NCBI RefSeq assembly: GCF_007754155.1
Contig: NZ_CP037423.1
Location: 10,040,938-10,104,937 of the forward strand
From: Stieleria neptunia
Lineage (GTDB): Bacteria; Planctomycetota; Planctomycetia; Pirellulales; Pirellulaceae
Direction of reading: 5' to 3'
DNA: 64,000 nt
Below the pieces are notes generated by a model. It did no database searches, was not told where the DNA came from, and saw only the letters and a program-made list of their open reading frames with translations. Every line of letters starts with the position of its first letter. The stretch's first letter is position 1. A program made the position numbers and the translations under genes. Below are positions 1-64,000 of this stretch, one piece after another.

Positions 1-1
1 C

Positions 2-610
2 ATGAAACGCTTCGCAACCACCTTCGCCGTTGTCGCCCTCCTCGCCACCGCTGCATTCACCGGCAACGCCCACGCCCAAGTCTCTGCATCCAGCTACTCG
101 ACCGGCGGCACCGCCGTCTCGAGTGCTTACGGCCGCGGCAACACGCGGTTGAATTCCTCGGCTTACGCCAGCGGCGGCGGCTACGCCCGATCGACGATGA
201 CCGGCCGCGGAGTCAACGGCGGTTTCGCCAGCGGCAACAGTCGAGCCGTCTCCCACGGCGGTGTGGCGATCAGCAACGGCAACTCGTCGGCCAACGGCTG
301 GGGTGCCCGCTCGCACTCCAATTCCCAGGCTCGCACCGTCGGCGGATTTGCCCGCAGCAACAGCAACGCGGTCGCCAACGGCAACTGGGCCAACGCCCGC
401 TCCAACGCCGTCACCCGAACCTGGGGCACCTACGGCAGTTCGTCCTCCGAAGCGATCGACAATCGCCGGTCCACCAATCCCGTTTATCCGACCAACACGC
501 CCAGCTACACCGGCGGCAATTACAGCAGCGGAACGACGGCAACGGTCTACCAAAACTCGACACCACGAGCGACCGTCTTCCGCAGCCGCAGCGTCCGACG
601 CGGCTGGTGA
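2..610 (+). CDS. Exported Ser/Asn/Gly/Ala-rich low-complexity protein
   Basis: This 202-residue protein begins with a clear signal peptide (MKRFATTFAVVALLATAAF, then an Ala-rich stretch ending near AHA-Q at residue 26), so it is probably exported. The rest is built from Ser, Asn, Gly and Ala with recurring short patterns such as SNSNA, NGN and NARSN, and no enzyme motif is visible. The final 40 residues are richer in Tyr, Thr and Pro and end in a basic RSRSVRRGW tail. The composition suggests a surface or matrix protein or a repetitive beta-structure, but this is inference. The start codon sits at the extreme left edge, so its ribosome binding site cannot be seen. I do not recognise the family. 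Confidence 0.75.
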   Translation: MKRFATTFAVVALLATAAFTGNAHAQVSASSYSTGGTAVSSAYGRGNTRLNSSAYASGGGYARSTMTGRGVNGGFASGNSRAVSHGGVAISNGNSSANGWGARSHSNSQARTVGGFARSNSNAVANGNWANARSNAVTRTWGTYGSSSSEAIDNRRSTNPVYPTNTPSYTGGNYSSGTTATVYQNSTPRATVFRSRSVRRGW

Positions 611-1057
611 GCCAGACGCCGAAACCATTTCTCCCGGCCTCGCACCGTTATCGGTGCGGGGTTTCTTTGTCATCCGAACCATCCAGTGGGATAGGCTTCC
701 AGCCTGTCAATTCAGTGGGAGAGGCTTCCAGCCTCGAATGGCGCGACCATGGAGGTTGGTATTGGGCTATCGGAACGGTCCAGCATAGAAAAAACGCGAA
801 ACGCGACTCAAAACAGCGATCTGGTCGATTGAGTGTGATGCGATCAGCCGATCGTTGTACGACGTCCTTTCTAGGTCGTCGGGAAGAGTCCTCCGGACGA
901 CGGCCCGGAAGGGCCATCGTACGTGCGAAAAGCGGTCGTCCTAAGATGGACGGTCCCTCAAGACAAAACACCAACGGATTGCCGAATCCCTTTTTACTTC
1001 TGCCCGCTCGATCCTAAACTAGTAGATACCGATCCCCCCCTTACCCCCGGATCCGCC
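611..1057. other. Intergenic region with short repeats before the graspetide precursor
   Basis: No credible gene is seen in these 447 bases. Two direct copies of a roughly 22-base sequence (AGTGGGA[T/G]AGGCTTCCAGCCT) lie near 685-735, and a dispersed palindromic element occupies 857-922. The promoter of the precursor gene at 1058 must lie here or further upstream, but I cannot identify it. Confidence 0.5.
857..922 (+). repeat. Dispersed palindromic element (GTACGACGTCC family)
   Basis: This 66-base element starts GTACGACGTCCTTTCTAGGT and ends CCGGAAGGGCCATCGTAC. Its ends form an inverted repeat (GTACGA/TCGTAC), with an internal CGTCGTCC-type stem. The same element recurs inside each 205-base tandem unit at 29615-30350 and inverted at 34908-34973. 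Confidence 0.8.
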
Positions 1058-1840
1058 ATGTCTGACCCCCATCCCAACACCGATCCTGCTGTGGACGCGA
1101 TCGTCGAACAAGCCCTTCGCGGTGAAGTCCCCCGTCGCGATTTTCTGCGTCGACTGGTCGTCGCCGGACTGTCTTCGGCGGCTGCGTACCAGGTCCTCGA
1201 TGAAACCACAGCGGCGGCACAATCCGGTGGCTCAGGGCGGATCACCACCTTTGCCATCGGTGAAGAAGGCAGCACGCCCAAGCCGCCGACTCAAAAACCT
1301 TCGCCGAACCCTCCGATGACGACGCTAGCGGTCGGCGAAGAGTCGACGAAGCCGCCGGCAAACCAAGTCACCACCCGCGCCGTCGGCGAGGAGTCGACCA
1401 AGCCGCCGACGCCTCAAGCCACGACCTATGCCGTCGGCGAAGAATCAACCAAACCGCCGACCCCTCGGGCCACGACCTATGCCGTCGGCGAGGAATCATC
1501 CAAACCGCCGACCCCTCGGCCCACGACCCAAGCCGTCGGCGAAGAATCAACCATGCCGCCGACGACACTGTCCTATGGATTGGGCGAAGACGGACGACGT
1601 GCGACGACGATGGCCGTGGGGGAAGAAGGCCGACCGACGCCCAAACCCACCACGACCAACTGGTCCGGCGAAGAGTCTCGGGTGACAACCCATGCGGTGG
1701 GTGAAGAATCCAACAGCGTCCCGAAAGCCACCACGCTGGCCTGGGGCGAAGAAGGCTCGATCAAGAAGCCGCAATTCAAAGTGCCCTCGAGTCCCTTCAA
1801 GAACATCCCCCGGCCGTGGAAAAACTTTCGCCGTTGGTGA
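1058..1840 (+). CDS. Multi-core graspetide (plesiocin-like) precursor peptide
   Basis: This 260-residue protein is a likely precursor of ester-crosslinked RiPPs. Residues 1-60 form a leader containing PRRDFLRRLVVAGLSSAAA (about 25-43), which resembles a twin-arginine signal. Residues 63-232 hold eleven cores. Ten match TTxxxxEE exactly (TTFAIGEE, TTLAVGEE, TTRAVGEE, TTYAVGEE twice, TTQAVGEE, TTMAVGEE, TTNWSGEE, TTHAVGEE, TTLAWGEE). The seventh is a variant, TTLSYGLGED. Pro/Lys linkers such as STKPPTP separate the cores, and four units repeat at exactly 17 residues. A basic tail (about 27 residues, ending RPWKNFRRW) follows. TTxxxxEE is the known core signature of plesiocin, in which Thr side chains are esterified to acidic side chains by an ATP-grasp ligase; such a ligase begins 22 bases downstream. 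The start was set at 1058 (MSDPHPN) because longer in-frame upstream sequence looks non-coding. Crosslinking here is inference. Confidence 0.88.
   Translation: MSDPHPNTDPAVDAIVEQALRGEVPRRDFLRRLVVAGLSSAAAYQVLDETTAAAQSGGSGRITTFAIGEEGSTPKPPTQKPSPNPPMTTLAVGEESTKPPANQVTTRAVGEESTKPPTPQATTYAVGEESTKPPTPRATTYAVGEESSKPPTPRPTTQAVGEESTMPPTTLSYGLGEDGRRATTMAVGEEGRPTPKPTTTNWSGEESRVTTHAVGEESNSVPKATTLAWGEEGSIKKPQFKVPSSPFKNIPRPWKNFRRW
1244..1753 (+). repeat. Eleven-copy core repeat region of the graspetide precursor
   Basis: The DNA between the first Thr codon of core 1 and the last Glu codon of core 11 is internally repetitive. Cores 2-6 lie on a near-perfect 51-base period. Later cores are spaced irregularly (11-16 residues), which suggests growth by unit duplication followed by divergence in the 3' half. 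Confidence 0.85.
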
Positions 1841-1862
1841 TCGTCCGAGCGAAACGCAAGAC

Positions 1863-2723
1863 ATGAATGCAAGAAACATCGACTTGGTGATCGTCGGCGG
1901 TGAATCCGACCCCAACACCCGGCGGATCGTCGACCAGGCCCACCTCCGCGGCGTCGATTATTTTTTCTGGGACACCGACCGGCCGGGCGCGCGTCAGATC
2001 GCCTGGGATTTTCAATCGCCGGAAATCGATTTCGGCGACGTGGCGTTGCGGCCTGCGGGAATGTTTCTGCGTTTCAATGTGTTTGACTCCGACGCGGCCG
2101 CCAATCACGCCGCCTACGACGTCGCCGAATCGTTCGCACTTGCTTGGGCAAACATTCGGTTGCTCAACCGAAGCACGACCGGTGACGGCAACAACAAGTC
2201 GCGCAACCTGGTCCGCGCCCGCCGCTGCGGGCTTGTGATTCCACAAACCACCGTGTTGGGTGACCTGTCGCCGCTGGAAAGCGTCCCCGACCCGAATCTC
2301 AAGATCATCAAACCGCTGGCCGGTGGCGACCACGCCTTCATCGCCGGCGATGTCATCACTGACCCCTCGCGGCTCCCCGGACTCGCACCGCAGTTCGTCC
2401 AGGAACGACTCGACGGCGAAAACCTGCGCGTCTTTTCGATCGGCGGCAAACTGCACGCGTTTCATTTGCAAACGACCGAAATTGATTATCGAACCGACGA
2501 CGACGTGGTCGTCCACGCCACCGCGGTTCCGGAGCAGATTGTTGCATCGGTCCATCAATTGGTCGAACAAATCGGTTTCGATTACTGCGCGCTCGACTTC
2601 CGCTGTCGAGACGGATTCCGCGATCCGGTGTTCTTGGAAATCAACTCGTTCCCGATGTTTGTGGCGTTCGACGACGCCTGCGAAAACAGGCTTGCCGACG
2701 CGATTTTGGAGTTTCTGGTCTGA
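1863..2723 (+). CDS. ATP-grasp peptide ligase (graspetide synthetase)
   Basis: This 286-residue protein has the layout of RimK/MvdD-like ATP-grasp ligases: an N-terminal pre-ATP-grasp part (residues 1-110), then the ATP-grasp fold. Visible motifs are the lysine strand KIIKPLAGG (about 147-155), the adenine-binding segment QERLDGENLRVFSIGGK (about 179-195), a DYCALDFRC strand, and the metal-binding Glu/Asn motif VFLEINSFP (about 255-263). Enzymes of this family phosphorylate acidic side chains of a precursor and join them to Thr/Ser hydroxyls (or Lys amines). Its position 22 bases after the multi-core precursor, same strand, argues that the precursor is its substrate. The start ATG lacks a strong ribosome binding site, so translation may be coupled to the precursor. 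A generic RimK-like ligase is the alternative. Confidence 0.9.
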   Translation: MNARNIDLVIVGGESDPNTRRIVDQAHLRGVDYFFWDTDRPGARQIAWDFQSPEIDFGDVALRPAGMFLRFNVFDSDAAANHAAYDVAESFALAWANIRLLNRSTTGDGNNKSRNLVRARRCGLVIPQTTVLGDLSPLESVPDPNLKIIKPLAGGDHAFIAGDVITDPSRLPGLAPQFVQERLDGENLRVFSIGGKLHAFHLQTTEIDYRTDDDVVVHATAVPEQIVASVHQLVEQIGFDYCALDFRCRDGFRDPVFLEINSFPMFVAFDDACENRLADAILEFLV

Positions 2724-2773
2724 AAGAGTACACTGCCGGCTGGCTTTCACCGCTATTTGCAAGGTCGGCAGGA

Positions 2774-3346
2774 ATGAATCAGCCCCCCAACGACGTCTCG
2801 ATGATGCTGCGTGAACTCGGACGCGGCAATGATTCCGTCAAAGAACAACTGTTCGAACAACTCCAAAGCGAGCTTCGACAAATGGCCTCGGCGCTGATGC
2901 GCCGCGAACGCAGCGACCACACGCTGCAGGCCACGGCGCTGGTCAATGAAGCCTGCATTCGGTTGCTCGATTCCGATGCGATCGGCAACGCGACCGACCG
3001 CCGCTATTTCTTCGCCGCCGCCAACCGCGCGATGCGTCAAATCTTGATCGACCACGCGCGACGACGGAACACAACCAAACGTGGCGGCGAGTACCAGCGC
3101 GGATCGTTGGACGTCGTGCTGGAGAATTTTGAGAACAGCAACGGCTGCCGGTTCGAAGACTTGGAAGCGTCTCTGGAAGTACTCGAAAAAGACTCGCCGC
3201 GGCAGCGCGAAGTCGTCGAACTGCGGTTCTTCTCGGGATTGTCGATCCCCGAAACCGCCGAGGTGCTCGGCGTCAGCGAGGGGACCGTCGAACGCGATTG
3301 GCGTTTGGCCAGGGCCAAGTTGTATCAGCAACTGCGCGAAGAATAG
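2774..3346 (+). CDS. ECF-type RNA polymerase sigma factor, TIGR02999-like
   Basis: This 190-residue cytoplasmic protein matches the planctomycete-rich ECF sigma family (Sigma70_ECF / TIGR02999). Region 2 is seen in the segment with HTLQATALVNEACIRLL, RRYFFAAANRAMRQILIDHA and the following basic stretch. Region 4 is the C-terminal helix-turn-helix (RQREVVELRFFSGLSIPETAEVLGVSEGTV). No anti-sigma factor is adjacent. The gene starts 50 bases after the ATP-grasp ligase on the same strand, so it may be co-transcribed and might direct expression of the RiPP genes, although genes of this family are scattered widely in planctomycete genomes. Confidence 0.9.
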   Translation: MNQPPNDVSMMLRELGRGNDSVKEQLFEQLQSELRQMASALMRRERSDHTLQATALVNEACIRLLDSDAIGNATDRRYFFAAANRAMRQILIDHARRRNTTKRGGEYQRGSLDVVLENFENSNGCRFEDLEASLEVLEKDSPRQREVVELRFFSGLSIPETAEVLGVSEGTVERDWRLARAKLYQQLREE

Positions 3347-3465
3347 AAAGCCATACCCACCGATGGCACGGGCCTACGTGTGGGTGTGCAGGCTTTAGCC
3401 GCCCGGTGTCGCTGCTCGGGACGTCGATTTTATTACTGCCGGATTTGGCAACCTATATATAGATT

Positions 3466-3518
3466 CCCTCCCTCTGGGAGAGACGGCGTTTGCGCAGCAA
3501 GCAAACGCCAGAGAGGGC
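3466..3518 (+). repeat. Dispersed hairpin element (GGCGTTTGC/GCAAACGCC)
   Basis: The segment runs from CCCTCTGGGAGAGACGGCG through an inverted pair GGCGTTTGC/GCAAACGCC to CAGAGAGGG. A near-identical copy lies at 52946-52993. The outer CCCTCTGG and CAGAGAGGG parts also pair, giving one long hairpin. The rest of 3347-3660 shows no gene. Confidence 0.7.
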
Positions 3519-3660
3519 CCGCGCTGCAAACGTCTTATCGACTTCCGCGACGATCAACTCCGCCACTTATACAATCGACGTCCCCCGCAGCGAGTAGGAA
3601 CGCCTAAAGGCTGGACACCAACGGTTGCTGAATCCCGTACCATTCTTACCTGGCGTCTGT

Positions 3661-3707
3661 TCCGCTCGACAAACGCAACGTCAAACTTGAACGTCGTCAA
3701 CGCACTA
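3661..3707 (-). repeat. Partial CTAG-bounded dispersed element overlapping the yedK stop
   Basis: On the minus strand this sequence starts TAGTGCGTTGACGACGTTC and ends GCGTTTGTCGAGCGGA. It is a diverged partial copy of the element ends at 27141-27188 and 39973-40020. Its first triplet is the TAG stop codon of the SRAP gene. Confidence 0.65.
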
Positions 3708-4445
3708 GAACAGATCCTGCTGCTGCGATGCCCCTTCCGACAACTCGATGCGCTCGACGCACTCCGGCACATCGTTGCGGGGACTGTTGACGGTCCTTGA
3801 CACCGGAAAGGCGGTCAGCAGATCGTTAGGCGCCGGTCGCAGCAACTCGCGCAGGGAACTCGGATCGTCGAGTCCTGTTTCCAGCCATGCCGCTTGCCCG
3901 TCGGCGTCCAAGATCACGGGCATCCGATCGTGTATCGACCGCGTCGTGTCATTGGCCGAGGTGGTCAAAATCGTGAACGTTTCGATCGGCCGATCATCAC
4001 CGTGAATTTTGCGGTTGCGTTCCCAGAGCCCGGCCAGCGCCAGCACGCTGCCATCGCTGGGCTCGATCAAGTAAGGCTGTTTCCCATCGGCCGTCTTCAT
4101 CCATTCGTAATAACCGTCGGCGGGGATCAGACAGCGTCGCTGGGCAAACGCTTTTTTGAACGACGGTTTCTCATGCACCGTTTCGCTGCGGGCGTTGATC
4201 ATCCGATTGCCGATTGCCAGGTCATCGGCCCAGGATGGGACCAGTCCCCAACGCAGCATCACCCACTCGCGACGTGGGTCCTCCGCGGCGCGGATGCAGG
4301 ACACGTTTTGGGTCGGCGCGATGTTGTACCGCGCGGTGCTTTCATACTCGGCGGCCTTGGCTGCGATCTCCTCGTCCGACCACAGGGGCAAAAACTCTTG
4401 CGTCCAAGCGGCCGCGGGAGTGCGAAGATTGATGCGACCACACAT
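3705..4445 (-). CDS. yedK: SRAP family DNA-protein crosslink protein (HMCES/YedK)
   Basis: This 246-residue protein is a full-length SOS-response-associated (SRAP) protein. It starts MCGR, so Cys2 becomes the N-terminal catalytic residue after Met removal. Other family marks are INARSET (the conserved Asn that assists ring opening), PADGYYEW (catalytic Glu) and IHDRMPVIL (catalytic His). SRAP proteins react covalently with abasic sites in single-stranded DNA and shield them from breakage, forming a thiazolidine link through Cys2. It has no obvious operon partner, and is flanked by dispersed repeats on both sides; its TAG stop lies in the end of one such repeat. Confidence 0.95.
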   Translation of the reverse strand: MCGRINLRTPAAAWTQEFLPLWSDEEIAAKAAEYESTARYNIAPTQNVSCIRAAEDPRREWVMLRWGLVPSWADDLAIGNRMINARSETVHEKPSFKKAFAQRRCLIPADGYYEWMKTADGKQPYLIEPSDGSVLALAGLWERNRKIHGDDRPIETFTILTTSANDTTRSIHDRMPVILDADGQAAWLETGLDDPSSLRELLRPAPNDLLTAFPVSRTVNSPRNDVPECVERIELSEGASQQQDLF

Positions 4446-4472
4446 GATGACGAGTCTCTGGCGTGCTCTTTG

Positions 4473-4678
4473 TTAGCGGTAGGGCGCGAGCCCTCCGGTC
4501 GTTCACCGCGTTCTCAACGCTTGCACCGGACGGCTCGCGGGCTGTCGATTTCGTCGGGATCTGCTGAGTCAATGGTGAGCCGCTGGCCGTCAGGCCTCGG
4601 GCAGCGTCGCAGTGCCCGGCCGCTTACGCGTCGCGGCTCACAAAAACGACAGCCCGCTCGCGCCGTTCCGCTAACCCC
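4473..4678 (+). repeat. Composite dispersed repeat (GCGAGCCCTCCGG family)
   Basis: The block is bounded by TTAGCGGTAGGGCGCGAGCC and a matching GCGCCGTTCCGCTAA end. Inside is GGCTGTCGATTTCGTCGGGA, then GAGCCGCTGGCCGTCAGGC and GCCGCTTACGCGTCGCGGCTC, then CGACAGCCCG, giving nested inverted arms. Related copies lie at 6683-6880 and 35106-35303, with short versions at 26927-27003 and 60340-60420. The remaining 4679-4981, upstream of trkH, shows no gene or clear promoter. Confidence 0.75.
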
Positions 4679-4981
4679 TTCGATGCCCCAACAAGTGTAT
4701 CAATTTGCGTGTTGCAGAATGCATCGATTGCCGCATCGTCTCGGCGCCGGCCTCGGGCCGAATCGAACCGAATCAGACACGGAAAAACACGCAAAAAGTG
4801 GCGATCGACGCCGCCTCCAGCGCCGACCGCCTGACCGTCGTTCATCCCCTGGGGAAGGGTTATTCGAGGCCGGGAGAGTTGAAAAGCAAACCGGATGCCA
4901 AACGCCACCCGCGACATTCTGCACAAACGCACTACAATCCTGGCGGAAAACCGCTGATTCCCCCGACAGGACCCGCAAGCC

Positions 4982-6571
4982 TTGAATTTTCGACTTCTCA
5001 GCCGCGTGCTCGGCATCGTCTGTCTGCTGATCGGCGGATCGATGAGTTTCAGTCTGCCGTTTGCGTTTCCGCTGCTGGCCAACCGGACCCATCTGCCCGC
5101 GGCCGAGGCGTTGGAACGCGAGGGGATCCAAGGTCTGGTCTTGAGCATGGCGATCAGCTTGTTGGTCGGAACACTGCTGTTGGTCAGCGGACGCGGCAAT
5201 CGCGGTAAACCGCTGTTTCGCAAAGAGGCGATGGCCGTGGTCGGACTCAGTTGGGTGCTGGCGACCGTGCTGGGCGCGTTGCCGTACTACTTGAGTGGAA
5301 CCGAAATCGCCGCCGATCAATCGATCACGTTCATCGAGGCGATGTTCGAATCTCAGTCCGGCTTCAGCACGACCGGCGCGACGATTCTGACGGACTTGGA
5401 GAACCCGAGCTCCGTTCCACACTGCATCCTCTTTTGGCGCAGTTGGACACACTTTCTGGGCGGATTGGGGATCGTCGTGTTGTTCGTCGCCATCCTCGGC
5501 CAAGGTTCCGCCGGCAAGGCGATGGTCCGCGCCGAAATGCCGGGGCCGAGCAAGGAAGGTAGCATGCCCCGGATGCAACACACCGCGCTCGTCTTTGCCG
5601 GCATCTACTGCGGCTTGAACGCGATCCTGACGGTGATCTACATGCTCGAAGGCATGACGCTCTTTGACGGGCTGTGTCACGCCTTTGGCACCATGGCCAC
5701 CGGGGGCTTCAGCACGTACAACCGGTCGCTGGGCGGATTCGACAGTCCACTGATCGAGTACACCACCATCCTCTTCATGATCCTGGCCGGTACCAATTTC
5801 ACGTTGCTGTATTTGACCTTGGCCGGCGGGCCACGACAGTTGTTTCAAGACGTGGAGTTTCAAACCTTTATCGGAATCATCGCCGGACTCAGCGGGTGCA
5901 TCTTGCTGTTCGGGATGCGTGCCGGTGATGTCGGCTTTGAATCGCTCGGGCAAGGATTTCGCAATGGGCTGTTTCAAGTCGTCTCGGTGATGACGACCAC
6001 CGGCTACGGGACGGCCGACTTCGATCGCTGGAACAACTTCGCCCGCGGCAGCCTGCTGGTGTTGATGTTCATCGGCGGATGCGCCGGCAGCACCGGCGGC
6101 GGAATGAAAGTCATTCGGCACGTGCTGTTCTACAAGATCCTGCTTCGCGAGATCGAACTTTCGTACCGCCCCCGCGTCGTCCGACTGATTCGGATCGGCG
6201 GCAACACCGCCGACGATCCGGCGATGCTCCGCGGCATCATGGTCTACTTCTGTTTGATCCTGGGAATTTTCATCGCCTCATGGATGCTGTTGGTCACCTT
6301 CGAACCGAGCTCGACGTGGGGCTATTCCGAGGAATCAGCGGCGCTGGCCGAAGACAGCACGCTGGACGAAAAACTGTTGGATTGCGCCAGCGCCGTCGCC
6401 GCCACGCTCAACAACATCGGTCCCGGACTCGGCGTCGTCGGCGCGACGCAGAACTACGCCGGATTCAGCCAAGGCGCCAAGTTCCTGTTCGTCTGGCTGA
6501 TGCTGCTCGGACGCGTCGAAGTGTTTAGCGTGCTGGTGTTGGTCTTCCCGACCTTCTGGCGACGGACGTGA
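4982..6571 (+). CDS. trkH: TrkH-family potassium uptake membrane subunit
   Basis: This 529-residue inner-membrane protein is the ion-conducting subunit of a Trk-type K+ transporter. The four degenerate selectivity-filter repeats are visible as [35 protein letters not shown] and NNIGPGLG. About ten membrane helices surround them, and the C-terminus ([19 protein letters not shown]) is the usual TrkH ending. The start is TTG at 4982, chosen because family members begin with a comparable short N-terminus before the first helix; the next in-frame ATG (5042) would cut into that helix. The regulatory partner TrkA is not next to it, so it must be encoded elsewhere. Confidence 0.95.
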
Positions 6572-6682
6572 GGCCACCGCGCCCTCTCGTTCCAAGGCTC
6601 AGCCTTGGAACGCACTGCCGGCGAGGCTCCGCCTCGCGCGTCACGACGATTAAGAGGCAGAGCCCTACGCCGTGAACGATTT

Positions 6683-6880
6683 GTTAGCGGCAGGGCGCGA
6701 GCCCTCCGGTGGGTTGGCAATAACAAGGAACCGGAGAGCTCGCGACTGTCGATTGAGTGGAATTAGTCGAGGCAATGGTGAGCCGCTGGCCGTAAGGCGT
6801 CGGGCGGGCGTCTGGATGCCCGGCCGCGTACGCGTCGCGGCTCACGAAACCGACAGCCCGCTTGCCCCCTGCCGCTAAAA
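6683..6880 (+). repeat. Composite dispersed repeat (GCGAGCCCTCCGG family), second copy
   Basis: It runs from TTAGCGGCAGGGCGCGAGCC through GTGAGCCGCTGGCCGTAAGG and CGCGTACGCGTCGCGGCTCA to CTTGCCCCCTGCCGCTAAA. It has the same order of parts as 4473-4678. Just before it (6587-6640) are short hairpins of the type TTCCAAGGCTCAGCCTTGGAA. No gene is seen in 6572-6945. Confidence 0.75.
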
Positions 6881-6945
6881 CCACGTCAAACACAGGAAAT
6901 AAATCGTTCACAGCGTAGGGCGGAGCCTGGGAACGAGTCCCTCCG

Positions 6946-9900
6946 CTACCGCCCCATCAACTCCGCCGGGACCTCGTCGGGCCAGTCACCGGTCAATCGA
7001 ATCGTGCGAACGGTCACGTCACACTTCTCGTGACGATAAATGCCCGGTCGTTCGTGGCCTCGGACCGGAATCGTCGTCAGCGGTTGGTCGTTCAGCGTGA
7101 GCGCCAATTGGTCGCCCTCGCGTGACATCACCAAGGTGTTCCAAGCTTCATTCTTCGGCACGTTGTCCGGTGCGATCGCCGAATAGGGCGGGTCCAGGTT
7201 TGCGACATTGACAAACCCGACGGATGCCAAGTCCCCATTGGCGATGATCCAATCGGGCGTCGTTCCTTCCGCCCCCAACCGCATCACCGTCCGCCCGATC
7301 GTCGGCGAAAACTCCGTTTCTCCGCTCTTCCAATAGAATTCGATCTCGATCGACTCCCCGTCCTGAATCGGTCGCAGGTATTCGATGTGGCTGGCCGACT
7401 CGGACGCGCGGCTGCTCGAATCGGCGGGCTTGCCGTTGTAGTGCAGTTGTCCTTCACGCACACTCCAACCGTTCGGCAAGGGACCTTTTGCCAAGTCAGC
7501 CTCCATCTTTTTGCGGAACTTGAGAATCGATTGCTCGTTTTGCTTCGGTCCGATCGGGAGCAACATCTTTGGAATCGACCTGCCGCGCGTCAGCACGCCC
7601 CAACCACGCATGGTCGGATCGATCAAATTGACTTCATCGGGAATCGTGGGTGACCCCGAGAATCGCACGTCACGAAAATGCGTCGCCGTGCGATACTTGT
7701 GGTGATGAATCGAGACGAAGGGGTACGATCCCGTCACCGTGTCACTGACGTAGGGCTCGCCATTGCACAACGCTTCAACCCGGTCGTCAGAAACCGCAAC
7801 CGCTTCGACGTTCGGCTTGCCCTGGCGGATCGAACCGACCTTGAACTCGACTTGCCCACGATTGCCCATCCCCAAAATTTTGGCCGATTGTTGCCATCCG
7901 TTGCCTTGGTAGATCACGCCTCCATAGGCGATGTCTGCTTCGCCCCAGCCCCCGTCTTGAATCTCCGCCGAAAAGGTGAACGAACCGCTCAGCGGATACT
8001 TGAACATCAGGTGCGACTGTTCATACCCGCTGGTCCCGCTGATCCAGCCGTCGGGACCGACGGCGTAGAGTGGCGGCAAAAGCACGTTGTCTCCGCGATA
8101 GCGAGCGGAGATGGGAACGACGTCAAAATGTTCCAACGGTGAATCCGTCGTCCCGCCCGCCGCCCGACCGACGCCCATCTTTGCCGACGCGCGGGCGACG
8201 GCGGAAATCATAAAGTTCCGCTGTCCGCGAACCGCGTAAACTTTTACATTGCGAATCATCGGTTCCGCAATCGCCACGGGCAGCCCTGCTTCAAAGGCGC
8301 GAACGATCAAATGCGTCTCCAACGCCGGGAACCAAAGACCTTTGTCGTTCTGCTTGGGAAGGTTCTTGGCCAATCGATCCCCGACCGCACGCAACGTCGG
8401 CTCGATTTCCTTCAGCACCGGAGCCGTTTCGTCAGCGTTCGATTTGGCCGCCGCCAATTTCAACAACGCCGCCGCCATATCGGCTTCATCCCCGACCGTC
8501 TTTCGATTGCGCTGCAGTTTCTCAAGAATCGACTCGGTTTGCCCCGCAGCGACCGCGTCATCGATCAACATCACCAGCGAATTGACAACCGGGTAGTCTT
8601 CGGTGCTGGTGGGCAGATTGATGACTGCATCGAGCAGCGGATGTTGCCTCCGCACCAGCGGCGGCGGAATTTCGTAACTGACCAACGCGTCGAACGATGC
8701 GATCGGATCATCGCCGTCGCGGCCGAAAGCCAAATTCTCTAACAGCCGGATTCGTTTGTCGGCGGGCAACTGCGAAATCGCCAGACAGACATGGGATTCA
8801 AACCGATTGGAATAATTTCGCTGCGTCGTGAAATGCTCGAGGATGGATCGGCGGAAAACGGGATCCATCTGCTCGGTCAACCCGTCATCGATCATGCTGA
8901 CGGTCAACCGCTCCAGGGCCCGCCGCTTGTAATCTTGCAGGTCGACGCCACTGGGGTAGGCCTGCGTCTCGATCGTTTCCAACTCGGATTGGATGTAGTC
9001 GTCGATGACTTGACGATCGCCGCTGGCTTTGGCGATGGCCACGTACCGGAGCGCGAGTCGCCGCCGGATTTCGCGGTGCCGGTTAGCGGTGTAGCCATCA
9101 GAACCGATCAGCGATTCGGTGCGTCGCGACAATTCGCCGACTTTTGTTGTGACATCTACCAGGCTTTCACCACCAGTGTTTTTCGCGGCGTTGATCATGT
9201 CAGACGCGAGGATCGGCCAGATGGCATGCATCACCCGATCAACCACTTCCGACTTCTTTTGCGATTCACTGGCCATCTGACTGGTGATCGTCGTCACCGG
9301 CCCTGTGCCCGTGGGGCGTTGCCCCAGCGGAGGAAGCTGTTTGTCGATTGCGGCGATCAAGCGATCCAACGACGCGGCAAGACGCTCCATGTTTCCAGCG
9401 GCAAAGGCGAGTTGAACCAACGCGATCGACAATTCCGCGTTTTCATCGGCCGATCCCAAACGTTCTTCCAGCGTCGCGGCGACCTCGTCGGCCCGACCGC
9501 TGGCCGCCGCCGCAGTCGCCAACACCATCGATGCCGAGGAGACGACGATGTCATCGTCGGACCGAATCCGATCGTAAGACGACGTGGCAATCTTTTGGGA
9601 ATAGTTGAAAACCGTGTCGGGCCGATTGGCCGGGGCGAAGATCGCCAGGTAGGCATCGGCCACGCGGCCCATCGCTTGGCGATCGATCTGACGGTCGCGA
9701 TCGGTCTGGTAGGAACTGAGTTTGAATTCAAACGGAACGCCCATCGCTTGGGACAAGGCATCGGTCACGGCGGAAACCTTGGCGGCCAACAGATCCATTT
9801 CCGTCTGCTGTTCGCGAGAGTTGAACGTCGGCTGACTGCGTGACGCAGTAATCGCAAATGCATCGCCGCCGGTGGAAAGCTTTCGCAGCGGGGGACCGTT

Positions 9901-12900
9901 TTGAAGCGCCAGTTGCAATGCCCGCATCGACGTGTCGATTTCGCCTGCCTTGGCGGCGTCCTTGGCGACCTGCAAGCATTGATCGACCAACGATTGCGAC
10001 AGCGGCGCATCCGGTGCGGACTGGGCGGTGATTAAATCCAAGATCCGGGAGATGGCCTGCGACGCGTCTCCAGTGATTTCCGCGAGCGCCAGCGCGATCG
10101 ATGAGTCATTCGCGGATTCGGCAACCTTGCTGAGGTAGTCGACCAATCGCGCGCCGATCTCTTGGTTGGTTTGATTGTCCGATCGACTGGCCGCCCGCGC
10201 GACCGGATACAGATCAAACAGTGCGGTGGTCTTGACGCGGTCGACGACCTGATCGCCCTTGTTGACGAGTTCTGTTTCAGTCGGCAAACGCTCGAACAAC
10301 GTCTTGGCAAGCTTGGTGGTGGAATCATCCTCCAGGTAACAGGCCGTCATCAGTTGCAGCGCCGCCAATTGCCACGATGCGCTGTGAAGCTCGGCCAGCT
10401 TGCCCACTCGTTCGGCAAACGCTCTGACGGACTCCCGGGCTTTCTCGTCCGCGACTGCGACGCGGATCGCCAGCCCTAAACTGGACGGAGCGTCCGAGGT
10501 CAGGATCGTATCAGCCGACGCTTCCATCAACTCGACCGGGCTGGATTCCACGTCCTTCTCCCAAGCCTCAAGCTGGCGGATCAGATGATTTGCAGCGACC
10601 TCTGGGGTGATTTTTTCCGCCGCCGTGTCCGCCCCGTTTTGAAACGCTTCCTTCGAATTGCGACTGCCGCCCCAACGCCGCGCACTGTCAAAACGTTCGG
10701 GCTTGGATAAAGCCGCGTGATAAATGATCAAGGCGTCGACAGGTGAATTGCAGGCAAGCAGTTGCTCGGCAACCCACTGATCCAACTGCAGTTGCTGATA
10801 GTCACCATATCCCGGGTTGTACTGATTCTGGCTCGAAAAATCGGTGACGCGATACAGTTCCAACAACAGCGTCCGGGCATCGTCGAATCGTTCGGCCTTT
10901 TTATAGGTTTCGATCAAGCGATGATCCAACGTGTACTGCGGGCTGCTACTCGAAGAGGTAGTGCTTCGTTTGGCCTCTTGATAGAGATCGATCAAAAAAT
11001 CGGCGGGCACCCCATCGACGTTTTCCAGGACCTGACCGGCTTGCCACAACAGCCCGGAACTGACCGTCGGCGTTTTGGAGGAGTCGTCCGGCTCGCGCTC
11101 GATGCAAGCCCGCATCGACGCCAGACTGTCCGCCACCTTCTCCGCTTTCCCGGTGTCGAGCAGTGCCAACAGGAACGTCGCCCCCAGCTTGTACGACTCC
11201 ATCTCTTTCGCGATCTCTGCAGACTCACGGAACCTTTGATTCGCGTCCGCGTCGGCTTGAATCATCGCCAACGTGTCCGCGAGCGGCCCGATCGCATACC
11301 CTCCGCTGCTGCGACTGTTAACGTTCCACAGCTGTGAATTGGCTGAAAATGCGTCGTTGCTGCAGACGGCATCCAGAATCGCCTCGCGGTATTCCGGAAT
11401 CTGTTTGCGCTGGTCCTCCGGCAAATTGCGGACAATGTTGTAGACCTGTGTCTGGGCGGCGGGTGATTTCAATAGGTGCGCGATGAAATTCCGTTTGGCA
11501 TCACTCAACGTGCTCCGCGATCCCAACCGGGCCAATTCGTCCATCCGATACGTCGGAATACTTGCCACCGGGATCTTGATCAGCCGACGATACATTTCGT
11601 CGATCGTCTCTTCCCCCGCAGACCGCGCGGCATTGCTCATCTTGTAGTAATCGTTGTTGAACCGACTGGGATCTTTCTCGAAGGCATCCAAGTACAACTT
11701 GACGGCATCGGCGTTTCGTTTCGCTTTGACCATCGCATCGGCGCGAGCGATCATTTGCGCGGCGTTGACCGGCACGTCCTCGGACAGGTTTTCCCAGACC
11801 TGGTTGGCTTCGTCACTGCGCCCCGCCGCGACATACAATTCCGCCAACTCCTGCTTCGGGCGAATCGCCTTGGGCGACGATTCGACACGTCGCTTGGCAC
11901 GCTCGATCAGTGGCTCCAACCGGCCGGCCGACTGCAGAATCGAGACGACTTGTTGCTGATAATACGACTGATTACTGCGTTGGGACCGGCCGGAGGAAAG
12001 TCGTCGCATGAGCGCATAGGCGACCTCGGCCGCGGCCTCTTTGTCCCCCGCGGAAAGAAACGCGCGTGCAATCTGCAGCTCGGTGTTCTCATCCCGGACG
12101 CGGCCGCTACGGGTCCGCGCCAGCATCGCGTTGGCTTGATCATTCAACCCCAATCGTTTCAGCTGGTCGGCCAAGGCGAGTTGCATCTGTACGTCCAACC
12201 GCATGCCGAACAACCGCTCGGCGGCAACCTTGGCTCGCTCGGTGTCCCCGATCTCGGCCGCCAGATTCATCGCCGCCATCTCCTTGCGGACCAGCATGCG
12301 ACTGTCCAGCGGGCTGAAGGAATCCAGCGTCTCAAGCGCCAAACGGGGTTGTTTCAGCTCGCTCGCCAAACGGGCACGCTCAATTTGCAAGTCGACATCG
12401 CCGGGGAATTCGGTGCACAGGTCGACCAGCTGTTCGTAACACTTCTGCGGTCGATCCGCCCACCAATGGGCATAGGCGGCGACGACCCGCCGCGTCTTCC
12501 GTTCTTCCGGCGGTGCGTCGCTGAGTGGGGTCTGCAGATGTTGGATCAGGTCCGACGAGAGCGTCGGCGTTTGAGGTTGGCCGCTGAGCGTTTGAGCTTG
12601 GCTCGTTGACCCATCACTGTCGCTGGCGGAAAAGGCCAGCACCTGTTGTGCGAGTGTTGAATCCAGCAACCGGGGCGAGAGCGGTCCACGAATCCGGACC
12701 GACCGAAACCCGCCGCTTCCGGTCTGTGCGTAGGTATTGACGTAGCCATCGCCGAGTGTCGTCGAGCGACTGGCCGCATTGAGCGTCGACTTGGACCAAC
12801 CCGCGATCACGGCGTCGACCATCGCCTGCTCGTGCCGTTCGCTAAACGCTTGGGCAGCCTCGCCGCCGCCCATCATGACTTGTGTGATGGGGCTGAATCC

Positions 12901-15900
12901 CTGAACCGGTGCCTTGGGCTTTTCACGTCGTGCCGCCGGCAACAGTTGCTTGACCAATCCGTCGGCTTGCTCCGGTTTTCCCAGACGCAGATAAAACTGA
13001 ATCGCGCCGACGATTTCGTCATAGCTGGCGTCCGCACCGGGAGGCTCGGGTGCGAACTGGGCGGCCGTTTCTTCTTGGCCGGCCAACTTGAATTCGTGAC
13101 CGAGGATCGCCTGCATCATCATTTCGGCCGCGCCGGGAGGAGCCCCCATCAGTGCCGTGGACGCCATTCCCGATGTTTGCACACGCTTGTTGATCGCGGC
13201 CAGAAGCTCTAGCTCGTGCGCGGCAAGCGGCGTCATGTCCGGTTTCCGCTCGGCAGGCATTGCATCGGACATCATCCGCTGAGAAAGGAGCTGCAACAGC
13301 GGCGTCATGCCATACGCGGGATCGATTTCGGCCAGCCGCCAAATCATCTTCATCTGATTCTGGCGCAACGCCTCCGCTTTGGCTTTCGCCGCCCCCGACA
13401 GGTTGGACGGCAAGGGGCCGAACGGACCGGAAACGGGCTGATTGCTGACCAACGAGATCACGTTCATCAACGCGAAGTGCTCCCAGATCTCCATCGCATC
13501 GGTGATCGATTCCCAGTCCTGGACGGCAAATTCGGCATCCAATTTTGCCTGCACGGCGTCGCCGACCTGATCGTCCGGTTTGCCAATCGCTTCATTCATC
13601 AAAATCAACGACGCGGCGATCACACGGGCATGGCCGAATGAGGTCGGTTCGAGCGTCGCCGTGGGTGTGGAATACGAATAGGAGGCGTTGGCGTATCGGC
13701 CGACGCGTAACATCTGGGCCAGCTGGTACGAAGACTGGCTCCAGTACATCGGGTTGGATTGATAGCCGGCCGGCAATGGATTGACGGCCGACCGCGTGAC
13801 CGTGTTTTTGCGTCGCGTCGGTGCCGGGGCATCCATCGGCACGTCGGCCGCACGAATCTGCTGGGCCAACTGCATCGCCCGCTCGCGGTTCGCATCGGCT
13901 TCCTTTTCGCTTCGGTCCAACAGCAATATTTGTGCCAGCGACAGCTTGATATCCCACAAACTCTCGTCGGCTCGCAGAGCCTCTTCACAGATCGCCCGCG
14001 CGGTTTTTAGATCGCCGCGTCGCGCCGCCGAACGGACCATGCCGCCCAGCCGTGAGGGATCCGACAAAAACGACAACCGCTGGGAAAGCGCCTGGGCGAC
14101 ATCGATCGTGCCGGCTTCCAATTGATACTCCACCAGCTTGAAACGATTCTCCGGCGTGTTGGCCAGTTCCGTGATCCGCTTTTGGTACTCCGCCGCCTGT
14201 TCCACTTCGTTGGCCGCATCAGCCAGCCGCACCATCGTTTCCAACAAGGCGACGTCGCGAGGCTGGACGGCCAGCAACTGATCGATCGCGTTGATCGCCG
14301 CGCCGAAGTCCTGAACCGACTCGTGAGCCGCCGCGACCATCAGACTGGTCGTTCGGGCGTTGCCGTCCTTGCGGTTGATCTCTTCGATTCGACCGAGCAA
14401 CGTCTGCAGGTCTGTCTTGCGATCGTACAGCGGGGCGAGCGCCCGGATCACATTGATTTTGTCATCAAGCTTGACTTCATAGCCGAACGCCTGCCAATAC
14501 AATTCGATCGCTTCGTCGGTGCGATAGCGATCGGCGAAATGACTCGCCAGCATCCGTCGCGGCGAGTTGTCTCGGGGGGCGACCGTCATCGCGCGGCGCA
14601 GTGCGGCGATCGCTTCTTCGTCTCGATTGACGCCAAACGCGGTTCGCGCATAGAACTGATACGATTCGGGGCTGGCCGGATTGGCATCAATGACGGCTTC
14701 GCAGGTCTCGATCGCTTGATCGGTCTGTCCCAATCGCACTTGCAGACCGGCCACACGTTGCAAGTAATTGGTCCGGAACCGACTGTCCGCCGTGGCGAGT
14801 TGTTCGAATAGCCCCGCGGCGTCACCCAACCGGTTCTGACGTTCGGCAAGATCAGCCGCAACCAGCAACACGTCGGTGTTGTCCGGTGCCATCTTCAGCG
14901 CTCGTTGAATCGAGCGTTCCGCGTTGACCAGATCGCCGGCCGCACCGTGCATCAACGCCAACGTTCGCAGCGAGTCGGCGGACTCCGGCTCGGCCGCTAG
15001 ATCACGAATCTGTTGCTCCAACGTCCCCGACGCCTGATACACCGCGATCCGGTCTTTGAGCAATTGTTCTTGTTCATCCGGCGTTTCGGCGATGGTCGCC
15101 GCCGCGTCCAAACGTTTCAGAGCCGTTTCGTATTGCTTGGCTTCGGTCAGCTTTGCCGCGTAGCGTAGCTCTTGGGCAAACGTCAGATCGTATTGAGCGG
15201 CTTCGCCCCACGCGTCGAGCGCCAGCCCCGGCAACTTGAAGGCCCCAAACACTTCGGCCAATCGGACCAATGACTCACGACCGCGGCGATCACCGTCCGC
15301 GATCGACCGCCAGACTTCAACGGCTTCGTCCTTGCGATCGAGCGAATGGAGGTACTCGCCCAAATACTCCCGATACTGGGGCGACGCGGGATCCAGCTCG
15401 ATCGATTTGCGATACAGTTCGATCGCGTCGTCGCTGCGGTCGATGCCACGCATCAAGTCGGCGACTTGCGAGAGCGTCACCGCGTCATCGCTGCGGGTGT
15501 CGGCCAGCCGTGACCAAACGTCCGCCGCTGCGTCGCGCCGCTCTTCAAGCGGCGTCTCCGCATCCTCCAACAACACCTGTCCCCAACGCACCAGGTGATC
15601 GGGGTTGTCCGCGTCGCGTTTGGCGAGTTCCTGAAACTGATTCGCCGCTTCGGCGACGTTGTTTTGATGGATCAACACATCGATCAACGTCGATCGCGCT
15701 TCGGTATCATCCGGTGCACGAACGACGACCGCATCCAACAGCGTCTTGGCTTCCGACAGCCGCCCCGCCGTGATCAGGATCCGCGCCAATCTCGTTTGCA
15801 GCGCCAGGTCATCAGGCCGATCGGCAAGTTGTTGTTGGTAGTAGTCCGCCAAGGCGTCGTAGTCACCCGACTTTAAAAAGCCGGCTTCGATCCGGTTGCG

Positions 15901-16755
15901 AACGTCGGTGTGCAGCCAACTGCCGGGATTCAACCGCGCCAGAATCGATTCCAGTTGCTCGGTCGCCTCTTCGGCGTTTCCCTGTCGCCGTCGCATTTCG
16001 GCAGCCTGAACCGCCATCGCGATTTTTTCATCGGGCTGTTTGGAAGTCTTCGCGAGTTGTTCGTAGCGCCGCAAGGCTTCGTCATAGTTGCCTTCTTCGG
16101 CAAGCGTCCGCGCGATTTGACTGCCAACCCGTGTGTCGCCGGGAAACAGTTGTTCCAACCGGGTCCACACCGCCAGGGACTTCTCCCGCTCGCCGGCGCG
16201 GCTGTAAATCCGCCCCAGTTGCGTGAACATCGGCAGCGCTTCGACGCGTGAAGGCCCGCGATCGAGCGCCCGTTCCATCGCGGCGGCCGCCTGCTCGGTC
16301 TGGCCGACCGCCAAGTAGGCGCGACCAAGATAAAAACTGCAGGCGGCATCGTCGGGCAATGTTGATTCCGCTGCCGTCAAAACCTGTGCCGCCTCCGCCG
16401 CACGACCGCGCTGCAATTGAACCAATCCCCAAACCATCTGACGCTGACCCGCGTCGTCGGCCTGGGGATCAGAGAGTTGTTTTTCCAGTTCGTCGAGCGA
16501 ATCGTTTTGGACGTGGTATCCGTACACGCGATCCAATGCCACACCGGGACGCGGCCGACGCAGCAACACCTGTAGATAACGATCCGCCGCGATGCGTTCG
16601 CGATTGGAAAGTTCATCCGAGTCTTGGGCGCCGAGCGATAGCGGAATCAAGATCGAGAGCAGGCAGAGTAGCCCGACGGTGCGAGCGAGCGGTGTGATCG
16701 GCGCGCGATGGGACAATGGACGTGTCACGGAGATCCCCACGAAGTAGAACAGCAA
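6946..16755 (-). CDS. Giant secreted TPR protein with planctomycete C-terminal sandwich domains
   Basis: At 3,269 residues this is the largest gene in the window. An N-terminal signal peptide or anchor is visible (hydrophobic run TVGLLCLLSILIPLSLGAQ, ending near residue 43). Most of the chain is alpha-helical tetratricopeptide-like repeats, clearest in the first 950 residues (for example AACSFYLGRAYLAVGQTEQA), with further helical repeats interrupted by low-complexity pieces up to about residue 2850. The last 400 residues are beta-rich, including GWGEADIAYGGVIYQGNGW, and resemble DUF1581/DUF1583-type domains known from Rhodopirellula; this assignment is from memory. A GTG nine codons in (16728) is an alternative start. 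It probably acts outside the cytoplasm as a scaffold or binding protein; no catalytic motif was recognised. It stands alone, with a small thioredoxin-like gene upstream. Confidence 0.85.
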   Translation of the reverse strand: MLFYFVGISVTRPLSHRAPITPLARTVGLLCLLSILIPLSLGAQDSDELSNRERIAADRYLQVLLRRPRPGVALDRVYGYHVQNDSLDELEKQLSDPQADDAGQRQMVWGLVQLQRGRAAEAAQVLTAAESTLPDDAACSFYLGRAYLAVGQTEQAAAAMERALDRGPSRVEALPMFTQLGRIYSRAGEREKSLAVWTRLEQLFPGDTRVGSQIARTLAEEGNYDEALRRYEQLAKTSKQPDEKIAMAVQAAEMRRRQGNAEEATEQLESILARLNPGSWLHTDVRNRIEAGFLKSGDYDALADYYQQQLADRPDDLALQTRLARILITAGRLSEAKTLLDAVVVRAPDDTEARSTLIDVLIHQNNVAEAANQFQELAKRDADNPDHLVRWGQVLLEDAETPLEERRDAAADVWSRLADTRSDDAVTLSQVADLMRGIDRSDDAIELYRKSIELDPASPQYREYLGEYLHSLDRKDEAVEVWRSIADGDRRGRESLVRLAEVFGAFKLPGLALDAWGEAAQYDLTFAQELRYAAKLTEAKQYETALKRLDAAATIAETPDEQEQLLKDRIAVYQASGTLEQQIRDLAAEPESADSLRTLALMHGAAGDLVNAERSIQRALKMAPDNTDVLLVAADLAERQNRLGDAAGLFEQLATADSRFRTNYLQRVAGLQVRLGQTDQAIETCEAVIDANPASPESYQFYARTAFGVNRDEEAIAALRRAMTVAPRDNSPRRMLASHFADRYRTDEAIELYWQAFGYEVKLDDKINVIRALAPLYDRKTDLQTLLGRIEEINRKDGNARTTSLMVAAAHESVQDFGAAINAIDQLLAVQPRDVALLETMVRLADAANEVEQAAEYQKRITELANTPENRFKLVEYQLEAGTIDVAQALSQRLSFLSDPSRLGGMVRSAARRGDLKTARAICEEALRADESLWDIKLSLAQILLLDRSEKEADANRERAMQLAQQIRAADVPMDAPAPTRRKNTVTRSAVNPLPAGYQSNPMYWSQSSYQLAQMLRVGRYANASYSYSTPTATLEPTSFGHARVIAASLILMNEAIGKPDDQVGDAVQAKLDAEFAVQDWESITDAMEIWEHFALMNVISLVSNQPVSGPFGPLPSNLSGAAKAKAEALRQNQMKMIWRLAEIDPAYGMTPLLQLLSQRMMSDAMPAERKPDMTPLAAHELELLAAINKRVQTSGMASTALMGAPPGAAEMMMQAILGHEFKLAGQEETAAQFAPEPPGADASYDEIVGAIQFYLRLGKPEQADGLVKQLLPAARREKPKAPVQGFSPITQVMMGGGEAAQAFSERHEQAMVDAVIAGWSKSTLNAASRSTTLGDGYVNTYAQTGSGGFRSVRIRGPLSPRLLDSTLAQQVLAFSASDSDGSTSQAQTLSGQPQTPTLSSDLIQHLQTPLSDAPPEERKTRRVVAAYAHWWADRPQKCYEQLVDLCTEFPGDVDLQIERARLASELKQPRLALETLDSFSPLDSRMLVRKEMAAMNLAAEIGDTERAKVAAERLFGMRLDVQMQLALADQLKRLGLNDQANAMLARTRSGRVRDENTELQIARAFLSAGDKEAAAEVAYALMRRLSSGRSQRSNQSYYQQQVVSILQSAGRLEPLIERAKRRVESSPKAIRPKQELAELYVAAGRSDEANQVWENLSEDVPVNAAQMIARADAMVKAKRNADAVKLYLDAFEKDPSRFNNDYYKMSNAARSAGEETIDEMYRRLIKIPVASIPTYRMDELARLGSRSTLSDAKRNFIAHLLKSPAAQTQVYNIVRNLPEDQRKQIPEYREAILDAVCSNDAFSANSQLWNVNSRSSGGYAIGPLADTLAMIQADADANQRFRESAEIAKEMESYKLGATFLLALLDTGKAEKVADSLASMRACIEREPDDSSKTPTVSSGLLWQAGQVLENVDGVPADFLIDLYQEAKRSTTSSSSSPQYTLDHRLIETYKKAERFDDARTLLLELYRVTDFSSQNQYNPGYGDYQQLQLDQWVAEQLLACNSPVDALIIYHAALSKPERFDSARRWGGSRNSKEAFQNGADTAAEKITPEVAANHLIRQLEAWEKDVESSPVELMEASADTILTSDAPSSLGLAIRVAVADEKARESVRAFAERVGKLAELHSASWQLAALQLMTACYLEDDSTTKLAKTLFERLPTETELVNKGDQVVDRVKTTALFDLYPVARAASRSDNQTNQEIGARLVDYLSKVAESANDSSIALALAEITGDASQAISRILDLITAQSAPDAPLSQSLVDQCLQVAKDAAKAGEIDTSMRALQLALQNGPPLRKLSTGGDAFAITASRSQPTFNSREQQTEMDLLAAKVSAVTDALSQAMGVPFEFKLSSYQTDRDRQIDRQAMGRVADAYLAIFAPANRPDTVFNYSQKIATSSYDRIRSDDDIVVSSASMVLATAAAASGRADEVAATLEERLGSADENAELSIALVQLAFAAGNMERLAASLDRLIAAIDKQLPPLGQRPTGTGPVTTITSQMASESQKKSEVVDRVMHAIWPILASDMINAAKNTGGESLVDVTTKVGELSRRTESLIGSDGYTANRHREIRRRLALRYVAIAKASGDRQVIDDYIQSELETIETQAYPSGVDLQDYKRRALERLTVSMIDDGLTEQMDPVFRRSILEHFTTQRNYSNRFESHVCLAISQLPADKRIRLLENLAFGRDGDDPIASFDALVSYEIPPPLVRRQHPLLDAVINLPTSTEDYPVVNSLVMLIDDAVAAGQTESILEKLQRNRKTVGDEADMAAALLKLAAAKSNADETAPVLKEIEPTLRAVGDRLAKNLPKQNDKGLWFPALETHLIVRAFEAGLPVAIAEPMIRNVKVYAVRGQRNFMISAVARASAKMGVGRAAGGTTDSPLEHFDVVPISARYRGDNVLLPPLYAVGPDGWISGTSGYEQSHLMFKYPLSGSFTFSAEIQDGGWGEADIAYGGVIYQGNGWQQSAKILGMGNRGQVEFKVGSIRQGKPNVEAVAVSDDRVEALCNGEPYVSDTVTGSYPFVSIHHHKYRTATHFRDVRFSGSPTIPDEVNLIDPTMRGWGVLTRGRSIPKMLLPIGPKQNEQSILKFRKKMEADLAKGPLPNGWSVREGQLHYNGKPADSSSRASESASHIEYLRPIQDGESIEIEFYWKSGETEFSPTIGRTVMRLGAEGTTPDWIIANGDLASVGFVNVANLDPPYSAIAPDNVPKNEAWNTLVMSREGDQLALTLNDQPLTTIPVRGHERPGIYRHEKCDVTVRTIRLTGDWPDEVPAELMGR

Positions 16756-16884
16756 ACGAATGGGGATCAGTATGAAGCCCCCCGGGAACGATTCGCAAGC
16801 GTTTTCGCGGCCGGTTGAGCCAATTCGGCAAAGTTTAAGATGTGCTGTCTAGATTGATGCGGACGTCTGACCGCCAGGACACAG

Positions 16885-17607
16885 CTACCGCGCCAACGTC
16901 CGCAACATCGGCAAGAGATCTTTGTACAGATCATCGTGCGGATGATGTCCGCATGAGTCGGAACGCAACACGAAATCACGATCGATCAAGTGGAACCCCG
17001 GAATCATTTCATAGGTTTCGCGGCTGAGCATCGAGGGATCACCGCGGAGCACGATTTGGTTCGCCTCGCGATCCATCTGAAAGTGCTCGGCCCACCCTGC
17101 GACCTCAGCCTGCGTCGGGGCCGACACGGAGTCTCCGTACAGCAAGACCTGAACGAACACGACATCCTCGCTGCCGAGTGTGACCCCGGCATATTGGCGG
17201 GCGTAATGTTCGATGGACTCCAATCCCGACTGCACCGTGTGGTGACCAAACGCGCCGTGTTGTTTTCCGCCGGCAAAGGCCTGGCAACCCTGACAGGGGA
17301 TCGCGGCGTATTCAACCAAGATGATCTTGCCCGCGAAATCCGACAGGTGAACCGTCTGGCCGGTCTGATCGGTCAGAACCAGGTCAGGGAATTTGTCACC
17401 GCGAACCGGCGGCCACTCGCCGAGCACGACCGGATCGGCCGACCGCAAACCGACAGCCGACGTCAATTCGATCGGCAGATGGTTCACCGCGCGGTCGATC
17501 AACGGTCGGGGCAAATTGCCCGTCGCCTTCAACCCCGCCAACACGATCGGAATCAACAGAACCGTGCCGACAACAATCGTCAAAATTGATTTGATCAAAC
17601 GAACCAT
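16885..17607 (-). CDS. Membrane-anchored thioredoxin-like (TlpA/SCO-type fold) protein
   Basis: This 240-residue protein has an N-terminal membrane anchor (residues 5-26, ILTIVVGTVLLIPIVLAGL) followed by an extracytoplasmic domain. The segment DKFPDLVLTDQTGQTVHLSDF leads into KIILVEYAAIPCQGCQAF, the strand and CxxC position typical of TlpA/peroxiredoxin-like folds. Here the pair is Cys-Gln-Gly-Cys. A later DSCGHHPHDDLYKDLLPML segment matches the end of such domains and adds a Cys and three His residues that could bind metal or haem. It is likely a disulfide reductase or metallochaperone in the periplasm; substrate unknown. It lies 129 bases upstream of the giant TPR gene on the same strand. 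Confidence 0.75.
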   Translation of the reverse strand: MVRLIKSILTIVVGTVLLIPIVLAGLKATGNLPRPLIDRAVNHLPIELTSAVGLRSADPVVLGEWPPVRGDKFPDLVLTDQTGQTVHLSDFAGKIILVEYAAIPCQGCQAFAGGKQHGAFGHHTVQSGLESIEHYARQYAGVTLGSEDVVFVQVLLYGDSVSAPTQAEVAGWAEHFQMDREANQIVLRGDPSMLSRETYEMIPGFHLIDRDFVLRSDSCGHHPHDDLYKDLLPMLRTLAR

Positions 17608-17689
17608 CGAACGAGACTTTCCATTCAGGCGGGTATAGACGAACCGTCATCAATCGTAGGTCACGGTTAAACCCACACGCATGGGGCAA

Positions 17690-18270
17690 CGGCCATGCAC
17701 AACACCATCGGTCGACGACGCATTGTCCATGGCCGTTGGCCAAACCAAACCCGTCGCGTTCTCGAGACCTAGGGCGTTGCCCTAGGCTACGGATGTCAAC
17801 GGCCGTTGGCCGAATCGATCCGTGCGGACCGACATCGACGGAGGTTCACAACCCTCGGACGCCCCGTTCGTCCAATCCCGTGCCAACGGCACGCATTGGC
17901 CAACGGCCATGCAGACCCATAGCCTGGGGCAACGCCCCAGGAATGCGACGCGCGAGTGGACCGATTGGCCAACGGCCATGCACAACACCATCGGTCGCCA
18001 ACGCATTGTCCATGGCCGTTGGCCAAACCAAACCCGTCGCGTTCTCGAGACTAGGGCGTTGCCCTAGGCTACGGATGTCAACGGCCGTTGGCCGAATCGA
18101 TCCGGTCGGACCGACATCGGCGGAGGTTCACGACCCCCGGACAAACCGTTCGTCCAATCCCGTGCCAACGGCACGCTTATTGGCCAACGGCCATGTATAC
18201 CCATAGCCTGGGGCAACGCCCCAGGAACGCGACCACGGAAATACGGGTTGGCCAACGGCCATACACATGG
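17690..18270 (+). repeat. REP-like 282-bp repeat units, left of the Y1 transposase
   Basis: One full 282-base unit (17769-18050) is followed by a partial second unit that breaks off near 18270; a partial unit precedes them. Each unit holds several short hairpins whose loops are AAC or GTT: CCTAGGGC-GTT-GCCCTAGG, GGCC-GTT-GGCC, GTGCC-AAC-GGCAC, GGCC-AAC-GGCC and CCTGGGGC-AAC-GCCCCAGG. Confidence 0.85.
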
Positions 18271-18333
18271 TTCAATGACAGCACTCGAGAGGGCCCTCGA
18301 ACCACCACCTTTTGTTCACTTAAGGAGGGACTC

Positions 18334-18786
18334 ATGCCCCAATCGCACGCTTGTCTGTATGCTCATCTGATCTTCAGCACCAAAGACCGCTACCCGTTTC
18401 TCGACACCTCCGTTCGAGACCGTGTGCACGCCTATTTGGCCGAAACGGTTCGCAATATGGGATCGTCATTCTCGCTGGTCGGTGGAGTCGCCGATCATGT
18501 CCACCTCTTGTTTGAAATGGGTCGCGTTCACGCGGCGAAGGACTTTAGCGAAGAAATCAAACGGGAATCTTCGAAGTTTATCAAAACGTTCGGCGGCAAA
18601 CATTCGAAGTTCTATTGGCAACGCGGATACGGAATTTTCTCAGTTTCGCCACCCCATCGGTCCGCCGTCGAAGCCTACATTCGCAATCAGGAGGAACATC
18701 ACCGCGTCAAGACGTTCCAGGAAGAGTATCGTGATTTTTTACGGCGTTACGACATTCAATATGACGAACGTTACGTGTGGGATTGA
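18334..18786 (+). CDS. IS200/IS605-type Y1 transposase (RAYT-like)
   Basis: This 150-residue protein is a single-domain HUH/Y1 transposase of the IS200 kind. The HUH metal motif is DHVHLLFE (about residues 63-70), and the nucleophile is the Tyr in VEAYIRNQEEHH near residue 117. It cuts and rejoins single-stranded DNA at hairpins. The start at 18334 is preceded by a strong ribosome binding site, AAGGAGG (18322-18328), so the longer reading frame upstream is not used. The gene lies inside a copy of a 282-base repeat full of hairpins, an arrangement like REP-associated tyrosine transposases. No TnpB partner is present. It looks intact and may be active. Confidence 0.93.
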   Translation: MPQSHACLYAHLIFSTKDRYPFLDTSVRDRVHAYLAETVRNMGSSFSLVGGVADHVHLLFEMGRVHAAKDFSEEIKRESSKFIKTFGGKHSKFYWQRGYGIFSVSPPHRSAVEAYIRNQEEHHRVKTFQEEYRDFLRRYDIQYDERYVWD

Positions 18787-18789
18787 GGA

Positions 18790-19195
18790 CAATGATTGCC
18801 CATGGCCGTTGGCCATACCAAACCCGTCGCGACCCGAGACCTAGGGCGTTGCCCTAGGCTACGGATGTCAACGGCCGTTGGCCGAAATGGTCCGTGCGGA
18901 CCCGCATCGACGGAGGTTCACGGTCCTCTGAAAAACCGTTCGTCCAAACCGTGCCAACGGCACGCTTATTGGCCAACGGCCATGTATACCCATAGCCTGG
19001 GGCAACGCCCCAGGAACGCGACGCGCGAGTGGACCGATTGGCCAACGGCCATGCACAACACCATCGGTCGACGACGCATTGTTCATGGCCGCCGGCCAAA
19101 CCGATCCCTCGTGACCCGAGACCTAGGGCGTTGCCCTAGGCTACGGATGTCAACGGCCGTTGGCCGAATCGATCCGTGCGGACCGACATCGACGG
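18790..19195 (+). repeat. REP-like 282-bp repeat units, right of the Y1 transposase
   Basis: A partial unit end (from CCCATGGCCGTTGGCC at about 18799) is followed by a full unit (18841-19122) and a partial third (19123-19195). The spacing of CTAGGGCGTTGCCCTAGG between units is 282 bases, exactly as on the left side. Unit sequences are near-identical left and right of the transposase. Confidence 0.85.
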
Positions 19196-19203
19196 ATCCG
19201 ATT

Positions 19204-21672
19204 TCAATCCATCACTTGTCGTCGCAACTGATCCATCCACCCATCGGCGTCGACGGCAATCGCGATGCGGTCGCTCAACTCCGGGTCTTCGAAATACTTC
19301 GAAATCGCTTGCCCACCGATCAGATACGCCTCGCGCTCCAACCTCTGCACCTCGGCCAACTCGCCGCCGAACGCCAAATTCTCATCACTCAGCCATCGAT
19401 CCAACAGGAATCGACAAAGCTCGTCGACGTAACGATCTGCCCGTGTCCGTTCGACACCCAACCACCACTGCGTCGGCTTGTGGCTGTATTCTCCGGCGAA
19501 TCGTTGGCCAAGCGTTTGGGACTGATATTGTCGCCAACTGCGGATCAAACTGTTGCGCCGAGACTTTCTGACGAGCTCCCGATCGGGCACCAACTCAATC
19601 AACGCCTTCAATTGGGGCGTCTCCCCGTCCTGCTCGACATAGGCAAAAATCGCGCGGGCCGCGATCAGATCCGAGATCTCTGCCACACCCATCAAGACGT
19701 TGAAATCCGCTCCGCCGCTGACGGCTTGTTCCCGAGTCAGACGCGACCACTTCAACAACACCCGGACCGCATCGAACTGTTTCTCGCGCGCGTCTGCGAA
19801 CCGCGGCGCGGCCGGATACACATGGGGCTCCGAATAGGCCGCGAGGTTGGATTGCGCGTCGTTCTGATGAAACTGTAATGGATAATAGGATCGCACGTTG
19901 ATGATTTGCAGCACCTCCTTGAACGACAGGTGCCGGCCGATGCTATCGGTTGCCGACAGTTCCTTTGCGATGCGATCATCACGACCTTCCGGGCTCACAG
20001 CCGCTTTCAAGACCAGGGTCTCGAGCCTTCGAACGTATGCCGGGTCCAAGATCGCAACCTTGTCGGCTGTCGGATCGACGCGGGGTAGATCGATGGAATA
20101 CATCTGTTGTCGCCAGGCGACGCGCGGGCTCGGCGTGGTGGCGTACCGTGCCCCGAGTACCACCACATAGGGCAAAAACAACGCGACGACGATAAATCCA
20201 ACCATCGGCACCACGTATTCTTTGCCCTTCTCGCCGGCCATCCATTTCGGCGTCAGTCGCCACGATGCCAGCAGCAAGATCATCGACGATAGCAACAAAA
20301 CAGCCGAGGCACGCGTGTAGAACATCAACAGGCCGGCGAGAACGAACGCCGCCAACTGAACAAACACCGGCCCGGCGAAGAACGACAACGTCGGTCGTGG
20401 CGACCACTGCGAAACCAACTGCGTCAGCGCAAACCCCGCAAAAACGACCATGACCGTGATCGTCAACCGGTCGTCCCAGGTCCACGCCACCGCGTGGTCA
20501 GCATCCGCCGCATCGCGATAAACTCCCGCCAACACAAGGCTTGCCAGAATGATCGCCGTGACACACAGTGTCGGTCCGACGCGAGTCAGCCAGACCCTCG
20601 TCGGCGAGATACCTCGGTCATACAAAAACACGCATCGTTTTCGCACCGAATCGCCGTAAAACGTCAGCGCCGCGATCATGAACAGCGGCAAGATGCAAAT
20701 GGAATGGCCGACCACCAACATCTCCTCGCTCGAGGAGCCGGTGAACAAAGCACCGACGATCGCCACCATCGTCAGCAAGGTAAGCTGCCAACGAATCGGC
20801 CACACCTGCAGCCACAACAGCGCGAGCAGCGGTCGCGGTCGCCCGAAAACCATCGCCCCGGCCAGCTTGGACGACGCCACGTCCTGGGGAGGCCGAAACG
20901 CGCCGGTCGATACCTCTCCCAGCGCACGTCCGGCACGCCGAGATTCCGGCCAAGTCAATCGTCGCCAGGCCGCAAAAAAACTGAGCCCGGCGAGCACGAA
21001 CAAGCCCACCCCAATCAGCAGGGCGAACGTCCCAAAGTTTTGCTGAACCACACGCTGCGGCGGACCGCGAAATTGTGCCGAGGGCAGCATGACCACCGCT
21101 GCGTACATCACGCCCCAAACCGACACGATCACTAGCGGAACAAACGTGACCAGGGCCGTGATCGGGGACCGAAACCAATAGGCCGTCGTAAAGCTGGACA
21201 GCATCACCGCGATGCTCAACGTCACCGCACCGCCGCAGTGAATCCAGAACGGCTCGGGCAGTCCGCTACTCTGGCGAATCCGATCGATCCAATAATCGCT
21301 CATCGCAGACCAATACGCCAGAAAGCAGATCGTTGCGACGACCCACGCCAATAATAAACAGGCGCTTGTGACCAACAACTTACTCGTCGCGATCGTCTTC
21401 CAGCCGGCGGGCAGGGTTTGCAGCCACGCCAACGAACCGCTCTCCTCCTCGCCACCGATCAACACCGCCGGTGCACCACAGGCGATCAACATCGGCAGCA
21501 ACATCCAGATCGCGTAGGCCAACCCCATCCGCTCGGTGCCGACGTCGCTCACGCCGGCGAACAGCCCCAACAACACAAAAAACCCCACGATCAACGCCGG
21601 CGTGGCGATCGCCAACGTCCGCACCGTTCGCGCGTCCTTCCAAATCATTCGCTGCAGGATTTTTCGATTCAT
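19204..21672 (-). CDS. ABC-2-type transporter permease, large (paralogue B)
   Basis: This 822-residue membrane protein shares its layout with the upstream neighbour (21686-24097). The N-terminus MNRKILQRMIWKDART matches the neighbour's MNQKVMQRLIWKDART, which is why I place the start at 21672 rather than at an ATG two codons earlier; a GAGGGG ribosome binding site fits this choice. About twelve hydrophobic helices are grouped in two sets, with a conserved GEEESGSLAWLQTLPAGWK segment after the second helix, typical of ABC-2 permeases that begin with a coupling helix. The last 300 residues are soluble and probably extracytoplasmic. It is the last gene of the GntR-ATPase-permease operon. The substrate is unknown. 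Confidence 0.87.
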   Translation of the reverse strand: MNRKILQRMIWKDARTVRTLAIATPALIVGFFVLLGLFAGVSDVGTERMGLAYAIWMLLPMLIACGAPAVLIGGEEESGSLAWLQTLPAGWKTIATSKLLVTSACLLLAWVVATICFLAYWSAMSDYWIDRIRQSSGLPEPFWIHCGGAVTLSIAVMLSSFTTAYWFRSPITALVTFVPLVIVSVWGVMYAAVVMLPSAQFRGPPQRVVQQNFGTFALLIGVGLFVLAGLSFFAAWRRLTWPESRRAGRALGEVSTGAFRPPQDVASSKLAGAMVFGRPRPLLALLWLQVWPIRWQLTLLTMVAIVGALFTGSSSEEMLVVGHSICILPLFMIAALTFYGDSVRKRCVFLYDRGISPTRVWLTRVGPTLCVTAIILASLVLAGVYRDAADADHAVAWTWDDRLTITVMVVFAGFALTQLVSQWSPRPTLSFFAGPVFVQLAAFVLAGLLMFYTRASAVLLLSSMILLLASWRLTPKWMAGEKGKEYVVPMVGFIVVALFLPYVVVLGARYATTPSPRVAWRQQMYSIDLPRVDPTADKVAILDPAYVRRLETLVLKAAVSPEGRDDRIAKELSATDSIGRHLSFKEVLQIINVRSYYPLQFHQNDAQSNLAAYSEPHVYPAAPRFADAREKQFDAVRVLLKWSRLTREQAVSGGADFNVLMGVAEISDLIAARAIFAYVEQDGETPQLKALIELVPDRELVRKSRRNSLIRSWRQYQSQTLGQRFAGEYSHKPTQWWLGVERTRADRYVDELCRFLLDRWLSDENLAFGGELAEVQRLEREAYLIGGQAISKYFEDPELSDRIAIAVDADGWMDQLRRQVMD

Positions 21673-21685
21673 CGTCATGCTCCCC

Positions 21686-24097
21686 TCATCTGACGCGATT
21701 CTTTAAACGTTTGATCGACTCTTGAGCTTGAAACTCGTACAGCGGACGCATCATTTGCGACAGTTCCGCTTGCTCCGCTGAGTGCACAAAATTGGGAATC
21801 TCCCATACGCCTTTCATCGACCCTGATCGCCAATGTGTTTCCGCGAGCTTGACGGTCTGATCGACAAATCGCTCGCGTCTCAAGGCCTCGATCCTTGCGA
21901 TGAACTCGGTCCGCGGCCGCGGTGACCTGTTACCCAACGACATCGGTCGATTGAAACCGGTTGCCCCTGTCTGCCACTTCCACGACGCAATCAAGCTGTT
22001 GCGGCGAGATTCCAAGACGAGTGAATCGTCGGGAAACATGCCAGCCAATTCCTTGATCTCCGGCGTCATGGCGCCTTCATCGAGGTGTCGATTGAGGATC
22101 ACCGCGGCGATCCATTCGGCGTACTCGGAGATCTGCGCCAGCCGCTCAAACGACGAATCGCCGAAGCGAGCTTCGTGGCGAACCATCTGGGACCACTTCA
22201 GCAACACCCGTGCGATCCGCAATTCCAACGCGAGTTGATCGGCGCCGAAGCGACTAAACGAACTCGCCCCCGCACTCGGCGCATACCCTTCGGGCCAATA
22301 GGGAACACGCGCGACCAATTCGTTAAACGACACAAATTCCCCGACGGATGTCTCCGACGCCAACTCTTGGACCAATCTTTCGTCGAATTGATCGCTCTTG
22401 GGAGACAAGAGCAATTCGTCGCGTCGAAACCCGTTCCAGAAGTAGGCTAGCTCCGGAATCGCGGCGCGATGGACTTCGACGAGTCGATCGTCTGCGGGTC
22501 GTTGCGGGAACTCGTACGCCAACATCCGCGTCCGCCACTGCGTCTGCTCGGCCGGGATCGTCGCACTTCGGATGCCAAGGACCAGCATGTACGGCAAAAC
22601 GATTGACAGTGCGAAATACCCGACAAACCGCATTGTGTCACTCCGCCCGGTCGCCCCAGACAACCAGCGCGGTGTCAGTCGCCACGAGGCGAACAGAAAC
22701 ACGGGGATCGACACCATCGCGGCCCACAGGGCTCCCTCGCGGTATGCGTCGAACAACGGATAAAACAGCAGGAACGCCAGCACGGCGAACACGGGCGAGG
22801 CCAAAAACGCGAACACCGGCCGAGGCGCCCACTGCGACACCAATTGGCAGAGCGCGTAACCGACCAGCATCAGCATCGTACACAATAAAAATTCATTGAA
22901 CCGCAGTCCGTCGTTGTACAGCACATCGCTCAGCAGCTGACTGACCAGCAGCGCCAGGAAAATCAACCCGCATGCGATCGCCGTCGGCATCAACCGCGTC
23001 CGCCAAATCAACGTGTAGGAAACACCGCGATCGGCTAAGAACACACAGCGTTTGCGAACCGAATCTCCATAGAACGTTGAACCGGCGATCCCAAACAACG
23101 CCACAGCCGTCATCAAGCTGGCCAGTTCTTCCCAATTGCCTCCACCCCAGACGGCGAACGTGACGCCCAGCACGCCGACAACGGTCAGGATCAATAGAAT
23201 CCAAACGTTCTGCCGCGCCGCCTGCCACAACAGCGCGTGCGTCTTCGTCGGCCGCCGCAAAGCCAGCGAAACGCCGTACCACGACATCGGCAACGTGCTG
23301 GGAGGCCGAAAGGCGTCGCCGGAAACACGTTGCTTGATCCGCCGACCGAGCGATTCTTCGGGACCCGTGAGCCGTCGCTTGGCCATCCATTGATGCAGAG
23401 CGAACAGCACACCGATCGCACCGACGATCGGGACCGTCATCACGGACCAAAACTGAAAGGCAGAAATCGATACCCATCGCGGCCGCCCCTGCAGCCTCGT
23501 TCCCAGCCAGTATTCTTCAACACTGACAAACGCGATCGCAAACACAACCATCGCCGGCAACACCGCCAGCAGCGCGTTGATCGGTGAACGGAACCAATAC
23601 GCCATGATAAAACCGGTCAGCAACAATGCGATGCTGAACACCCACTGCGAAACAACAGCGACGGCCGACCAATCCGGAACGTTGCGTGTGTTCTCGGCCC
23701 ACGCGATCACATGGTCGGGCAGAATCGACCACTGCAACCAATACAGCATGCTGGCCAAGATCCATCCGGCCAGCAGCGTGCCGAAGGCGACCAACAACTT
23801 GCTGATCGCGACGCCGCGCCAACTGGCCGGCAGCGTCCGCAACCACGCCAGCGACCCACTCTCCTCTTCACTCCCGACCAACAGCGCCGGGGCGCCAAAG
23901 GCAAGCAGATTCGGCAGCACGATCCAAATCATTCGCGACAGGCCGAGCCGCACTTGATTGTCCACGTCCATCACCGCGTCGGCGATCAACCACAACAGCG
24001 CGTTGAATCCGAAGATCGCCGCCAGCGTCGCGATCGCCAACGGAGCAAGCGTTCGAGCGTCTTTCCAGATCAATCGCTGCATCACTTTTTGATTCAT
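21686..24097 (-). CDS. ABC-2-type transporter permease, large (paralogue A)
   Basis: This 803-residue membrane protein is a paralogue of the next gene. Shared segments include the N-terminal RLIWKDART, GSEEESGSLAWLRTLPASWRGV, a mid-protein FYGDSVRKRCVFLADRGVSYT, and a C-terminal LVLESRRNSLIASWKWQ. Around twelve predicted helices are followed by a long soluble C-terminal part. With the upstream ATPase it should form an exporter, possibly as a heterodimer with paralogue B. Its stop lies 13 bases before the next start, so translation is probably coupled. In YtrA-type operons such permeases are linked to cell-envelope stress, but the cargo here is unknown. Confidence 0.87.
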   Translation of the reverse strand: MNQKVMQRLIWKDARTLAPLAIATLAAIFGFNALLWLIADAVMDVDNQVRLGLSRMIWIVLPNLLAFGAPALLVGSEEESGSLAWLRTLPASWRGVAISKLLVAFGTLLAGWILASMLYWLQWSILPDHVIAWAENTRNVPDWSAVAVVSQWVFSIALLLTGFIMAYWFRSPINALLAVLPAMVVFAIAFVSVEEYWLGTRLQGRPRWVSISAFQFWSVMTVPIVGAIGVLFALHQWMAKRRLTGPEESLGRRIKQRVSGDAFRPPSTLPMSWYGVSLALRRPTKTHALLWQAARQNVWILLILTVVGVLGVTFAVWGGGNWEELASLMTAVALFGIAGSTFYGDSVRKRCVFLADRGVSYTLIWRTRLMPTAIACGLIFLALLVSQLLSDVLYNDGLRFNEFLLCTMLMLVGYALCQLVSQWAPRPVFAFLASPVFAVLAFLLFYPLFDAYREGALWAAMVSIPVFLFASWRLTPRWLSGATGRSDTMRFVGYFALSIVLPYMLVLGIRSATIPAEQTQWRTRMLAYEFPQRPADDRLVEVHRAAIPELAYFWNGFRRDELLLSPKSDQFDERLVQELASETSVGEFVSFNELVARVPYWPEGYAPSAGASSFSRFGADQLALELRIARVLLKWSQMVRHEARFGDSSFERLAQISEYAEWIAAVILNRHLDEGAMTPEIKELAGMFPDDSLVLESRRNSLIASWKWQTGATGFNRPMSLGNRSPRPRTEFIARIEALRRERFVDQTVKLAETHWRSGSMKGVWEIPNFVHSAEQAELSQMMRPLYEFQAQESIKRLKNRVR

Positions 24098-24140
24098 CTT
24101 TCCGCCCCTCGTTGGCTATGGTTCACGATTCCTTCACCCA

Positions 24141-24194
24141 AAGTCACCCTCCTGGCAGGAGGGTCGAGCGAAGCGAGGGGAGGTCGATCGGTGA
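24141..24194 (+). repeat. Dispersed palindromic element (GTCACCCTCCTGGCAGGAGGG family)
   Basis: AAGTCACCCTCCTGGCAGGA contains the stem CACCCTCCTG/CAGGAGGGT and is followed by GTCGAGCGAAGCGAGGGGAG. An identical 54-base copy lies at 40091-40144 and a variant at 36979-37020. It sits in the 242-base gap between the ATPase and permease genes of one operon and so would be transcribed with them. Confidence 0.8.
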
Positions 24195-24339
24195 AACATC
24201 GCGTTCACAATACCTGCAGCAGGCCGCGGCACAAGCACCACGGCTGACCCTCTCCTCGCTGACGCTCGACTCTCCCAAGGGGAGAGTGACTCCACTCGTT
24301 CACGTGCGCTGGTGCATCATCAGCACGATCTCCAAATCT

Positions 24340-25284
24340 TCACACCGCCGACACGCCCGACGTCGGCTTCACCTGTTCTCGTTGCTGTGTCGGCCGGACG
24401 GCATTGGTGTCGCAGACCGCCACAAAGATCTCTTCCAGCGTCGGCGTCTCCTCGTCGATTTTGATCACGCCCGATGCGTCTCCATAGTCGCTGCGCCAGT
24501 CGTCGGCCAAATCGCGGACGATCCAGCGCATCTGGCGGCCGTTTTTGGCTTCGGTCAAGACTTCGCCGCGAGGCATCAGCACGGCCGCATCCCCATGCTC
24601 CAGCGTCGCCGTGACGACACGCGTGGAATCACGCAAGGCCTGCAAGGGCTGGACGAGTTTTAAATCGCCTTGATGCAAAATGCCGATCCAATCCGCGACG
24701 CGCTCGACCTCGTTGATCTGATGGCTGGAAAGCAACACCGTGCGACCCAGCGATGCGCGGTCGACCATCGATTCGAGAAATTGTCGACGAACCATCGGAT
24801 CCAGCCCGCTGGTCGGTTCATCCAGAATCAAAAGCTCCGGATCGTGAGACGTCGCCAGGGCGAGCGCGACTTTGGCACGCTGCCCCTTGCTCATGTTCTT
24901 CAGCTTGACGCCGGGCGGGACGTCGAAACCCATCAACGTTTCCGCATAACGACCCGGAAACTCGTCGTCATAAAACGCCGACGTGAACCAACCGATCTCG
25001 TCCGCCGTCATCCATTCGTACATCGCCGGCGAATCCGAAACATAGCCGGTCTGTTGACGAATCGCTTGGCCGTCCTTCAAACACGACAATCCCAGCACCG
25101 ATGCGGTGCCGCTGTCCGGCTTCAGCGAACCGGTCAAGATTCGAATCATGGTCGTTTTGCCGGCCCCGTTTTCGCCAAGCAACGCAAACACGACGCCCTG
25201 GGGAATGTCCAAAGTCACGTCGATCAGTGCCCGATTGCGACCGAACGATTTACTGATGTTCTGCAAGGAAATGACGGCGTTCAT
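24340..25284 (-). CDS. ABC transporter ATP-binding protein
   Basis: This 314-residue cytoplasmic ATPase has all core motifs: Walker A GENGAGKTT (about residues 37-45), signature MSKGQRAKVAL, Walker B LLILDEPTSGLD and the switch His in VLLSSHQINEVERV. It belongs to the ABC-2 (CcmA/YtrB-like) group with a C-terminal extension of about 90 residues. The start at 25284 (MNAVISLQNISKSFG) fits the family better than an ATG nine codons upstream. It lies 38 bases after the GntR regulator and upstream of the two permeases, so it likely powers that exporter. Confidence 0.95.
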   Translation of the reverse strand: MNAVISLQNISKSFGRNRALIDVTLDIPQGVVFALLGENGAGKTTMIRILTGSLKPDSGTASVLGLSCLKDGQAIRQQTGYVSDSPAMYEWMTADEIGWFTSAFYDDEFPGRYAETLMGFDVPPGVKLKNMSKGQRAKVALALATSHDPELLILDEPTSGLDPMVRRQFLESMVDRASLGRTVLLSSHQINEVERVADWIGILHQGDLKLVQPLQALRDSTRVVTATLEHGDAAVLMPRGEVLTEAKNGRQMRWIVRDLADDWRSDYGDASGVIKIDEETPTLEEIFVAVCDTNAVRPTQQREQVKPTSGVSAV

Positions 25285-25322
25285 GTCAGCGTGCTTCCCA
25301 ATGAAAGACAAGTGGAGAAGGG

Positions 25323-25754
25323 TCAGGAGGTGCCATTGCCGGAGACGGGTTTCGCGTTTTCGATCATCGCGGATTGCCGGTCCAATTCCGCTTCAAACAA
25401 ATCGCGCAGTTCCGCGGTCGTCATGCCGCCGGCCAACGCATCGGCAAGCGCCCGCCGAACACTCTCGGCGACCAAAGAATTCCGGGCCTTGGTGCAACGC
25501 TTCATCGCGTCGCGGCGGACCACCATCCCCCGGCCCCGCAACGGTTCCAGAACGTGATCGGACTGCAACTCTTGATAGGCCCGGGCGATCGTGTTGGAAT
25601 TGATCGCCAAGTCATTGGCCAGCTGTCGGACGCTGGGAACCATTTGACCGCCGACGAGAATCCCGTCGGCGACCGCCAGTTTGACCTGACGAACGAGTTG
25701 TTCGTAGATCGGAATATCGCCATCGGCGTCGATTGAAAAGAACATCCAAGCCAT
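25323..25754 (-). CDS. GntR-family transcriptional regulator, YtrA subfamily
   Basis: This 143-residue protein has an N-terminal winged helix of the GntR type (IPIYEQLVRQVKLAVADGIL, then VRQLANDLAINSNTIARAYQEL) and a short C-terminal helical part of about 60 residues, as expected for YtrA regulators, which lack a large effector domain. The start was placed at 25754 (MAWMFFSIDADGD); an ATG at 25745 is equally possible. The longer frame is rejected because it would run through the inverted repeat at 25775-25798. It heads the operon with the ABC ATPase and two permeases and probably represses it. Confidence 0.93.
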   Translation of the reverse strand: MAWMFFSIDADGDIPIYEQLVRQVKLAVADGILVGGQMVPSVRQLANDLAINSNTIARAYQELQSDHVLEPLRGRGMVVRRDAMKRCTKARNSLVAESVRRALADALAGGMTTAELRDLFEAELDRQSAMIENAKPVSGNGTS

Positions 25755-25774
25755 CCCGTTTGAAAGCGGCCTTC

Positions 25775-25798
25775 GGTGTACCCGTGTCATGGTACACC
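25775..25798 (-). promoter_or_regulatory. Perfect inverted repeat, likely GntR/YtrA operator
   Basis: GGTGTACC (25775-25782) and GGTACACC (25791-25798) are exact reverse complements separated by eight bases. The site is 21 bases upstream of the GntR start codon. Known YtrA operators have GTGTA/TACAC half-sites with a similar separation, so autoregulation is a reasonable inference. Confidence 0.7.
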
Positions 25799-25835
25799 AC
25801 GTCTCTCCGGGCGTCAAGCAAAAAAGTGGGAGAGG

Positions 25836-26867
25836 CTACAACTCCTCTCGGTCGAACGCCGGGATCCTGCGTCCTTGGATCAAACGCAATGCCACGACCA
25901 AGGCCAACGCGGCGACCGGTATCGCCAACGGCAACCCCAGTCCGAACACGCTGAAACCGAATCCGACCAGAAAGAAAATTCCGACGACCAGAAAAAACGA
26001 GGTCATCAGATTCGACTTGGTCATCTCCAATGATTCCCGTACGACATCCCCGCCGAAGCGGCCGTCCATGGCGAGCGGAATGACCGGCCACAATCGCATC
26101 GCCGAGAGGGTCAGCAACAGGATCGCTCCCACGAACGCGCCGACCGTCATCAACAAATGGATTTCGGGTGCCTGGACGTTGCTGCCGGCATTCATGATCG
26201 TGATGGCCAGACCCACGACGACGGCCGCAAACGCCATCGTGATCGTCAGCGCGATCAGCAGCGCGAGAAAAACTGCGGCCCTGGGGACGAACCATGACCG
26301 AGTCTTCCGCGGTGGATCGTCTTCCACATCAGGCCCCGCGTCACAAACATCCAGCGACAGGTTTAGCGCGAACCAGACCGCATAAACCGTCACCAACAAG
26401 AACCACGGCGACCCCACCGCCAACCACACCAACGCCCGCTTCAGATCCGTGCTTGCCAAGTCACTCAGATACACCAGTGGAAACAGCAAGCCCAACACCA
26501 CCAGAACCGATGGCATCAGAAACGGCATCAGCAGCGGACGACGCCTTTCGACAAAGACCGATTGCGTGTCCGCCAAAATGTGTTCGATCGGAATCTTGCG
26601 ATAACGTTCGACCGGGACCGGTGGCGACTCCGCGGTCGGCGTCACCACCGCATTCGGGCTGCTCGCCGCATTCGGGCTGCTCGCCGCAACCGGGCTGCTC
26701 GCCGCAACCGGGCTGCTCGCCGCAACCGGGCTGCTCGCCGCGGCCGGTGGTGCCGCAGCGGTGAACTGAGTCTGACAGGCCGGGCACACCGCCGCCTTGC
26801 CGTCCGCTTCGATCGGCAATTCGAGCGACGCGTTGCAGGACGGACAGGATTGTTGGAACGAGCTCAT
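25836..26867 (-). CDS. Zinc-ribbon membrane protein with repetitive linker
   Basis: This 343-residue protein starts with a zinc ribbon (CPSCNASLELPIEADGKAAVCPAC, Cys pairs near residues 8/11 and 30/33). A linker follows made of repeats of SSPVAA/SSPNAA (about 44-70), encoded by tandem 18-base units. The rest is membrane: about six helices. The final part (DGRFGGDVVRESLEMTKSNL, then two helices) is like DUF975/DUF4013-type membrane proteins. The role is unknown. It lies 82 bases from the GntR start region, on the same strand but upstream of the operon. Confidence 0.8.
   Translation of the reverse strand: MSSFQQSCPSCNASLELPIEADGKAAVCPACQTQFTAAAPPAAASSPVAASSPVAASSPVAASSPNAASSPNAVVTPTAESPPVPVERYRKIPIEHILADTQSVFVERRRPLLMPFLMPSVLVVLGLLFPLVYLSDLASTDLKRALVWLAVGSPWFLLVTVYAVWFALNLSLDVCDAGPDVEDDPPRKTRSWFVPRAAVFLALLIALTITMAFAAVVVGLAITIMNAGSNVQAPEIHLLMTVGAFVGAILLLTLSAMRLWPVIPLAMDGRFGGDVVRESLEMTKSNLMTSFFLVVGIFFLVGFGFSVFGLGLPLAIPVAALALVVALRLIQGRRIPAFDREEL
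26651..26753 (+). repeat. 18-bp tandem repeat inside the zinc-ribbon protein gene
   Basis: About five to six units of CGGGCTGCTCGCCGCAAC (two with ATTC in place of AACC) run in tandem and keep the reading frame. They encode the Ala/Ser/Pro linker. Confidence 0.85.
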
Positions 26868-26926
26868 TGCCGCAGTCTAACATCGCGCGGACATGTGCGG
26901 TGGGGAATGTGCTTGACGTCGATGGT

Positions 26927-27003
26927 AGCGGCAGGGCGCGAGCCCTCCGGTCGCGCTTCAAAAACACCTTGAAAGACCGGAGGGCTCGCGCCCTACCGCT
27001 AAC
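26927..27003 (+). repeat. Inverted-repeat element, short GCGAGCCCTCCGG form
   Basis: TAGCGGCAGGGCGCGAGCCC and GGGCTCGCGCCCTACCGCTA form a long imperfect hairpin around GTCGCGCTTCAAAAACACCT. A diverged copy lies at 60340-60420. No gene is seen in 26868-27064. Confidence 0.8.
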
Positions 27004-27064
27004 AAAAAACACCCCGCTTGGCGTCAAAGTAGATGGCATTGGTAACGGCCTTACCAGACACCGC

Positions 27065-27188
27065 ACCGCGGAAAAGGGGTCAGGTACCAAAAATGCGAAG
27101 CACCCTGCGGGCCATTTGGTTTTTGGTACCTGACCCCTTTTCCGCTCGACAAACGCAAGCTCGAGAATTGAAAGCTGACAAAGCGCTA
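27065..27188 (+). repeat. CTAG-bounded dispersed element with 26-bp perfect inverted repeat
   Basis: A perfect 26-base inverted repeat occupies 27068-27093 and 27120-27145 (core AAAAGGGGTCAGGTACC). A tail with TCGACAAACGCAAGCTCGAG ends at CTAG. A near-identical copy lies at 39896-40020. On the minus strand its outermost triplet is the TAG stop of the FMN/Fe-S protein gene. Confidence 0.88.
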
Positions 27189-28946
27189 GGCCGCAAACAG
27201 CGCCACCACCAGCAACCCGATCGCAACGCCATCGGCCAACTGCAACCGATCGCTGCCGGCGCTGCGCCGCAAGTGATCGAGCAATCGGCCGGTGGGACAA
27301 CCCAGACGACAATAGCCCATCGGCACAAAGGCTGAAAACAACAGCGTCAAACCTGCCAGCGCCACCGCCGTCCAGGGCGCCATCCGGTACAGGTACGCAT
27401 GGAAGGGTTCCCATGATGACAGGTCGATCGCCGGACGCCACAACAGCGTCAGATACGCCAGCACCAGCAGCGCTCCTGGCAAGACCTTCAGCACCGCAAC
27501 CAACCGAGCGGGCGGCTTCCAATATCGTTTGCTCTGGTGGTGCGGCCGCAGCAATTGCTGGAGTGCCCCGTGCGGGCAAAGATGATTGCAGTAGGGATTG
27601 GATTTCCAGCCGACCGGCGCGACAAACGCAACGATCGTGATCGCGGCCAGTGCGGGTGCCAACTGCCAAGCGATCCCACCACCGCTCCAGCCCGCTACCA
27701 GCGCCATCGAAATCAAATTGCCCGACCAAATCCCGATCACCGCGATCACCGCAACCAACCACAGCTTGCGGATTCGCTGATGACGAAACCAACCCCGCAT
27801 CCGAAACAACGGGATCAAACACAAAACGAGCACGCAGCCGACTTCCGCCGCCGTGAGCCGCATCTCAAGCATCTCCAGCACGCGATTGCGCCAGTGGCCC
27901 CAACTCGATCGACTGGCCTGATTCGCTTTTTCCCGCTGCTGCTCGCGGACTTGAAACCGGCCCGCCGACGCGACCAGGGTTTCGGCGATCGCCATGCTGG
28001 TCATCGTTGCCCCGGAAACACCTTCGACCCGTTCGGCGTCCAAATCCATGTCGGCCAGCCCCGTCAGGGTTCGGCCGGTGAACAGCGCCCAGAACCCGTA
28101 CTCCGTCTTGCAATAGCCAACGTAGGGTTCGTTGTCGAACGAGGATCGGATCTTGATGTCCGCGACCGTCAACGGCGGCTGTTCGTTGTCTTCGGCGTCC
28201 GCCGCCGAGTCGACTCGGATCAACAACTCGGTCGGCCCCTGGTACCCGATGATCGAATCCGATAGCGGACCGGTGCGAATCACCGTCCCAAGTTCGTTGC
28301 CGGATCGATCCAGCGCGATGACGCGATCACCTTCGACGCGAGTTGCCGAGGCTTCGGGAAACCAGCGCTGCAATTCTTCCTGGGTGACGGCATCGGGAAA
28401 CACCAACGAAGGCAGGTCATCCCCGATTCGCCGCAGCACCCCCTTGGCCAGGGCCAGGGACGTCAGCGTCGCTCCGGAGACTGCATCGACGCTGGTTCCC
28501 GGCTCCGGGCCGGTCCATGTCCAGCTGTGAAACTGCTCGAAGAACGCGTCGTCATTCTGGACCGCCGTGACGTGCTCCTCGGTATCCGCGCTCTCGATCA
28601 GGTCGACGCCGATCAATCGGTAGTCCCGGTCCAGCAAGACCATCGCTTCGGTGGGTCCCCGGTAACCGATGACGTTGGCGGCCTCGGGCAAGGTTCTGGC
28701 GACGCGTGCCAACGAAAAGCCGTCGCCGTCCTTGACCGTCCAAAATCCGTTGGCGTCCTTCCCAGGTTCGACGACACTCGCCGTCGGCAAGAAGGGGCGG
28801 ATCCATTCAACCGCCGGCGGTGACGCTCCGCCCTCCGCGGTGGACTGATCACGTCGCGGCGAGGGAATCAGCAGCAACAGTGCGGCGACCGTTGAAACCC
28901 TGACGGTGTGCACCACGATCGCACGAATGTGACGTGGGCGTTCCAT
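27186..28946 (-). CDS. NosR/NirI-like membrane FMN and Fe-S protein
   Basis: This 586-residue protein starts with a membrane anchor, then two FMN-binding domains. Each carries the covalent flavin motif: SGATLTS (about residues 157-163) and SGATMTS (about 310-316), as in RnfG/NqrC/NosR. The C-terminal half has five to six membrane helices with two Cys motifs, CNHLCPHG (about 452-456) and CRLGCPTG (about 545-549). These resemble the CxxxCP motifs of NosR/NirI, while the classical C-terminal ferredoxin domain is absent. It likely moves electrons across or along the membrane. The start ATG (28946) overlaps the TGA of the upstream gene, so the two are translationally coupled. No nos or nir genes are nearby. 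Its TAG stop lies in the end of a dispersed repeat. Confidence 0.85.
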   Translation of the reverse strand: MERPRHIRAIVVHTVRVSTVAALLLLIPSPRRDQSTAEGGASPPAVEWIRPFLPTASVVEPGKDANGFWTVKDGDGFSLARVARTLPEAANVIGYRGPTEAMVLLDRDYRLIGVDLIESADTEEHVTAVQNDDAFFEQFHSWTWTGPEPGTSVDAVSGATLTSLALAKGVLRRIGDDLPSLVFPDAVTQEELQRWFPEASATRVEGDRVIALDRSGNELGTVIRTGPLSDSIIGYQGPTELLIRVDSAADAEDNEQPPLTVADIKIRSSFDNEPYVGYCKTEYGFWALFTGRTLTGLADMDLDAERVEGVSGATMTSMAIAETLVASAGRFQVREQQREKANQASRSSWGHWRNRVLEMLEMRLTAAEVGCVLVLCLIPLFRMRGWFRHQRIRKLWLVAVIAVIGIWSGNLISMALVAGWSGGGIAWQLAPALAAITIVAFVAPVGWKSNPYCNHLCPHGALQQLLRPHHQSKRYWKPPARLVAVLKVLPGALLVLAYLTLLWRPAIDLSSWEPFHAYLYRMAPWTAVALAGLTLLFSAFVPMGYCRLGCPTGRLLDHLRRSAGSDRLQLADGVAIGLLVVALFAA

Positions 28947-29533
28947 CAATGCAGCGGCAACCGTTGGTGGTGATGTCGAACTCGGTTCACCCAAGTCAAC
29001 GCCGGGGCGTACGATCGAATCAGTGAAACAACCTTGCTGGTCGACACCGCCCACGTCTCGGCGATCAAGCTCGGTTGCCCACCGGCGGTCCACAAATCAT
29101 TCAACACCAAGGCCAACACCGCAGGCTTGTCACCGTTGGATTCATTCAGCCGAAACGAATGATTGGTGTACCGCTGGCGGATCGTCGCTTCGTCGCGATC
29201 GGCTTGCCAGCCAGACGGATCGAGCGGGCTGGGTGTGCGAACTTCGATCGCCAACAGGTACCGCAACCGCTGCAGCGCCACGTCGCGGTTTTGCGCCTGG
29301 CTGCGCCGCTCGGTCGCTTCGCCGACCAGTCCCGTCGGACGGTGGGTCAAGAACGCGCCGGAACTGGTCTTGTTGCGATGTTGCCCGCCCGGCCCGCTGC
29401 GGCGCTGGGTCCGCAACTCACAAGATTCCAGCAAGCGATCGCTATCGATCACCGCCGGATGCGGCGGATCGATCACACGGCACTCCATCCGTGATGCTTC
29501 ATCGGGAACGATCGCGGTCGGTTTGGAAGGCAT
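28946..29533 (-). CDS. GGQ-containing peptide chain release factor-like protein
   Basis: This 195-residue protein carries a class-I release factor catalytic domain without the codon-recognition domains. The key motif is RSGPGGQHRNKTSSGAFLTH with Gly-Gly-Gln at residues 49-51. Basic residues follow, and the C-terminal part is helical. Such short GGQ proteins (ArfB, PrfH, mitochondrial C12orf65 relatives) free stalled peptidyl-tRNA from ribosomes. Which subgroup this belongs to cannot be told from sequence reading alone; the long C-terminal part is unlike ArfB. An internal Met at residue 16 is an alternative start. It overlaps the start of the FMN/Fe-S gene by the TGATG junction. Confidence 0.85.
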   Translation of the reverse strand: MPSKPTAIVPDEASRMECRVIDPPHPAVIDSDRLLESCELRTQRRSGPGGQHRNKTSSGAFLTHRPTGLVGEATERRSQAQNRDVALQRLRYLLAIEVRTPSPLDPSGWQADRDEATIRQRYTNHSFRLNESNGDKPAVLALVLNDLWTAGGQPSLIAETWAVSTSKVVSLIRSYAPALTWVNRVRHHHQRLPLH

Positions 29534-29614
29534 GACGGAACTGGTTAAAGAGTCAAAAACGCGAGCCGTTCCAGTATAGGGAATTCAGTCACACATTGGT
29601 GTCCAGCCTTTCCC

Positions 29615-30350
29615 TTGTTCCCGGGCTCCGCTTGGGAACACAATGCGACGGAGGCTCCCGCCTCCTACCGGCCATCGACGTGTGGCAGAGCCACACCGAC
29701 CGTGCGTTCCAAGGCGGAGCCTTGGAACGAGTTGATGTTGTACGACGTCCTTTCTAGGTCGTCGCCGGGAGTCCAACGGACGACGGCCCGGAAGGGCCAG
29801 CGTACTCGAAGAACCGGCCTTGTTCCCGGGCTCCGCCTGGGAACACAATGCGACGGAGGCTCCCGCCTCCTACCGGCCTTCGACGTGTGGCAGAGCCACA
29901 CCGACCTTGCGTTCCAAGGCGGAGCCTTGGAACGAGTTGATGTTGTACGACGTCCTTTCTAGGTCGTCGCCGGGAGTCCAACGGACGACGGCCCGGAAAG
30001 GCCATCGTACTCGAAGAACCGGCCTTGTTCCCGGGCTCCGCCTGGGAACACAATGCGACGGAGGCTCCCGCCTCCTACCGGCAATCGACGTGTGGCAGAG
30101 CCACACCGACCTTGCGTTCCAAGGCGGAGCCTTGGAACGAGTTGATGTTGTACGACGTCCTTTCTAGGTCGTCGCCGGGAGTCCAACGGACGACAGCCCG
30201 GAAGGGCCATCGTACTCGAAGAACCGGCCTTGTTCCCGGGCTCCGCCTGGGAACACAATGCGTTGGAGGCTCCCGCCTCCTACCGGCCATCGACGTGTGG
30301 CAGAGCCACACCGACCTTGCGTTCCAAGGCGGAGCCTTGGAACGAGTTGG
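29615..30350 (+). repeat. 205-bp tandem repeat array, 3.6 copies
   Basis: Units begin at 29615, 29820, 30025 and 30230, a spacing of exactly 205 bases; the fourth is cut after about 121 bases. Units differ by only a few bases. Each contains a hairpin GTTCCCGGGCTCCGCCTGGGAAC, a TTCCAAGGCGGAGCCTTGGAA hairpin, and one copy of the GTACGACGTCC palindromic element. No gene is credible within 29534-30363. Confidence 0.92.
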
Positions 30351-30363
30351 AACCCGACACACC

Positions 30364-33300
30364 TCACTCGCTGACGAACGTCACGTCCTCGCTGCGGATC
30401 GTAATCGATTCGGGCAACCCTCGGCCATCGATCTGAAACAGCACGGTGTGCTTACCCGGCGAAAGCTTGACCGGATCGGCAATCGTCCCGTTGGGCCGGC
30501 CATCGATCCAAACGTTTGCCCGATCGAGGTTGTCGATGGAAAATTTCGCGGTCGTCTCCGAGCCGACTTCGATTTGCGTCCGCAGGTAGATGTTGACCAG
30601 CGACGTGTACTTGTGCTGAGCGGTCAATGCTTCCAACGTCGTCTTTTCGATCTTCCCGCTCACCCGGGCCAGCAACGGCTTCCAACCCTTGATTGGCTTG
30701 CCCGCCACGATCGCCTCGTTGCCCTGTTGTTCGATGCGGTGCGACCCGGCGAACACTTCCAAGACGCGGGCGACGGTCTGCCGACTGGCGTCGTACTCGC
30801 CGGGTTTACCGAGCCGGGTCATGAAGCTGATCAAATCCAATTGATCCTGTTGCGGCACGCGATCGAGCAACCCGGCGGGCATCAGCGACTTGCCGGGTTT
30901 GACTTGAACGATTTCCGCCTCGGGAATTCGCACCAGTTTGTTCGAGGCATCACGAAGCACCATTTCTTCCTCGGTGCTGCCCGATTCGATCCCGGAATAC
31001 ACCTGACCTTCTTCGGTCAACACGGTGATCGCGTGATAGTTTTCTTTGATCTTGGCATTCGGATCGAACATCGATTCGATGATGTAATCGACCGGCGCGC
31101 TGGCGCCCAAGCTGGTCATGTCCGGCCCCACTTTGCCTCCCACACCGCCGATCGCGTGGCAGGTGGCGCACTGCAGACTGCTGCGGCGGTAAATCATTTC
31201 GCCGCGTGCTGGATCGCCCTTGGTCGCCACCAGTTCGCGCAGTTCCGCACCGCGCTGGGGTGACCATTTGTCCGCGGTCATCGTCAAGCCGCTCATCGGC
31301 ATCAACGCGTCGATCAAGGATTGTGCGTTGCGACCGCTTTCCCCAGCCGCACGAACCCCGGCGCGGGCGGCGACTTCGGAAAGCCCCTCGGCCGGCAACG
31401 AACCCGTCAGCAACGCTTCGCCCTCTTTCGCCGACAACATCGCTCGCCAAAGCACGAGCGCCGATTGTTCCTCTTCGATGCCCGCCAATGTGTCATAAAA
31501 CGGCTGCACGGCCAGCTGCGGATTCGTTCCGGCGAGTGCCCCGACCAACGACGACTTGATCGCCAGCGATGCCTCGGCACGGACCAGCGATAGCAATGCC
31601 TCGGTCGCCGCCGCTCCGCCACAAGCTCGCAGCGCCGCGATCGCTTTGATGCGCGTCGAAGCATCGAGTTGTCCGTCGGCGGCGAGATCGGCCAACGTGG
31701 GGATCAGCTTGCGAAGTTGCCAGGCACCGCTCAATTCGATCGCGGCGGCCTGGACCGACGAATCCGAACTCGACAACAACGGTTTCAACTGATCGGCCGG
31801 CTGGCCGACCAGTTCCGGCTTCAGACGGCGCAATCGCTTGGCGTCCTGAAGCGCTCTGAACGCTTTGGCCGTCGCAGCGGCGTCCAGCCGGCCGCCGATC
31901 GCATGTTGATACAGAATCTCTAACTCTTTGACGCTCCCTGCTTTGGCGATCAGACCGATCCAGGGCCCCCCGCCGTCACGTGGGAGACCGTTCTTGGCAA
32001 GGTAGGCCGCCAGAAACTCGGTCGCCTTGGCCGGTTCGACGCTGGTCAGAACATACTCGAGTTGCTTTTGATTTTCCGCCGCGTTCCACAGCGGTTTGCG
32101 AAGGTCTTTGATCAGTGCGGCCGAATTTTCATCGACGTTCAGGAACAAGGCGTGGTCGATGAATCGATCCACCGGGTGATCGAGCGCCCGCAGGGAAAGT
32201 CGGATCGCGTCGACGCCGCCAAGTTTCGCCAAGCCACGCACCGCTTCCAGCCGAACCCGTGGGTGCGAGTCATCGATCCGGGCGGCAAACCACTCGATCG
32301 CTGGTGCACGTTGGATGCTTGCGGTCGGGTCGGTGGGATCGGACCAGTCGGCCAAAATCCGCGTCGCGGCGGCGCGGACGGCGCCTTCGGAATCGCCCAA
32401 CAACGCCTGCAACCACGCGACATTCGGCTCGCCGACCGACGCCGACAAACGCGCGGCGGCCAAGCGATCTTCGGATGTCTTGGCCAAACTCCACACCCGA
32501 TCCAGCTCGGCCGCGGTGTCATCGCCACGCTCGATCAAGACGCGACGCGATTGATCGGCCAGATAGCGATCGCCCGAATAGAGTCCGGCGATCAACGATT
32601 CGATCGACTGGCCGGTCAGGTCGACGGGCTGGCGCAGCGGTCGGCCCTTGGCCGTGACGCGCCAAATCCGACCGTGCCAGCGGTCGCGTCGCGGATCACG
32701 GAAATCGACTTCACCGTGATTGATGATCGGGTTGGACCAGTCGGCGATGTACATCGCCCCGTCGGGGCCTTGTTTGATATCGATCGGACGGAACGTGCTG
32801 GCGCTGGTGCGGATCAAATCGGCCTGCTGCGTCGTCACAAACCCCGATTCGGTTTCCGACAATGAGAAACGTGTCACGCGATTGGCGCGAAAATCACAGG
32901 TGACAAAGGAACCTTGCCAATCCTCGGGAAAGCTCTCCCCTTGGACAATTTCGCCGCCGCAGAACTTGGGATAGTTGCCGGGGCTGATCAGATCCAACTG
33001 GCGTCGGGTGCCGGGGGTGGGATTGAACCTCGCACCGGGAAAGACATAAGCGATGCCGGCGAAACCCGCTCCGTCGGTCATGAAGGAATTGCCATGCGCA
33101 TCGAACTGGTGTCCCCAGGGATTCCACAAGCCGTGAAAGAAGACGTCCATCCGTCGGTTTCGGGTGTCGAATCGAAACCCGCCACCGGCTTTCAACCGCA
33201 CCACGCCGTAGGGCGTTTCGGCGTCCGTCCGCGTGTACACCGATTGGTTCATGTACAACCGGCCGTCGGGGCCAAACAGCAGCGTGTGCAAGTTGTGGTG

Positions 33301-34722
33301 GGTGTCTTCGGTACCGAATCCGCTGAGCACGCGCTCTCGGCGATCGGCTTTGCCATCCCCATCGGTGTCCTCCAGGAACAGCAGATCGGTGCTTTGGGCG
33401 ACATACACCCCGCCGTCACCGGGCGCGACACCGGTGGGAATCAACAGCCCGTCGGCGAACACGGTCGACGTGTCCGCCTTGCCATCGTGATCGGAATCTT
33501 CCAACACCAGGATCTTGTCGGGCATGGCCTGGCCGACTTCGATCATCGGATAGGCTTCGCTGCTGGCGACCCACAAACGACCCTGCGGGTCAAAGTTCAT
33601 GTGAATCGGTTTGTTCAGCATCGGGTTCTCGGCCCACAACGAGACCTCCAACCCCTCCGCGACGACAAAGTCCGGCGTCGGCTGCGGCGTGAATTCCGCG
33701 TACTTGGATTCCAACCGTGGCGTCGGCTCTTCCACACCGTTCGCTTTGAGTTGCCGCAGCGAGGCAATCTTGGCTTCTTCCTGTTCGATCAACGGATCGA
33801 ACTGCGGGATCTCGACGGCGTTTTGGCCTTGTTCGTGTTTTCGAAATCCGAACACGTACGCCATGTTGGCCGGCCGCGAACGGTGAAACCAAAGCCGATT
33901 TTTTTCCAGGATCACACTCCGCAGCGGTTCGGTTTGCGGACTGTTTTGCCAGACACCGCGATCGATGCCCAGCGAGGTTCCGATCGCGTCGGCCAAGGCT
34001 TTGTATCCGTCACCATTTAAATGAACGGGATCCTTGCGCTGGCTTGGCTTGACGGCGACGCCGGTCAGATCGACAAACTGACCGCCGGTCTTGGCACAAA
34101 CCTGTTCGATCAGCTCGGCGTACGCCGCAGCCATTTCAGGGGTCAACACGGAGGGCCCGACGGGTGAGATCGGAGACAGGAACACGAAGCGGCAATCGGG
34201 ATCGTTTTGCCGGATCGTGTCAGCCAATCGCTGCAGATCTTTCGTGAATTGGATGATCGATTCGACCTTTTCGACGTCCGTCGTCCGAGTCGAAGTCTGC
34301 AGGGCGTTGGCCATCCCGTAGCCCAGCACGGCAACCGTCGGCCGGGTCAATTCGAGTTGCTTTTGCAATTGCCGCCAGCCTTCACCGTCGGGCTCGCGGC
34401 CGGCCTGCAGCAGGCTGAGTCCGAATCGCGAATCACCGGCCGGCGTGTCGCCGTTCCAACCGAGATTGCGGTAGGTCACATCGGCGTCGGGGAACGCGGT
34501 GGTCAGCATCACTTCGACCCAGCCGAAATACTGTTCTTGCTCGATCAGACCGTCGCCGATCAAGACGACTCGATCCCCGTCGCGAAGCTGGAACGGGTCG
34601 TCCGCCGCCGCGGAGGGAGGGGCAGCCAGGGTGATGACGGCCCAAAGGACCGGCAGGAATGAACACGCCAACGAAGCAAAGGTGTCGGAGACGGAGAAGG
34701 CGCGAGGGCCAGACGAAATCAT
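30364..34722 (-). CDS. SGNH hydrolase / PVC-type dehydrogenase / HEAT / cytochrome c fusion
   Basis: This 1,452-residue exported protein joins several planctomycete modules. A signal peptide comes first. An SGNH-hydrolase domain follows, with block I VVLIGDGL, block II NLGWNGDT and a block V Asp/His pair in DPVHLNGDGY. Next is a PVC-type membrane-bound dehydrogenase domain (VAEGLEVSLWAENPMLNKPI, VLEDSDHDGKADTSTVFADG, GPDGAMYIADWSNPIINHG). HEAT-like helical repeats span about residues 720-1150. A haem domain with QCATCH then begins the CxxCH/TIGR02603 module, ending in VPQQDQLDLISFM. The start at 34722 (MISSGPRAFSV) is preferred because it gives a regular signal peptide; a longer frame to 34809 exists. 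It probably oxidises a sugar or alcohol in the periplasm and passes electrons to the haem. It is a stand-alone gene. Confidence 0.9.
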   Translation of the reverse strand: MISSGPRAFSVSDTFASLACSFLPVLWAVITLAAPPSAAADDPFQLRDGDRVVLIGDGLIEQEQYFGWVEVMLTTAFPDADVTYRNLGWNGDTPAGDSRFGLSLLQAGREPDGEGWRQLQKQLELTRPTVAVLGYGMANALQTSTRTTDVEKVESIIQFTKDLQRLADTIRQNDPDCRFVFLSPISPVGPSVLTPEMAAAYAELIEQVCAKTGGQFVDLTGVAVKPSQRKDPVHLNGDGYKALADAIGTSLGIDRGVWQNSPQTEPLRSVILEKNRLWFHRSRPANMAYVFGFRKHEQGQNAVEIPQFDPLIEQEEAKIASLRQLKANGVEEPTPRLESKYAEFTPQPTPDFVVAEGLEVSLWAENPMLNKPIHMNFDPQGRLWVASSEAYPMIEVGQAMPDKILVLEDSDHDGKADTSTVFADGLLIPTGVAPGDGGVYVAQSTDLLFLEDTDGDGKADRRERVLSGFGTEDTHHNLHTLLFGPDGRLYMNQSVYTRTDAETPYGVVRLKAGGGFRFDTRNRRMDVFFHGLWNPWGHQFDAHGNSFMTDGAGFAGIAYVFPGARFNPTPGTRRQLDLISPGNYPKFCGGEIVQGESFPEDWQGSFVTCDFRANRVTRFSLSETESGFVTTQQADLIRTSASTFRPIDIKQGPDGAMYIADWSNPIINHGEVDFRDPRRDRWHGRIWRVTAKGRPLRQPVDLTGQSIESLIAGLYSGDRYLADQSRRVLIERGDDTAAELDRVWSLAKTSEDRLAAARLSASVGEPNVAWLQALLGDSEGAVRAAATRILADWSDPTDPTASIQRAPAIEWFAARIDDSHPRVRLEAVRGLAKLGGVDAIRLSLRALDHPVDRFIDHALFLNVDENSAALIKDLRKPLWNAAENQKQLEYVLTSVEPAKATEFLAAYLAKNGLPRDGGGPWIGLIAKAGSVKELEILYQHAIGGRLDAAATAKAFRALQDAKRLRRLKPELVGQPADQLKPLLSSSDSSVQAAAIELSGAWQLRKLIPTLADLAADGQLDASTRIKAIAALRACGGAAATEALLSLVRAEASLAIKSSLVGALAGTNPQLAVQPFYDTLAGIEEEQSALVLWRAMLSAKEGEALLTGSLPAEGLSEVAARAGVRAAGESGRNAQSLIDALMPMSGLTMTADKWSPQRGAELRELVATKGDPARGEMIYRRSSLQCATCHAIGGVGGKVGPDMTSLGASAPVDYIIESMFDPNAKIKENYHAITVLTEEGQVYSGIESGSTEEEMVLRDASNKLVRIPEAEIVQVKPGKSLMPAGLLDRVPQQDQLDLISFMTRLGKPGEYDASRQTVARVLEVFAGSHRIEQQGNEAIVAGKPIKGWKPLLARVSGKIEKTTLEALTAQHKYTSLVNIYLRTQIEVGSETTAKFSIDNLDRANVWIDGRPNGTIADPVKLSPGKHTVLFQIDGRGLPESITIRSEDVTFVSE

Positions 34723-34907
34723 CAAGTCGGTCCGTGGTGGGAAGCAGCGAGAAAGGGTGTGACGACAGGAAGGCGGGGAGCACCCATTGTATCTGGACCG
34801 CGGGGTCATTCCATCGGTCCGTTGGACGGATCGTCCGGCACCTGGTTCGCGTCCCCGTTGGTGTCTAGGCTTTCGAGACCGTCCAGCTTAGGGCGACCGG
34901 TTTTCGA

Positions 34908-34973
34908 GTACGATGGCCCTTCCGGGCCGTCGTCCGCTAAACTCCCGACGACGACCTGGAAAGGACGTCGTAC
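34908..34973 (-). repeat. Dispersed palindromic element (GTACGACGTCC family), inverted copy
   Basis: Read on the minus strand it begins GTACGACGTCCTTTCCAGGT and ends GGCCCGGAAGGGCCATCGTAC. It matches 857-922 and the copies in the 205-base array, with the opposite orientation. A GTTCCCGGGCTCCCGCCTGGGAAC hairpin follows at about 35000-35025. Confidence 0.8.
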
Positions 34974-35105
34974 ATCGGTCCGCTGACCACACGTCCCTTG
35001 TTCCCGGGCTCCCGCCTGGGAACACACTGTCATGGAGGCTCCCGCCTCCTGGCCGAATCCCGAGGCGACCGGCGTTGCCGGCGAGGCAACGCTGCGAAGC
35101 ATTTT

Positions 35106-35303
35106 TTAGCGGCAGGGCGCGAGCGGGCTGTCGATTTTGTGAGCCGCGACGCGTAAGCGGCCGGGCACTGCGACGCTGCCCGGGGCCTTACGGCCAACGG
35201 CTCACCATTGACTCAGCGGATCCCGACTAAAACGACAGCCCGCGAGCCCTCCGGTGTTGTGGCAAACGATGAAGAACCGGAGGGCTCGCGCCCTGCCGCT
35301 AAC
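35106..35303 (+). repeat. Composite dispersed repeat (GCGAGCCCTCCGG family), third copy
   Basis: It runs from TTAGCGGCAGGGCGCGAGCG through GAGCCGCGACGCGTAAGCGG and CGGCCAACGGCTCACCATTG to GGCTCGCGCCCTGCCGCTAA. The central GTGAGCCGCGACGCG part is inverted relative to 4473-4678. No gene is seen between 34723 and 35380. Confidence 0.75.
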
Positions 35304-35380
35304 ACCTCAAGAAACACATGGAAAAAATGCTTCACCGGCGTTGCCGGCCAGGGTGGCAAACAGGATGCTTACCCCACGTC

Positions 35381-35421
35381 CAATAAAAGAACCCGGCAGC
35401 GGAGCGTCCGCTGCCGGGTTC
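35381..35421 (-). terminator. Rho-independent terminator of glnII
   Basis: A perfect 15-bp stem (arms 35389-35403 and 35407-35421) with a three-base loop is followed on the minus strand by TTTTATTG. It lies 45 bases after the glutamine synthetase stop. Confidence 0.93.
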
Positions 35422-35465
35422 AGTTGGGTTTGATTCTCGGGCGAGATCACCCGAGGCTTGATCCG

Positions 35466-36485
35466 CTAGGCGGGAACCGCGGCCGTTTTGACGGTCGCGA
35501 TGATCGCGCTGGCGACCATGTACGGGTCGGCGTTGGAGGCGGGACGTCGGTCTTCCAGCCAGCCTTTCCAGCCGTTTTCCACGGTTCCGATCGGGATTCG
35601 GATGGACGCACCGCGGTCGGAGACGCCGTAGCTGAACTTGTCGATCGACTGCGTTTCGTGCAGACCGGTCAAGCGTTGCTCGTTGTCGGCACCGTAGACG
35701 TCGATGTGCTCCTTGATCCGCGGCTCAAACGCCTGGCAAATCGCTTCGTAAATCTCTTGGCTGCCACAGGTTCGCAGCGTCGTGTTGGAGAAGTTCGCGT
35801 GCATCCCGCTGCCGTTCCAGTCGCCGGGGACCGGTTTGCAGTGATAGTTGATGCCGACGCCGTGGTTTTCCGCGACGCGATCCAGGATGTAACGGGCCAA
35901 CCAGACCTGGTCACCGGCGTCCTTGGCACCCTTGGAAAAGACTTGGAATTCCCATTGGCCCATCATCACTTCGGCGTTGATGCCTTCGACGTTCAGGCCG
36001 GCTTCCAAGCACATCTCGAGATGCTCTTCGATGATTTCGCGTCCCACGGCTTTGCCGTTGCCGACGCTGCAATAATACGGGCCTTGCGGTCCGGGGTAGC
36101 CTTCGGCGGGGAAACCGAGCGGTCGGTTGGTGCCGGGATCCCAGAGGGTGTATTCCTGTTCGAATCCGAACCAGAAATCGCCGTCGTCATCGTCGATCGT
36201 CGCCCGGCCGTTGGTGCGGTGCGGCGTCCCATCGGCGTTGAGCACTTCGCACATCACCAGGTACGAGGTGCCCAAGCGGCCCGGATCGGTGATGATTTTG
36301 ACGGGTTTCAGCAGGCAATCCGATGCTCCGCCGGGCGCTTGCTCGGTGGAGGATCCGTCGAACGACCACATCGGGGCGTCTTCGACATTTCCGCTGAAAT
36401 TCTCAATAATCTTGGTCTTGCTTCTCAAGCTTTGCGTCGGCTGATAGCCATCCAACCAGATGTATTCCAACTTGCACTTGGTCAT
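35466..36485 (-). CDS. glnII: Glutamine synthetase, type II (eukaryotic-like)
   Basis: This 339-residue cytoplasmic enzyme makes glutamine from glutamate, ammonia and ATP. Its length and motifs are those of GSII: N-terminal beta-grasp part (YIWLDGYQPTQSLRSKTK, WSFDGSSTEQAPG), the catalytic segment INAEVMMGQWEFQV, NGSGMHANFS, and the C-terminal DRGASIRIP with DRRPASNADPY. GSII lacks the adenylylation site of GSI, so control would be transcriptional. A GGGAGA ribosome binding site precedes the ATG. It is monocistronic, with its own terminator and a long (over 1 kb) upstream gap. Confidence 0.97.
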   Translation of the reverse strand: MTKCKLEYIWLDGYQPTQSLRSKTKIIENFSGNVEDAPMWSFDGSSTEQAPGGASDCLLKPVKIITDPGRLGTSYLVMCEVLNADGTPHRTNGRATIDDDDGDFWFGFEQEYTLWDPGTNRPLGFPAEGYPGPQGPYYCSVGNGKAVGREIIEEHLEMCLEAGLNVEGINAEVMMGQWEFQVFSKGAKDAGDQVWLARYILDRVAENHGVGINYHCKPVPGDWNGSGMHANFSNTTLRTCGSQEIYEAICQAFEPRIKEHIDVYGADNEQRLTGLHETQSIDKFSYGVSDRGASIRIPIGTVENGWKGWLEDRRPASNADPYMVASAIIATVKTAAVPA

Positions 36486-37096
36486 AAATCAGATTCTCCC
36501 TAGGTGAATCAAACGAGTGGACCTGGGAAAGCACGTGTCGTTTCAAGTGCGACGTGCCTTCGTGTAACAACAATGTCTACGTCTACCTAACGCATCCGAG
36601 ACGACGTTGCGAACCGATCACCGGGAATCCGAAAGGACCCGCCAAACCATTCACTCCGCCATCCGGCCAGCGCCCAGTTGCAAGTGTGGTATCAACCGCC
36701 TCTGAGCAAGTACCGACCCCGATCTTTCGATCGGATTACCGCAAGAACCGTGCTCCTGATGTTCTCCGGTGCCCTCGCGGACGCAGCGCCGGCAACGTCA
36801 ACTCAATGACGCGCCGCCGACCCTCCAGAGAACATACGATAACCCAACTCTTCTACCACGAAAGAGTCAAGTCGTCACCCCGTAAGCTCTACTTTCGCGG
36901 GGATCCGAACGCGAAAGTTGACCGGACGCATCCTGTTCAGGCATCACCCTGCCCGGCGGCATGGGTGTCGACGCACTCAAGTCACCCTCTCTGGCAGGGA
37001 GGGTCGAGCGCAACGAGGGGACAGGAGAACCGTGAATCGCCTGTGACGCTGGCGACCAGAGGCGCGGGAACCCACCCAAAATGCCTCCCTGGGCGG
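36486..37096. other. Long intergenic region upstream of glnII
   Basis: No gene is credible in this stretch; the open frame across 36554-37114 has no family features and poor codon bias. It contains the glnII promoter region and, at 36979-37020, a variant of the GTCACCCTCCTGGCAGGAGGG element. A weak sigma-54-like sequence is noted separately at 36741-36755. Confidence 0.5.
36741..36755 (-). promoter_or_regulatory. Possible sigma-54-type -24/-12 promoter for glnII (weak)
   Basis: On the minus strand GAGCACGGTTCTTGC fits the pattern GCACG-N4-TTGC with the right -24/-12 spacing, but one of the two conserved -24 G bases is A. It lies about 255 bases upstream of glnII. Sigma-54 control of glnII is known in rhizobia. 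The match may be chance. Confidence 0.2.
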
Positions 37097-37317
37097 GTTC
37101 TTCGTGGATTTTAGTGGCTAATCGCTCAGGACCCAGGTTTTTCGAGGCATTGCTGCGATGTCCGAATGGGGAGAGCGAGGACAAACGCTCGGTTCAAACG
37201 ACCCTCCGCCGACACGGGGGCCGGCGGAGGGCACGAAGCACCTTCGGCGCATCGCAGTCATCCCTTAAAAAACCTTCCCCGAGTAGTCGAGAGCACCCAC
37301 TAAAATCCGCGAAGAAC
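37097..37317. repeat. Foldback (long inverted repeat) element, copy 1
   Basis: The ends, GTTCTTCGTGGATTTTAGTG and its complement near CACTAAAATCCGCGAAGAAC, form arms of 80-90 bases with mismatches. Inner parts include GCTGCGATGTCCGAAT on one side and GGCGCATCGCAGTCAT on the other. The 221-base element has no coding content; a 314-base relative lies at 52631-52944. Confidence 0.8.
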
Positions 37318-37540
37318 CCCCAGGGGGAAATGCCCCACCCATGGACCGCTGGGTTAGACGGCTGTCGATGCCGGCAGCGGGCGCCCCTGCCCGGGTCGGC
37401 TCTTCCAGTTGGCCGCGGGGGCCGTTCTAATGTTTCACCGGCGCTGAACCCGATTGCATCGATGCCGTCGACCCTGCCGTCGCCCGCCATCGGCGACCGT
37501 TGATCCCCCGCATCACACCCCCGGCACGACAAATCCGCAG

Positions 37541-38134
37541 ATGTCACGAGCTCCACACAACCCCTTCGAAACGGCCCCCGACCAGTTCGGGCAACCGGCC
37601 TCCGAGAGCAGCAAGACCTGGCTGTGGGTGCTCGGCATCATCGGGGCCGTTTTTCTGTTCGGAACCGTGCTCTGCTGCGGACTGATGTTTTACGCCTGGG
37701 ACCAGGCATCGGGCGTGATCGCCCAAGTGGCCGTGGAAGAATACGCCGATGACCCGATTCTGAAAGAAAAAATCGGCACGATCCAAAGCAGCCAAATGAG
37801 CTTGCGGGAGGCGATGGAGGAATCGACCCAGGACGAGACAAGCACGGCGATGGTGTTCACCATCGAAGGCGACAAGGGCCGCGGCAAACTGATCCATCGC
37901 ACCAACGACCAGACTGAGCAAGTGACCGTCAAACTGGTGATGGAAAACGGCGAGGAGTTTGATCTGGAAGTCCGCCAAACGTTCGGCGATTTGGAGACCG
38001 AGCTGGAGGGTGATGGCGAGCCGGTGGAAAATGGCGAACTGGAGGGACCGGGAGAGCCCGAATCGATCGCCCCTGGCGAGACCCAAACGGAGCCCACAGA
38101 GACCGTCGAAACCCCCGAAACGGACCAACCGTGA
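37541..38134 (+). CDS. Small membrane protein, possibly Coa1-like
   Basis: This 197-residue protein has a short Pro/Asn-rich N-terminus, one membrane helix (about residues 28-52, LWVLGIIGAVFLFGTVLCCGLMFYA), and a soluble domain to about residue 145. The tail is acidic and rich in Glu, Pro and Thr. The domain after the helix, including TAMVFTIEGDKGRGKLIHR, resembles cytochrome oxidase assembly Coa1-type domains, but that is a weak guess. The start at 37541 (MSRAPHNPFE) is chosen because earlier in-frame sequence is Arg/Pro-rich and unlike protein. It lies 138 bases before nfeD on the same strand. Confidence 0.7.
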   Translation: MSRAPHNPFETAPDQFGQPASESSKTWLWVLGIIGAVFLFGTVLCCGLMFYAWDQASGVIAQVAVEEYADDPILKEKIGTIQSSQMSLREAMEESTQDETSTAMVFTIEGDKGRGKLIHRTNDQTEQVTVKLVMENGEEFDLEVRQTFGDLETELEGDGEPVENGELEGPGEPESIAPGETQTEPTETVETPETDQP

Positions 38135-38272
38135 ACGGGCTGTCGATTTGATCAGCAAGCCCCCGAAGGCACCGGCTGGCCGACGCAGACGTCGTGGTGC
38201 CACTAAGCGGGCTGTTTTGAGCCTACAATAGTACCCCGGCTTCCTCTGTCTCTCGATGGTTTGAATTTTGCC

Positions 38273-39868
38273 ATGGTTCGCCCAAGCTCCTTCTCGGTTC
38301 GATGTTCAACCCTGCTGCTCACGATCGGCCTGGTCTTCGGCGCGGTTCCAGCCCCGAGCCCCTCTGCCGCACAAAATGCCGCCCCAAATGCCGCCCCAAA
38401 TGCCGCCCCAAATGCCGCCCCAAATGCCGATCCGGATGCCGCCGCCAAGCCGGCCGAGCGGTCGGCGGTGATCATCCCCCTGCACGAAGACATCAATCCG
38501 CTCAGCGGGGCGCTTTTGAAGCGCAAGTTTGCCGAGGCGGTCGATTCGGACGTCGACGTGATCATCCTGGACATCCACAGCCCCGGCGGGCTGGTCTATG
38601 TGACGTTCGAACTGATGGACATGATCTCCGACGCCAAGGATGTCGAGACGGTCGCCTTCATCCAAAAAGACGCCATCAGCGGCGCCGCCCTGATCTCGTT
38701 GGCCTGTGACAAGATCATCATGCTGCCGGGGGCCCGGATGGGCGATGCCGGTGAAATCGTGATGGGGGCCGACGGGGCGTTTCGATACACCGAAGCCAAA
38801 AGCCGCAGCGTGCTGGCCCAGAAAGTCCGCGACACCGCCCGCGCCACCGGCCGCCCCCTGGCGCTGGCGGAAAAGATGACCGACAAGGATATGGTCGTCT
38901 TTCGCGCCGTTCACAAGACCGACGGCACGGTGCGTTACATCAGCGACAAAGAATGGGCGTCGATGGAAAACACCGACCAGTGGGAACAGGGAAAACCGAT
39001 CCGCGAAGCCGGCAAAGAAATGTTCTTCACCGTCAATGGTGCCCGCGCAGTCGAACTGGGCATGGCCGACCAAACGGTCGAAAATGAAACCGAATTGGCC
39101 GAGGTGCTGGGCGTCAAAACCCCGATCCCGGTGATGGAGCGGACCGGCGTCGACACCGCCATCATGATCCTCAACTCGGGATTCGTGACCTTTCTGCTGT
39201 TGGTCATCGGCATGGTCGCGCTGGTGATCGAACTGGGGGCCCCCGGCATCGGCATCGGCGGGCTGACGTCACTGCTGTGTTTCGGACTGTTTTTCTGGAG
39301 CCGGTTTCTGGGCGGGACCGCCGGTTGGTTGGAAGTGACCCTGTTTGTCCTCGGGCTGATCTTCATCGGCATGGAAATTTTTGTGATCCCCGGCTTCGGC
39401 GTCGCCGGTGTGGGCGGGCTGGGGTTGATGCTGGGCTCGCTGGTGATGGCCTCGCGGCGATTTCTCGTCCCCGGCAGCACCGAAGAACTCGCCAGCCTGG
39501 GCTGGGACCTGGCCACGGTCTTGGGCGCGTTTGTCGGCTTCATGGTCGCCATGCTGATCCTGGCCAATTACATCGGCGACATCCCCGGGTTGGGTCGGCT
39601 GACGCTCAAACCCCAGGTGGCCATGGTCGCAGCCGACGCGGGACCGGGTGAACCGGCCGACGCCGATGCAGCCGCACTGCTGCCGGGCTGGCAACGCGTT
39701 TCGGTCGGCGATGTCGGAACCGCCACCAGCCCGCTGCGGCCGGGCGGGAAAATGATGGTCGACGATTACAGTGTCGACGTCGTCACCGAAGGCGACTTCG
39801 TGGACAACGGCACGAGCGTGAAAGTGATCGCCAAACAAGGCACACGGATCGTCGTCCGACCCGTTTAG
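38273..39868 (+). CDS. nfeD: Long NfeD protein: ClpP-like membrane serine protease with OB-fold tail
   Basis: This 531-residue protein has a signal peptide, a low-complexity linker of AAPN repeats (about residues 35-52), and a ClpP/SppA-like protease domain. The nucleophile is Ser136 in DAISGAALISLACDKI, with DIHSPGGLV upstream as the oxyanion loop. Four to five membrane helices follow (about residues 300-430), then an OB-fold NfeD domain (GDVGTATSPLRPGGKMMVDD). Long NfeD proteins cleave membrane proteins such as stomatins. The start ATG at 38273 is preferred over a TTG four codons upstream. No stomatin gene (its usual partner) is adjacent. Its TAG stop is the first triplet of a dispersed repeat. 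Confidence 0.93.
   Translation: MVRPSSFSVRCSTLLLTIGLVFGAVPAPSPSAAQNAAPNAAPNAAPNAAPNADPDAAAKPAERSAVIIPLHEDINPLSGALLKRKFAEAVDSDVDVIILDIHSPGGLVYVTFELMDMISDAKDVETVAFIQKDAISGAALISLACDKIIMLPGARMGDAGEIVMGADGAFRYTEAKSRSVLAQKVRDTARATGRPLALAEKMTDKDMVVFRAVHKTDGTVRYISDKEWASMENTDQWEQGKPIREAGKEMFFTVNGARAVELGMADQTVENETELAEVLGVKTPIPVMERTGVDTAIMILNSGFVTFLLLVIGMVALVIELGAPGIGIGGLTSLLCFGLFFWSRFLGGTAGWLEVTLFVLGLIFIGMEIFVIPGFGVAGVGGLGLMLGSLVMASRRFLVPGSTEELASLGWDLATVLGAFVGFMVAMLILANYIGDIPGLGRLTLKPQVAMVAADAGPGEPADADAAALLPGWQRVSVGDVGTATSPLRPGGKMMVDDYSVDVVTEGDFVDNGTSVKVIAKQGTRIVVRPV
38374..38429 (+). repeat. 12-bp tandem repeat within nfeD
   Basis: Four to five copies of AATGCCGCCCCA encode Asn-Ala-Ala-Pro and keep the frame, forming the linker between signal peptide and protease domain. 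Confidence 0.85.
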
Positions 39869-40020
39869 TGCTTCGTCAACTTTTATTCTTAGGGTACCGC
39901 GGAAAAGGGGTCAGGTACCAAAAATGCGAAGCACCCTGCGGGCCATTTGGTTTTTGGTACCTGACCCCTTTTCCGCTCGACAAACGCAGGCTCGAAAATT
40001 GAAAGCTGACAAAGCACTAG
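39866..40020 (+). repeat. CTAG-bounded dispersed element, fuller copy
   Basis: The left end, TAGTGCTTCGTCAACTTT, mirrors the right end AAAGCTGACAAAGCACTAG, so both termini are visible. Inside is the perfect 26-base inverted repeat (39899-39924 and 39951-39976) seen also at 27068-27145. The first triplet is the nfeD stop codon. Confidence 0.85.
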
Positions 40021-40090
40021 TACTCTGGCCAGATCTAGGCTTTCGGCGATTCGCCGATCGACACACCTGCGTGAAGGTCGTGCGGTTTGA

Positions 40091-40144
40091 AAGTCACCCT
40101 CCTGGCAGGAGGGTCGAGCGAAGCGAGGGGAGGTCGATCGGTGA
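40091..40144 (+). repeat. Dispersed palindromic element (GTCACCCTCCTGGCAGGAGGG family), second copy
   Basis: It is identical over 54 bases to 24141-24194. Confidence 0.85.
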
Positions 40145-40180
40145 CCCGTTTTCCGCTCCGCGCGATCCATCAAAATGAAG

Positions 40181-40255
40181 ACCCACCGATAGCAGCGTGA
40201 ACCCACGGATGACAGGGTGCGAAAAATCCGTGGGTTTGCGCTACCATCGGTGGGT
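40181..40255. repeat. Long hairpin between convergent genes
   Basis: Arms of about 30 bases, ACCCACCGATAGCAGCGTGA... and ...GCTACCATCGGTGGGT, pair almost perfectly around a 14-base loop. It sits between two convergent genes and could stop transcription from both sides, though neither side has a strong T tract. Confidence 0.7.
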
Positions 40256-40309
40256 CAAGGAATCGTTTCATCGTTCCGCACCGAACACGCGTTGAAGCGT
40301 CACGTCGCG

Positions 40310-41767
40310 TCAGCTCAAATCCAGCACATCCTGACGGGCCGTCACGAAACGGTACTCGCCCAGCGTCGGGTCCTCGCTGCCGAGGTAATCCTGCGCCGTG
40401 TCGTCGCTGCAACAGACGAACCCACAGCTGCGTAGAAACGCTTCGGGGTCCGCCGGTCCGTAAACGAATCGCTCTCCGATCATTTCCATCCGATCGACGA
40501 ACTCGTGAATATTCGGGTCGCCGGTCCCTTCATTGATCACCGCCGGCGTGACACAGTCCATCCACAGCACGCTCTCAGGATGTCTCATGCGTCGCCGGAT
40601 CGAGCTCAACAGACGTCGGTTCTGCTGCTCGTCGAAGTACATCGAACAGCCTTCATAGACGAACAGCGTCAACGCGGTCTCGGAAAACGCAAAGTGCCGT
40701 TGCAGCAACTCGCCCACATCGTCCTGCAAGAAGTCCGCGGCGATCTGGTGTCGCTCCGGCGCCGCGGCGGGGCCGCCGAGTTGTGTTTCCAGCCGTTCGA
40801 TGACATGTTGCCGCTCGGCCAGCATGACGGGCAGGTCCAATTCGAACACCGTCGCGCCGGAAAGTTCTGCGGCGCGTCGCAGCGGCCGCATGTCCAATCC
40901 CGCGCCGAGCATCACGAGTTGCTCGATGCCGGGGATCGATCGCAACACTTCATCGCAATGCCGGGTGCGAGCCCCGACCATCGCGCCCAGTTGCGGCAGC
41001 ACCTTTTGCAATCGTTTCGCCTGCAACAAGCCGTGCGTTCCCGCGGCCGCCTTGTCATGCGGGGCGTCGATACGAAGCTGTCGTCCCTGAGAATCCGACA
41101 TCGTCTTCGACCCCGCCGGGCTGTCCATAGCCCGCAACCCCGCGATGATACGCGCCGATGTTTTCAAGTTCAACTTGGTCATCGTCGATCGCTCGCCGCC
41201 GCTGCGGTGCTCGAGCAATCGTTGGGTCGCTTGGGCGAAGTAACGCATCACCGCGGTGGCGACACGCTCGCCGTCTTCGGACCAGAACTCGACGTTGAGG
41301 GTCGCCAACACGACGCGCCCGGAAAAGTATCGCGACTGGATCCGCCGAGCGGTTTTCGGATCGACGCGGCTGACGGCCCGCAGATGGCTGGTGCTCGGGT
41401 TTTCGTACTTGACGTCCATCCCGACCAACCACAACGACGCCGATTCATCCGGACGCCCGCGATGGATGCCGGTCAACGGTGTCCCGGTCAACAGCGTCGT
41501 CAACGCCATGCCACCGGTATAATCCGCCGAGAGTGAAATCAAGGCGGCTTGGTGTGTGCCATGTTGATTGGTGGTCTCGATCGCCAGCGGCAGCACCGAC
41601 TCGCAAAACCCGGGACCGACCCGGGTGATCTTCCAACCGGTCCAGTCCAGCACCGGCACCGCGCGGTGCAGCAGAGTGTTCATCAGTTCGGGATTGATAC
41701 GATCCGCGTAGTCTTTTTCCCAACTGATCTCTTTATCAGTTTCGATCACAGCCATTGTTGCCCCCAT
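40310..41767 (-). CDS. Hotdog (DUF4442-like) domain fused to SAM-dependent methyltransferase
   Basis: This 485-residue cytoplasmic protein is a fusion. Residues 1-185 look like a hotdog thioesterase-type domain (HGTHQAALISLSADYTGGMAL, then KYENPSTSHLRAVSRV). Residues 196-485 are a leucine-carboxyl-methyltransferase-like enzyme (TIGR00027 type): motif I is LVMLGAGLDMRPLR, followed by VFELDLPVM, with LTLFVYEGCSMYF and a C-terminal QDYLGSEDPTLGEYRFV. The second part has its own Met at residue 196, so an internal start is possible, but the frame is open throughout. Together the domains suggest methylation of an acyl or polyketide-like carboxylate, which is inference. An ATG four codons in (41755) is an alternative start. 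Confidence 0.87.
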   Translation of the reverse strand: MGATMAVIETDKEISWEKDYADRINPELMNTLLHRAVPVLDWTGWKITRVGPGFCESVLPLAIETTNQHGTHQAALISLSADYTGGMALTTLLTGTPLTGIHRGRPDESASLWLVGMDVKYENPSTSHLRAVSRVDPKTARRIQSRYFSGRVVLATLNVEFWSEDGERVATAVMRYFAQATQRLLEHRSGGERSTMTKLNLKTSARIIAGLRAMDSPAGSKTMSDSQGRQLRIDAPHDKAAAGTHGLLQAKRLQKVLPQLGAMVGARTRHCDEVLRSIPGIEQLVMLGAGLDMRPLRRAAELSGATVFELDLPVMLAERQHVIERLETQLGGPAAAPERHQIAADFLQDDVGELLQRHFAFSETALTLFVYEGCSMYFDEQQNRRLLSSIRRRMRHPESVLWMDCVTPAVINEGTGDPNIHEFVDRMEMIGERFVYGPADPEAFLRSCGFVCCSDDTAQDYLGSEDPTLGEYRFVTARQDVLDLS

Positions 41768-41950
41768 GTGGTGTGTGAAATCGAGAATCGAGCACCCACT
41801 ATGGAGGTTGAAAAAGAATGCTCAATGCGGCGACCACTTTTTTCGCGCCCCGAGAGGGCAAACCCTCTCTAAAGATGCCACTTCGGTAAAGCAGGGCAGA
41901 CCTACTGTTGGATAGATCATTCTGTCTAGATGCCGCGTTGAGCGATCCAA

Positions 41951-44900
41951 ATGCAGTCCGCCGAGTCCACCGAATACCGCTACCGAACTCTACGAGAGTT
42001 GCCGGATGTGGCCGGAGTGCACTGCTGGCTTGTCCAGGATCTGCAGGGCGAAGGCCGCCTGGTGATCCGCGATTTGCCGACGGCGATGTTCAAGGAAGGA
42101 CTGCGAATCCGGTTTCAAAACGAAGCCCGATTGCTGAGCGAGATCGAGTGCGACAGCTACAACTCGATGGTCTCCTATGACATCGACGACGATCGCATTC
42201 GATTGGTCTATCGCTACCGTGATGGCATCAGTCTCTCGCGGCTGATCGCGCAATCGGCGATGTCACCCCAATCGACGCTGCGGTTGGCGTGTGACCTGTT
42301 GCAGGCGTTGATCCAGATTCACCGGCAGGGTTGTGTGCATCGCGACTGGCGGCCGTCCCACGTGATTTTGACCCCGACCGGTGAAGCGATCCTGTCGGGC
42401 TACGGACCGGTGTGGCGGGCGAACTTGGCGGCCGGCGACAGCCCCATCGGGATCGAAACCGTGCGTTACGCCTCGCCCGAAATGGCGGGCATCATTCGGC
42501 ATGATATCGGCCCGGCGTCGGACCTCTACTCGTTGGGTTTGATCCTCTATTGGGCGCTCGCCGGCGAACCGATGTGCGACGCGACCACCGTCGGCGACAT
42601 CCTGCTCCAACACTCGACCTCGGATCTGGACGCCGACCGCTTCCCCGGCGACACGCCGCCGCAACTGGTCTCGATGATCGAGCGGTTGACCCAGAAAGAG
42701 CCGCGTGAGCGTTACCAATCGGCGGCCGCCGCGTTGGCCGACGCGACGGCGATCCTGAACATGATCCAAGACGGCGACTCGGCCACACCGGTGGTGATCG
42801 GCCGATCGGACGCCCGCTCCGATCTGGTCGACCCCGCATTCGTCGGCCGTGAATCACAACTGCAAACCTTGCAGGAAAACTTGACCGACGTCGCCGCGGG
42901 CAGTTGGCGTCAAGCCTTGATCTCCTGCGTTTCGGGGATGGGAAAAAGCCGGCTGAACCAGGAGATCACACGGCTGGCCACGCGACACGGTTTTCTCGTC
43001 TTCCAAGGGGAATCGATCCATCATGCGGCCGCCGAGCCCAACGCGCCGTGGATGCAAGTCGTCAACCAAGTCGCGCAATTCTGTGTCTCCCATCCGGACA
43101 CCCGCCAACGTCTGCGCGAAACCATGTCGGACTATCGCGAAGAAGTGATCACGGCGATGCCTTCCTTGGCAGACGTGTTCGGATGGACCGGCAGCACGCT
43201 TTCCGGCCCGGACGAACTCGGCCAAGGCCGGGTCGTGGCGGCCTTCGCCGCGCTGCTGACCCAACTGGGATCGGGCGATTGCCCCGTGATGATCTCCTTG
43301 GATGATTGCCAGTGGATGGACGACCAATCGATTCGGGTGCTGCAACGTGTCGCACGCTCCGACGCACCCTTCCAACTGCTGCTGCTTTCGGCACGCACCG
43401 ACGAAGGCCAAACGGCACGTGTCCGCGACGCCGCGCAGCTGGACCACATGCTGGATTTGGGACCGCTTGATGCGGATAGCATTCGTCGGTTGAGCGAATC
43501 GATGGCCGGTGTGCTTCCCGATGAAGCGATCAAAGTGATTCAGGATTTCGCCGAAGGCAGTCCGTTCATGGCCGCCGCAATCCTCCGCGGCATGGTCGAA
43601 TCCTCGGTGCTGGTTTCCGACAAAGAACGTTGGGTGCTGGACCGAGAGCGTCTGGAAAATTTCCAAACCACCGCCGAGGCCGGCGAAGTCCTGGCGGGGC
43701 GACTGGAGAACCTGCCGCCCAAGGCACGGCATTTTCTGGATGCCGCCGCCGTCATCGGCAGCGAATTCACGCTCGACGCCGTCGTCGAACTCTCCCAAAT
43801 TGATCTGTCGGAAAGTTTTGAGTTGCTCGCCGATATCCGTCGCCATCGGATGCTCTGGAGCAAGCCCGACGGCAGCTACGCCTTTGCCCACGACAAGATT
43901 CGCGAAGCCGTGCTCGCACACCTGACGCCCGACGTCAAACAACGCATGCATGGCCGGATCGGGCAATACTTCGCCAAAACCCAACCGGATCGAATCTACG
44001 ACCTGGCCTACCACTTCGACGCGGCGGGCATGCACCGCGAAGCACTTCCGCATGCCTTAAACGCCGCCTCCAAAGCACGCCAAGAATTCTCCCTCGGCAG
44101 TGCGCGGCGGCAACTCGAAATCGCCGCCCGCGCATTTCACGTCACCGATTCGGCGACGCGCCATCAAGTCGAAGCGATGATGAGCGAAGTGCTGATGCTG
44201 CAGGGAGAATACAACGGAGCCCAGCAGTGGTTGGTCGCGGCTTCCAAAACCGCCACCACGGAAATGGACGATGCGGTCGTCGCCACACGACGCGGCGAAC
44301 TCGCATTCAAACGCGGTGACAAAGTCCAGGCGGTGGAGTTCTTTGAATCTGCGTTAACCCGCTTGAGACAACCGGTCTGCCGAAACCGCTTTCAATTGTT
44401 CACCAACCTGCTGCGGGAAATCACCGTCCAAGCCGTTCACACCGCGGTGCCGCTGCTGGTCCGCTCCCGGACGCGTTCACCCGACGACACCGAACAGCTC
44501 CGCTTGCGGCTCTACAGCAACATCGCCCGCGGCTATTGGTACACGCGAGACAAGTACTACACGCTGTGGGCGCATCTGCGGGGCATGAACCGCGGCGAGT
44601 GCTATCGCCCCTCCGCCGGACTGGCCCACGCCTACAGCGAACACGCTCCGGCGATGACCCTGTTGGGTTGGTACCGACGCGGCATCGATTATGCCAAACG
44701 CTCCCTGCAAATCCGCAAAGACCTGCACGACGTCTGGGGACAAGGCCAATCAAGAAACTTCATGAGCATCCTGCATTACTCGTTTAGCAACTACGAGCAA
44801 TGCATCCACGAAGCCAGCCAGGCCGTTGCGATCCTTGAACGCACCGGTGACTATTGGGAAGTCCACATCGCCCGCTACCAATTCGCCGCCTCGCTCTATC

Positions 44901-47881
44901 GGCAAGGCAACCTGCGCGAAGCGTTGGATCAAACTCGCATCAATTACCGCTCGGCGGTCCGACGCAGCGATTTCCAAGGCACCGGCAACATCGTCGAAGT
45001 CTGGGCCCGCGCGGCCTTGGGGAACATCCCCCTGGATGTGCTGCAAATCGAGCTCAAACGGAATGTCGACGATGCCCAGCGGATTTGCGAAGTCAAACTC
45101 GCCTACGGTGTTTATCACTTCTACCAACACGGATACGCCGAAGCCGTCAACGCATTCACCGAAGCGGTTCAAATCGCCGAAGACGCCTCGGTCGTCAATG
45201 CCTACATCAGCCCCTGTTACGCGTGGCGCGCCACCGCACTGAGGCGATTGCTGGAAACCGAACCCGCCAAGACCGATGCGATGCGGCGGAAAAAACTCCG
45301 TGAACTCCAATCGGCCTGCCGGCAAGCCGTCCGGCTGGCCAACCGCTACACCAATGAGCTGCCCCACGCGTTGCGAGAACTCGCCGCCGTCTCGGCGTTC
45401 CAGGGCCGAACCCGCCGAGCCCTGCGGCATTTCCGCCGTTCCTTGCGGATCGCCGATCAACAAGGCGCCCGGTTGGAACAGATCCAAACCACGCTGCTGC
45501 ACGCAGAACTGGCCAAAGAAACCGGCTGGGCCGTCGACGAAGCCTTGGTCCGGGAAGCCTCCGAAGCGTTGCAGCAACTGAAAACGTCCGTCGGCTCCGT
45601 CGACGAGGATGGCTCGCTGTCGCTGGTCGATCGATTCGATTCGCTCTTGGAAGCCGGGCGCCGCATCGCGGTCGGCACGGAAATCGATGTCATCCGCGAC
45701 GAGATCATCGCCGCGGCCTCGAAACTGCTCCGTGGCGATCGGGTCCTGTTGATCCAGCCGGCGACCGAAAACGGCCCGGCGACCACCATTCCGCCCAACA
45801 CGGTCTACGATCCCGACATCGTCAAACAGACCCAGACCAAGGGCTCCGCGATCATCTGTGAATACGAACGCAGCGATCTGTGCGATGTCCGTTCCCGTCA
45901 TAGCGACCCGCATCACAACTACGGAACGTTTCTGTGCTGTCCCGTCTTGGTGCACGGAAAAATTCACTCGTACCTGTACATCGCCAACTCCTACATGATG
46001 GGAATGTTCGGCGACGACGAACTGCGGATCGCCAACTACCTGTCCTCGGCCGCGGGAGCGGCCTTTGAAAAAGCGGACGGTTTCACGCAACTGCAAGAAC
46101 TAAACCAAACGCTCGAACGCAAGGTCGCCCAACGCACCGAAACGCTGCAACTGCGGAACGAAGAAATCGAGCGGACCGCCGACCGGCTCCGCGCCACACA
46201 GGTCAACCTCCGCGAGGCGAAAGATCTTGCCGAGCATGCCAATCGCGCCAAAAGCGAATTCCTGGCACGCATGAGCCACGAAATTCGCACCCCGATCACC
46301 GCCGTCCTCGGATACACCGAACTGATGCTCCGCGGAATCGTCACCGATCCCGAAGAGCAACGACAGCACCTGGAAACGATCCATGGCAACGGAAGCCACC
46401 TGCTGCATCTCTTGAACGACATTCTGGATCTGTCCAAAATCGAAGCCGATAAAATCGAAGTCGAACAGATCAGCTGCGTGCCGGCAAAAGTCATCGGTGA
46501 GGTCATCAAATCGCTGCAAGGCAAAGCGGCGCAAAAGAACATCACGCTCGGCATCGATTCCGGATCCCAGATCCCCGAAACGATCACCAGTGACCCGACT
46601 CGACTGCGACAGATCGTGACCAACCTGATCGGCAACGCGATCAAATTCACCGACCGTGGCGGCGTCACCGTTCGGCTGTCGACCCGCTTGGATGAAACCA
46701 CCGGGCTGCCCGATCAGATCGTTGTCGCGATTCGCGATAGCGGCATCGGGATGGACGCCGATCAACTCGAGCGGATCTTTGACCCCTTCGCCCAAGCCGA
46801 CACGTCCACCACGCGCAAGTATGGCGGTACCGGTCTGGGACTGTCGATCAGCAAACGACTGGCCGAATCACTCGGCGGCGGTCTGGAAGTGGAAAGCATC
46901 CCCGGCGTCGGCAGCACGTTCACCATTCACATCGCGGCCGACACACGCCCCGGGGATCGGCTGCTGAGTGATTCGGAAGTGATCGAGCTGGCAACCGGTC
47001 GTCACGAAGCCCAATGGCAGCGCGTCGATTTGACCGGCGCGAAAGTGCTGGTCGTCGATGATGCCGAAACCAATCGCGACCTGATCCACCGCTTGCTGAC
47101 CAGTGCCGGCGCCGGCGTTCAATCCGTCGCCGACGGCCAGCAAGCCGTCGATTTCTTTCTCGACCCCAACGGCACCCTCAAGTCTCACTCGATCGATCTG
47201 GTGTTGATGGACATGCAAATGCCCGTCCTGGACGGCTATTCCGCGACGCAACAACTGGTCGGCGCCGGGCTGAAAACACCGATCGTCGCCATGACGGCCA
47301 ACTCGATGGTGGGCGACGACAGCAAATGCCGCCAAGTCGGCTGCCGAGACTACCTTTCCAAACCCATCGACTTGGATGCACTGCTGGAAATGGTCCGCAG
47401 CTGGTGCGCCGATTCGATCGTGCCACACTCCCGACACTCCGACCCACCGCAATCCACCCCAGCGGTCGACCGATCACCACCTTCACAGCCACCGACAAGC
47501 GAAACCATGTCGCCCCCGCCGATCACCGACGAATCACACGCCCCCCTGCTACCCTCGGACTGGTTGCGACAGTTCGCGATCGATCTGGTCGCCAAAGTTC
47601 ACTTCCAAATGCCGGCCATCAAGAATGCCTATGACTGCGCGGACTACGACGAGGTCGCGCGAAAACTCCATTGGATCAAAGGGTCCGGCGGAACCGTCGG
47701 ACTGAACACGCTGACGGATCTGGCCAAATCCTGTGAACAAGCGGCCAAAGCGTCCGATACCGACGCCCTGACCGAGCGGTTGGACGCCATCGAATCGTAC
47801 GTCAACCTGCTGGTCGAAGAATGCGGCGAAGAGCTGCCCAACCCGCAGGCGTCCGAAAACGCCGCGCCGCATCTGGATTGA
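41951..47881 (+). CDS. Giant pseudokinase-ATPase-GAF hybrid histidine kinase
   Basis: This 1,976-residue cytoplasmic signalling protein has, in order: a Ser/Thr-kinase-like domain (1-280), an AAA/STAND-type ATPase (Walker A SGMGKSR near 328, Walker B VMISLDDCQWMDD), a long TPR-like helical region (about 700-1200), a GAF domain (1240-1370), a coiled coil, a histidine kinase core (phospho-acceptor His1443 in MSHEIRTP; DSGIGMD and GGTGLGLSI for ATP), a receiver (Asp1754 in VLMDMQMPVLDGYS) and an HPt domain (His1907 in KLHWIKGSGG). The kinase-like part looks inactive: the catalytic loop reads HRDWRPSH instead of HRDLKPxN, SGYG replaces DFG, and no VAIK lysine is seen. The order matches the trifunctional kinase/ATPase/histidine kinase family. 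It is monocistronic. Confidence 0.93.
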   Translation: MQSAESTEYRYRTLRELPDVAGVHCWLVQDLQGEGRLVIRDLPTAMFKEGLRIRFQNEARLLSEIECDSYNSMVSYDIDDDRIRLVYRYRDGISLSRLIAQSAMSPQSTLRLACDLLQALIQIHRQGCVHRDWRPSHVILTPTGEAILSGYGPVWRANLAAGDSPIGIETVRYASPEMAGIIRHDIGPASDLYSLGLILYWALAGEPMCDATTVGDILLQHSTSDLDADRFPGDTPPQLVSMIERLTQKEPRERYQSAAAALADATAILNMIQDGDSATPVVIGRSDARSDLVDPAFVGRESQLQTLQENLTDVAAGSWRQALISCVSGMGKSRLNQEITRLATRHGFLVFQGESIHHAAAEPNAPWMQVVNQVAQFCVSHPDTRQRLRETMSDYREEVITAMPSLADVFGWTGSTLSGPDELGQGRVVAAFAALLTQLGSGDCPVMISLDDCQWMDDQSIRVLQRVARSDAPFQLLLLSARTDEGQTARVRDAAQLDHMLDLGPLDADSIRRLSESMAGVLPDEAIKVIQDFAEGSPFMAAAILRGMVESSVLVSDKERWVLDRERLENFQTTAEAGEVLAGRLENLPPKARHFLDAAAVIGSEFTLDAVVELSQIDLSESFELLADIRRHRMLWSKPDGSYAFAHDKIREAVLAHLTPDVKQRMHGRIGQYFAKTQPDRIYDLAYHFDAAGMHREALPHALNAASKARQEFSLGSARRQLEIAARAFHVTDSATRHQVEAMMSEVLMLQGEYNGAQQWLVAASKTATTEMDDAVVATRRGELAFKRGDKVQAVEFFESALTRLRQPVCRNRFQLFTNLLREITVQAVHTAVPLLVRSRTRSPDDTEQLRLRLYSNIARGYWYTRDKYYTLWAHLRGMNRGECYRPSAGLAHAYSEHAPAMTLLGWYRRGIDYAKRSLQIRKDLHDVWGQGQSRNFMSILHYSFSNYEQCIHEASQAVAILERTGDYWEVHIARYQFAASLYRQGNLREALDQTRINYRSAVRRSDFQGTGNIVEVWARAALGNIPLDVLQIELKRNVDDAQRICEVKLAYGVYHFYQHGYAEAVNAFTEAVQIAEDASVVNAYISPCYAWRATALRRLLETEPAKTDAMRRKKLRELQSACRQAVRLANRYTNELPHALRELAAVSAFQGRTRRALRHFRRSLRIADQQGARLEQIQTTLLHAELAKETGWAVDEALVREASEALQQLKTSVGSVDEDGSLSLVDRFDSLLEAGRRIAVGTEIDVIRDEIIAAASKLLRGDRVLLIQPATENGPATTIPPNTVYDPDIVKQTQTKGSAIICEYERSDLCDVRSRHSDPHHNYGTFLCCPVLVHGKIHSYLYIANSYMMGMFGDDELRIANYLSSAAGAAFEKADGFTQLQELNQTLERKVAQRTETLQLRNEEIERTADRLRATQVNLREAKDLAEHANRAKSEFLARMSHEIRTPITAVLGYTELMLRGIVTDPEEQRQHLETIHGNGSHLLHLLNDILDLSKIEADKIEVEQISCVPAKVIGEVIKSLQGKAAQKNITLGIDSGSQIPETITSDPTRLRQIVTNLIGNAIKFTDRGGVTVRLSTRLDETTGLPDQIVVAIRDSGIGMDADQLERIFDPFAQADTSTTRKYGGTGLGLSISKRLAESLGGGLEVESIPGVGSTFTIHIAADTRPGDRLLSDSEVIELATGRHEAQWQRVDLTGAKVLVVDDAETNRDLIHRLLTSAGAGVQSVADGQQAVDFFLDPNGTLKSHSIDLVLMDMQMPVLDGYSATQQLVGAGLKTPIVAMTANSMVGDDSKCRQVGCRDYLSKPIDLDALLEMVRSWCADSIVPHSRHSDPPQSTPAVDRSPPSQPPTSETMSPPPITDESHAPLLPSDWLRQFAIDLVAKVHFQMPAIKNAYDCADYDEVARKLHWIKGSGGTVGLNTLTDLAKSCEQAAKASDTDALTERLDAIESYVNLLVEECGEELPNPQASENAAPHLD

Positions 47882-47896
47882 GTGACCCTTTGACGG

Positions 47897-49207
47897 CTAC
47901 TTCATCCGCGCCCGCTGAAAGCTCAGTGAAAACTGGTGGGCGTTGACCGAATGCCAACCGTCATCAAAGTCGCCCCCCATGAAGCCACTGGTATCGACCG
48001 ATTGGGTCGGCCCGAACGACCACTGATACGCCGCATCCACGGCGATCCCCCGCCAGGAGCATCCATAGCCGAACGACAACGCATGCTCCAGAATCGTTTG
48101 AATGTAGGGCGTGACCGTGGCGTCCGGAATCGGGTTGCGGTGGTAGGCATATCCGACGCGAATCACACGGTCGTCACGGAGCTGCTGTTCGATCCCGAAT
48201 CGCAGCGACACCGTGTCGCGCCAGTCGAGTGGAAACGATTCCAACAACGTCGGGGCGACGATCTGGTAGACCGGATTGAGGGGGTCTTTCAGCGAGAGAT
48301 CAAAGTGGTCGTAGGCGCTCGACCAGTCGTACCAAATCGCGTCCGCGGAATACGTTCGCCGCCGGTCGGTGCGGTGCGACAGGCCGACTCCTAGCGAACG
48401 CGGCCATTTGACATCCAACATCGAATCGTATCGAGACGCGCCCAGTCCCGGAATCTCGACCACCGTCGTTCCATCGAGTTCCATGGTGGTTTCGTGTTGA
48501 TAATTGACACCGACGGTGGTGCGATCATTCAAGTCGTATTGCATCCCGATCGACCAACTCATCCCCGCACCGGTACCCTGCAAATCCATCCGCGTCGGAG
48601 TTCCGGCAAACGCGTTGGGACCCTGCAGCGTGTACGGTCCCTCCAGCTCGATGTGATTGATCGCCGCACCCAGCGTGGTCCCGATCGACAGCCGCTCGGT
48701 CAACTTGACCGAGAGGGTGGGCAGCAGACGGGCCAGGGCGCCGATGGATTTGTAGTGCTGCGGTCCGGAAAAGGGAGCCGGGCCATTCATCATGTATTCG
48801 GCGGCAAACCCGGCGTGCGAAAACGCGCCGAAACCGATCGTGATGTGCTCATCCAACTTCTTGGCGATCGCGAACTCGCCGATCGGAAACGGATTGTCGA
48901 TGTCACCGACGCGTGAATTGTCCGCGTCATCGTATTCCAAATCGGTCAACAACAAGTGCCCGCCGAACTCCAGCAAACAATCCGCTTCGTTTCGAACCAA
49001 CCCCGCGGGGTTGTCCAGCATCACGTGCGCGTTGTCGCTCATGGCGAGATTGGTTCCGCCGCGCCCAATGCTGCGGGCGCTCACCCCGTCGCGGATCGTG
49101 CCGTCGGCCACGGCGACCGAACACATGACCAGACTGGCAAGCGTCGCCATGCCAGCCGTCCATCTTGATCGATCCATCGTCCTGCGTCCCGCGGTTAGCA
49201 GCCCCAT
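47897..49207 (-). CDS. FadL/OmpP1-family outer membrane transport protein
   Basis: This 436-residue protein has a signal peptide ending near AVADG and the FadL family start, in which the mature N-terminus (SARSIGRGGTNLAMSDNAHVMLDNPAG) forms the plug. Repeated amphipathic strands follow, such as ITIGFGAFSHAGF and TTVGVNYQHETTMEL, and the last strand ends in an aromatic-containing FSLSFQRARMK. FadL proteins pass hydrophobic molecules such as fatty acids or aromatic compounds across the outer membrane. An AAAGGA site six bases before 49207 supports this start. It is convergent with the giant kinase gene (15 bases between stops). Confidence 0.9.
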   Translation of the reverse strand: MGLLTAGRRTMDRSRWTAGMATLASLVMCSVAVADGTIRDGVSARSIGRGGTNLAMSDNAHVMLDNPAGLVRNEADCLLEFGGHLLLTDLEYDDADNSRVGDIDNPFPIGEFAIAKKLDEHITIGFGAFSHAGFAAEYMMNGPAPFSGPQHYKSIGALARLLPTLSVKLTERLSIGTTLGAAINHIELEGPYTLQGPNAFAGTPTRMDLQGTGAGMSWSIGMQYDLNDRTTVGVNYQHETTMELDGTTVVEIPGLGASRYDSMLDVKWPRSLGVGLSHRTDRRRTYSADAIWYDWSSAYDHFDLSLKDPLNPVYQIVAPTLLESFPLDWRDTVSLRFGIEQQLRDDRVIRVGYAYHRNPIPDATVTPYIQTILEHALSFGYGCSWRGIAVDAAYQWSFGPTQSVDTSGFMGGDFDDGWHSVNAHQFSLSFQRARMK

Positions 49208-49407
49208 AGCTCATCCTTTCCCATATTAGGGGTTTTTCGGGTCATCGCTTGACCCGACGTGAACAAAGGTCGCCGCGGAGGGAACTCCCTCACACGCCAC
49301 GCAGTGGACCCCCGTTGCTTTGACCTAGTTTTACCTGAAGAGTCGTGGCACCGATCACGACAACGCGCCCAGATGGCTCAGTGGTTTCCGACTACCGGTA
49401 GAATTGA

Positions 49408-49905
49408 ATGTTCGACGGCCGACAACAAATCGTTAATAGCAAGATCCTGGTCATCGACGATGAACAGATCATCATCGATGTGATCACCGCTCACCTGAAC
49501 GTCGCCGGGTTTTGGAACGTGGTCGGAATCAGCGATTCGATCGACGCCGTGCAGCGAATGAAACAGGAAAACCCCGACATGGTGCTGTTGGACATCTCCA
49601 TGCCGGACGTCAGCGGAAACTATTTGATCCAGATCGCCCGCGCCGACCCGAACCTGAAAACGGTCCCGCTGATCGTCGTCACGGCCAGTGACTCCGAAGA
49701 AACGCATCGGCGAGCGCTCGAACTGGGCGCCGACGAAGTGCTGACCAAACCTTTGCAACCCGGGATCCTGGTCGGGCGCGTCGAAAACGCACTGAGCCAA
49801 AAACTGGCGCTCGATGTCTCCGCCCTGAATCAACGCCAGGCGCGCTGCAAACCGGTCAATGAGAAATACAACGAGCTGCGCGGTCTGGGCGGCCGCCTCT
49901 CCTGA
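49408..49905 (+). CDS. Single-domain response regulator with C-terminal extension
   Basis: This 165-residue protein is a CheY-like receiver: acidic pocket VIDDEQ, phospho-acceptor Asp in MVLLDISMPDVSG, Thr in VVTASDSEE and Lys in VLTKPLQPG. About 40 residues of basic, probably helical tail follow the domain; no DNA-binding domain is present. It may act through protein contact. The nearest histidine kinase is the giant hybrid protein 1.5 kb away, but no direct link is visible. Confidence 0.92.
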   Translation: MFDGRQQIVNSKILVIDDEQIIIDVITAHLNVAGFWNVVGISDSIDAVQRMKQENPDMVLLDISMPDVSGNYLIQIARADPNLKTVPLIVVTASDSEETHRRALELGADEVLTKPLQPGILVGRVENALSQKLALDVSALNQRQARCKPVNEKYNELRGLGGRLS

Positions 49906-49943
49906 GCGGTCTCGGCCGCGTGTCGCGACCTAAATCCCGTAAC

Positions 49944-52472
49944 TCACAGAACCGCCAACGGGTTCCGTTTCGATTCCAGCGTCCCACGCGTCACGCCCAT
50001 CCGGTTGGTCGCGCCGAGCGTCTTCCAAACCTGCTCGGCCGTCAAACGACCACTCAACAGATCGCGGTACAACGAAACCGTCTTGATCACTTCCGCGGGT
50101 GACTCTTCGAGCAGCTCCAATCGGAACCAGCGGATTCCCTGCTCCATTAACCTGCCGGCCGTTTCCGCACCGCTTTGCGGCGTGGCGTTGTAAAGGGTGT
50201 TGCGACAGGCGACGTCCGCCTGCAGCGTGTGCTCGGCGCCCACCCGATCGCGCAACTGCACCGCGTGGTCATCGCAGGGCCGCCCACAATTGGTCTTGTT
50301 CGTCCCCGGCGAAAGCACCGAACAAAACACACAATGCTCCATGTGGAACATCGGAATGTGTTGATGCAACACGACCTCCATCCAATCCGGCGGCACCGAA
50401 TCGATCAGATCAGCCAGTTGATCGCAGTTCAAATCATACGACGCCGTCACCCGGCGCGCTCCCAGCGAGCGAATCCACTGGGCCGATCGATGGTTGGCGA
50501 CGTTCAACGAAAAATCGGCGATCGTCGGTATCGTGGAAGGTCGAAAAAACTCCAGCGCCGCGAGGTTTCGCGCCAAAATGAAATCCGGTCGGTGACGCGA
50601 CAACACTCGCAACAATCCCATCTCCGCCGGCTTTTGCATTCGCACCGTCGCGATTCCAAATGGGATCGATTCCGCCGCGACGATTTCCGACACCCTGGCG
50701 TATTGCCGGACGTCATGAAAGTCGACGTAGATCAGATCGACCGCCGCTTCGGTTGCCGCCTTCACCTGCTCCAACGATCGACACAAGACAGAGATCTGGG
50801 GTGATTCCACGGGCAGATCGTCGGACCGAATCGGTTCCAACATCGCCTCACCGGCCGCCACGCGAATCGATCGCTGCGGCGGTTGTTCGATTCGCCGGGC
50901 CAGTTGTTCCATCACACGTCGACGCAGCTCGTTGATCAGACTGGCCGGTACCATCGGCTGCCCGCTGATCACCGCATCAAGGGTTCGCATCCGAAATGCC
51001 GTGGCACCGAGACGCGACAATTTTTCGGCCAGCATCGATTCGGTCGCGGGGTGCTTGTTCGCCCGCTCGAGCGCAACGTCGGAACAAACCGTTTCGGTCA
51101 ACCGGGCAACATCGGACAACGTTGCCGTCACCCGCAACGGCGCACCGGTTTCCGCGACGACGGTGAAATCGATGTCACGACGCGTCACCGGATCGGCGAC
51201 ATTAAAAGACGCTCGCAGTCGTCGATTCAATTTGGGGTCATCATTCTTGAACACCGAACCGCCATCAGAGATCTTGGACCAATCGATCTCGCCGCGACCG
51301 AATCCGATCCAAGCCGTCTGGCCGGAACGCATCGTTTTCTGTTTCTCACCGCGGTCGTTGTGCAACGAATACACCCGCCCGCCCTGCATCGCCTGGTCGC
51401 TGCCATCGGTTTCGGTTGACTCGATGCCCAGCCCATCACCGAGTGAAACGTCGGCCGCCAATCGCGTCCGGATCCGGTCGCCTTCGAACCGCTGCACCCG
51501 TCCGAGCAAGATGCCGCGCTTGGCACTGTGGCGGCCGGGCACCAATCGCTTGTGATCGTTGCCTTCCAACCAACCCGGTGTGAAACCACGCGAAAACGAA
51601 AGCTCCATCTCTTGCTTGGCCTTGTCGCTGACCGTGACGCGTCCCTCCGCGACGGCTTGATCGATCGAACGGCGATAATGTTTGGTCAGATTGGCGACGT
51701 ATTCCGGAGTCTTCAAGCGGCCTTCGATCTTCAACGATGCGATGCCGGCTTGCATCAGCGCGACGATCGAATCGTAGCCGGCCAGGTCCTGGGGGCTGAG
51801 CAAGTACCGCACGTCGTCCAGCTCCACGTCTTGGCCGTCGCAAATCACTTCATACGGCAATCGGCACGCTTGGGCGCACTGCCCGCGATTGGCGCTGCGA
51901 CCGCCCAACGATTCGCTGGTCAAGCACTGGCCGGAGTAGGCGACACAGAGCGCCCCGTGAATGAAGACTTCCAACGGCATCTCCGTCGCCGCGGCGATCT
52001 TGCTGATTTCGGCGACCGACAATTCCCGCGCCAACACCACCCGAGCGAGTCCCAACTGAGACGCCACCGCGATCGTCTCGGCGCTGGTCAGACTCATTTG
52101 CGTGCTGGCGTGAATTTCCAACTCGCCACACATCTCGCGGACCAACCGGGCGACGCCAAAATCTTGCACCAGCACCGCATCGACGCCGCTCTCGGCGATC
52201 CGCTCGATCACCGGAACCAGTCGCGGCAATTCCGACGGAAACACCAACGTGTTCATCGTCGTGTAACCACGCACGCCACGGCTGCGAAGCAGCTTCATCA
52301 ATTCGGGCAGATCATCCAGATGAAAATTCTTCGCCCGATGGCGGGCGTTGAACCCGCAATCGAGACCGAAATAGATCGCGTCGGCCCCGTTTTCGATCGC
52401 CGCCCGCGCGCAGTCCCAGTCCCCCGCCGGGGCGAGCAATTCAGGCGGGACGGGTGGGGAATCTGAACTCAT
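49944..52472 (-). CDS. U32 peptidase-family protein (RlhA/TrhP-like RNA hydroxylation family)
   Basis: This 842-residue protein has the full U32 N-terminal barrel (LLAPAGDWDCARAAIENGADAIYFG), the family signature EVFIHGALC, and a conserved Cys cluster (CVAYSGQCLTS ... NRGQCAQACRLPY). A middle DUF3656-like part and a second barrel-like half follow (VAAESIPFGIATVRMQKPAE, HQHIPMFHMEHCVFC with more Cys). Long U32 proteins such as RlhA add a hydroxyl to 23S rRNA, and TrhP to tRNA, using prephenate; older names call them collagenases. Length is greater than E. coli RlhA, mainly at the C-terminus. It stands alone; the gene is convergent with the response regulator. Confidence 0.87.
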   Translation of the reverse strand: MSSDSPPVPPELLAPAGDWDCARAAIENGADAIYFGLDCGFNARHRAKNFHLDDLPELMKLLRSRGVRGYTTMNTLVFPSELPRLVPVIERIAESGVDAVLVQDFGVARLVREMCGELEIHASTQMSLTSAETIAVASQLGLARVVLARELSVAEISKIAAATEMPLEVFIHGALCVAYSGQCLTSESLGGRSANRGQCAQACRLPYEVICDGQDVELDDVRYLLSPQDLAGYDSIVALMQAGIASLKIEGRLKTPEYVANLTKHYRRSIDQAVAEGRVTVSDKAKQEMELSFSRGFTPGWLEGNDHKRLVPGRHSAKRGILLGRVQRFEGDRIRTRLAADVSLGDGLGIESTETDGSDQAMQGGRVYSLHNDRGEKQKTMRSGQTAWIGFGRGEIDWSKISDGGSVFKNDDPKLNRRLRASFNVADPVTRRDIDFTVVAETGAPLRVTATLSDVARLTETVCSDVALERANKHPATESMLAEKLSRLGATAFRMRTLDAVISGQPMVPASLINELRRRVMEQLARRIEQPPQRSIRVAAGEAMLEPIRSDDLPVESPQISVLCRSLEQVKAATEAAVDLIYVDFHDVRQYARVSEIVAAESIPFGIATVRMQKPAEMGLLRVLSRHRPDFILARNLAALEFFRPSTIPTIADFSLNVANHRSAQWIRSLGARRVTASYDLNCDQLADLIDSVPPDWMEVVLHQHIPMFHMEHCVFCSVLSPGTNKTNCGRPCDDHAVQLRDRVGAEHTLQADVACRNTLYNATPQSGAETAGRLMEQGIRWFRLELLEESPAEVIKTVSLYRDLLSGRLTAEQVWKTLGATNRMGVTRGTLESKRNPLAVL

Positions 52473-52630
52473 GTGAAAAAGTATGGCGCAGGCGTCAACG
52501 AATGCGAAGGGGCAATCTCAAACGTTCCCCTCCCGGCGAGGTCGTGTAGATTCCAAAGCCACACTCCTGGGGGACGTCGATTCGTTTCCTGCAGGATTTG
52601 GCAACCGATTTCAATTCTCTCCCTCTGGGG

Positions 52631-52944
52631 GTTCTTCGCGGATTTTAGTGGCTGCTCTCGGATACTCGGGGAAGGTTTTTTGAGGGATGACTGCGATGTC
52701 CGATGGTTCTGTTCGGTCTGATGGCGAAGCCAGCTGTAGCGGAGACGGGCTCTGCGGAGGAGCAACCCGCCTAGGAATCACCTGCTCTGCGATGCGGCGA
52801 AGGTGCTTGGTGCCCTCCACCGGCCCGCGCCAACGGAGGGGCGTTTGAACCGAGCGGTTGTCGTCCAACACCCATTCGGACATCGCAGCAATGCCTCAAA
52901 AAACCTCGGTCCTGAGTGATTAGCCATTAAAATCCACGAAGAAC
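52631..52944. repeat. Foldback element, copy 2
   Basis: Ends GTTCTTCGCGGATTTTAGTG and CATTAAAATCCACGAAGAAC pair as in copy 1 (37097-37317), and the inner GACTGCGATGTCCGAT/ATTCGGACATCGCAGCAAT segments are also shared. The centre is longer and different. No gene is seen between 52473 and 53135. Confidence 0.8.
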
Positions 52945-52945
52945 C

Positions 52946-52993
52946 TCCTCTGGGAGAGAGGGCGTTTGCGCAGCAAGCAAACGCCAGAGAGGG
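52946..52993 (+). repeat. Dispersed hairpin element (GGCGTTTGC/GCAAACGCC), second copy
   Basis: TCCTCTGGGAGAGAGGGCG, then GTTTGCGCAGCAAGCAAACG and CCAGAGAGGG nearly match 3466-3518. It directly abuts the foldback element. Confidence 0.7.
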
Positions 52994-53135
52994 CCGGCGG
53001 CTCGCGAAAGCCTTCGCGACTTCCGCTGCGCCGCAATTCGGCGATACTGAACCTCCATCAACAGCCACGCGCCGCCGTTTTCCGGCGCCCGAACTCCTTG
53101 CAACGAACGCCCCCATCGACGAGAGCCGATCTGAC

Positions 53136-53549
53136 GTGACCGAAACCGCAAAGTACCCCGTCTCCTGGCTGACTTGGTTCCTGTGGCTCGTCGGCGTCGT
53201 TTCACAGTTGGCATTCGTGGCCGCCGTGATGCCGGAATCCTGGATCGTCGAAATCACGGACCAACTGCGACTCGAACCCTTCCCCGATACGCCGCTGGCC
53301 TTTTATCTCGCCCGGCATCTGTCACTGCTGTACGGATTCATCGGGATCGCCTTGATCGTGGTCTCCTATCGGATCACAGCATTTCGCGCATTCATCGGTG
53401 CGCTTGCAATCGGCATCATCGCCTTCGGCCTCTTACAAGGGCTGATCGATTTCCAATCCGGCATGCCGGTCTGGTGGACCGCCGGAGAATCCGTCAGCAC
53501 GATCATCGGAGGCGGTTTGATGTTTTGGTTGCACCGCCGTTGCGGATGA
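53136..53549 (+). CDS. Small four-helix membrane protein, unknown
   Basis: This 137-residue protein is read from a GTG start. It has four hydrophobic helices (about residues 10-30, 57-78, 84-101 and 117-132), with a short soluble loop after the first. No conserved motif was recognised; the layout is like DoxX or DUF4345-type small membrane proteins. It is convergent with the octahaem cytochrome gene, 52 bases away. Confidence 0.65.
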   Translation: MTETAKYPVSWLTWFLWLVGVVSQLAFVAAVMPESWIVEITDQLRLEPFPDTPLAFYLARHLSLLYGFIGIALIVVSYRITAFRAFIGALAIGIIAFGLLQGLIDFQSGMPVWWTAGESVSTIIGGGLMFWLHRRCG

Positions 53550-53601
53550 TTTCCACCGTTCGAAACCAATCACGAGCTACCGTTTCGACTGGCGCTGGCG
53601 T

Positions 53602-55632
53602 TTATTCGGTCAGCGCCATGGGCGTGTCATCACGCTGTTTCATCAACGCATCGATCCGCTTGGTCTTGACGGCGTTTGTCGGACCGATCAGCAACGCCGG
53701 ATTGGCGGTGTGATGTTCCTGGTTCCAGCGAGCGATGATGGAGCGAATCGCATCGCCGCGTTCGGAATCGGATCCCAAGGGCTTGATCTTTAAATCAGCC
53801 AATCCTGGCAGTGCTTGCAACGAACGTCGCGCGATCATCCGTACTGCCAAATACGGATCGTTCAAGAGCTGAGCCAGGTAGATCGATTGCCAGTCGTTGC
53901 CAGAGACAGCTTGCGCATCCGACCAGCCCATCGTCCAAGCCGCCATCGCCCGGTTGGCGGCGTCCCCCTTCAACAGCCACAAAATGGACCCGGCGACCTC
54001 CGATTGCTCCGCATCCAAATCGGGTTCTTCGATCGCATACCACTCGTTCAGATAGTCCGCCGTCCATTTCAGGGTCTTGTCCAAGTGGCATTGGTTGCAC
54101 GCATTGGGGCGGTCGGCGGCCAAGTCCCGTTTCAAGTCAGGGATGCTGATGGTGTGATTGCGAATCGCTTTCAGCAAGCCATACGCCGTGTGTGGCATGT
54201 GGCAGTTGTAACAATTCGATCCCGACGAATCCGCCGCGTGATGGGTGTGCGCCGTGGAATACTGCTGTTGGTCGTGGCACTGCAGGCACGCATCGTTTCC
54301 ATAGGAACTCGGTTTCAACTGATCGTTGGCCCAGTCTTTGTCGCTGCGTGTGTCGTCTGCCGCCTGATGAAGTTGGTGGCAGGACAGGCAACTCATCTCG
54401 CCGCGTTGAAAACACCCCGACTGCTCCAACGCCGTGTATTCTCGTCCCGACACACGCACCACACCGTCGGAATAGAACGTTCCGCGGTTGGTGCTGACCA
54501 CGCGGTCGCGAATCGACTCGTTCTGCAGCAATTCGTTCATTTCTGAGCTGTGAAGCTGCCACAGATCGTGTGACTCTCGCAGATCCATGCCCGGCCGGAA
54601 CGTCGCCCCTTCAACGTTGATCCGGCTTGGGTCGCCCTTCAAGGTCAGCACGGAGTGGCATTGACCACAGACTTGCGACGACCGGACGTGCGAGAGGTTC
54701 TCGGGATTCACGATGGGATCGCTTGACAACCGGGCGGCTGGGTTTTGGTTCGCAGCCGAATCCCGATGGTAGGCGATGTGCGGCTGTCCGGGGCCGTGGC
54801 AGGCTTCGCAGCTGATCCCGAATTCAGCCGCGCGCGTGTCCCACTCCCCTCGGGGCAATGCACGCGTTTGGGGGTGCGTAGAATGGCATTGACTACAAGC
54901 GGAATTCCAGCGTCCTCGTTCGTGCGAAACGCCACCGTCGTTCGGCTTCAGAAACGCAGCCGACCTCGGGATCCATTCCTGCGTTTCCGTCAGAAAGACA
55001 AACGGAAAAATGGCCAACGTGCGTCGCGCGCCGGTAGGAAACCAATAGGCCTGCATGTGATGCGAACCGGTCGTCATCACGATCGGTCGTTGCACGCGTT
55101 GTGACGCCGCGGCCGTCCCCGCAATGGCCGCGGGATCGGGCATTTCTACCCAGCACACCCCGTCGAATTCTCTGAGCTGATAGTCGCGCCCATGTTGCGA
55201 CAGCTTCACGTCATCGAAGTCGCCCAGCACCACCTCGGGGTCGGCCACTTGAGTCATCGTGCGATGATACGAAGCGAACCAGGTCGCGTGGTTTTGGGGA
55301 TGGCATTCGCGACAGGCATCCGATGCGACATAGCCATGATCAGGAACTTCAATGGGACGAAATGCCGCAAGCTTTGCCGACGTCGGCACGTCTTGCTGCG
55401 GTTGCGGTGTCAGCGGTTCCGACCCGAGTGCATCCGGCCGCGGCGCATCTGCTCGCGGCGCATCTGGCCGCGGCGCAACCGGCGCAGCCGCCGGGGGCAG
55501 AGCGAGCGCGACGAGGGCCACCACGACAACGGGCACCAGGACCGCGGCGAGGATCGAACGCTTGAGCCACCAGACAAGCCCGCCACAAACCATCCCGATG
55601 ACGACACTCAAGCAGAGGACTGCTCCATTCAT
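53602..55632 (-). CDS. Octahaem c-type cytochrome with membrane anchor and HEAT-like tail
   Basis: This 676-residue protein starts with two closely spaced hydrophobic helices and a linker of PRPDA/PRADA repeats, then an extracytoplasmic domain. Eight haem-attachment motifs are visible: CRECH, CSQCH, CEACH, CGQCH, CLSCH, CLQCH, CYNCH and CNQCH. The final 170 residues have helical repeats without Cys (YLAQLLNDPYLAVRMIARRSL). The CEACHGPG...CGQCH part resembles the divergent heptahaem gene, so the two probably share ancestry. It likely carries electrons in the periplasm; any nitrogen- or sulfur-compound activity is not shown by the sequence. Confidence 0.9.
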   Translation of the reverse strand: MNGAVLCLSVVIGMVCGGLVWWLKRSILAAVLVPVVVVALVALALPPAAAPVAPRPDAPRADAPRPDALGSEPLTPQPQQDVPTSAKLAAFRPIEVPDHGYVASDACRECHPQNHATWFASYHRTMTQVADPEVVLGDFDDVKLSQHGRDYQLREFDGVCWVEMPDPAAIAGTAAASQRVQRPIVMTTGSHHMQAYWFPTGARRTLAIFPFVFLTETQEWIPRSAAFLKPNDGGVSHERGRWNSACSQCHSTHPQTRALPRGEWDTRAAEFGISCEACHGPGQPHIAYHRDSAANQNPAARLSSDPIVNPENLSHVRSSQVCGQCHSVLTLKGDPSRINVEGATFRPGMDLRESHDLWQLHSSEMNELLQNESIRDRVVSTNRGTFYSDGVVRVSGREYTALEQSGCFQRGEMSCLSCHQLHQAADDTRSDKDWANDQLKPSSYGNDACLQCHDQQQYSTAHTHHAADSSGSNCYNCHMPHTAYGLLKAIRNHTISIPDLKRDLAADRPNACNQCHLDKTLKWTADYLNEWYAIEEPDLDAEQSEVAGSILWLLKGDAANRAMAAWTMGWSDAQAVSGNDWQSIYLAQLLNDPYLAVRMIARRSLQALPGLADLKIKPLGSDSERGDAIRSIIARWNQEHHTANPALLIGPTNAVKTKRIDALMKQRDDTPMALTE

Positions 55633-56021
55633 GCTCGCACTTCTCTCAAAATCGTTGCTTCACTGCTGCGGGGCTCGGGCGATTCACTTGAATGTGAGAA
55701 AGCAATTCGCCCGACATTCGATTCACGCCTGGCCTCCCCCTCCCCGGTCGGGTCTCCTGTCTGAGTATGCCGTCGCGATCCTTCTTTTGCAACGCGCTTC
55801 CTCGCAAGGGCTGGCCGTTTGCGAGACGCCGTCGTTTGGTGGGCCGATGAACAGGACGGGCTCGCCCCCGTTCGGTCCCCGTCCTGCAACACTCGGCCGT
55901 CACATGATGCCCGACTGGGGTAAGCTATTGCAGACCGATGCGGATCCAAAGCTTGTCGTTTTCTCGTTCGTTTGGTCCAATCGAGTTTTGTCGATCGATG
56001 TTCGTCGCTGGGGATAAAACC
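55633..56021. other. Shared intergenic region between divergent multihaem cytochromes
   Basis: This 389-base gap lies between two divergent cytochrome genes and must hold both promoters. I see no clear -35/-10 boxes, no strong hairpin and no credible small gene. Confidence 0.5.
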
Positions 56022-57419
56022 TTGAATCTGAAACGCTGGTTCGCACTCATTTCGATCGTCGCGGTCGTCGCCTGGTTTGGCTACGATGCGATGCAAAAGA
56101 AACGCGACGATGCCCTGGTCCGTGATCTGATGGACGCGCGGCAACAGCAGAGTGACAACGAAACGAAAGCGCCGGCTCGCTCTGAACCGCCCAGCAACAT
56201 GGTGGTCAACCGGATTCCCGGAAACAATTGGTTTGTCGGCAAATTCGAGGACGGCGGCGGCGTCGAAATCCCGTTTCGTCCCGGGGACGCTCCGGAGAAG
56301 AGCGTGGACCTCACTCCCGTGCATGACAATCCGGGATTTGTCGGCCCCGAACAGTGCCAGGAATGCCACCGAGAAAAGTACCAGTCGTTCCTCGCAACGG
56401 CGCACTACAAAACAAGCCGGCCGGTCAACGAGACGACGATCGACGGAAGCTTCGAACCCGGCTCCAACACGTTCCAGACCTCCGACCCCAACGTGTCCTT
56501 TGAAATGATTCGCAAAGACGATGAGTTTCTGCAACGCGTCCATTTTTATAACTGGAGCTTTGAGGTCCCGATGGAAATCATCATGGGATCGTCCAAAATG
56601 GCTCAGACCTATTTGTATTGGCACAAAGACGGTCTCTATCAACACAACGTCACGCACATCACCGATGGCAACCAGTGGATCAACAGCCCCGGATACATCG
56701 ACGGCGATGCTGCCTATGCCCGACCGATCCCGCAACGCTGCATGGAATGCCACCTGACGTATTTTGATTTCCGCGGCGAAAAGAATCACTACACCCCGGG
56801 AACATTGATTCTGGGCGTGACCTGCGAACGTTGCCACGGCCCGGCAAAGGGGCATGTGGAGTTTCACCGCGAAAACCAAAACGCTACCAAAGCGGTCGGG
56901 ATCACCAATCCGGCCGACCTGGACCGCCAGGTTCAAATGCAAATCTGCGGGCAATGCCACGGAGGGTCGAGGGAACTCAAAGGCAACGCATTGAGTTTTC
57001 GACCCGGCGATCGCCTGGAAGACCACTACCATCCCCCGGACGATGAACTCGACGCAAAAAACAGCGTTCACACCAGCAATCAATTGAATCGTCTGTCACA
57101 AAGCCCCTGCTTTCTGCAATCGCAGATGACCTGTATCGATTGCCATGACCCACACCACAGCGAGCGTGGGGATCGAAAACTGTTTTCCAGCCGCTGCATG
57201 ACCTGCCACGAAAACGAAAGTGATTGCGGCTTCTTTCCCCAGCAAGGCGTCGATTTTGCCGAGAACTGCGTCGACTGTCACATGCCGCAACGCCCGACCG
57301 AAAACCTGCGTCTGAAGAGCATCGAGGGCGATGTCTTTCCGCCGCTTCGTGATCACTACATTCGCGTCGATGAAACGGCGACCATGCGGTTCATGAGCAG
57401 CTTGAGCAACGGAGACTGA
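56022..57419 (+). CDS. Heptahaem c-type cytochrome with membrane anchor
   Basis: This protein (465 residues from the chosen start) has one N-terminal membrane anchor (RWFALISIVAVVAWFGYDAM) and seven haem-attachment motifs: CQECH, CMECH, CERCH, CGQCH, CIDCH, CMTCH and CVDCH. Segments CERCHGPAKGHVEFHRE and ICGQCHGGSREL match the octahaem neighbour. The start is uncertain: TTG at 56022 gives a clean anchor, while ATGs at 55998 and 55938 give longer, less regular N-termini. It faces the SGNH hydrolase gene with only 20 bases between stops. Likely periplasmic electron transfer. Confidence 0.88.
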   Translation: MNLKRWFALISIVAVVAWFGYDAMQKKRDDALVRDLMDARQQQSDNETKAPARSEPPSNMVVNRIPGNNWFVGKFEDGGGVEIPFRPGDAPEKSVDLTPVHDNPGFVGPEQCQECHREKYQSFLATAHYKTSRPVNETTIDGSFEPGSNTFQTSDPNVSFEMIRKDDEFLQRVHFYNWSFEVPMEIIMGSSKMAQTYLYWHKDGLYQHNVTHITDGNQWINSPGYIDGDAAYARPIPQRCMECHLTYFDFRGEKNHYTPGTLILGVTCERCHGPAKGHVEFHRENQNATKAVGITNPADLDRQVQMQICGQCHGGSRELKGNALSFRPGDRLEDHYHPPDDELDAKNSVHTSNQLNRLSQSPCFLQSQMTCIDCHDPHHSERGDRKLFSSRCMTCHENESDCGFFPQQGVDFAENCVDCHMPQRPTENLRLKSIEGDVFPPLRDHYIRVDETATMRFMSSLSNGD

Positions 57420-57439
57420 GGAATCGCTGCGAGCGTCAG

Positions 57440-58612
57440 TCAGGGGGCATCGAGGGCCGCTTGAACGGCTTCGCGAATTTCCGGAGCATAGCCCGATACC
57501 CAAACGGCCCGACCCGCGGCGTTGAGATGGCAATGGTCATCAAAAAGTGTTTCGCCGGGGATTCCGTGTGGTTCCTGGTTGGCGACCATGGCTTCGACAT
57601 CAACGATGGGAAGTAAAAATTCGTCGGCCAGTTCTCTCAAAATGTTGTTTTCCAAATCGCTGCACTGATGCCGCCCTGCTGTTTCGGCCAAAATCTGCTT
57701 GGCCAGGCGCATCCCTTCTTCCGCCGAGCCCGCCTTCCACAAAGCATACACCTGCTCGTATCGCAGCGCCGCATCACGGGGCAGGTAGGGGCGAAGCAAA
57801 TTGGACGACACCGTTCCCATGATGACGGGAACCTGCTGATTCCGTGCCGTCGTCAGAATCAATCTCAGATTGTGCCTGTAGCTCTGCATGCGATCCTGTA
57901 CGTCTTGAGCGCCGAACTCGTACGACCAAGCGCGGGCAAAGTTGGAATCGCTGACCGGTTCTTCTCGCGACAGCAGCCGTTGATTGTGCTCTTTCTCCAA
58001 TCGACTGAGCTCATAGTCGGCCTTGCGATCACGAATGAACCGAATGATCGCTGAATGGCTAATCGTTCGCTCGAAACCTAGCTGCTCGAGCCCCGAAAGT
58101 GAGAGCTGTTCGATCTCCTCAAATTCATTGTGCCCGCTGTACAGGAGGATCAGGTCGGGGGCGTACTCGAGCATCTCGCGCATGACCAAGACCAGCCGAT
58201 GGCTTCCGTACGCCAAGCCACCACAATTGATGATTTCGACCTGGTCAAACGGATCGAATTCAGCACTCAAGTCACGCTCAAGCTTCCTGAATTCCGGCTC
58301 CAATTGATTCACCGAGGAACCGCCCAGCGCCACGATCCGAAATACATCCGCCGGTTTTTCACGGAGGAACCGTTGTCGCACAAAACTGACCCGTTTGGCT
58401 GGGTCCGTTTCCATGTATCCCGGATGGAGCGACGATGCGACAAAGATCCGGCTGTCGTCGTTGAAGCCAAGTCCGAAATCGACATGACGTGGAGGCCAAA
58501 CGATCTCCATCGCTCGGAAGCCGACTTCGGCAAGACAAAAAAATGCCAATGTGACGCCGACGCCAAACGTGATCCGTTTTTTCAGGCTCAGCCTGACTCT
58601 GTTCTGATTCAT
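57440..58612 (-). CDS. Membrane-anchored SGNH/GDSL-type hydrolase
   Basis: This 390-residue protein has an N-terminal membrane helix (ITFGVGVTLAFFCLAEVGF) and an extracytoplasmic SGNH domain. Catalytic blocks are visible: Ser in VALGGSSVNQ, Gly in NCGGLAYGS, Asn in YSGHNEFEE and the Asp/His pair in DDHCHLNAAG. Such enzymes usually remove or move acyl groups on polysaccharides, as in AlgX-like proteins; the substrate here is unknown. It is next to a multihaem cytochrome and a DUF1559 gene, and precedes the GT39-TPR gene in the same broad cluster. Confidence 0.88.
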   Translation of the reverse strand: MNQNRVRLSLKKRITFGVGVTLAFFCLAEVGFRAMEIVWPPRHVDFGLGFNDDSRIFVASSLHPGYMETDPAKRVSFVRQRFLREKPADVFRIVALGGSSVNQLEPEFRKLERDLSAEFDPFDQVEIINCGGLAYGSHRLVLVMREMLEYAPDLILLYSGHNEFEEIEQLSLSGLEQLGFERTISHSAIIRFIRDRKADYELSRLEKEHNQRLLSREEPVSDSNFARAWSYEFGAQDVQDRMQSYRHNLRLILTTARNQQVPVIMGTVSSNLLRPYLPRDAALRYEQVYALWKAGSAEEGMRLAKQILAETAGRHQCSDLENNILRELADEFLLPIVDVEAMVANQEPHGIPGETLFDDHCHLNAAGRAVWVSGYAPEIREAVQAALDAP

Positions 58613-58697
58613 GATTTAGCCAGCGCATGACAGGCTCGAAGCCTTTCCCACGGCGATGCATCCGATACTGAACTTTCGCTCGATTGAGACACGATCG

Positions 58698-58738
58698 CCA
58701 AAAAAGAAACCTCGCCCGCGGAGCGCGGACGAGGTTTC
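58698..58738 (-). terminator. Rho-independent terminator after the DUF1559 gene
   Basis: Arms 58706-58720 and 58724-58738 pair at 14 of 15 positions around a three-base loop, followed on the minus strand by TTTTTTGG. It lies about 25 bases after the DUF1559 stop and implies that the SGNH hydrolase gene beyond has its own promoter. Confidence 0.9.
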
Positions 58739-58762
58739 GATGATCAATCGGTTGCTTTCACC

Positions 58763-60025
58763 TTATTGATTTAGCTGTTCCTCGATGGTTTCGCTCGAGT
58801 CACGTGTGCCAAGAGCACCCCACAAACCGTAGTTGCTCTCGGTACCAGGGATCGACGAGATGGGGAACAAACACCCGCTACGCTGGACACAGACCGTTGG
58901 CAGCTCGGGATCACCACCGTCGACACTATCGGTCATGAAGATCACCGCACCGTCACCCATCAACACGTGAGCTCCACCGGTATGGCGACTCCCCACCGTT
59001 GAGATCACACCGGGATGGTTCCCGTCGTTGTTGGCGTGAACGCAGTTGGGGTTGTTAGGCGGAAGGATGGTGTGGATCGCGGTGTAGTATGCCCGACAAT
59101 CCGCCCAGCGAGCGTGCTTCGCCTGAGACAACGATGCGCTAACCGTTGCAGTGTCATCGTAAAACTGAGGGCGTTCCGGATCAATGTGAGCACCCGTTTT
59201 GCAGCGAGCCGGAATCAAGATGGACGCGCTCGGGTCGGCCATGGCCGAGATGTTTCGGACGAAGTCCGCTTTGACCTCACGCTTGCCGCCCGACGTCACC
59301 ACTTCACCGGCAGCGATGGTGTTGGAGAGTCCATCCAAAACGTCGCGGAACTTCATCTCATTGCGATTCCAAAAGAATCCACGCTGTGCCGCTCGCGAAC
59401 GTTCAACGGACCAGTTCTCGTCTCGGTTGTTGAAGTTACCGAAGAATCCATAGTCATTAACACCGCCATTGTGCGATTGGTCCACCGCGTCGCCGAGATT
59501 ACAGGCGTAGTTCGTCCGCGCAAGTTGGCCGGGGCCGAGCGCTTTTGCGGGGTCGCTCGGGCAACGGAATGCCGGAACCTGGGTCACCCAAGGAACGTAG
59601 CGCGTTTCCCAGGGGCAGGGTCCCATCGCAAACCAAACACCGCCGGTCGCTTGCACGCTCTGGCCGGGAGTCGCTTGGGTGCTGGGGTTCGAGATCTGAT
59701 CCCACAACGCTTGCTGCTCCATGTAGGGAAGGATGGGAACCAACCAGCTGAGGAAAAGTCGGTTGCAGTCTTGCGTTCCGTTGGGAGTGGACGGAGTCCG
59801 CGCCGTACCCGTTCCGTTCGTAGGAATCTGCTTGAATGCCGTGTGGTAGTTGTGAATCGCAAGCCCGATCTGCTTGAAATTGTTGCTACACGACATGCGC
59901 CGTGCAGCCTCGCGGGCTGCCTGAACGGCCGGCAATAACAAGCCGACAAGAATGCCGATGATGGCGATGACGACCAACAGCTCCACCAGTGTGAAACCCG
60001 GTCGCGAAGAACGAGATCTTTGCAT
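58763..60025 (-). CDS. DUF1559 protein with prepilin-type N-terminal signal
   Basis: This 420-residue protein begins with a type IV prepilin signal (RPG^FTLVELLVVIAIIGILVG, cleavage after Gly10, Glu at +5) followed by LLPAVQAAREAARRMSCSNN, the hallmark of the planctomycete DUF1559 (SBP_bac_10) family. The C-terminal part contains HTGGAHVLMGDGAVIFMTDS, the family's typical end. Members form pseudopilin-like or surface structures of unknown role and are present in tens to hundreds of copies per planctomycete genome. A GGAG ribosome binding site six bases upstream supports the start. A terminator follows. Confidence 0.97.
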   Translation of the reverse strand: MQRSRSSRPGFTLVELLVVIAIIGILVGLLLPAVQAAREAARRMSCSNNFKQIGLAIHNYHTAFKQIPTNGTGTARTPSTPNGTQDCNRLFLSWLVPILPYMEQQALWDQISNPSTQATPGQSVQATGGVWFAMGPCPWETRYVPWVTQVPAFRCPSDPAKALGPGQLARTNYACNLGDAVDQSHNGGVNDYGFFGNFNNRDENWSVERSRAAQRGFFWNRNEMKFRDVLDGLSNTIAAGEVVTSGGKREVKADFVRNISAMADPSASILIPARCKTGAHIDPERPQFYDDTATVSASLSQAKHARWADCRAYYTAIHTILPPNNPNCVHANNDGNHPGVISTVGSRHTGGAHVLMGDGAVIFMTDSVDGGDPELPTVCVQRSGCLFPISSIPGTESNYGLWGALGTRDSSETIEEQLNQ

Positions 60026-60436
60026 GCTAGACTCCGAAAATTGAAATAGAGATAGAGATAGAATTGAAATCAGAAATTCCCTGATAAGGGCCGTTCAGAA
60101 TAACCGTGAACCGGATTACTGCGAGGGAGCAACCCGAAAAATTCCCGATTTTCGCCCGGTCTGACACGCCCCCGTGGGTGGGGCCAATGTCGGCCGCAAT
60201 GAGGGCGGTGAACTAAGTTTCACGTCACCTTCTATGGCCCTCGTGTGTGAGCGGAACGGCACAAACCATCCGGTCACGTTTTGAAACACCGTGAAAGACC
60301 AGAGGACTCGCGCCTTACTGCAAAAAATCACTAAAAGGTGTAAAAAAAACGACGCGAGCCGTCCGGTCGCGCTTCAAAACACCATGAAAAACCGGAGGGC
60401 TTGCGCCCTACCGCTAACCAGGGAAACGAACAGGTG
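60026..60436. other. Intergenic region with a GCGAGCCCTCCGG-type inverted repeat
   Basis: No gene is credible here. A diverged copy of the short inverted-repeat element lies at about 60340-60420 (GCGAGCCGTCCGGTCGCGC to CCGGAGGGCTTGCGCCCTAC), with a decayed partial copy at 60285-60320. The DUF1559 promoter should be near 60030-60100, but I cannot pick out its boxes. Confidence 0.6.
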
Positions 60437-62215
60437 CTAGCGGATTCGACTCAATGCTTCCGCAGCGCGTGCATCAGGCGGGGTTTCTGCCAAGGCTCGT
60501 TGGTACTGCTCGATCGCTCGCTGTCGCTGACCGGAATACTCGAGTGCTTCGCCGAGCTGGAAATGGACCCCCAGAAGGCGCGGGTCAAGGGCCAGCGCAG
60601 TTTGAAAACATTGTGCCGCGAGATCCGGCTGGCGATTCAACATGTACGCCCGGCCAAGATTGACGTACCCCTCTGCCATTTCCGGAAACCCGTCAATCGC
60701 CTTTTGCAGCAACTGGATCCCGGCCGGCAAATTGCCCGCCTTGCAGGCCGAAATCCCCATGTTCATGTAACAACTGGCGTGCAGGGAGCGTTCTTCATGG
60801 ACGCGAATGTTGCAAAAGACGCCTGAGACCAACAGGACCGCGACAACGGGGATCGATCGCCATCTTCGTTCCCTGACGCGCACGAACAGGTCGACCGCCC
60901 CGGCGGCCGCAAACGGAATGAACAGGATGGCGACCGGGTTGCGATAGCGACCCAAGATAAAGAACCCCACAACGGCTGCGATCATCGTCAGCAAGAGCAG
61001 GTAGTACAGCCACAGTTTTCGCCACTCCCGCCGAGTCGCGACCAGCCCCCAGATCCCCAGCGGGCAAAGCGTGCCGAAGTGCCAGATTCGGCTCAGTTTC
61101 AACGGCGCGGAGTACTCGCGAAAGATGTACATGCTTTCGACGTCGGGAACTTCATAGCGATTGAACACCATGAACGTCTTCGCGACCATCAACTGCAGCC
61201 AGCGACCGGGGGCCTGCCGAATGTCTTCCCAGGCTCGTGACATCCAAAATTGAGAGACTTCGCGGGCGGACAGTTCATGGCCGACCGCTTGTTCGGCCAG
61301 ACGCTCGGCGTCCGCACGCTCGTACATCGGTGTCCCGCGACCGGGAACCAAGGGCACGTAGATTCCGTTCGCCTCGATGTTGTTGCCGATGTAGAAATTG
61401 GGCCCCGCCTGAAAGGTTGTCGGCGACCACTCGCCTCCCAGGGAAGCATTTCGAGCCGCGACGGGTAGCAAAATCAAGGCAAGGCCGCCCGCGTAACAAC
61501 CGACCAGTTTCCATCGGTGCCGATGCGTTTCGCGTCTCCCCAATACAATCCAAGCCGGGATCAACGGGGTCCACAGCAACGCATTCTCTCGCGCCAGCAC
61601 CAACAGGCCGAGTGAGATTCCAGCCAAAACCGCGTACCACCAACGCTGCTCGCTTTGAAGATAAACGCAGGCTGCGATCAAGGCGCACAACAGAAACGTC
61701 GCCAAGGCGGCTTTTTGAATGATGCCGTCATAGTAAATGGCTGGCGGATAGGCGGCCAACATCAGCGCCGAAACCAGCCCGACGCGCTCCGAGAACAACT
61801 TACGACCCGCCAGACCGATCAAGGCCACGCCGGCAACACCCAGCATCATCTGAACCAGTCGGACCAGAGTGATGCTGGGACCGAAGATCGAGATCAGAAC
61901 CGCCAGGAAATAGGGATACAGCGGGGCCTGGTAAAAGGTCTCGGTGCCATACCAATCGCCATCACTGATTTTGACCGCCCAGTCGACGTACCCTTTGGCG
62001 TCTCCCAGCAATTGAACCAGCGTCGGGACTTCAAATGTCTGCAACACGTGCAGCAAACGCAGAAAAAAAGCGAGCCCACAGAGGCTCGCCAGGAGGATCG
62101 CAAAGGAGGGACGGTTTTCAACCGTCGCATCCCCAGAGGTCGTCTTTGCAGTCGCAATCTTTGCAGTCGTAGGCGCTCGACGGGCGGTGTGCGATTGATT
62201 TCCGCGTCTAGCCAT
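60437..62215 (-). CDS. GT39-type glycosyltransferase fused to TPR repeats
   Basis: This 592-residue membrane protein begins with a basic cytoplasmic tail, then about ten to eleven helices of an ArnT/PMT-like GT-C glycosyltransferase. The first loop after helix 1 has the acidic pair region LLGDAKGYVDWAVKISDGDWYG, then YQAPLYPYFLAV, typical of GT39-like enzymes that use lipid-linked sugars. The last 120 residues are three TPRs (EGYVNLGRAYMLNRQPDLAAQCF and similar), probably extracytoplasmic. Such proteins may glycosylate proteins or envelope polymers; the acceptor is unknown. It lies 43 bases after the small lipoprotein gene on the same strand. Confidence 0.88.
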   Translation of the reverse strand: MARRGNQSHTARRAPTTAKIATAKTTSGDATVENRPSFAILLASLCGLAFFLRLLHVLQTFEVPTLVQLLGDAKGYVDWAVKISDGDWYGTETFYQAPLYPYFLAVLISIFGPSITLVRLVQMMLGVAGVALIGLAGRKLFSERVGLVSALMLAAYPPAIYYDGIIQKAALATFLLCALIAACVYLQSEQRWWYAVLAGISLGLLVLARENALLWTPLIPAWIVLGRRETHRHRWKLVGCYAGGLALILLPVAARNASLGGEWSPTTFQAGPNFYIGNNIEANGIYVPLVPGRGTPMYERADAERLAEQAVGHELSAREVSQFWMSRAWEDIRQAPGRWLQLMVAKTFMVFNRYEVPDVESMYIFREYSAPLKLSRIWHFGTLCPLGIWGLVATRREWRKLWLYYLLLLTMIAAVVGFFILGRYRNPVAILFIPFAAAGAVDLFVRVRERRWRSIPVVAVLLVSGVFCNIRVHEERSLHASCYMNMGISACKAGNLPAGIQLLQKAIDGFPEMAEGYVNLGRAYMLNRQPDLAAQCFQTALALDPRLLGVHFQLGEALEYSGQRQRAIEQYQRALAETPPDARAAEALSRIR

Positions 62216-62258
62216 CTAAAAACGCCATACGATTCACGAAGCCATCAGCAATCGAGGG

Positions 62259-62441
62259 CTATTGCGTGATTTGATCGGCTTCTTCCATTTGCTTTTCGTA
62301 ATCTTCCATCTCTTGATTGATTTCAGCTTCTGACCGGGTGTCTTCGATGACCTCGTTTCCAGAACCACCGCAGCCGACGGCAGAGAAAGAAAGGACAGAA
62401 AGGCTGAAGGCAAACAAGGCTGAGTAAACCAAGCGTGACAT
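62259..62441 (-). CDS. Small lipoprotein (60 residues)
   Basis: This short protein starts MSRLVYSALFAFSLSVLSFS and has a lipobox FSAVGC at residues 17-22, followed by GGSGNEVIEDT and an acidic, helical tail. Small lipoproteins of this make-up are common beside glycosyltransferase and DUF1559 genes in planctomycetes. A longer in-frame reading (to 62648) is rejected because its upstream part is Arg/Ser-rich and the lipobox signal starts here. It is probably co-transcribed with the GT39-TPR gene. Confidence 0.75.
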   Translation of the reverse strand: MSRLVYSALFAFSLSVLSFSAVGCGGSGNEVIEDTRSEAEINQEMEDYEKQMEEADQITQ

Positions 62442-62821
62442 TGCGATTGCTCGTTCGTGAAAGAGGGGGGCAAACTTTAGGAAGGCTATTATTCTTCTCC
62501 GAATTGCCCCGTCCCGCAAGTAGCCCCGCGTCAATTTGCGCCTGAAACGGCCCCCCCACTCTTCTGGTGATTCTGAAACGCCGGTTTCTGAAATCCGGAT
62601 CGAACAAGAAAAATGCAAGATGATGGTGCTGGAAGATGATGGTGCCACCCACCACGCGACGTTGGCGTGCCCGTTCGTTGATGATCGCTCGGGACATCAA
62701 CTGCATGACTGACGCACTTCTCGTTCCACCGCGGCAGCGGTTTCACGCCAGCGGCGTGCCACATCAAAGCTTGAGGGCCGCGCAAGCGCAGCCCAAGTTC
62801 ACGCTGTCGAGCATCAGTTAA
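62442..62821. other. Intergenic region before the Rhs remnant
   Basis: No credible gene is found. A 61-codon open frame at 62636-62821 is Arg/Ser-rich without family features. The region ends with an in-frame TAA at 62819 that cuts off the Rhs reading frame. Confidence 0.5.
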
Positions 62822-63668
62822 ACTGGGGCAGCGATCGGAAATCTCAGCGACGGCTGGGACGACAACAAAAACAAGACCAGTGAGAGTATCACCGCAGCGA
62901 TGATCGGCAAGGATTCGCTCATGGGAACAAGCGGCTACGACGACGTCTACGCCAGCTACATCGACGAACCCGTCGTCCGTGACGGCACCGGCGGACTGCG
63001 TTACTACCATCACACCCAACAGTACAGTGTCAACGCACTGACCGATTCGAGCGGGGCGATCAAGGAACGGTACACGCATGATGCGTATGGTGGGTTGTCG
63101 ATCTTCGATGGAAGCGGCACGGCGCGTACGACGACGGCCGAAGGAAACCGGTATTCATACACAGGTCGTGAGTGGGATGAGGAGCTTGGGCTCTATCACT
63201 TCCGCGTTAGAATGTACGATGCCATGGTCGGTCGGTCGGTTTTTGAGGCGTGATCCGATTCATTACGAGGATGTTTTTTCACTTTATGTGTCGTACTTGG
63301 GGAACCAGCGATTGGATCCTTTTGGGACACGTACATTCGAGGACGACCCTCGCGAGCCGTATTTTCCGCCACGAACTCGTCCAAGAAGGCCCCGTACGAC
63401 CGGGCAGGAAATCGCCGACCAGATGCGAAGCGATCTGCTGGAATTTTGCGATAGTTGCACCTGTAGTGCAGACTGCGATTATCAAGAGTGTCGGAATAGT
63501 GTCTTTCGCGCATTGGAGGCGATTAGGCACACATATGACCACAATAGCAATCCCCCGTCTTCACGTTGCCGTGGGATCAACGAGTGGACGGCCATTTTTG
63601 CTACGCATGGGCATGGGGTTTTTATCTCGCATTGGGGGCAGCGATGTCCAGCGATTGTTTCGAGGTGA
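62822..63668 (+). pseudogene. 3' remnant of an Rhs/YD-repeat protein, frameshifted, with C-terminal toxin-like tip
   Basis: The frame open from 62822 encodes the end of an Rhs core: GGLRYYHHTQQYSVNALTDS, IKERYTHDAYGG, NRYSYTGREWDEELGLYHFR and RMYDAMVGR. It then leaves the frame; the continuation (RFLRRDPIHYED, then RLDPFG, the usual DPxG boundary) is one frame over and runs to 63668. The switch is at (GGTC)3GG, 63226-63239. Removing one GGTC unit restores RMYDAMVGRFLRRDPI. After DPFG follow about 110 residues unique to this tip, rich in Cys and His (CDSCTCSADC, ATHGHGVFISHWGQ), the position of polymorphic toxins. The 5' part of a full Rhs gene is missing, so this is a displaced or decayed tail. 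Confidence 0.85.
63226..63239 (+). repeat. GGTC tetranucleotide tract at the Rhs frameshift
   Basis: Three and a half GGTC units lie exactly where the Rhs reading frame shifts. Loss of one unit gives the expected MVGRFLRRDP sequence. Confidence 0.85.
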
Positions 63669-64000
63669 AAGTCGAGGAGGCCTCTGTATATTCTAACAAC
63701 CCATTTATGCACGGAAAGATTCATCAGTGGGTCAGAATCACTTCGAAGTGCGAGAGTGGACAAGAGGTATTTATTGACGATGGATTTTACCATTTAGGAG
63801 AGTACTGCCATGAGTCTCGGCCTTGTGGCGTCGATGGCGGAGGCGACGCTGGTTGCGCAAATTATCCCGGCGTATATGTCTATCACTTGGGTGGGCGCCA
63901 TCGAGCGCCCCCATGGTCTTTTCCTATTGTTCCGCGAGAAGATGGAGAGTCGTGTGAACCTGTCCAGCCTTACGGTCCAGATGGAAACCCGGTACCGATT
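63644..64000 (+). CDS. Partial gene after the Rhs tip, possible immunity protein
   Basis: An open frame begins with ATG at 63644, overlaps the last 25 bases of the Rhs tip in another frame, and runs off the right edge (119 codons, no stop). It starts MSSDCFEVKVEEASVYSNN and contains VFIDDGFYHLGEYCHESRP, several Cys (DGGGDAGCANYPGVYVYH) and a Pro-rich end. A G-rich stretch (TTGGGGGC) precedes the ATG. Genes directly after Rhs toxins often encode immunity proteins, and overlap supports co-translation, but no family was recognised and an alternative is a further piece of the Rhs tip locus. Confidence 0.55.
   Translation, partial: MSSDCFEVKVEEASVYSNNPFMHGKIHQWVRITSKCESGQEVFIDDGFYHLGEYCHESRPCGVDGGGDAGCANYPGVYVYHLGGRHRAPPWSFPIVPREDGESCEPVQPYGPDGNPVPI

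What the first reader, a model, noticed from the sequence alone, without database searches (positions are those of the whole stretch)
1058..2723. Multi-core plesiocin-type graspetide system with eleven TTxxxxEE cores
The precursor repeats the plesiocin core signature ten times exactly and once as a variant, and an ATP-grasp ligase starts 22 bases downstream. Plesiocin-class precursors known to me have a few cores, so eleven in one 260-residue protein is unusual. If each core gains two Thr-Glu/Asp ester links, the product would be a chain of crosslinked hairpins or many short peptides. No dedicated protease or exporter gene is adjacent.
Basis: partly seen in the sequence, partly recalled or inferred. 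Interest (0 to 1): 0.92.

Follow-up and report, generated by a model that had tools for sequence, protein, structure and literature searches.

The report
Tat-tagged eleven-core plesiocin-type graspetide pair
A planctomycete bacterium carries a two-gene kit that probably cross-links one protein into a string of eleven tiny loops and ships it out folded; the chemistry is of a known kind, but the export tag and a possible tail-end docking site look new.

Summary
A 260-aa precursor (1058-1840) carries ten TTxxxxEE cores plus one variant; a 286-aa ATP-grasp ligase starts 22 bases downstream. The ligase's nearest solved relative by sequence is PsnB, the plesiocin ligase, also first by predicted fold (close to others), so the plesiocin-type reading holds at sequence level; no chemistry was shown. 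First, the precursor starts with a twin-arginine (Tat) type signal (RRDFLRR, AAA|Q 29 residues on), which could supply the missing export and cleavage. Second, it ends WKNFRRW. In all 18 genomes with a close ligase (this one included) such a precursor lies upstream, ending W..[FW].RW; 17 show the Tat motif, the eighteenth is cut by a contig end. No protease or transporter is shared among eight neighbourhoods read. I propose that the tail recruits the ligase (a natural 'follower'), freeing the N-terminus for export; an AlphaFold tether test did not support this. Eleven cores is not exceptional: relatives have 3-12, others up to 17. Core position 3 varies on a fixed scaffold, as a multi-headed protease inhibitor would, though no more than the linkers. 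New variant of a known kind.

The parts
1058..1840 (+). Precursor gene, 260 aa, ten TTxxxxEE cores plus one variant
   Evidence: 148 homologues at E<=1e-3, best 120 listed
1058..1219 (+). Tat-like signal peptide, residues 1-54, predicted cut AAA|Q
   Evidence: RR.[FL][LFI] in 48 of 48 family members, an A.A-Q-like site in 46 of 48, 29 residues after RR in 37 of those 46; one homologue is named 'Twin-arginine translocation signal' in UniRef; TatC in the genome. No signal predictor was run
1133..1153 (+). Twin-arginine motif RRDFLRR
1244..1753 (+). Core array: strict cores start at 1244, 1319, 1370, 1421, 1472, 1523, 1604, 1652, 1685, 1730; variant LSYGLGED at 1568-1591
   Evidence: the DNA pattern finds nine of the ten strict cores
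1814..1837 (+). C-terminal motif PWKNFRRW, proposed ligase recognition (follower)
   Evidence: W..[FW].RW end in 18 of 18 genomes found by ligase search alone, this one included; one DNA match to the motif pattern in the whole genome, this one; AF2 tether test not supportive
1863..2723 (+). ATP-grasp graspetide synthetase, PsnB-like, 286 aa
   Evidence: K150, D245, E259 and N261 invariant in the 94 sequences aligned

Best explanation
A two-gene graspetide cassette. (1) The PsnB-like ligase phosphorylates core Glu side chains and closes Thr-Glu esters in each TTxxxxEE core, up to 22 esters (20 if the variant is not modified): inferred from homology, not shown. (2) The product is a chain of small bicyclic hairpins joined by Pro-rich linkers. 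(3) The N-terminus is a Tat-type signal: the modified, constrained chain leaves the cytosol through Tat and signal peptidase cuts at AAA|Q, so no dedicated protease or ABC exporter is needed: inferred from motif and conservation. (4) The C-terminal W-x-x-F-x-R-W tail is the likely ligase-recognition element, taking the role that N-terminal leaders play elsewhere: hypothesis. (5) The exported product is most likely a multi-headed serine-protease inhibitor, the variable core position 3 setting specificity: inference from plesiocin and the variability pattern.
For: Ligase: NCBIfam graspetide maturase models (TIGR04187 1.5e-12, far below its cut-off); PsnB best in PDB by sequence and first by fold; AF2 pLDDT 94. 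A D-[YFW]-R stretch aligns with PsnB, CdnC and AMdnB, and K, D and E-x-N align with PsnB. Cassette: flanking genes differ between lineages. Tat; the stretch VPRRDFLRRLVVAGLSSAAAY is identical in six aligned orthologues, the window's included, while linkers vary. Tat-like signals (loose RR pattern) plus cores recur in another precursor class with N-terminal HPF (14 of 120; L095 with a PsnB-like ligase next to it, L094 with one on the opposite strand). C-terminus; 44 of the 48 best precursor homologues have it. 26 other multi-core homologues end in PFG.[FY], and none of these has HPF or Tat by the patterns used; truncations point to RPFG as a key recognition sequence of fuscimiditide, in a leader that also works when moved C-terminal (PMC13003496, passages). 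Inhibitor: core position 3 has entropy 3.46 bits against 1.21, 2.24 and 0.03 at positions 4-6 (positions 1, 2, 7, 8 are fixed by the search pattern); it changed in 24 of 48 orthologous comparisons against 2, 0, 0, 0, 0 of 48 at positions 1, 2, 6, 7, 8. Plesiocin is a serine-protease inhibitor whose potency rises with motif number (PMC13097080, passage).
Against: No ester bond, export or inhibition has been measured. AF2 of a precursor tail tethered to its ligase left the tail at pLDDT about 28, so docking is not supported; the tether is short and the test weak. Position 3 changes about as fast as linker positions (24/48 against 17/48, 26/47 and 29/48) and has similar entropy (3.46 against 3.26 and 3.33), so relaxed constraint explains it as well as selection for specificity. 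The Tat call rests on motif and conservation; no signal predictor was available. 17 of 120 listed homologues have neither Tat nor HPF nor a recognised C-terminal motif. The 48 precursors in the C-terminal statistics were chosen by their C-terminus; the 18 genomes were not. The fold comparison alone hardly separates PsnB from PruB, AMdnB or RimK.
Confidence: 0.7

Rival explanations
1. The N-terminal stretch is an ordinary graspetide leader that binds the ligase; RR-F-L is coincidental or dual-use, and a host protease cuts the product into eleven or so small hairpin peptides.
For: The graspetide precursors described in the papers I saw carry N-terminal leaders (PMC12291112 passage; PMC8939145 section 5); the N-terminal stretch is conserved well beyond RR; for bufferins there are preliminary results that the signal peptide is part of the recognition sequence (PMC12452194 passage). 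The AF2 tether test did not support the tail as the docking site.
Against: 48 of 48 family members keep RR and 46 of 48 an A.A-Q-like site at a near-constant distance, which a pure leader would not need; no conserved cleavage motif is evident in the linkers.
Confidence: 0.3
2. The exported, ester-cross-linked repeat protein is a structural or surface component rather than a protease inhibitor.
For: Single long chain with Pro-rich linkers and a conserved core scaffold, no neighbour shared between lineages that would suggest a target or immunity; variability at position 3 is no higher than in linkers.
Against: In 2022 all characterised graspetides were said to be protease inhibitors (PMC8939145 passage); plesiocin is one (PMC13097080 passage).
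Confidence: 0.25
3. The ATP-grasp enzyme does something other than ester cross-linking, for example RimK-like glutamate addition.
Against: PsnB, PruB and AMdnB rank above RimK (small differences); the profile search finds six sequences, all graspetide synthetases (PruB's role recalled); the cores match the plesiocin core motif (recalled).
Confidence: 0.04

Closest known systems
Plesiocin (PsnA2/PsnB), graspetide group 2
   Same: TTxxxxEE cores repeated along one precursor (motif recalled); one PsnB-like ATP-grasp ligase
   Different: Plesiocin has four cores (PMC12291112 and PMC5934393 passages); here 11, with a Tat-like N-terminus, a conserved C-terminal tail and no adjacent peptide transporter, while group 2 has high co-occurrence with an NHLM-type transporter (PMC13097080 section 7)
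RODEO graspetide groups 34 and 35 of PMC13097080 (2026)
   Same: Long precursors with repeated motifs; group 35 clusters hold only synthetase and precursor
   Different: Members are listed in supplements I could not read; this cassette may belong there, so its class may already be catalogued
MNIO RiPPs with C-terminal recognition and a signal peptide (DybA; preprint PMC12636315)
   Same: Works alike: the enzyme recognises a C-terminal motif, leaving the N-terminus free for a secretion signal (abstract passage)
   Different: Other enzyme class and chemistry; lipoprotein signal, not Tat
Fuscimiditide ThfA with leader moved C-terminal (PMC13003496)
   Same: Recognition sequence works behind the core
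   Different: Engineered, not natural; other core type

Membership tests
Graspetide, plesiocin type (group 2) | TTxxxxEE core repeated in the precursor (that this motif defines group 2 is recalled) | tested here: met
   ten strict copies, shuffle maximum 2 in 20,000
Graspetide, plesiocin type (group 2) | Adjacent ATP-grasp ligase related to PsnB | tested here: met
Graspetide, plesiocin type (group 2) | Ester cross-links formed by the ligase | not testable with these tools
   needs co-expression and mass spectrometry
Graspetide, plesiocin type (group 2) | LFIE-like N-terminal leader motif (PsnA-type, recalled; not defining for graspetides at large) | tested here: not met
   none in 120 listed homologues before the first core by one regular expression, and none seen in the window's protein by eye; visible in other planctomycete precursors L097-L100
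Graspetide, plesiocin type (group 2) | NHLM-type transporter nearby (frequent, not defining) | tested here: not met
   window neighbours are ECF sigma, SRAP, TrkH; none shared in eight further neighbourhoods, judged by eye from ORF lists
Tat substrate | RR-x-F-L motif, moderately hydrophobic stretch, A-x-A cleavage site (consensus recalled) | tested here: met
   by motif; no predictor run
Tat substrate | Tat translocase in the genome | tested here: met
   TatC; TatA not searched
Tat substrate | Tat-dependent export | not testable with these tools
   needs bench work
Follower-guided RiPP | C-terminal sequence binds or activates the ligase | tested here: inconclusive
   conserved in 18 of 18 genomes and found once in the own genome, but AF2 tether pLDDT about 28

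The most novel reading that the evidence does not exclude
A natural graspetide whose ligase is recruited by a C-terminal follower, with the N-terminus given over to Tat export, so that a chain of up to eleven ester-closed hairpins is folded first and then exported whole as one multi-specific protease inhibitor. The same division of labour would recur in relatives that end in PFGxF/Y, start with HPF plus Tat, or carry a WXG100 (type VII secretion) domain.
Probability: 0.35. Interest if true: 0.75.

Novelty: new variant of a known kind. Interest (0 to 1): 0.6.

Why it matters
How graspetides leave the cell and lose their leaders is mostly open: the cleaving enzyme was unknown in 2022 (PMC8939145 section 5), none was known for graspimiditides in 2025 (PMC12291112 passage), and one microviridin leader protease was reported in 2026 (PMC13039773, title and start of abstract in a listing only). 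A precursor with its own Tat signal would answer both questions for this family and solve the timing problem, since Tat takes folded cargo (recalled). A natural C-terminal recognition tag would give a short portable handle for cross-linking proteins whose N-terminus must stay free.

Tried and rejected
Eleven cores as the surprise: rejected; the family reaches 12 (looser pattern, L026) and other precursors 16-17.

C-terminal tail as a general sorting signal: a DNA pattern for W-K-[NSDG]-F-[RG]-R-W found one place in the 10.98-Mb genome, this one, so a genome-wide sorting signal of this form is unlikely.

AF2 tether test: the tail of a precursor (L060) was read on through its stop into its own ligase so that a docked tail would show as confident. 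Residues 1-40 stayed at block means of 28-40 (the motif block 28) while the ligase blocks were mostly 85-98: no docking predicted. With a 15-residue linker and 5 linked rows of 57 this is weak evidence, but it is against the follower idea.

A search of the own genome with the N-terminal 63 residues found nothing else below E 0.2, so the Tat-like stretch is not shared at sequence level with other exported proteins here. Rfam: no match at 1-5000. Precursor against PDB sequences: nothing up to E 10; an LFIE-type precursor (L098) gave one antibody match at E 1.6, taken as chance.

Weak ligase hits in 18 further genomes (E 1e-9 to 8e-4): no multi-core precursor nearby in the 12 of them whose loci were held; the other six were not looked at.

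Not done: TatA search, signal-peptide prediction, coordinates or contacts of the models, supplements of PMC13097080. The two papers, the nine (planctomycete papers that mention RiPP) and PMC13418204 were not opened.

Full report
The window lies at 10040938-10104937 of a single-contig 10.98-Mb genome. Close ligase homologues are named Stieleria, Rhodopirellula and Roseiconus, so the host is a planctomycete of or near Stieleria (family Pirellulaceae, recalled).

Observation. The precursor ORF 1058-1840 encodes 260 aa and the ligase starts at 1863, 22 bases on. Ten exact TTxxxxEE and one variant were counted; 20,000 residue shuffles gave at most 2. The variant TTLSYGLGE is kept in all six orthologues aligned, the window's included, so it is not simple decay.

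Linkage. 13 of 60 genomes (own included) had a ligase match, all in the same genus. In 241 genomes of the family, own included, 36 matched: 18 strongly (E 2.1e-135 or better) and 18 weakly. All 18 strong-hit genomes have the multi-core precursor upstream; in one (G009) it is cut by the contig start. The gap is usually short but 323 bases in L057. One same-genus genome (G011) has no ligase.

Neighbourhood. Eight further neighbourhoods (L055-L062) were read by eye from ORF lists. The ECF gene downstream is found again in L057, L059 and L060, the secreted-looking upstream gene in L055, L058 and L060; L056, L061 and L062 have neither nearby. Single neighbourhoods do hold transporter- or peptidase-like ORFs by eye (for example an MFS-like ORF beside the ligase in L055, an ABC-ATPase-like and a carboxypeptidase-like ORF in L056, ABC-transporter-like ORFs in L057), but none is shared between lineages. 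The conserved unit is the pair.

N-terminus. In the 48 listed homologues ending in [WF]..[FW].RW, RR.[FL][LFI] is in 48 and an A.A-Q-like site in 46, 29 residues after RR in 37 of these. RR, the following F-L-R and a Gly at +11 are nearly invariant. UniRef calls one homologue a twin-arginine translocation signal protein. TatC is present. Tat-like signals with cores also occur in another class starting with HPF (14 of 120, loose RR pattern).

C-terminus. The 18 genomes found by ligase alone all end W..[FW].RW, as do 44 of the 48 best precursor homologues (of the four others two look cut off or chimeric and two end in PFG.[FY]). In the six orthologues the last residues are invariant while linkers vary. 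Across the 120 listed homologues the three candidate recognition placements never coincide: 48 with C-terminal [WF]..[FW].RW, 26 with C-terminal PFG.[FY], 23 with N-terminal HPF, and 23 with none of these. Truncations of fuscimiditide's leader point to RPFG as a key recognition sequence, and the leader works C-terminally when engineered (PMC13003496; abstract, introduction and passages seen). Makarova et al. describe P-h-h-x-h leader motifs (PMC8939145 section 5). The likeness of PWKNF to these is my inference. The AF2 tether test did not support docking.

Cores. 363 strict cores in 48 precursors: positions 1, 2, 7, 8 are fixed by the search pattern, position 6 is Gly in 362, position 4 Ala in 287, position 3 very mixed. 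Among orthologues position 3 changed in 24 of 48 comparisons, positions 4 and 5 in 6 and 5, and linker positions -1, 0 and 10 in 17/48, 26/47 and 29/48. This fits an inhibitor loop that varies at one site, but also simple tolerance there.

Wider distribution. A core DNA pattern hit 84 of 392 phylum genomes at least once, many with a single hit as the backward control also gives. I fetched 12 stretches from nine genomes chosen for arrays: eight stretches, from eight genomes, have a PsnB-like ORF (E 3.3e-19 or better among the ORFs scanned), four (L096, L097, L100, L103) do not; L100 is cut by a contig end. In L093 and L094 the ligase-like ORF is on the strand opposite to the array. Their precursors use other N-termini: HPF plus Tat-like (L094, L095, L096), LFIE (L097-L100), FFVEELEQR (L102), others or cut (L093, L101, L103, L104).

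Literature. 'graspetide' with 'planctomycet' gave two papers with one planctomycete mention each, not opened; with 'twin-arginine' none; with 'Rhodopirellula' none; with 'signal peptide' three: one seen by passages, one in a passage on accessory lipoproteins (PMC8939145), one not opened. RiPP plus twin-arginine plus precursor peptide plus signal peptide gave none. Nine papers hold planctomycet, RiPP and Stieleria, not opened. PMC13097080 (section 7 read) has new groups 34 and 35 with long repeated precursors; membership could not be checked.

Verdict. A plesiocin-type graspetide pair in a new wrapping. My estimates by step: ester-forming ligase-substrate pair 0.93; Tat export 0.75; C-terminal follower 0.45; protease inhibitor 0.6.

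Noticed in passing
P0172: A WXG100 domain (type VII secretion) followed by nine GEE/GED repeats: graspetide-like cores on a different export-targeting domain.
   Followed up: partly
P0216 and P0218, P0223, P0224, P0235, P0236: Multi-core TTxAxGEE proteins with a Nif11-type leader (Pfam hit only for P0216, the only one scanned; the others look alike among themselves by eye).
   Followed up: partly
P0162, P0167, P0198: PrcB C-terminal domain (PF14343) followed by 9-16 strict cores and a C-terminal PFGxF/Y.
   Followed up: partly
L095 2477-3640 -: Cores at both ends of a protein with a core-free middle part and no Pfam hit, next to a PsnB-like ligase.
   Followed up: no
window 2-610 +: Secreted-looking Ser/Gly/Asn-rich 202-aa protein without Pfam hit, upstream of the pair in most same-genus loci and in L055 and L058.
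   Followed up: partly
window 681-734: Two 25-nt direct repeats (92% alike, 29-nt spacing) between the upstream gene and the precursor.
   Followed up: no
window 1568-1591: Variant core TTLSYGLGED kept in all six aligned orthologues; ester pattern unclear.
   Followed up: partly
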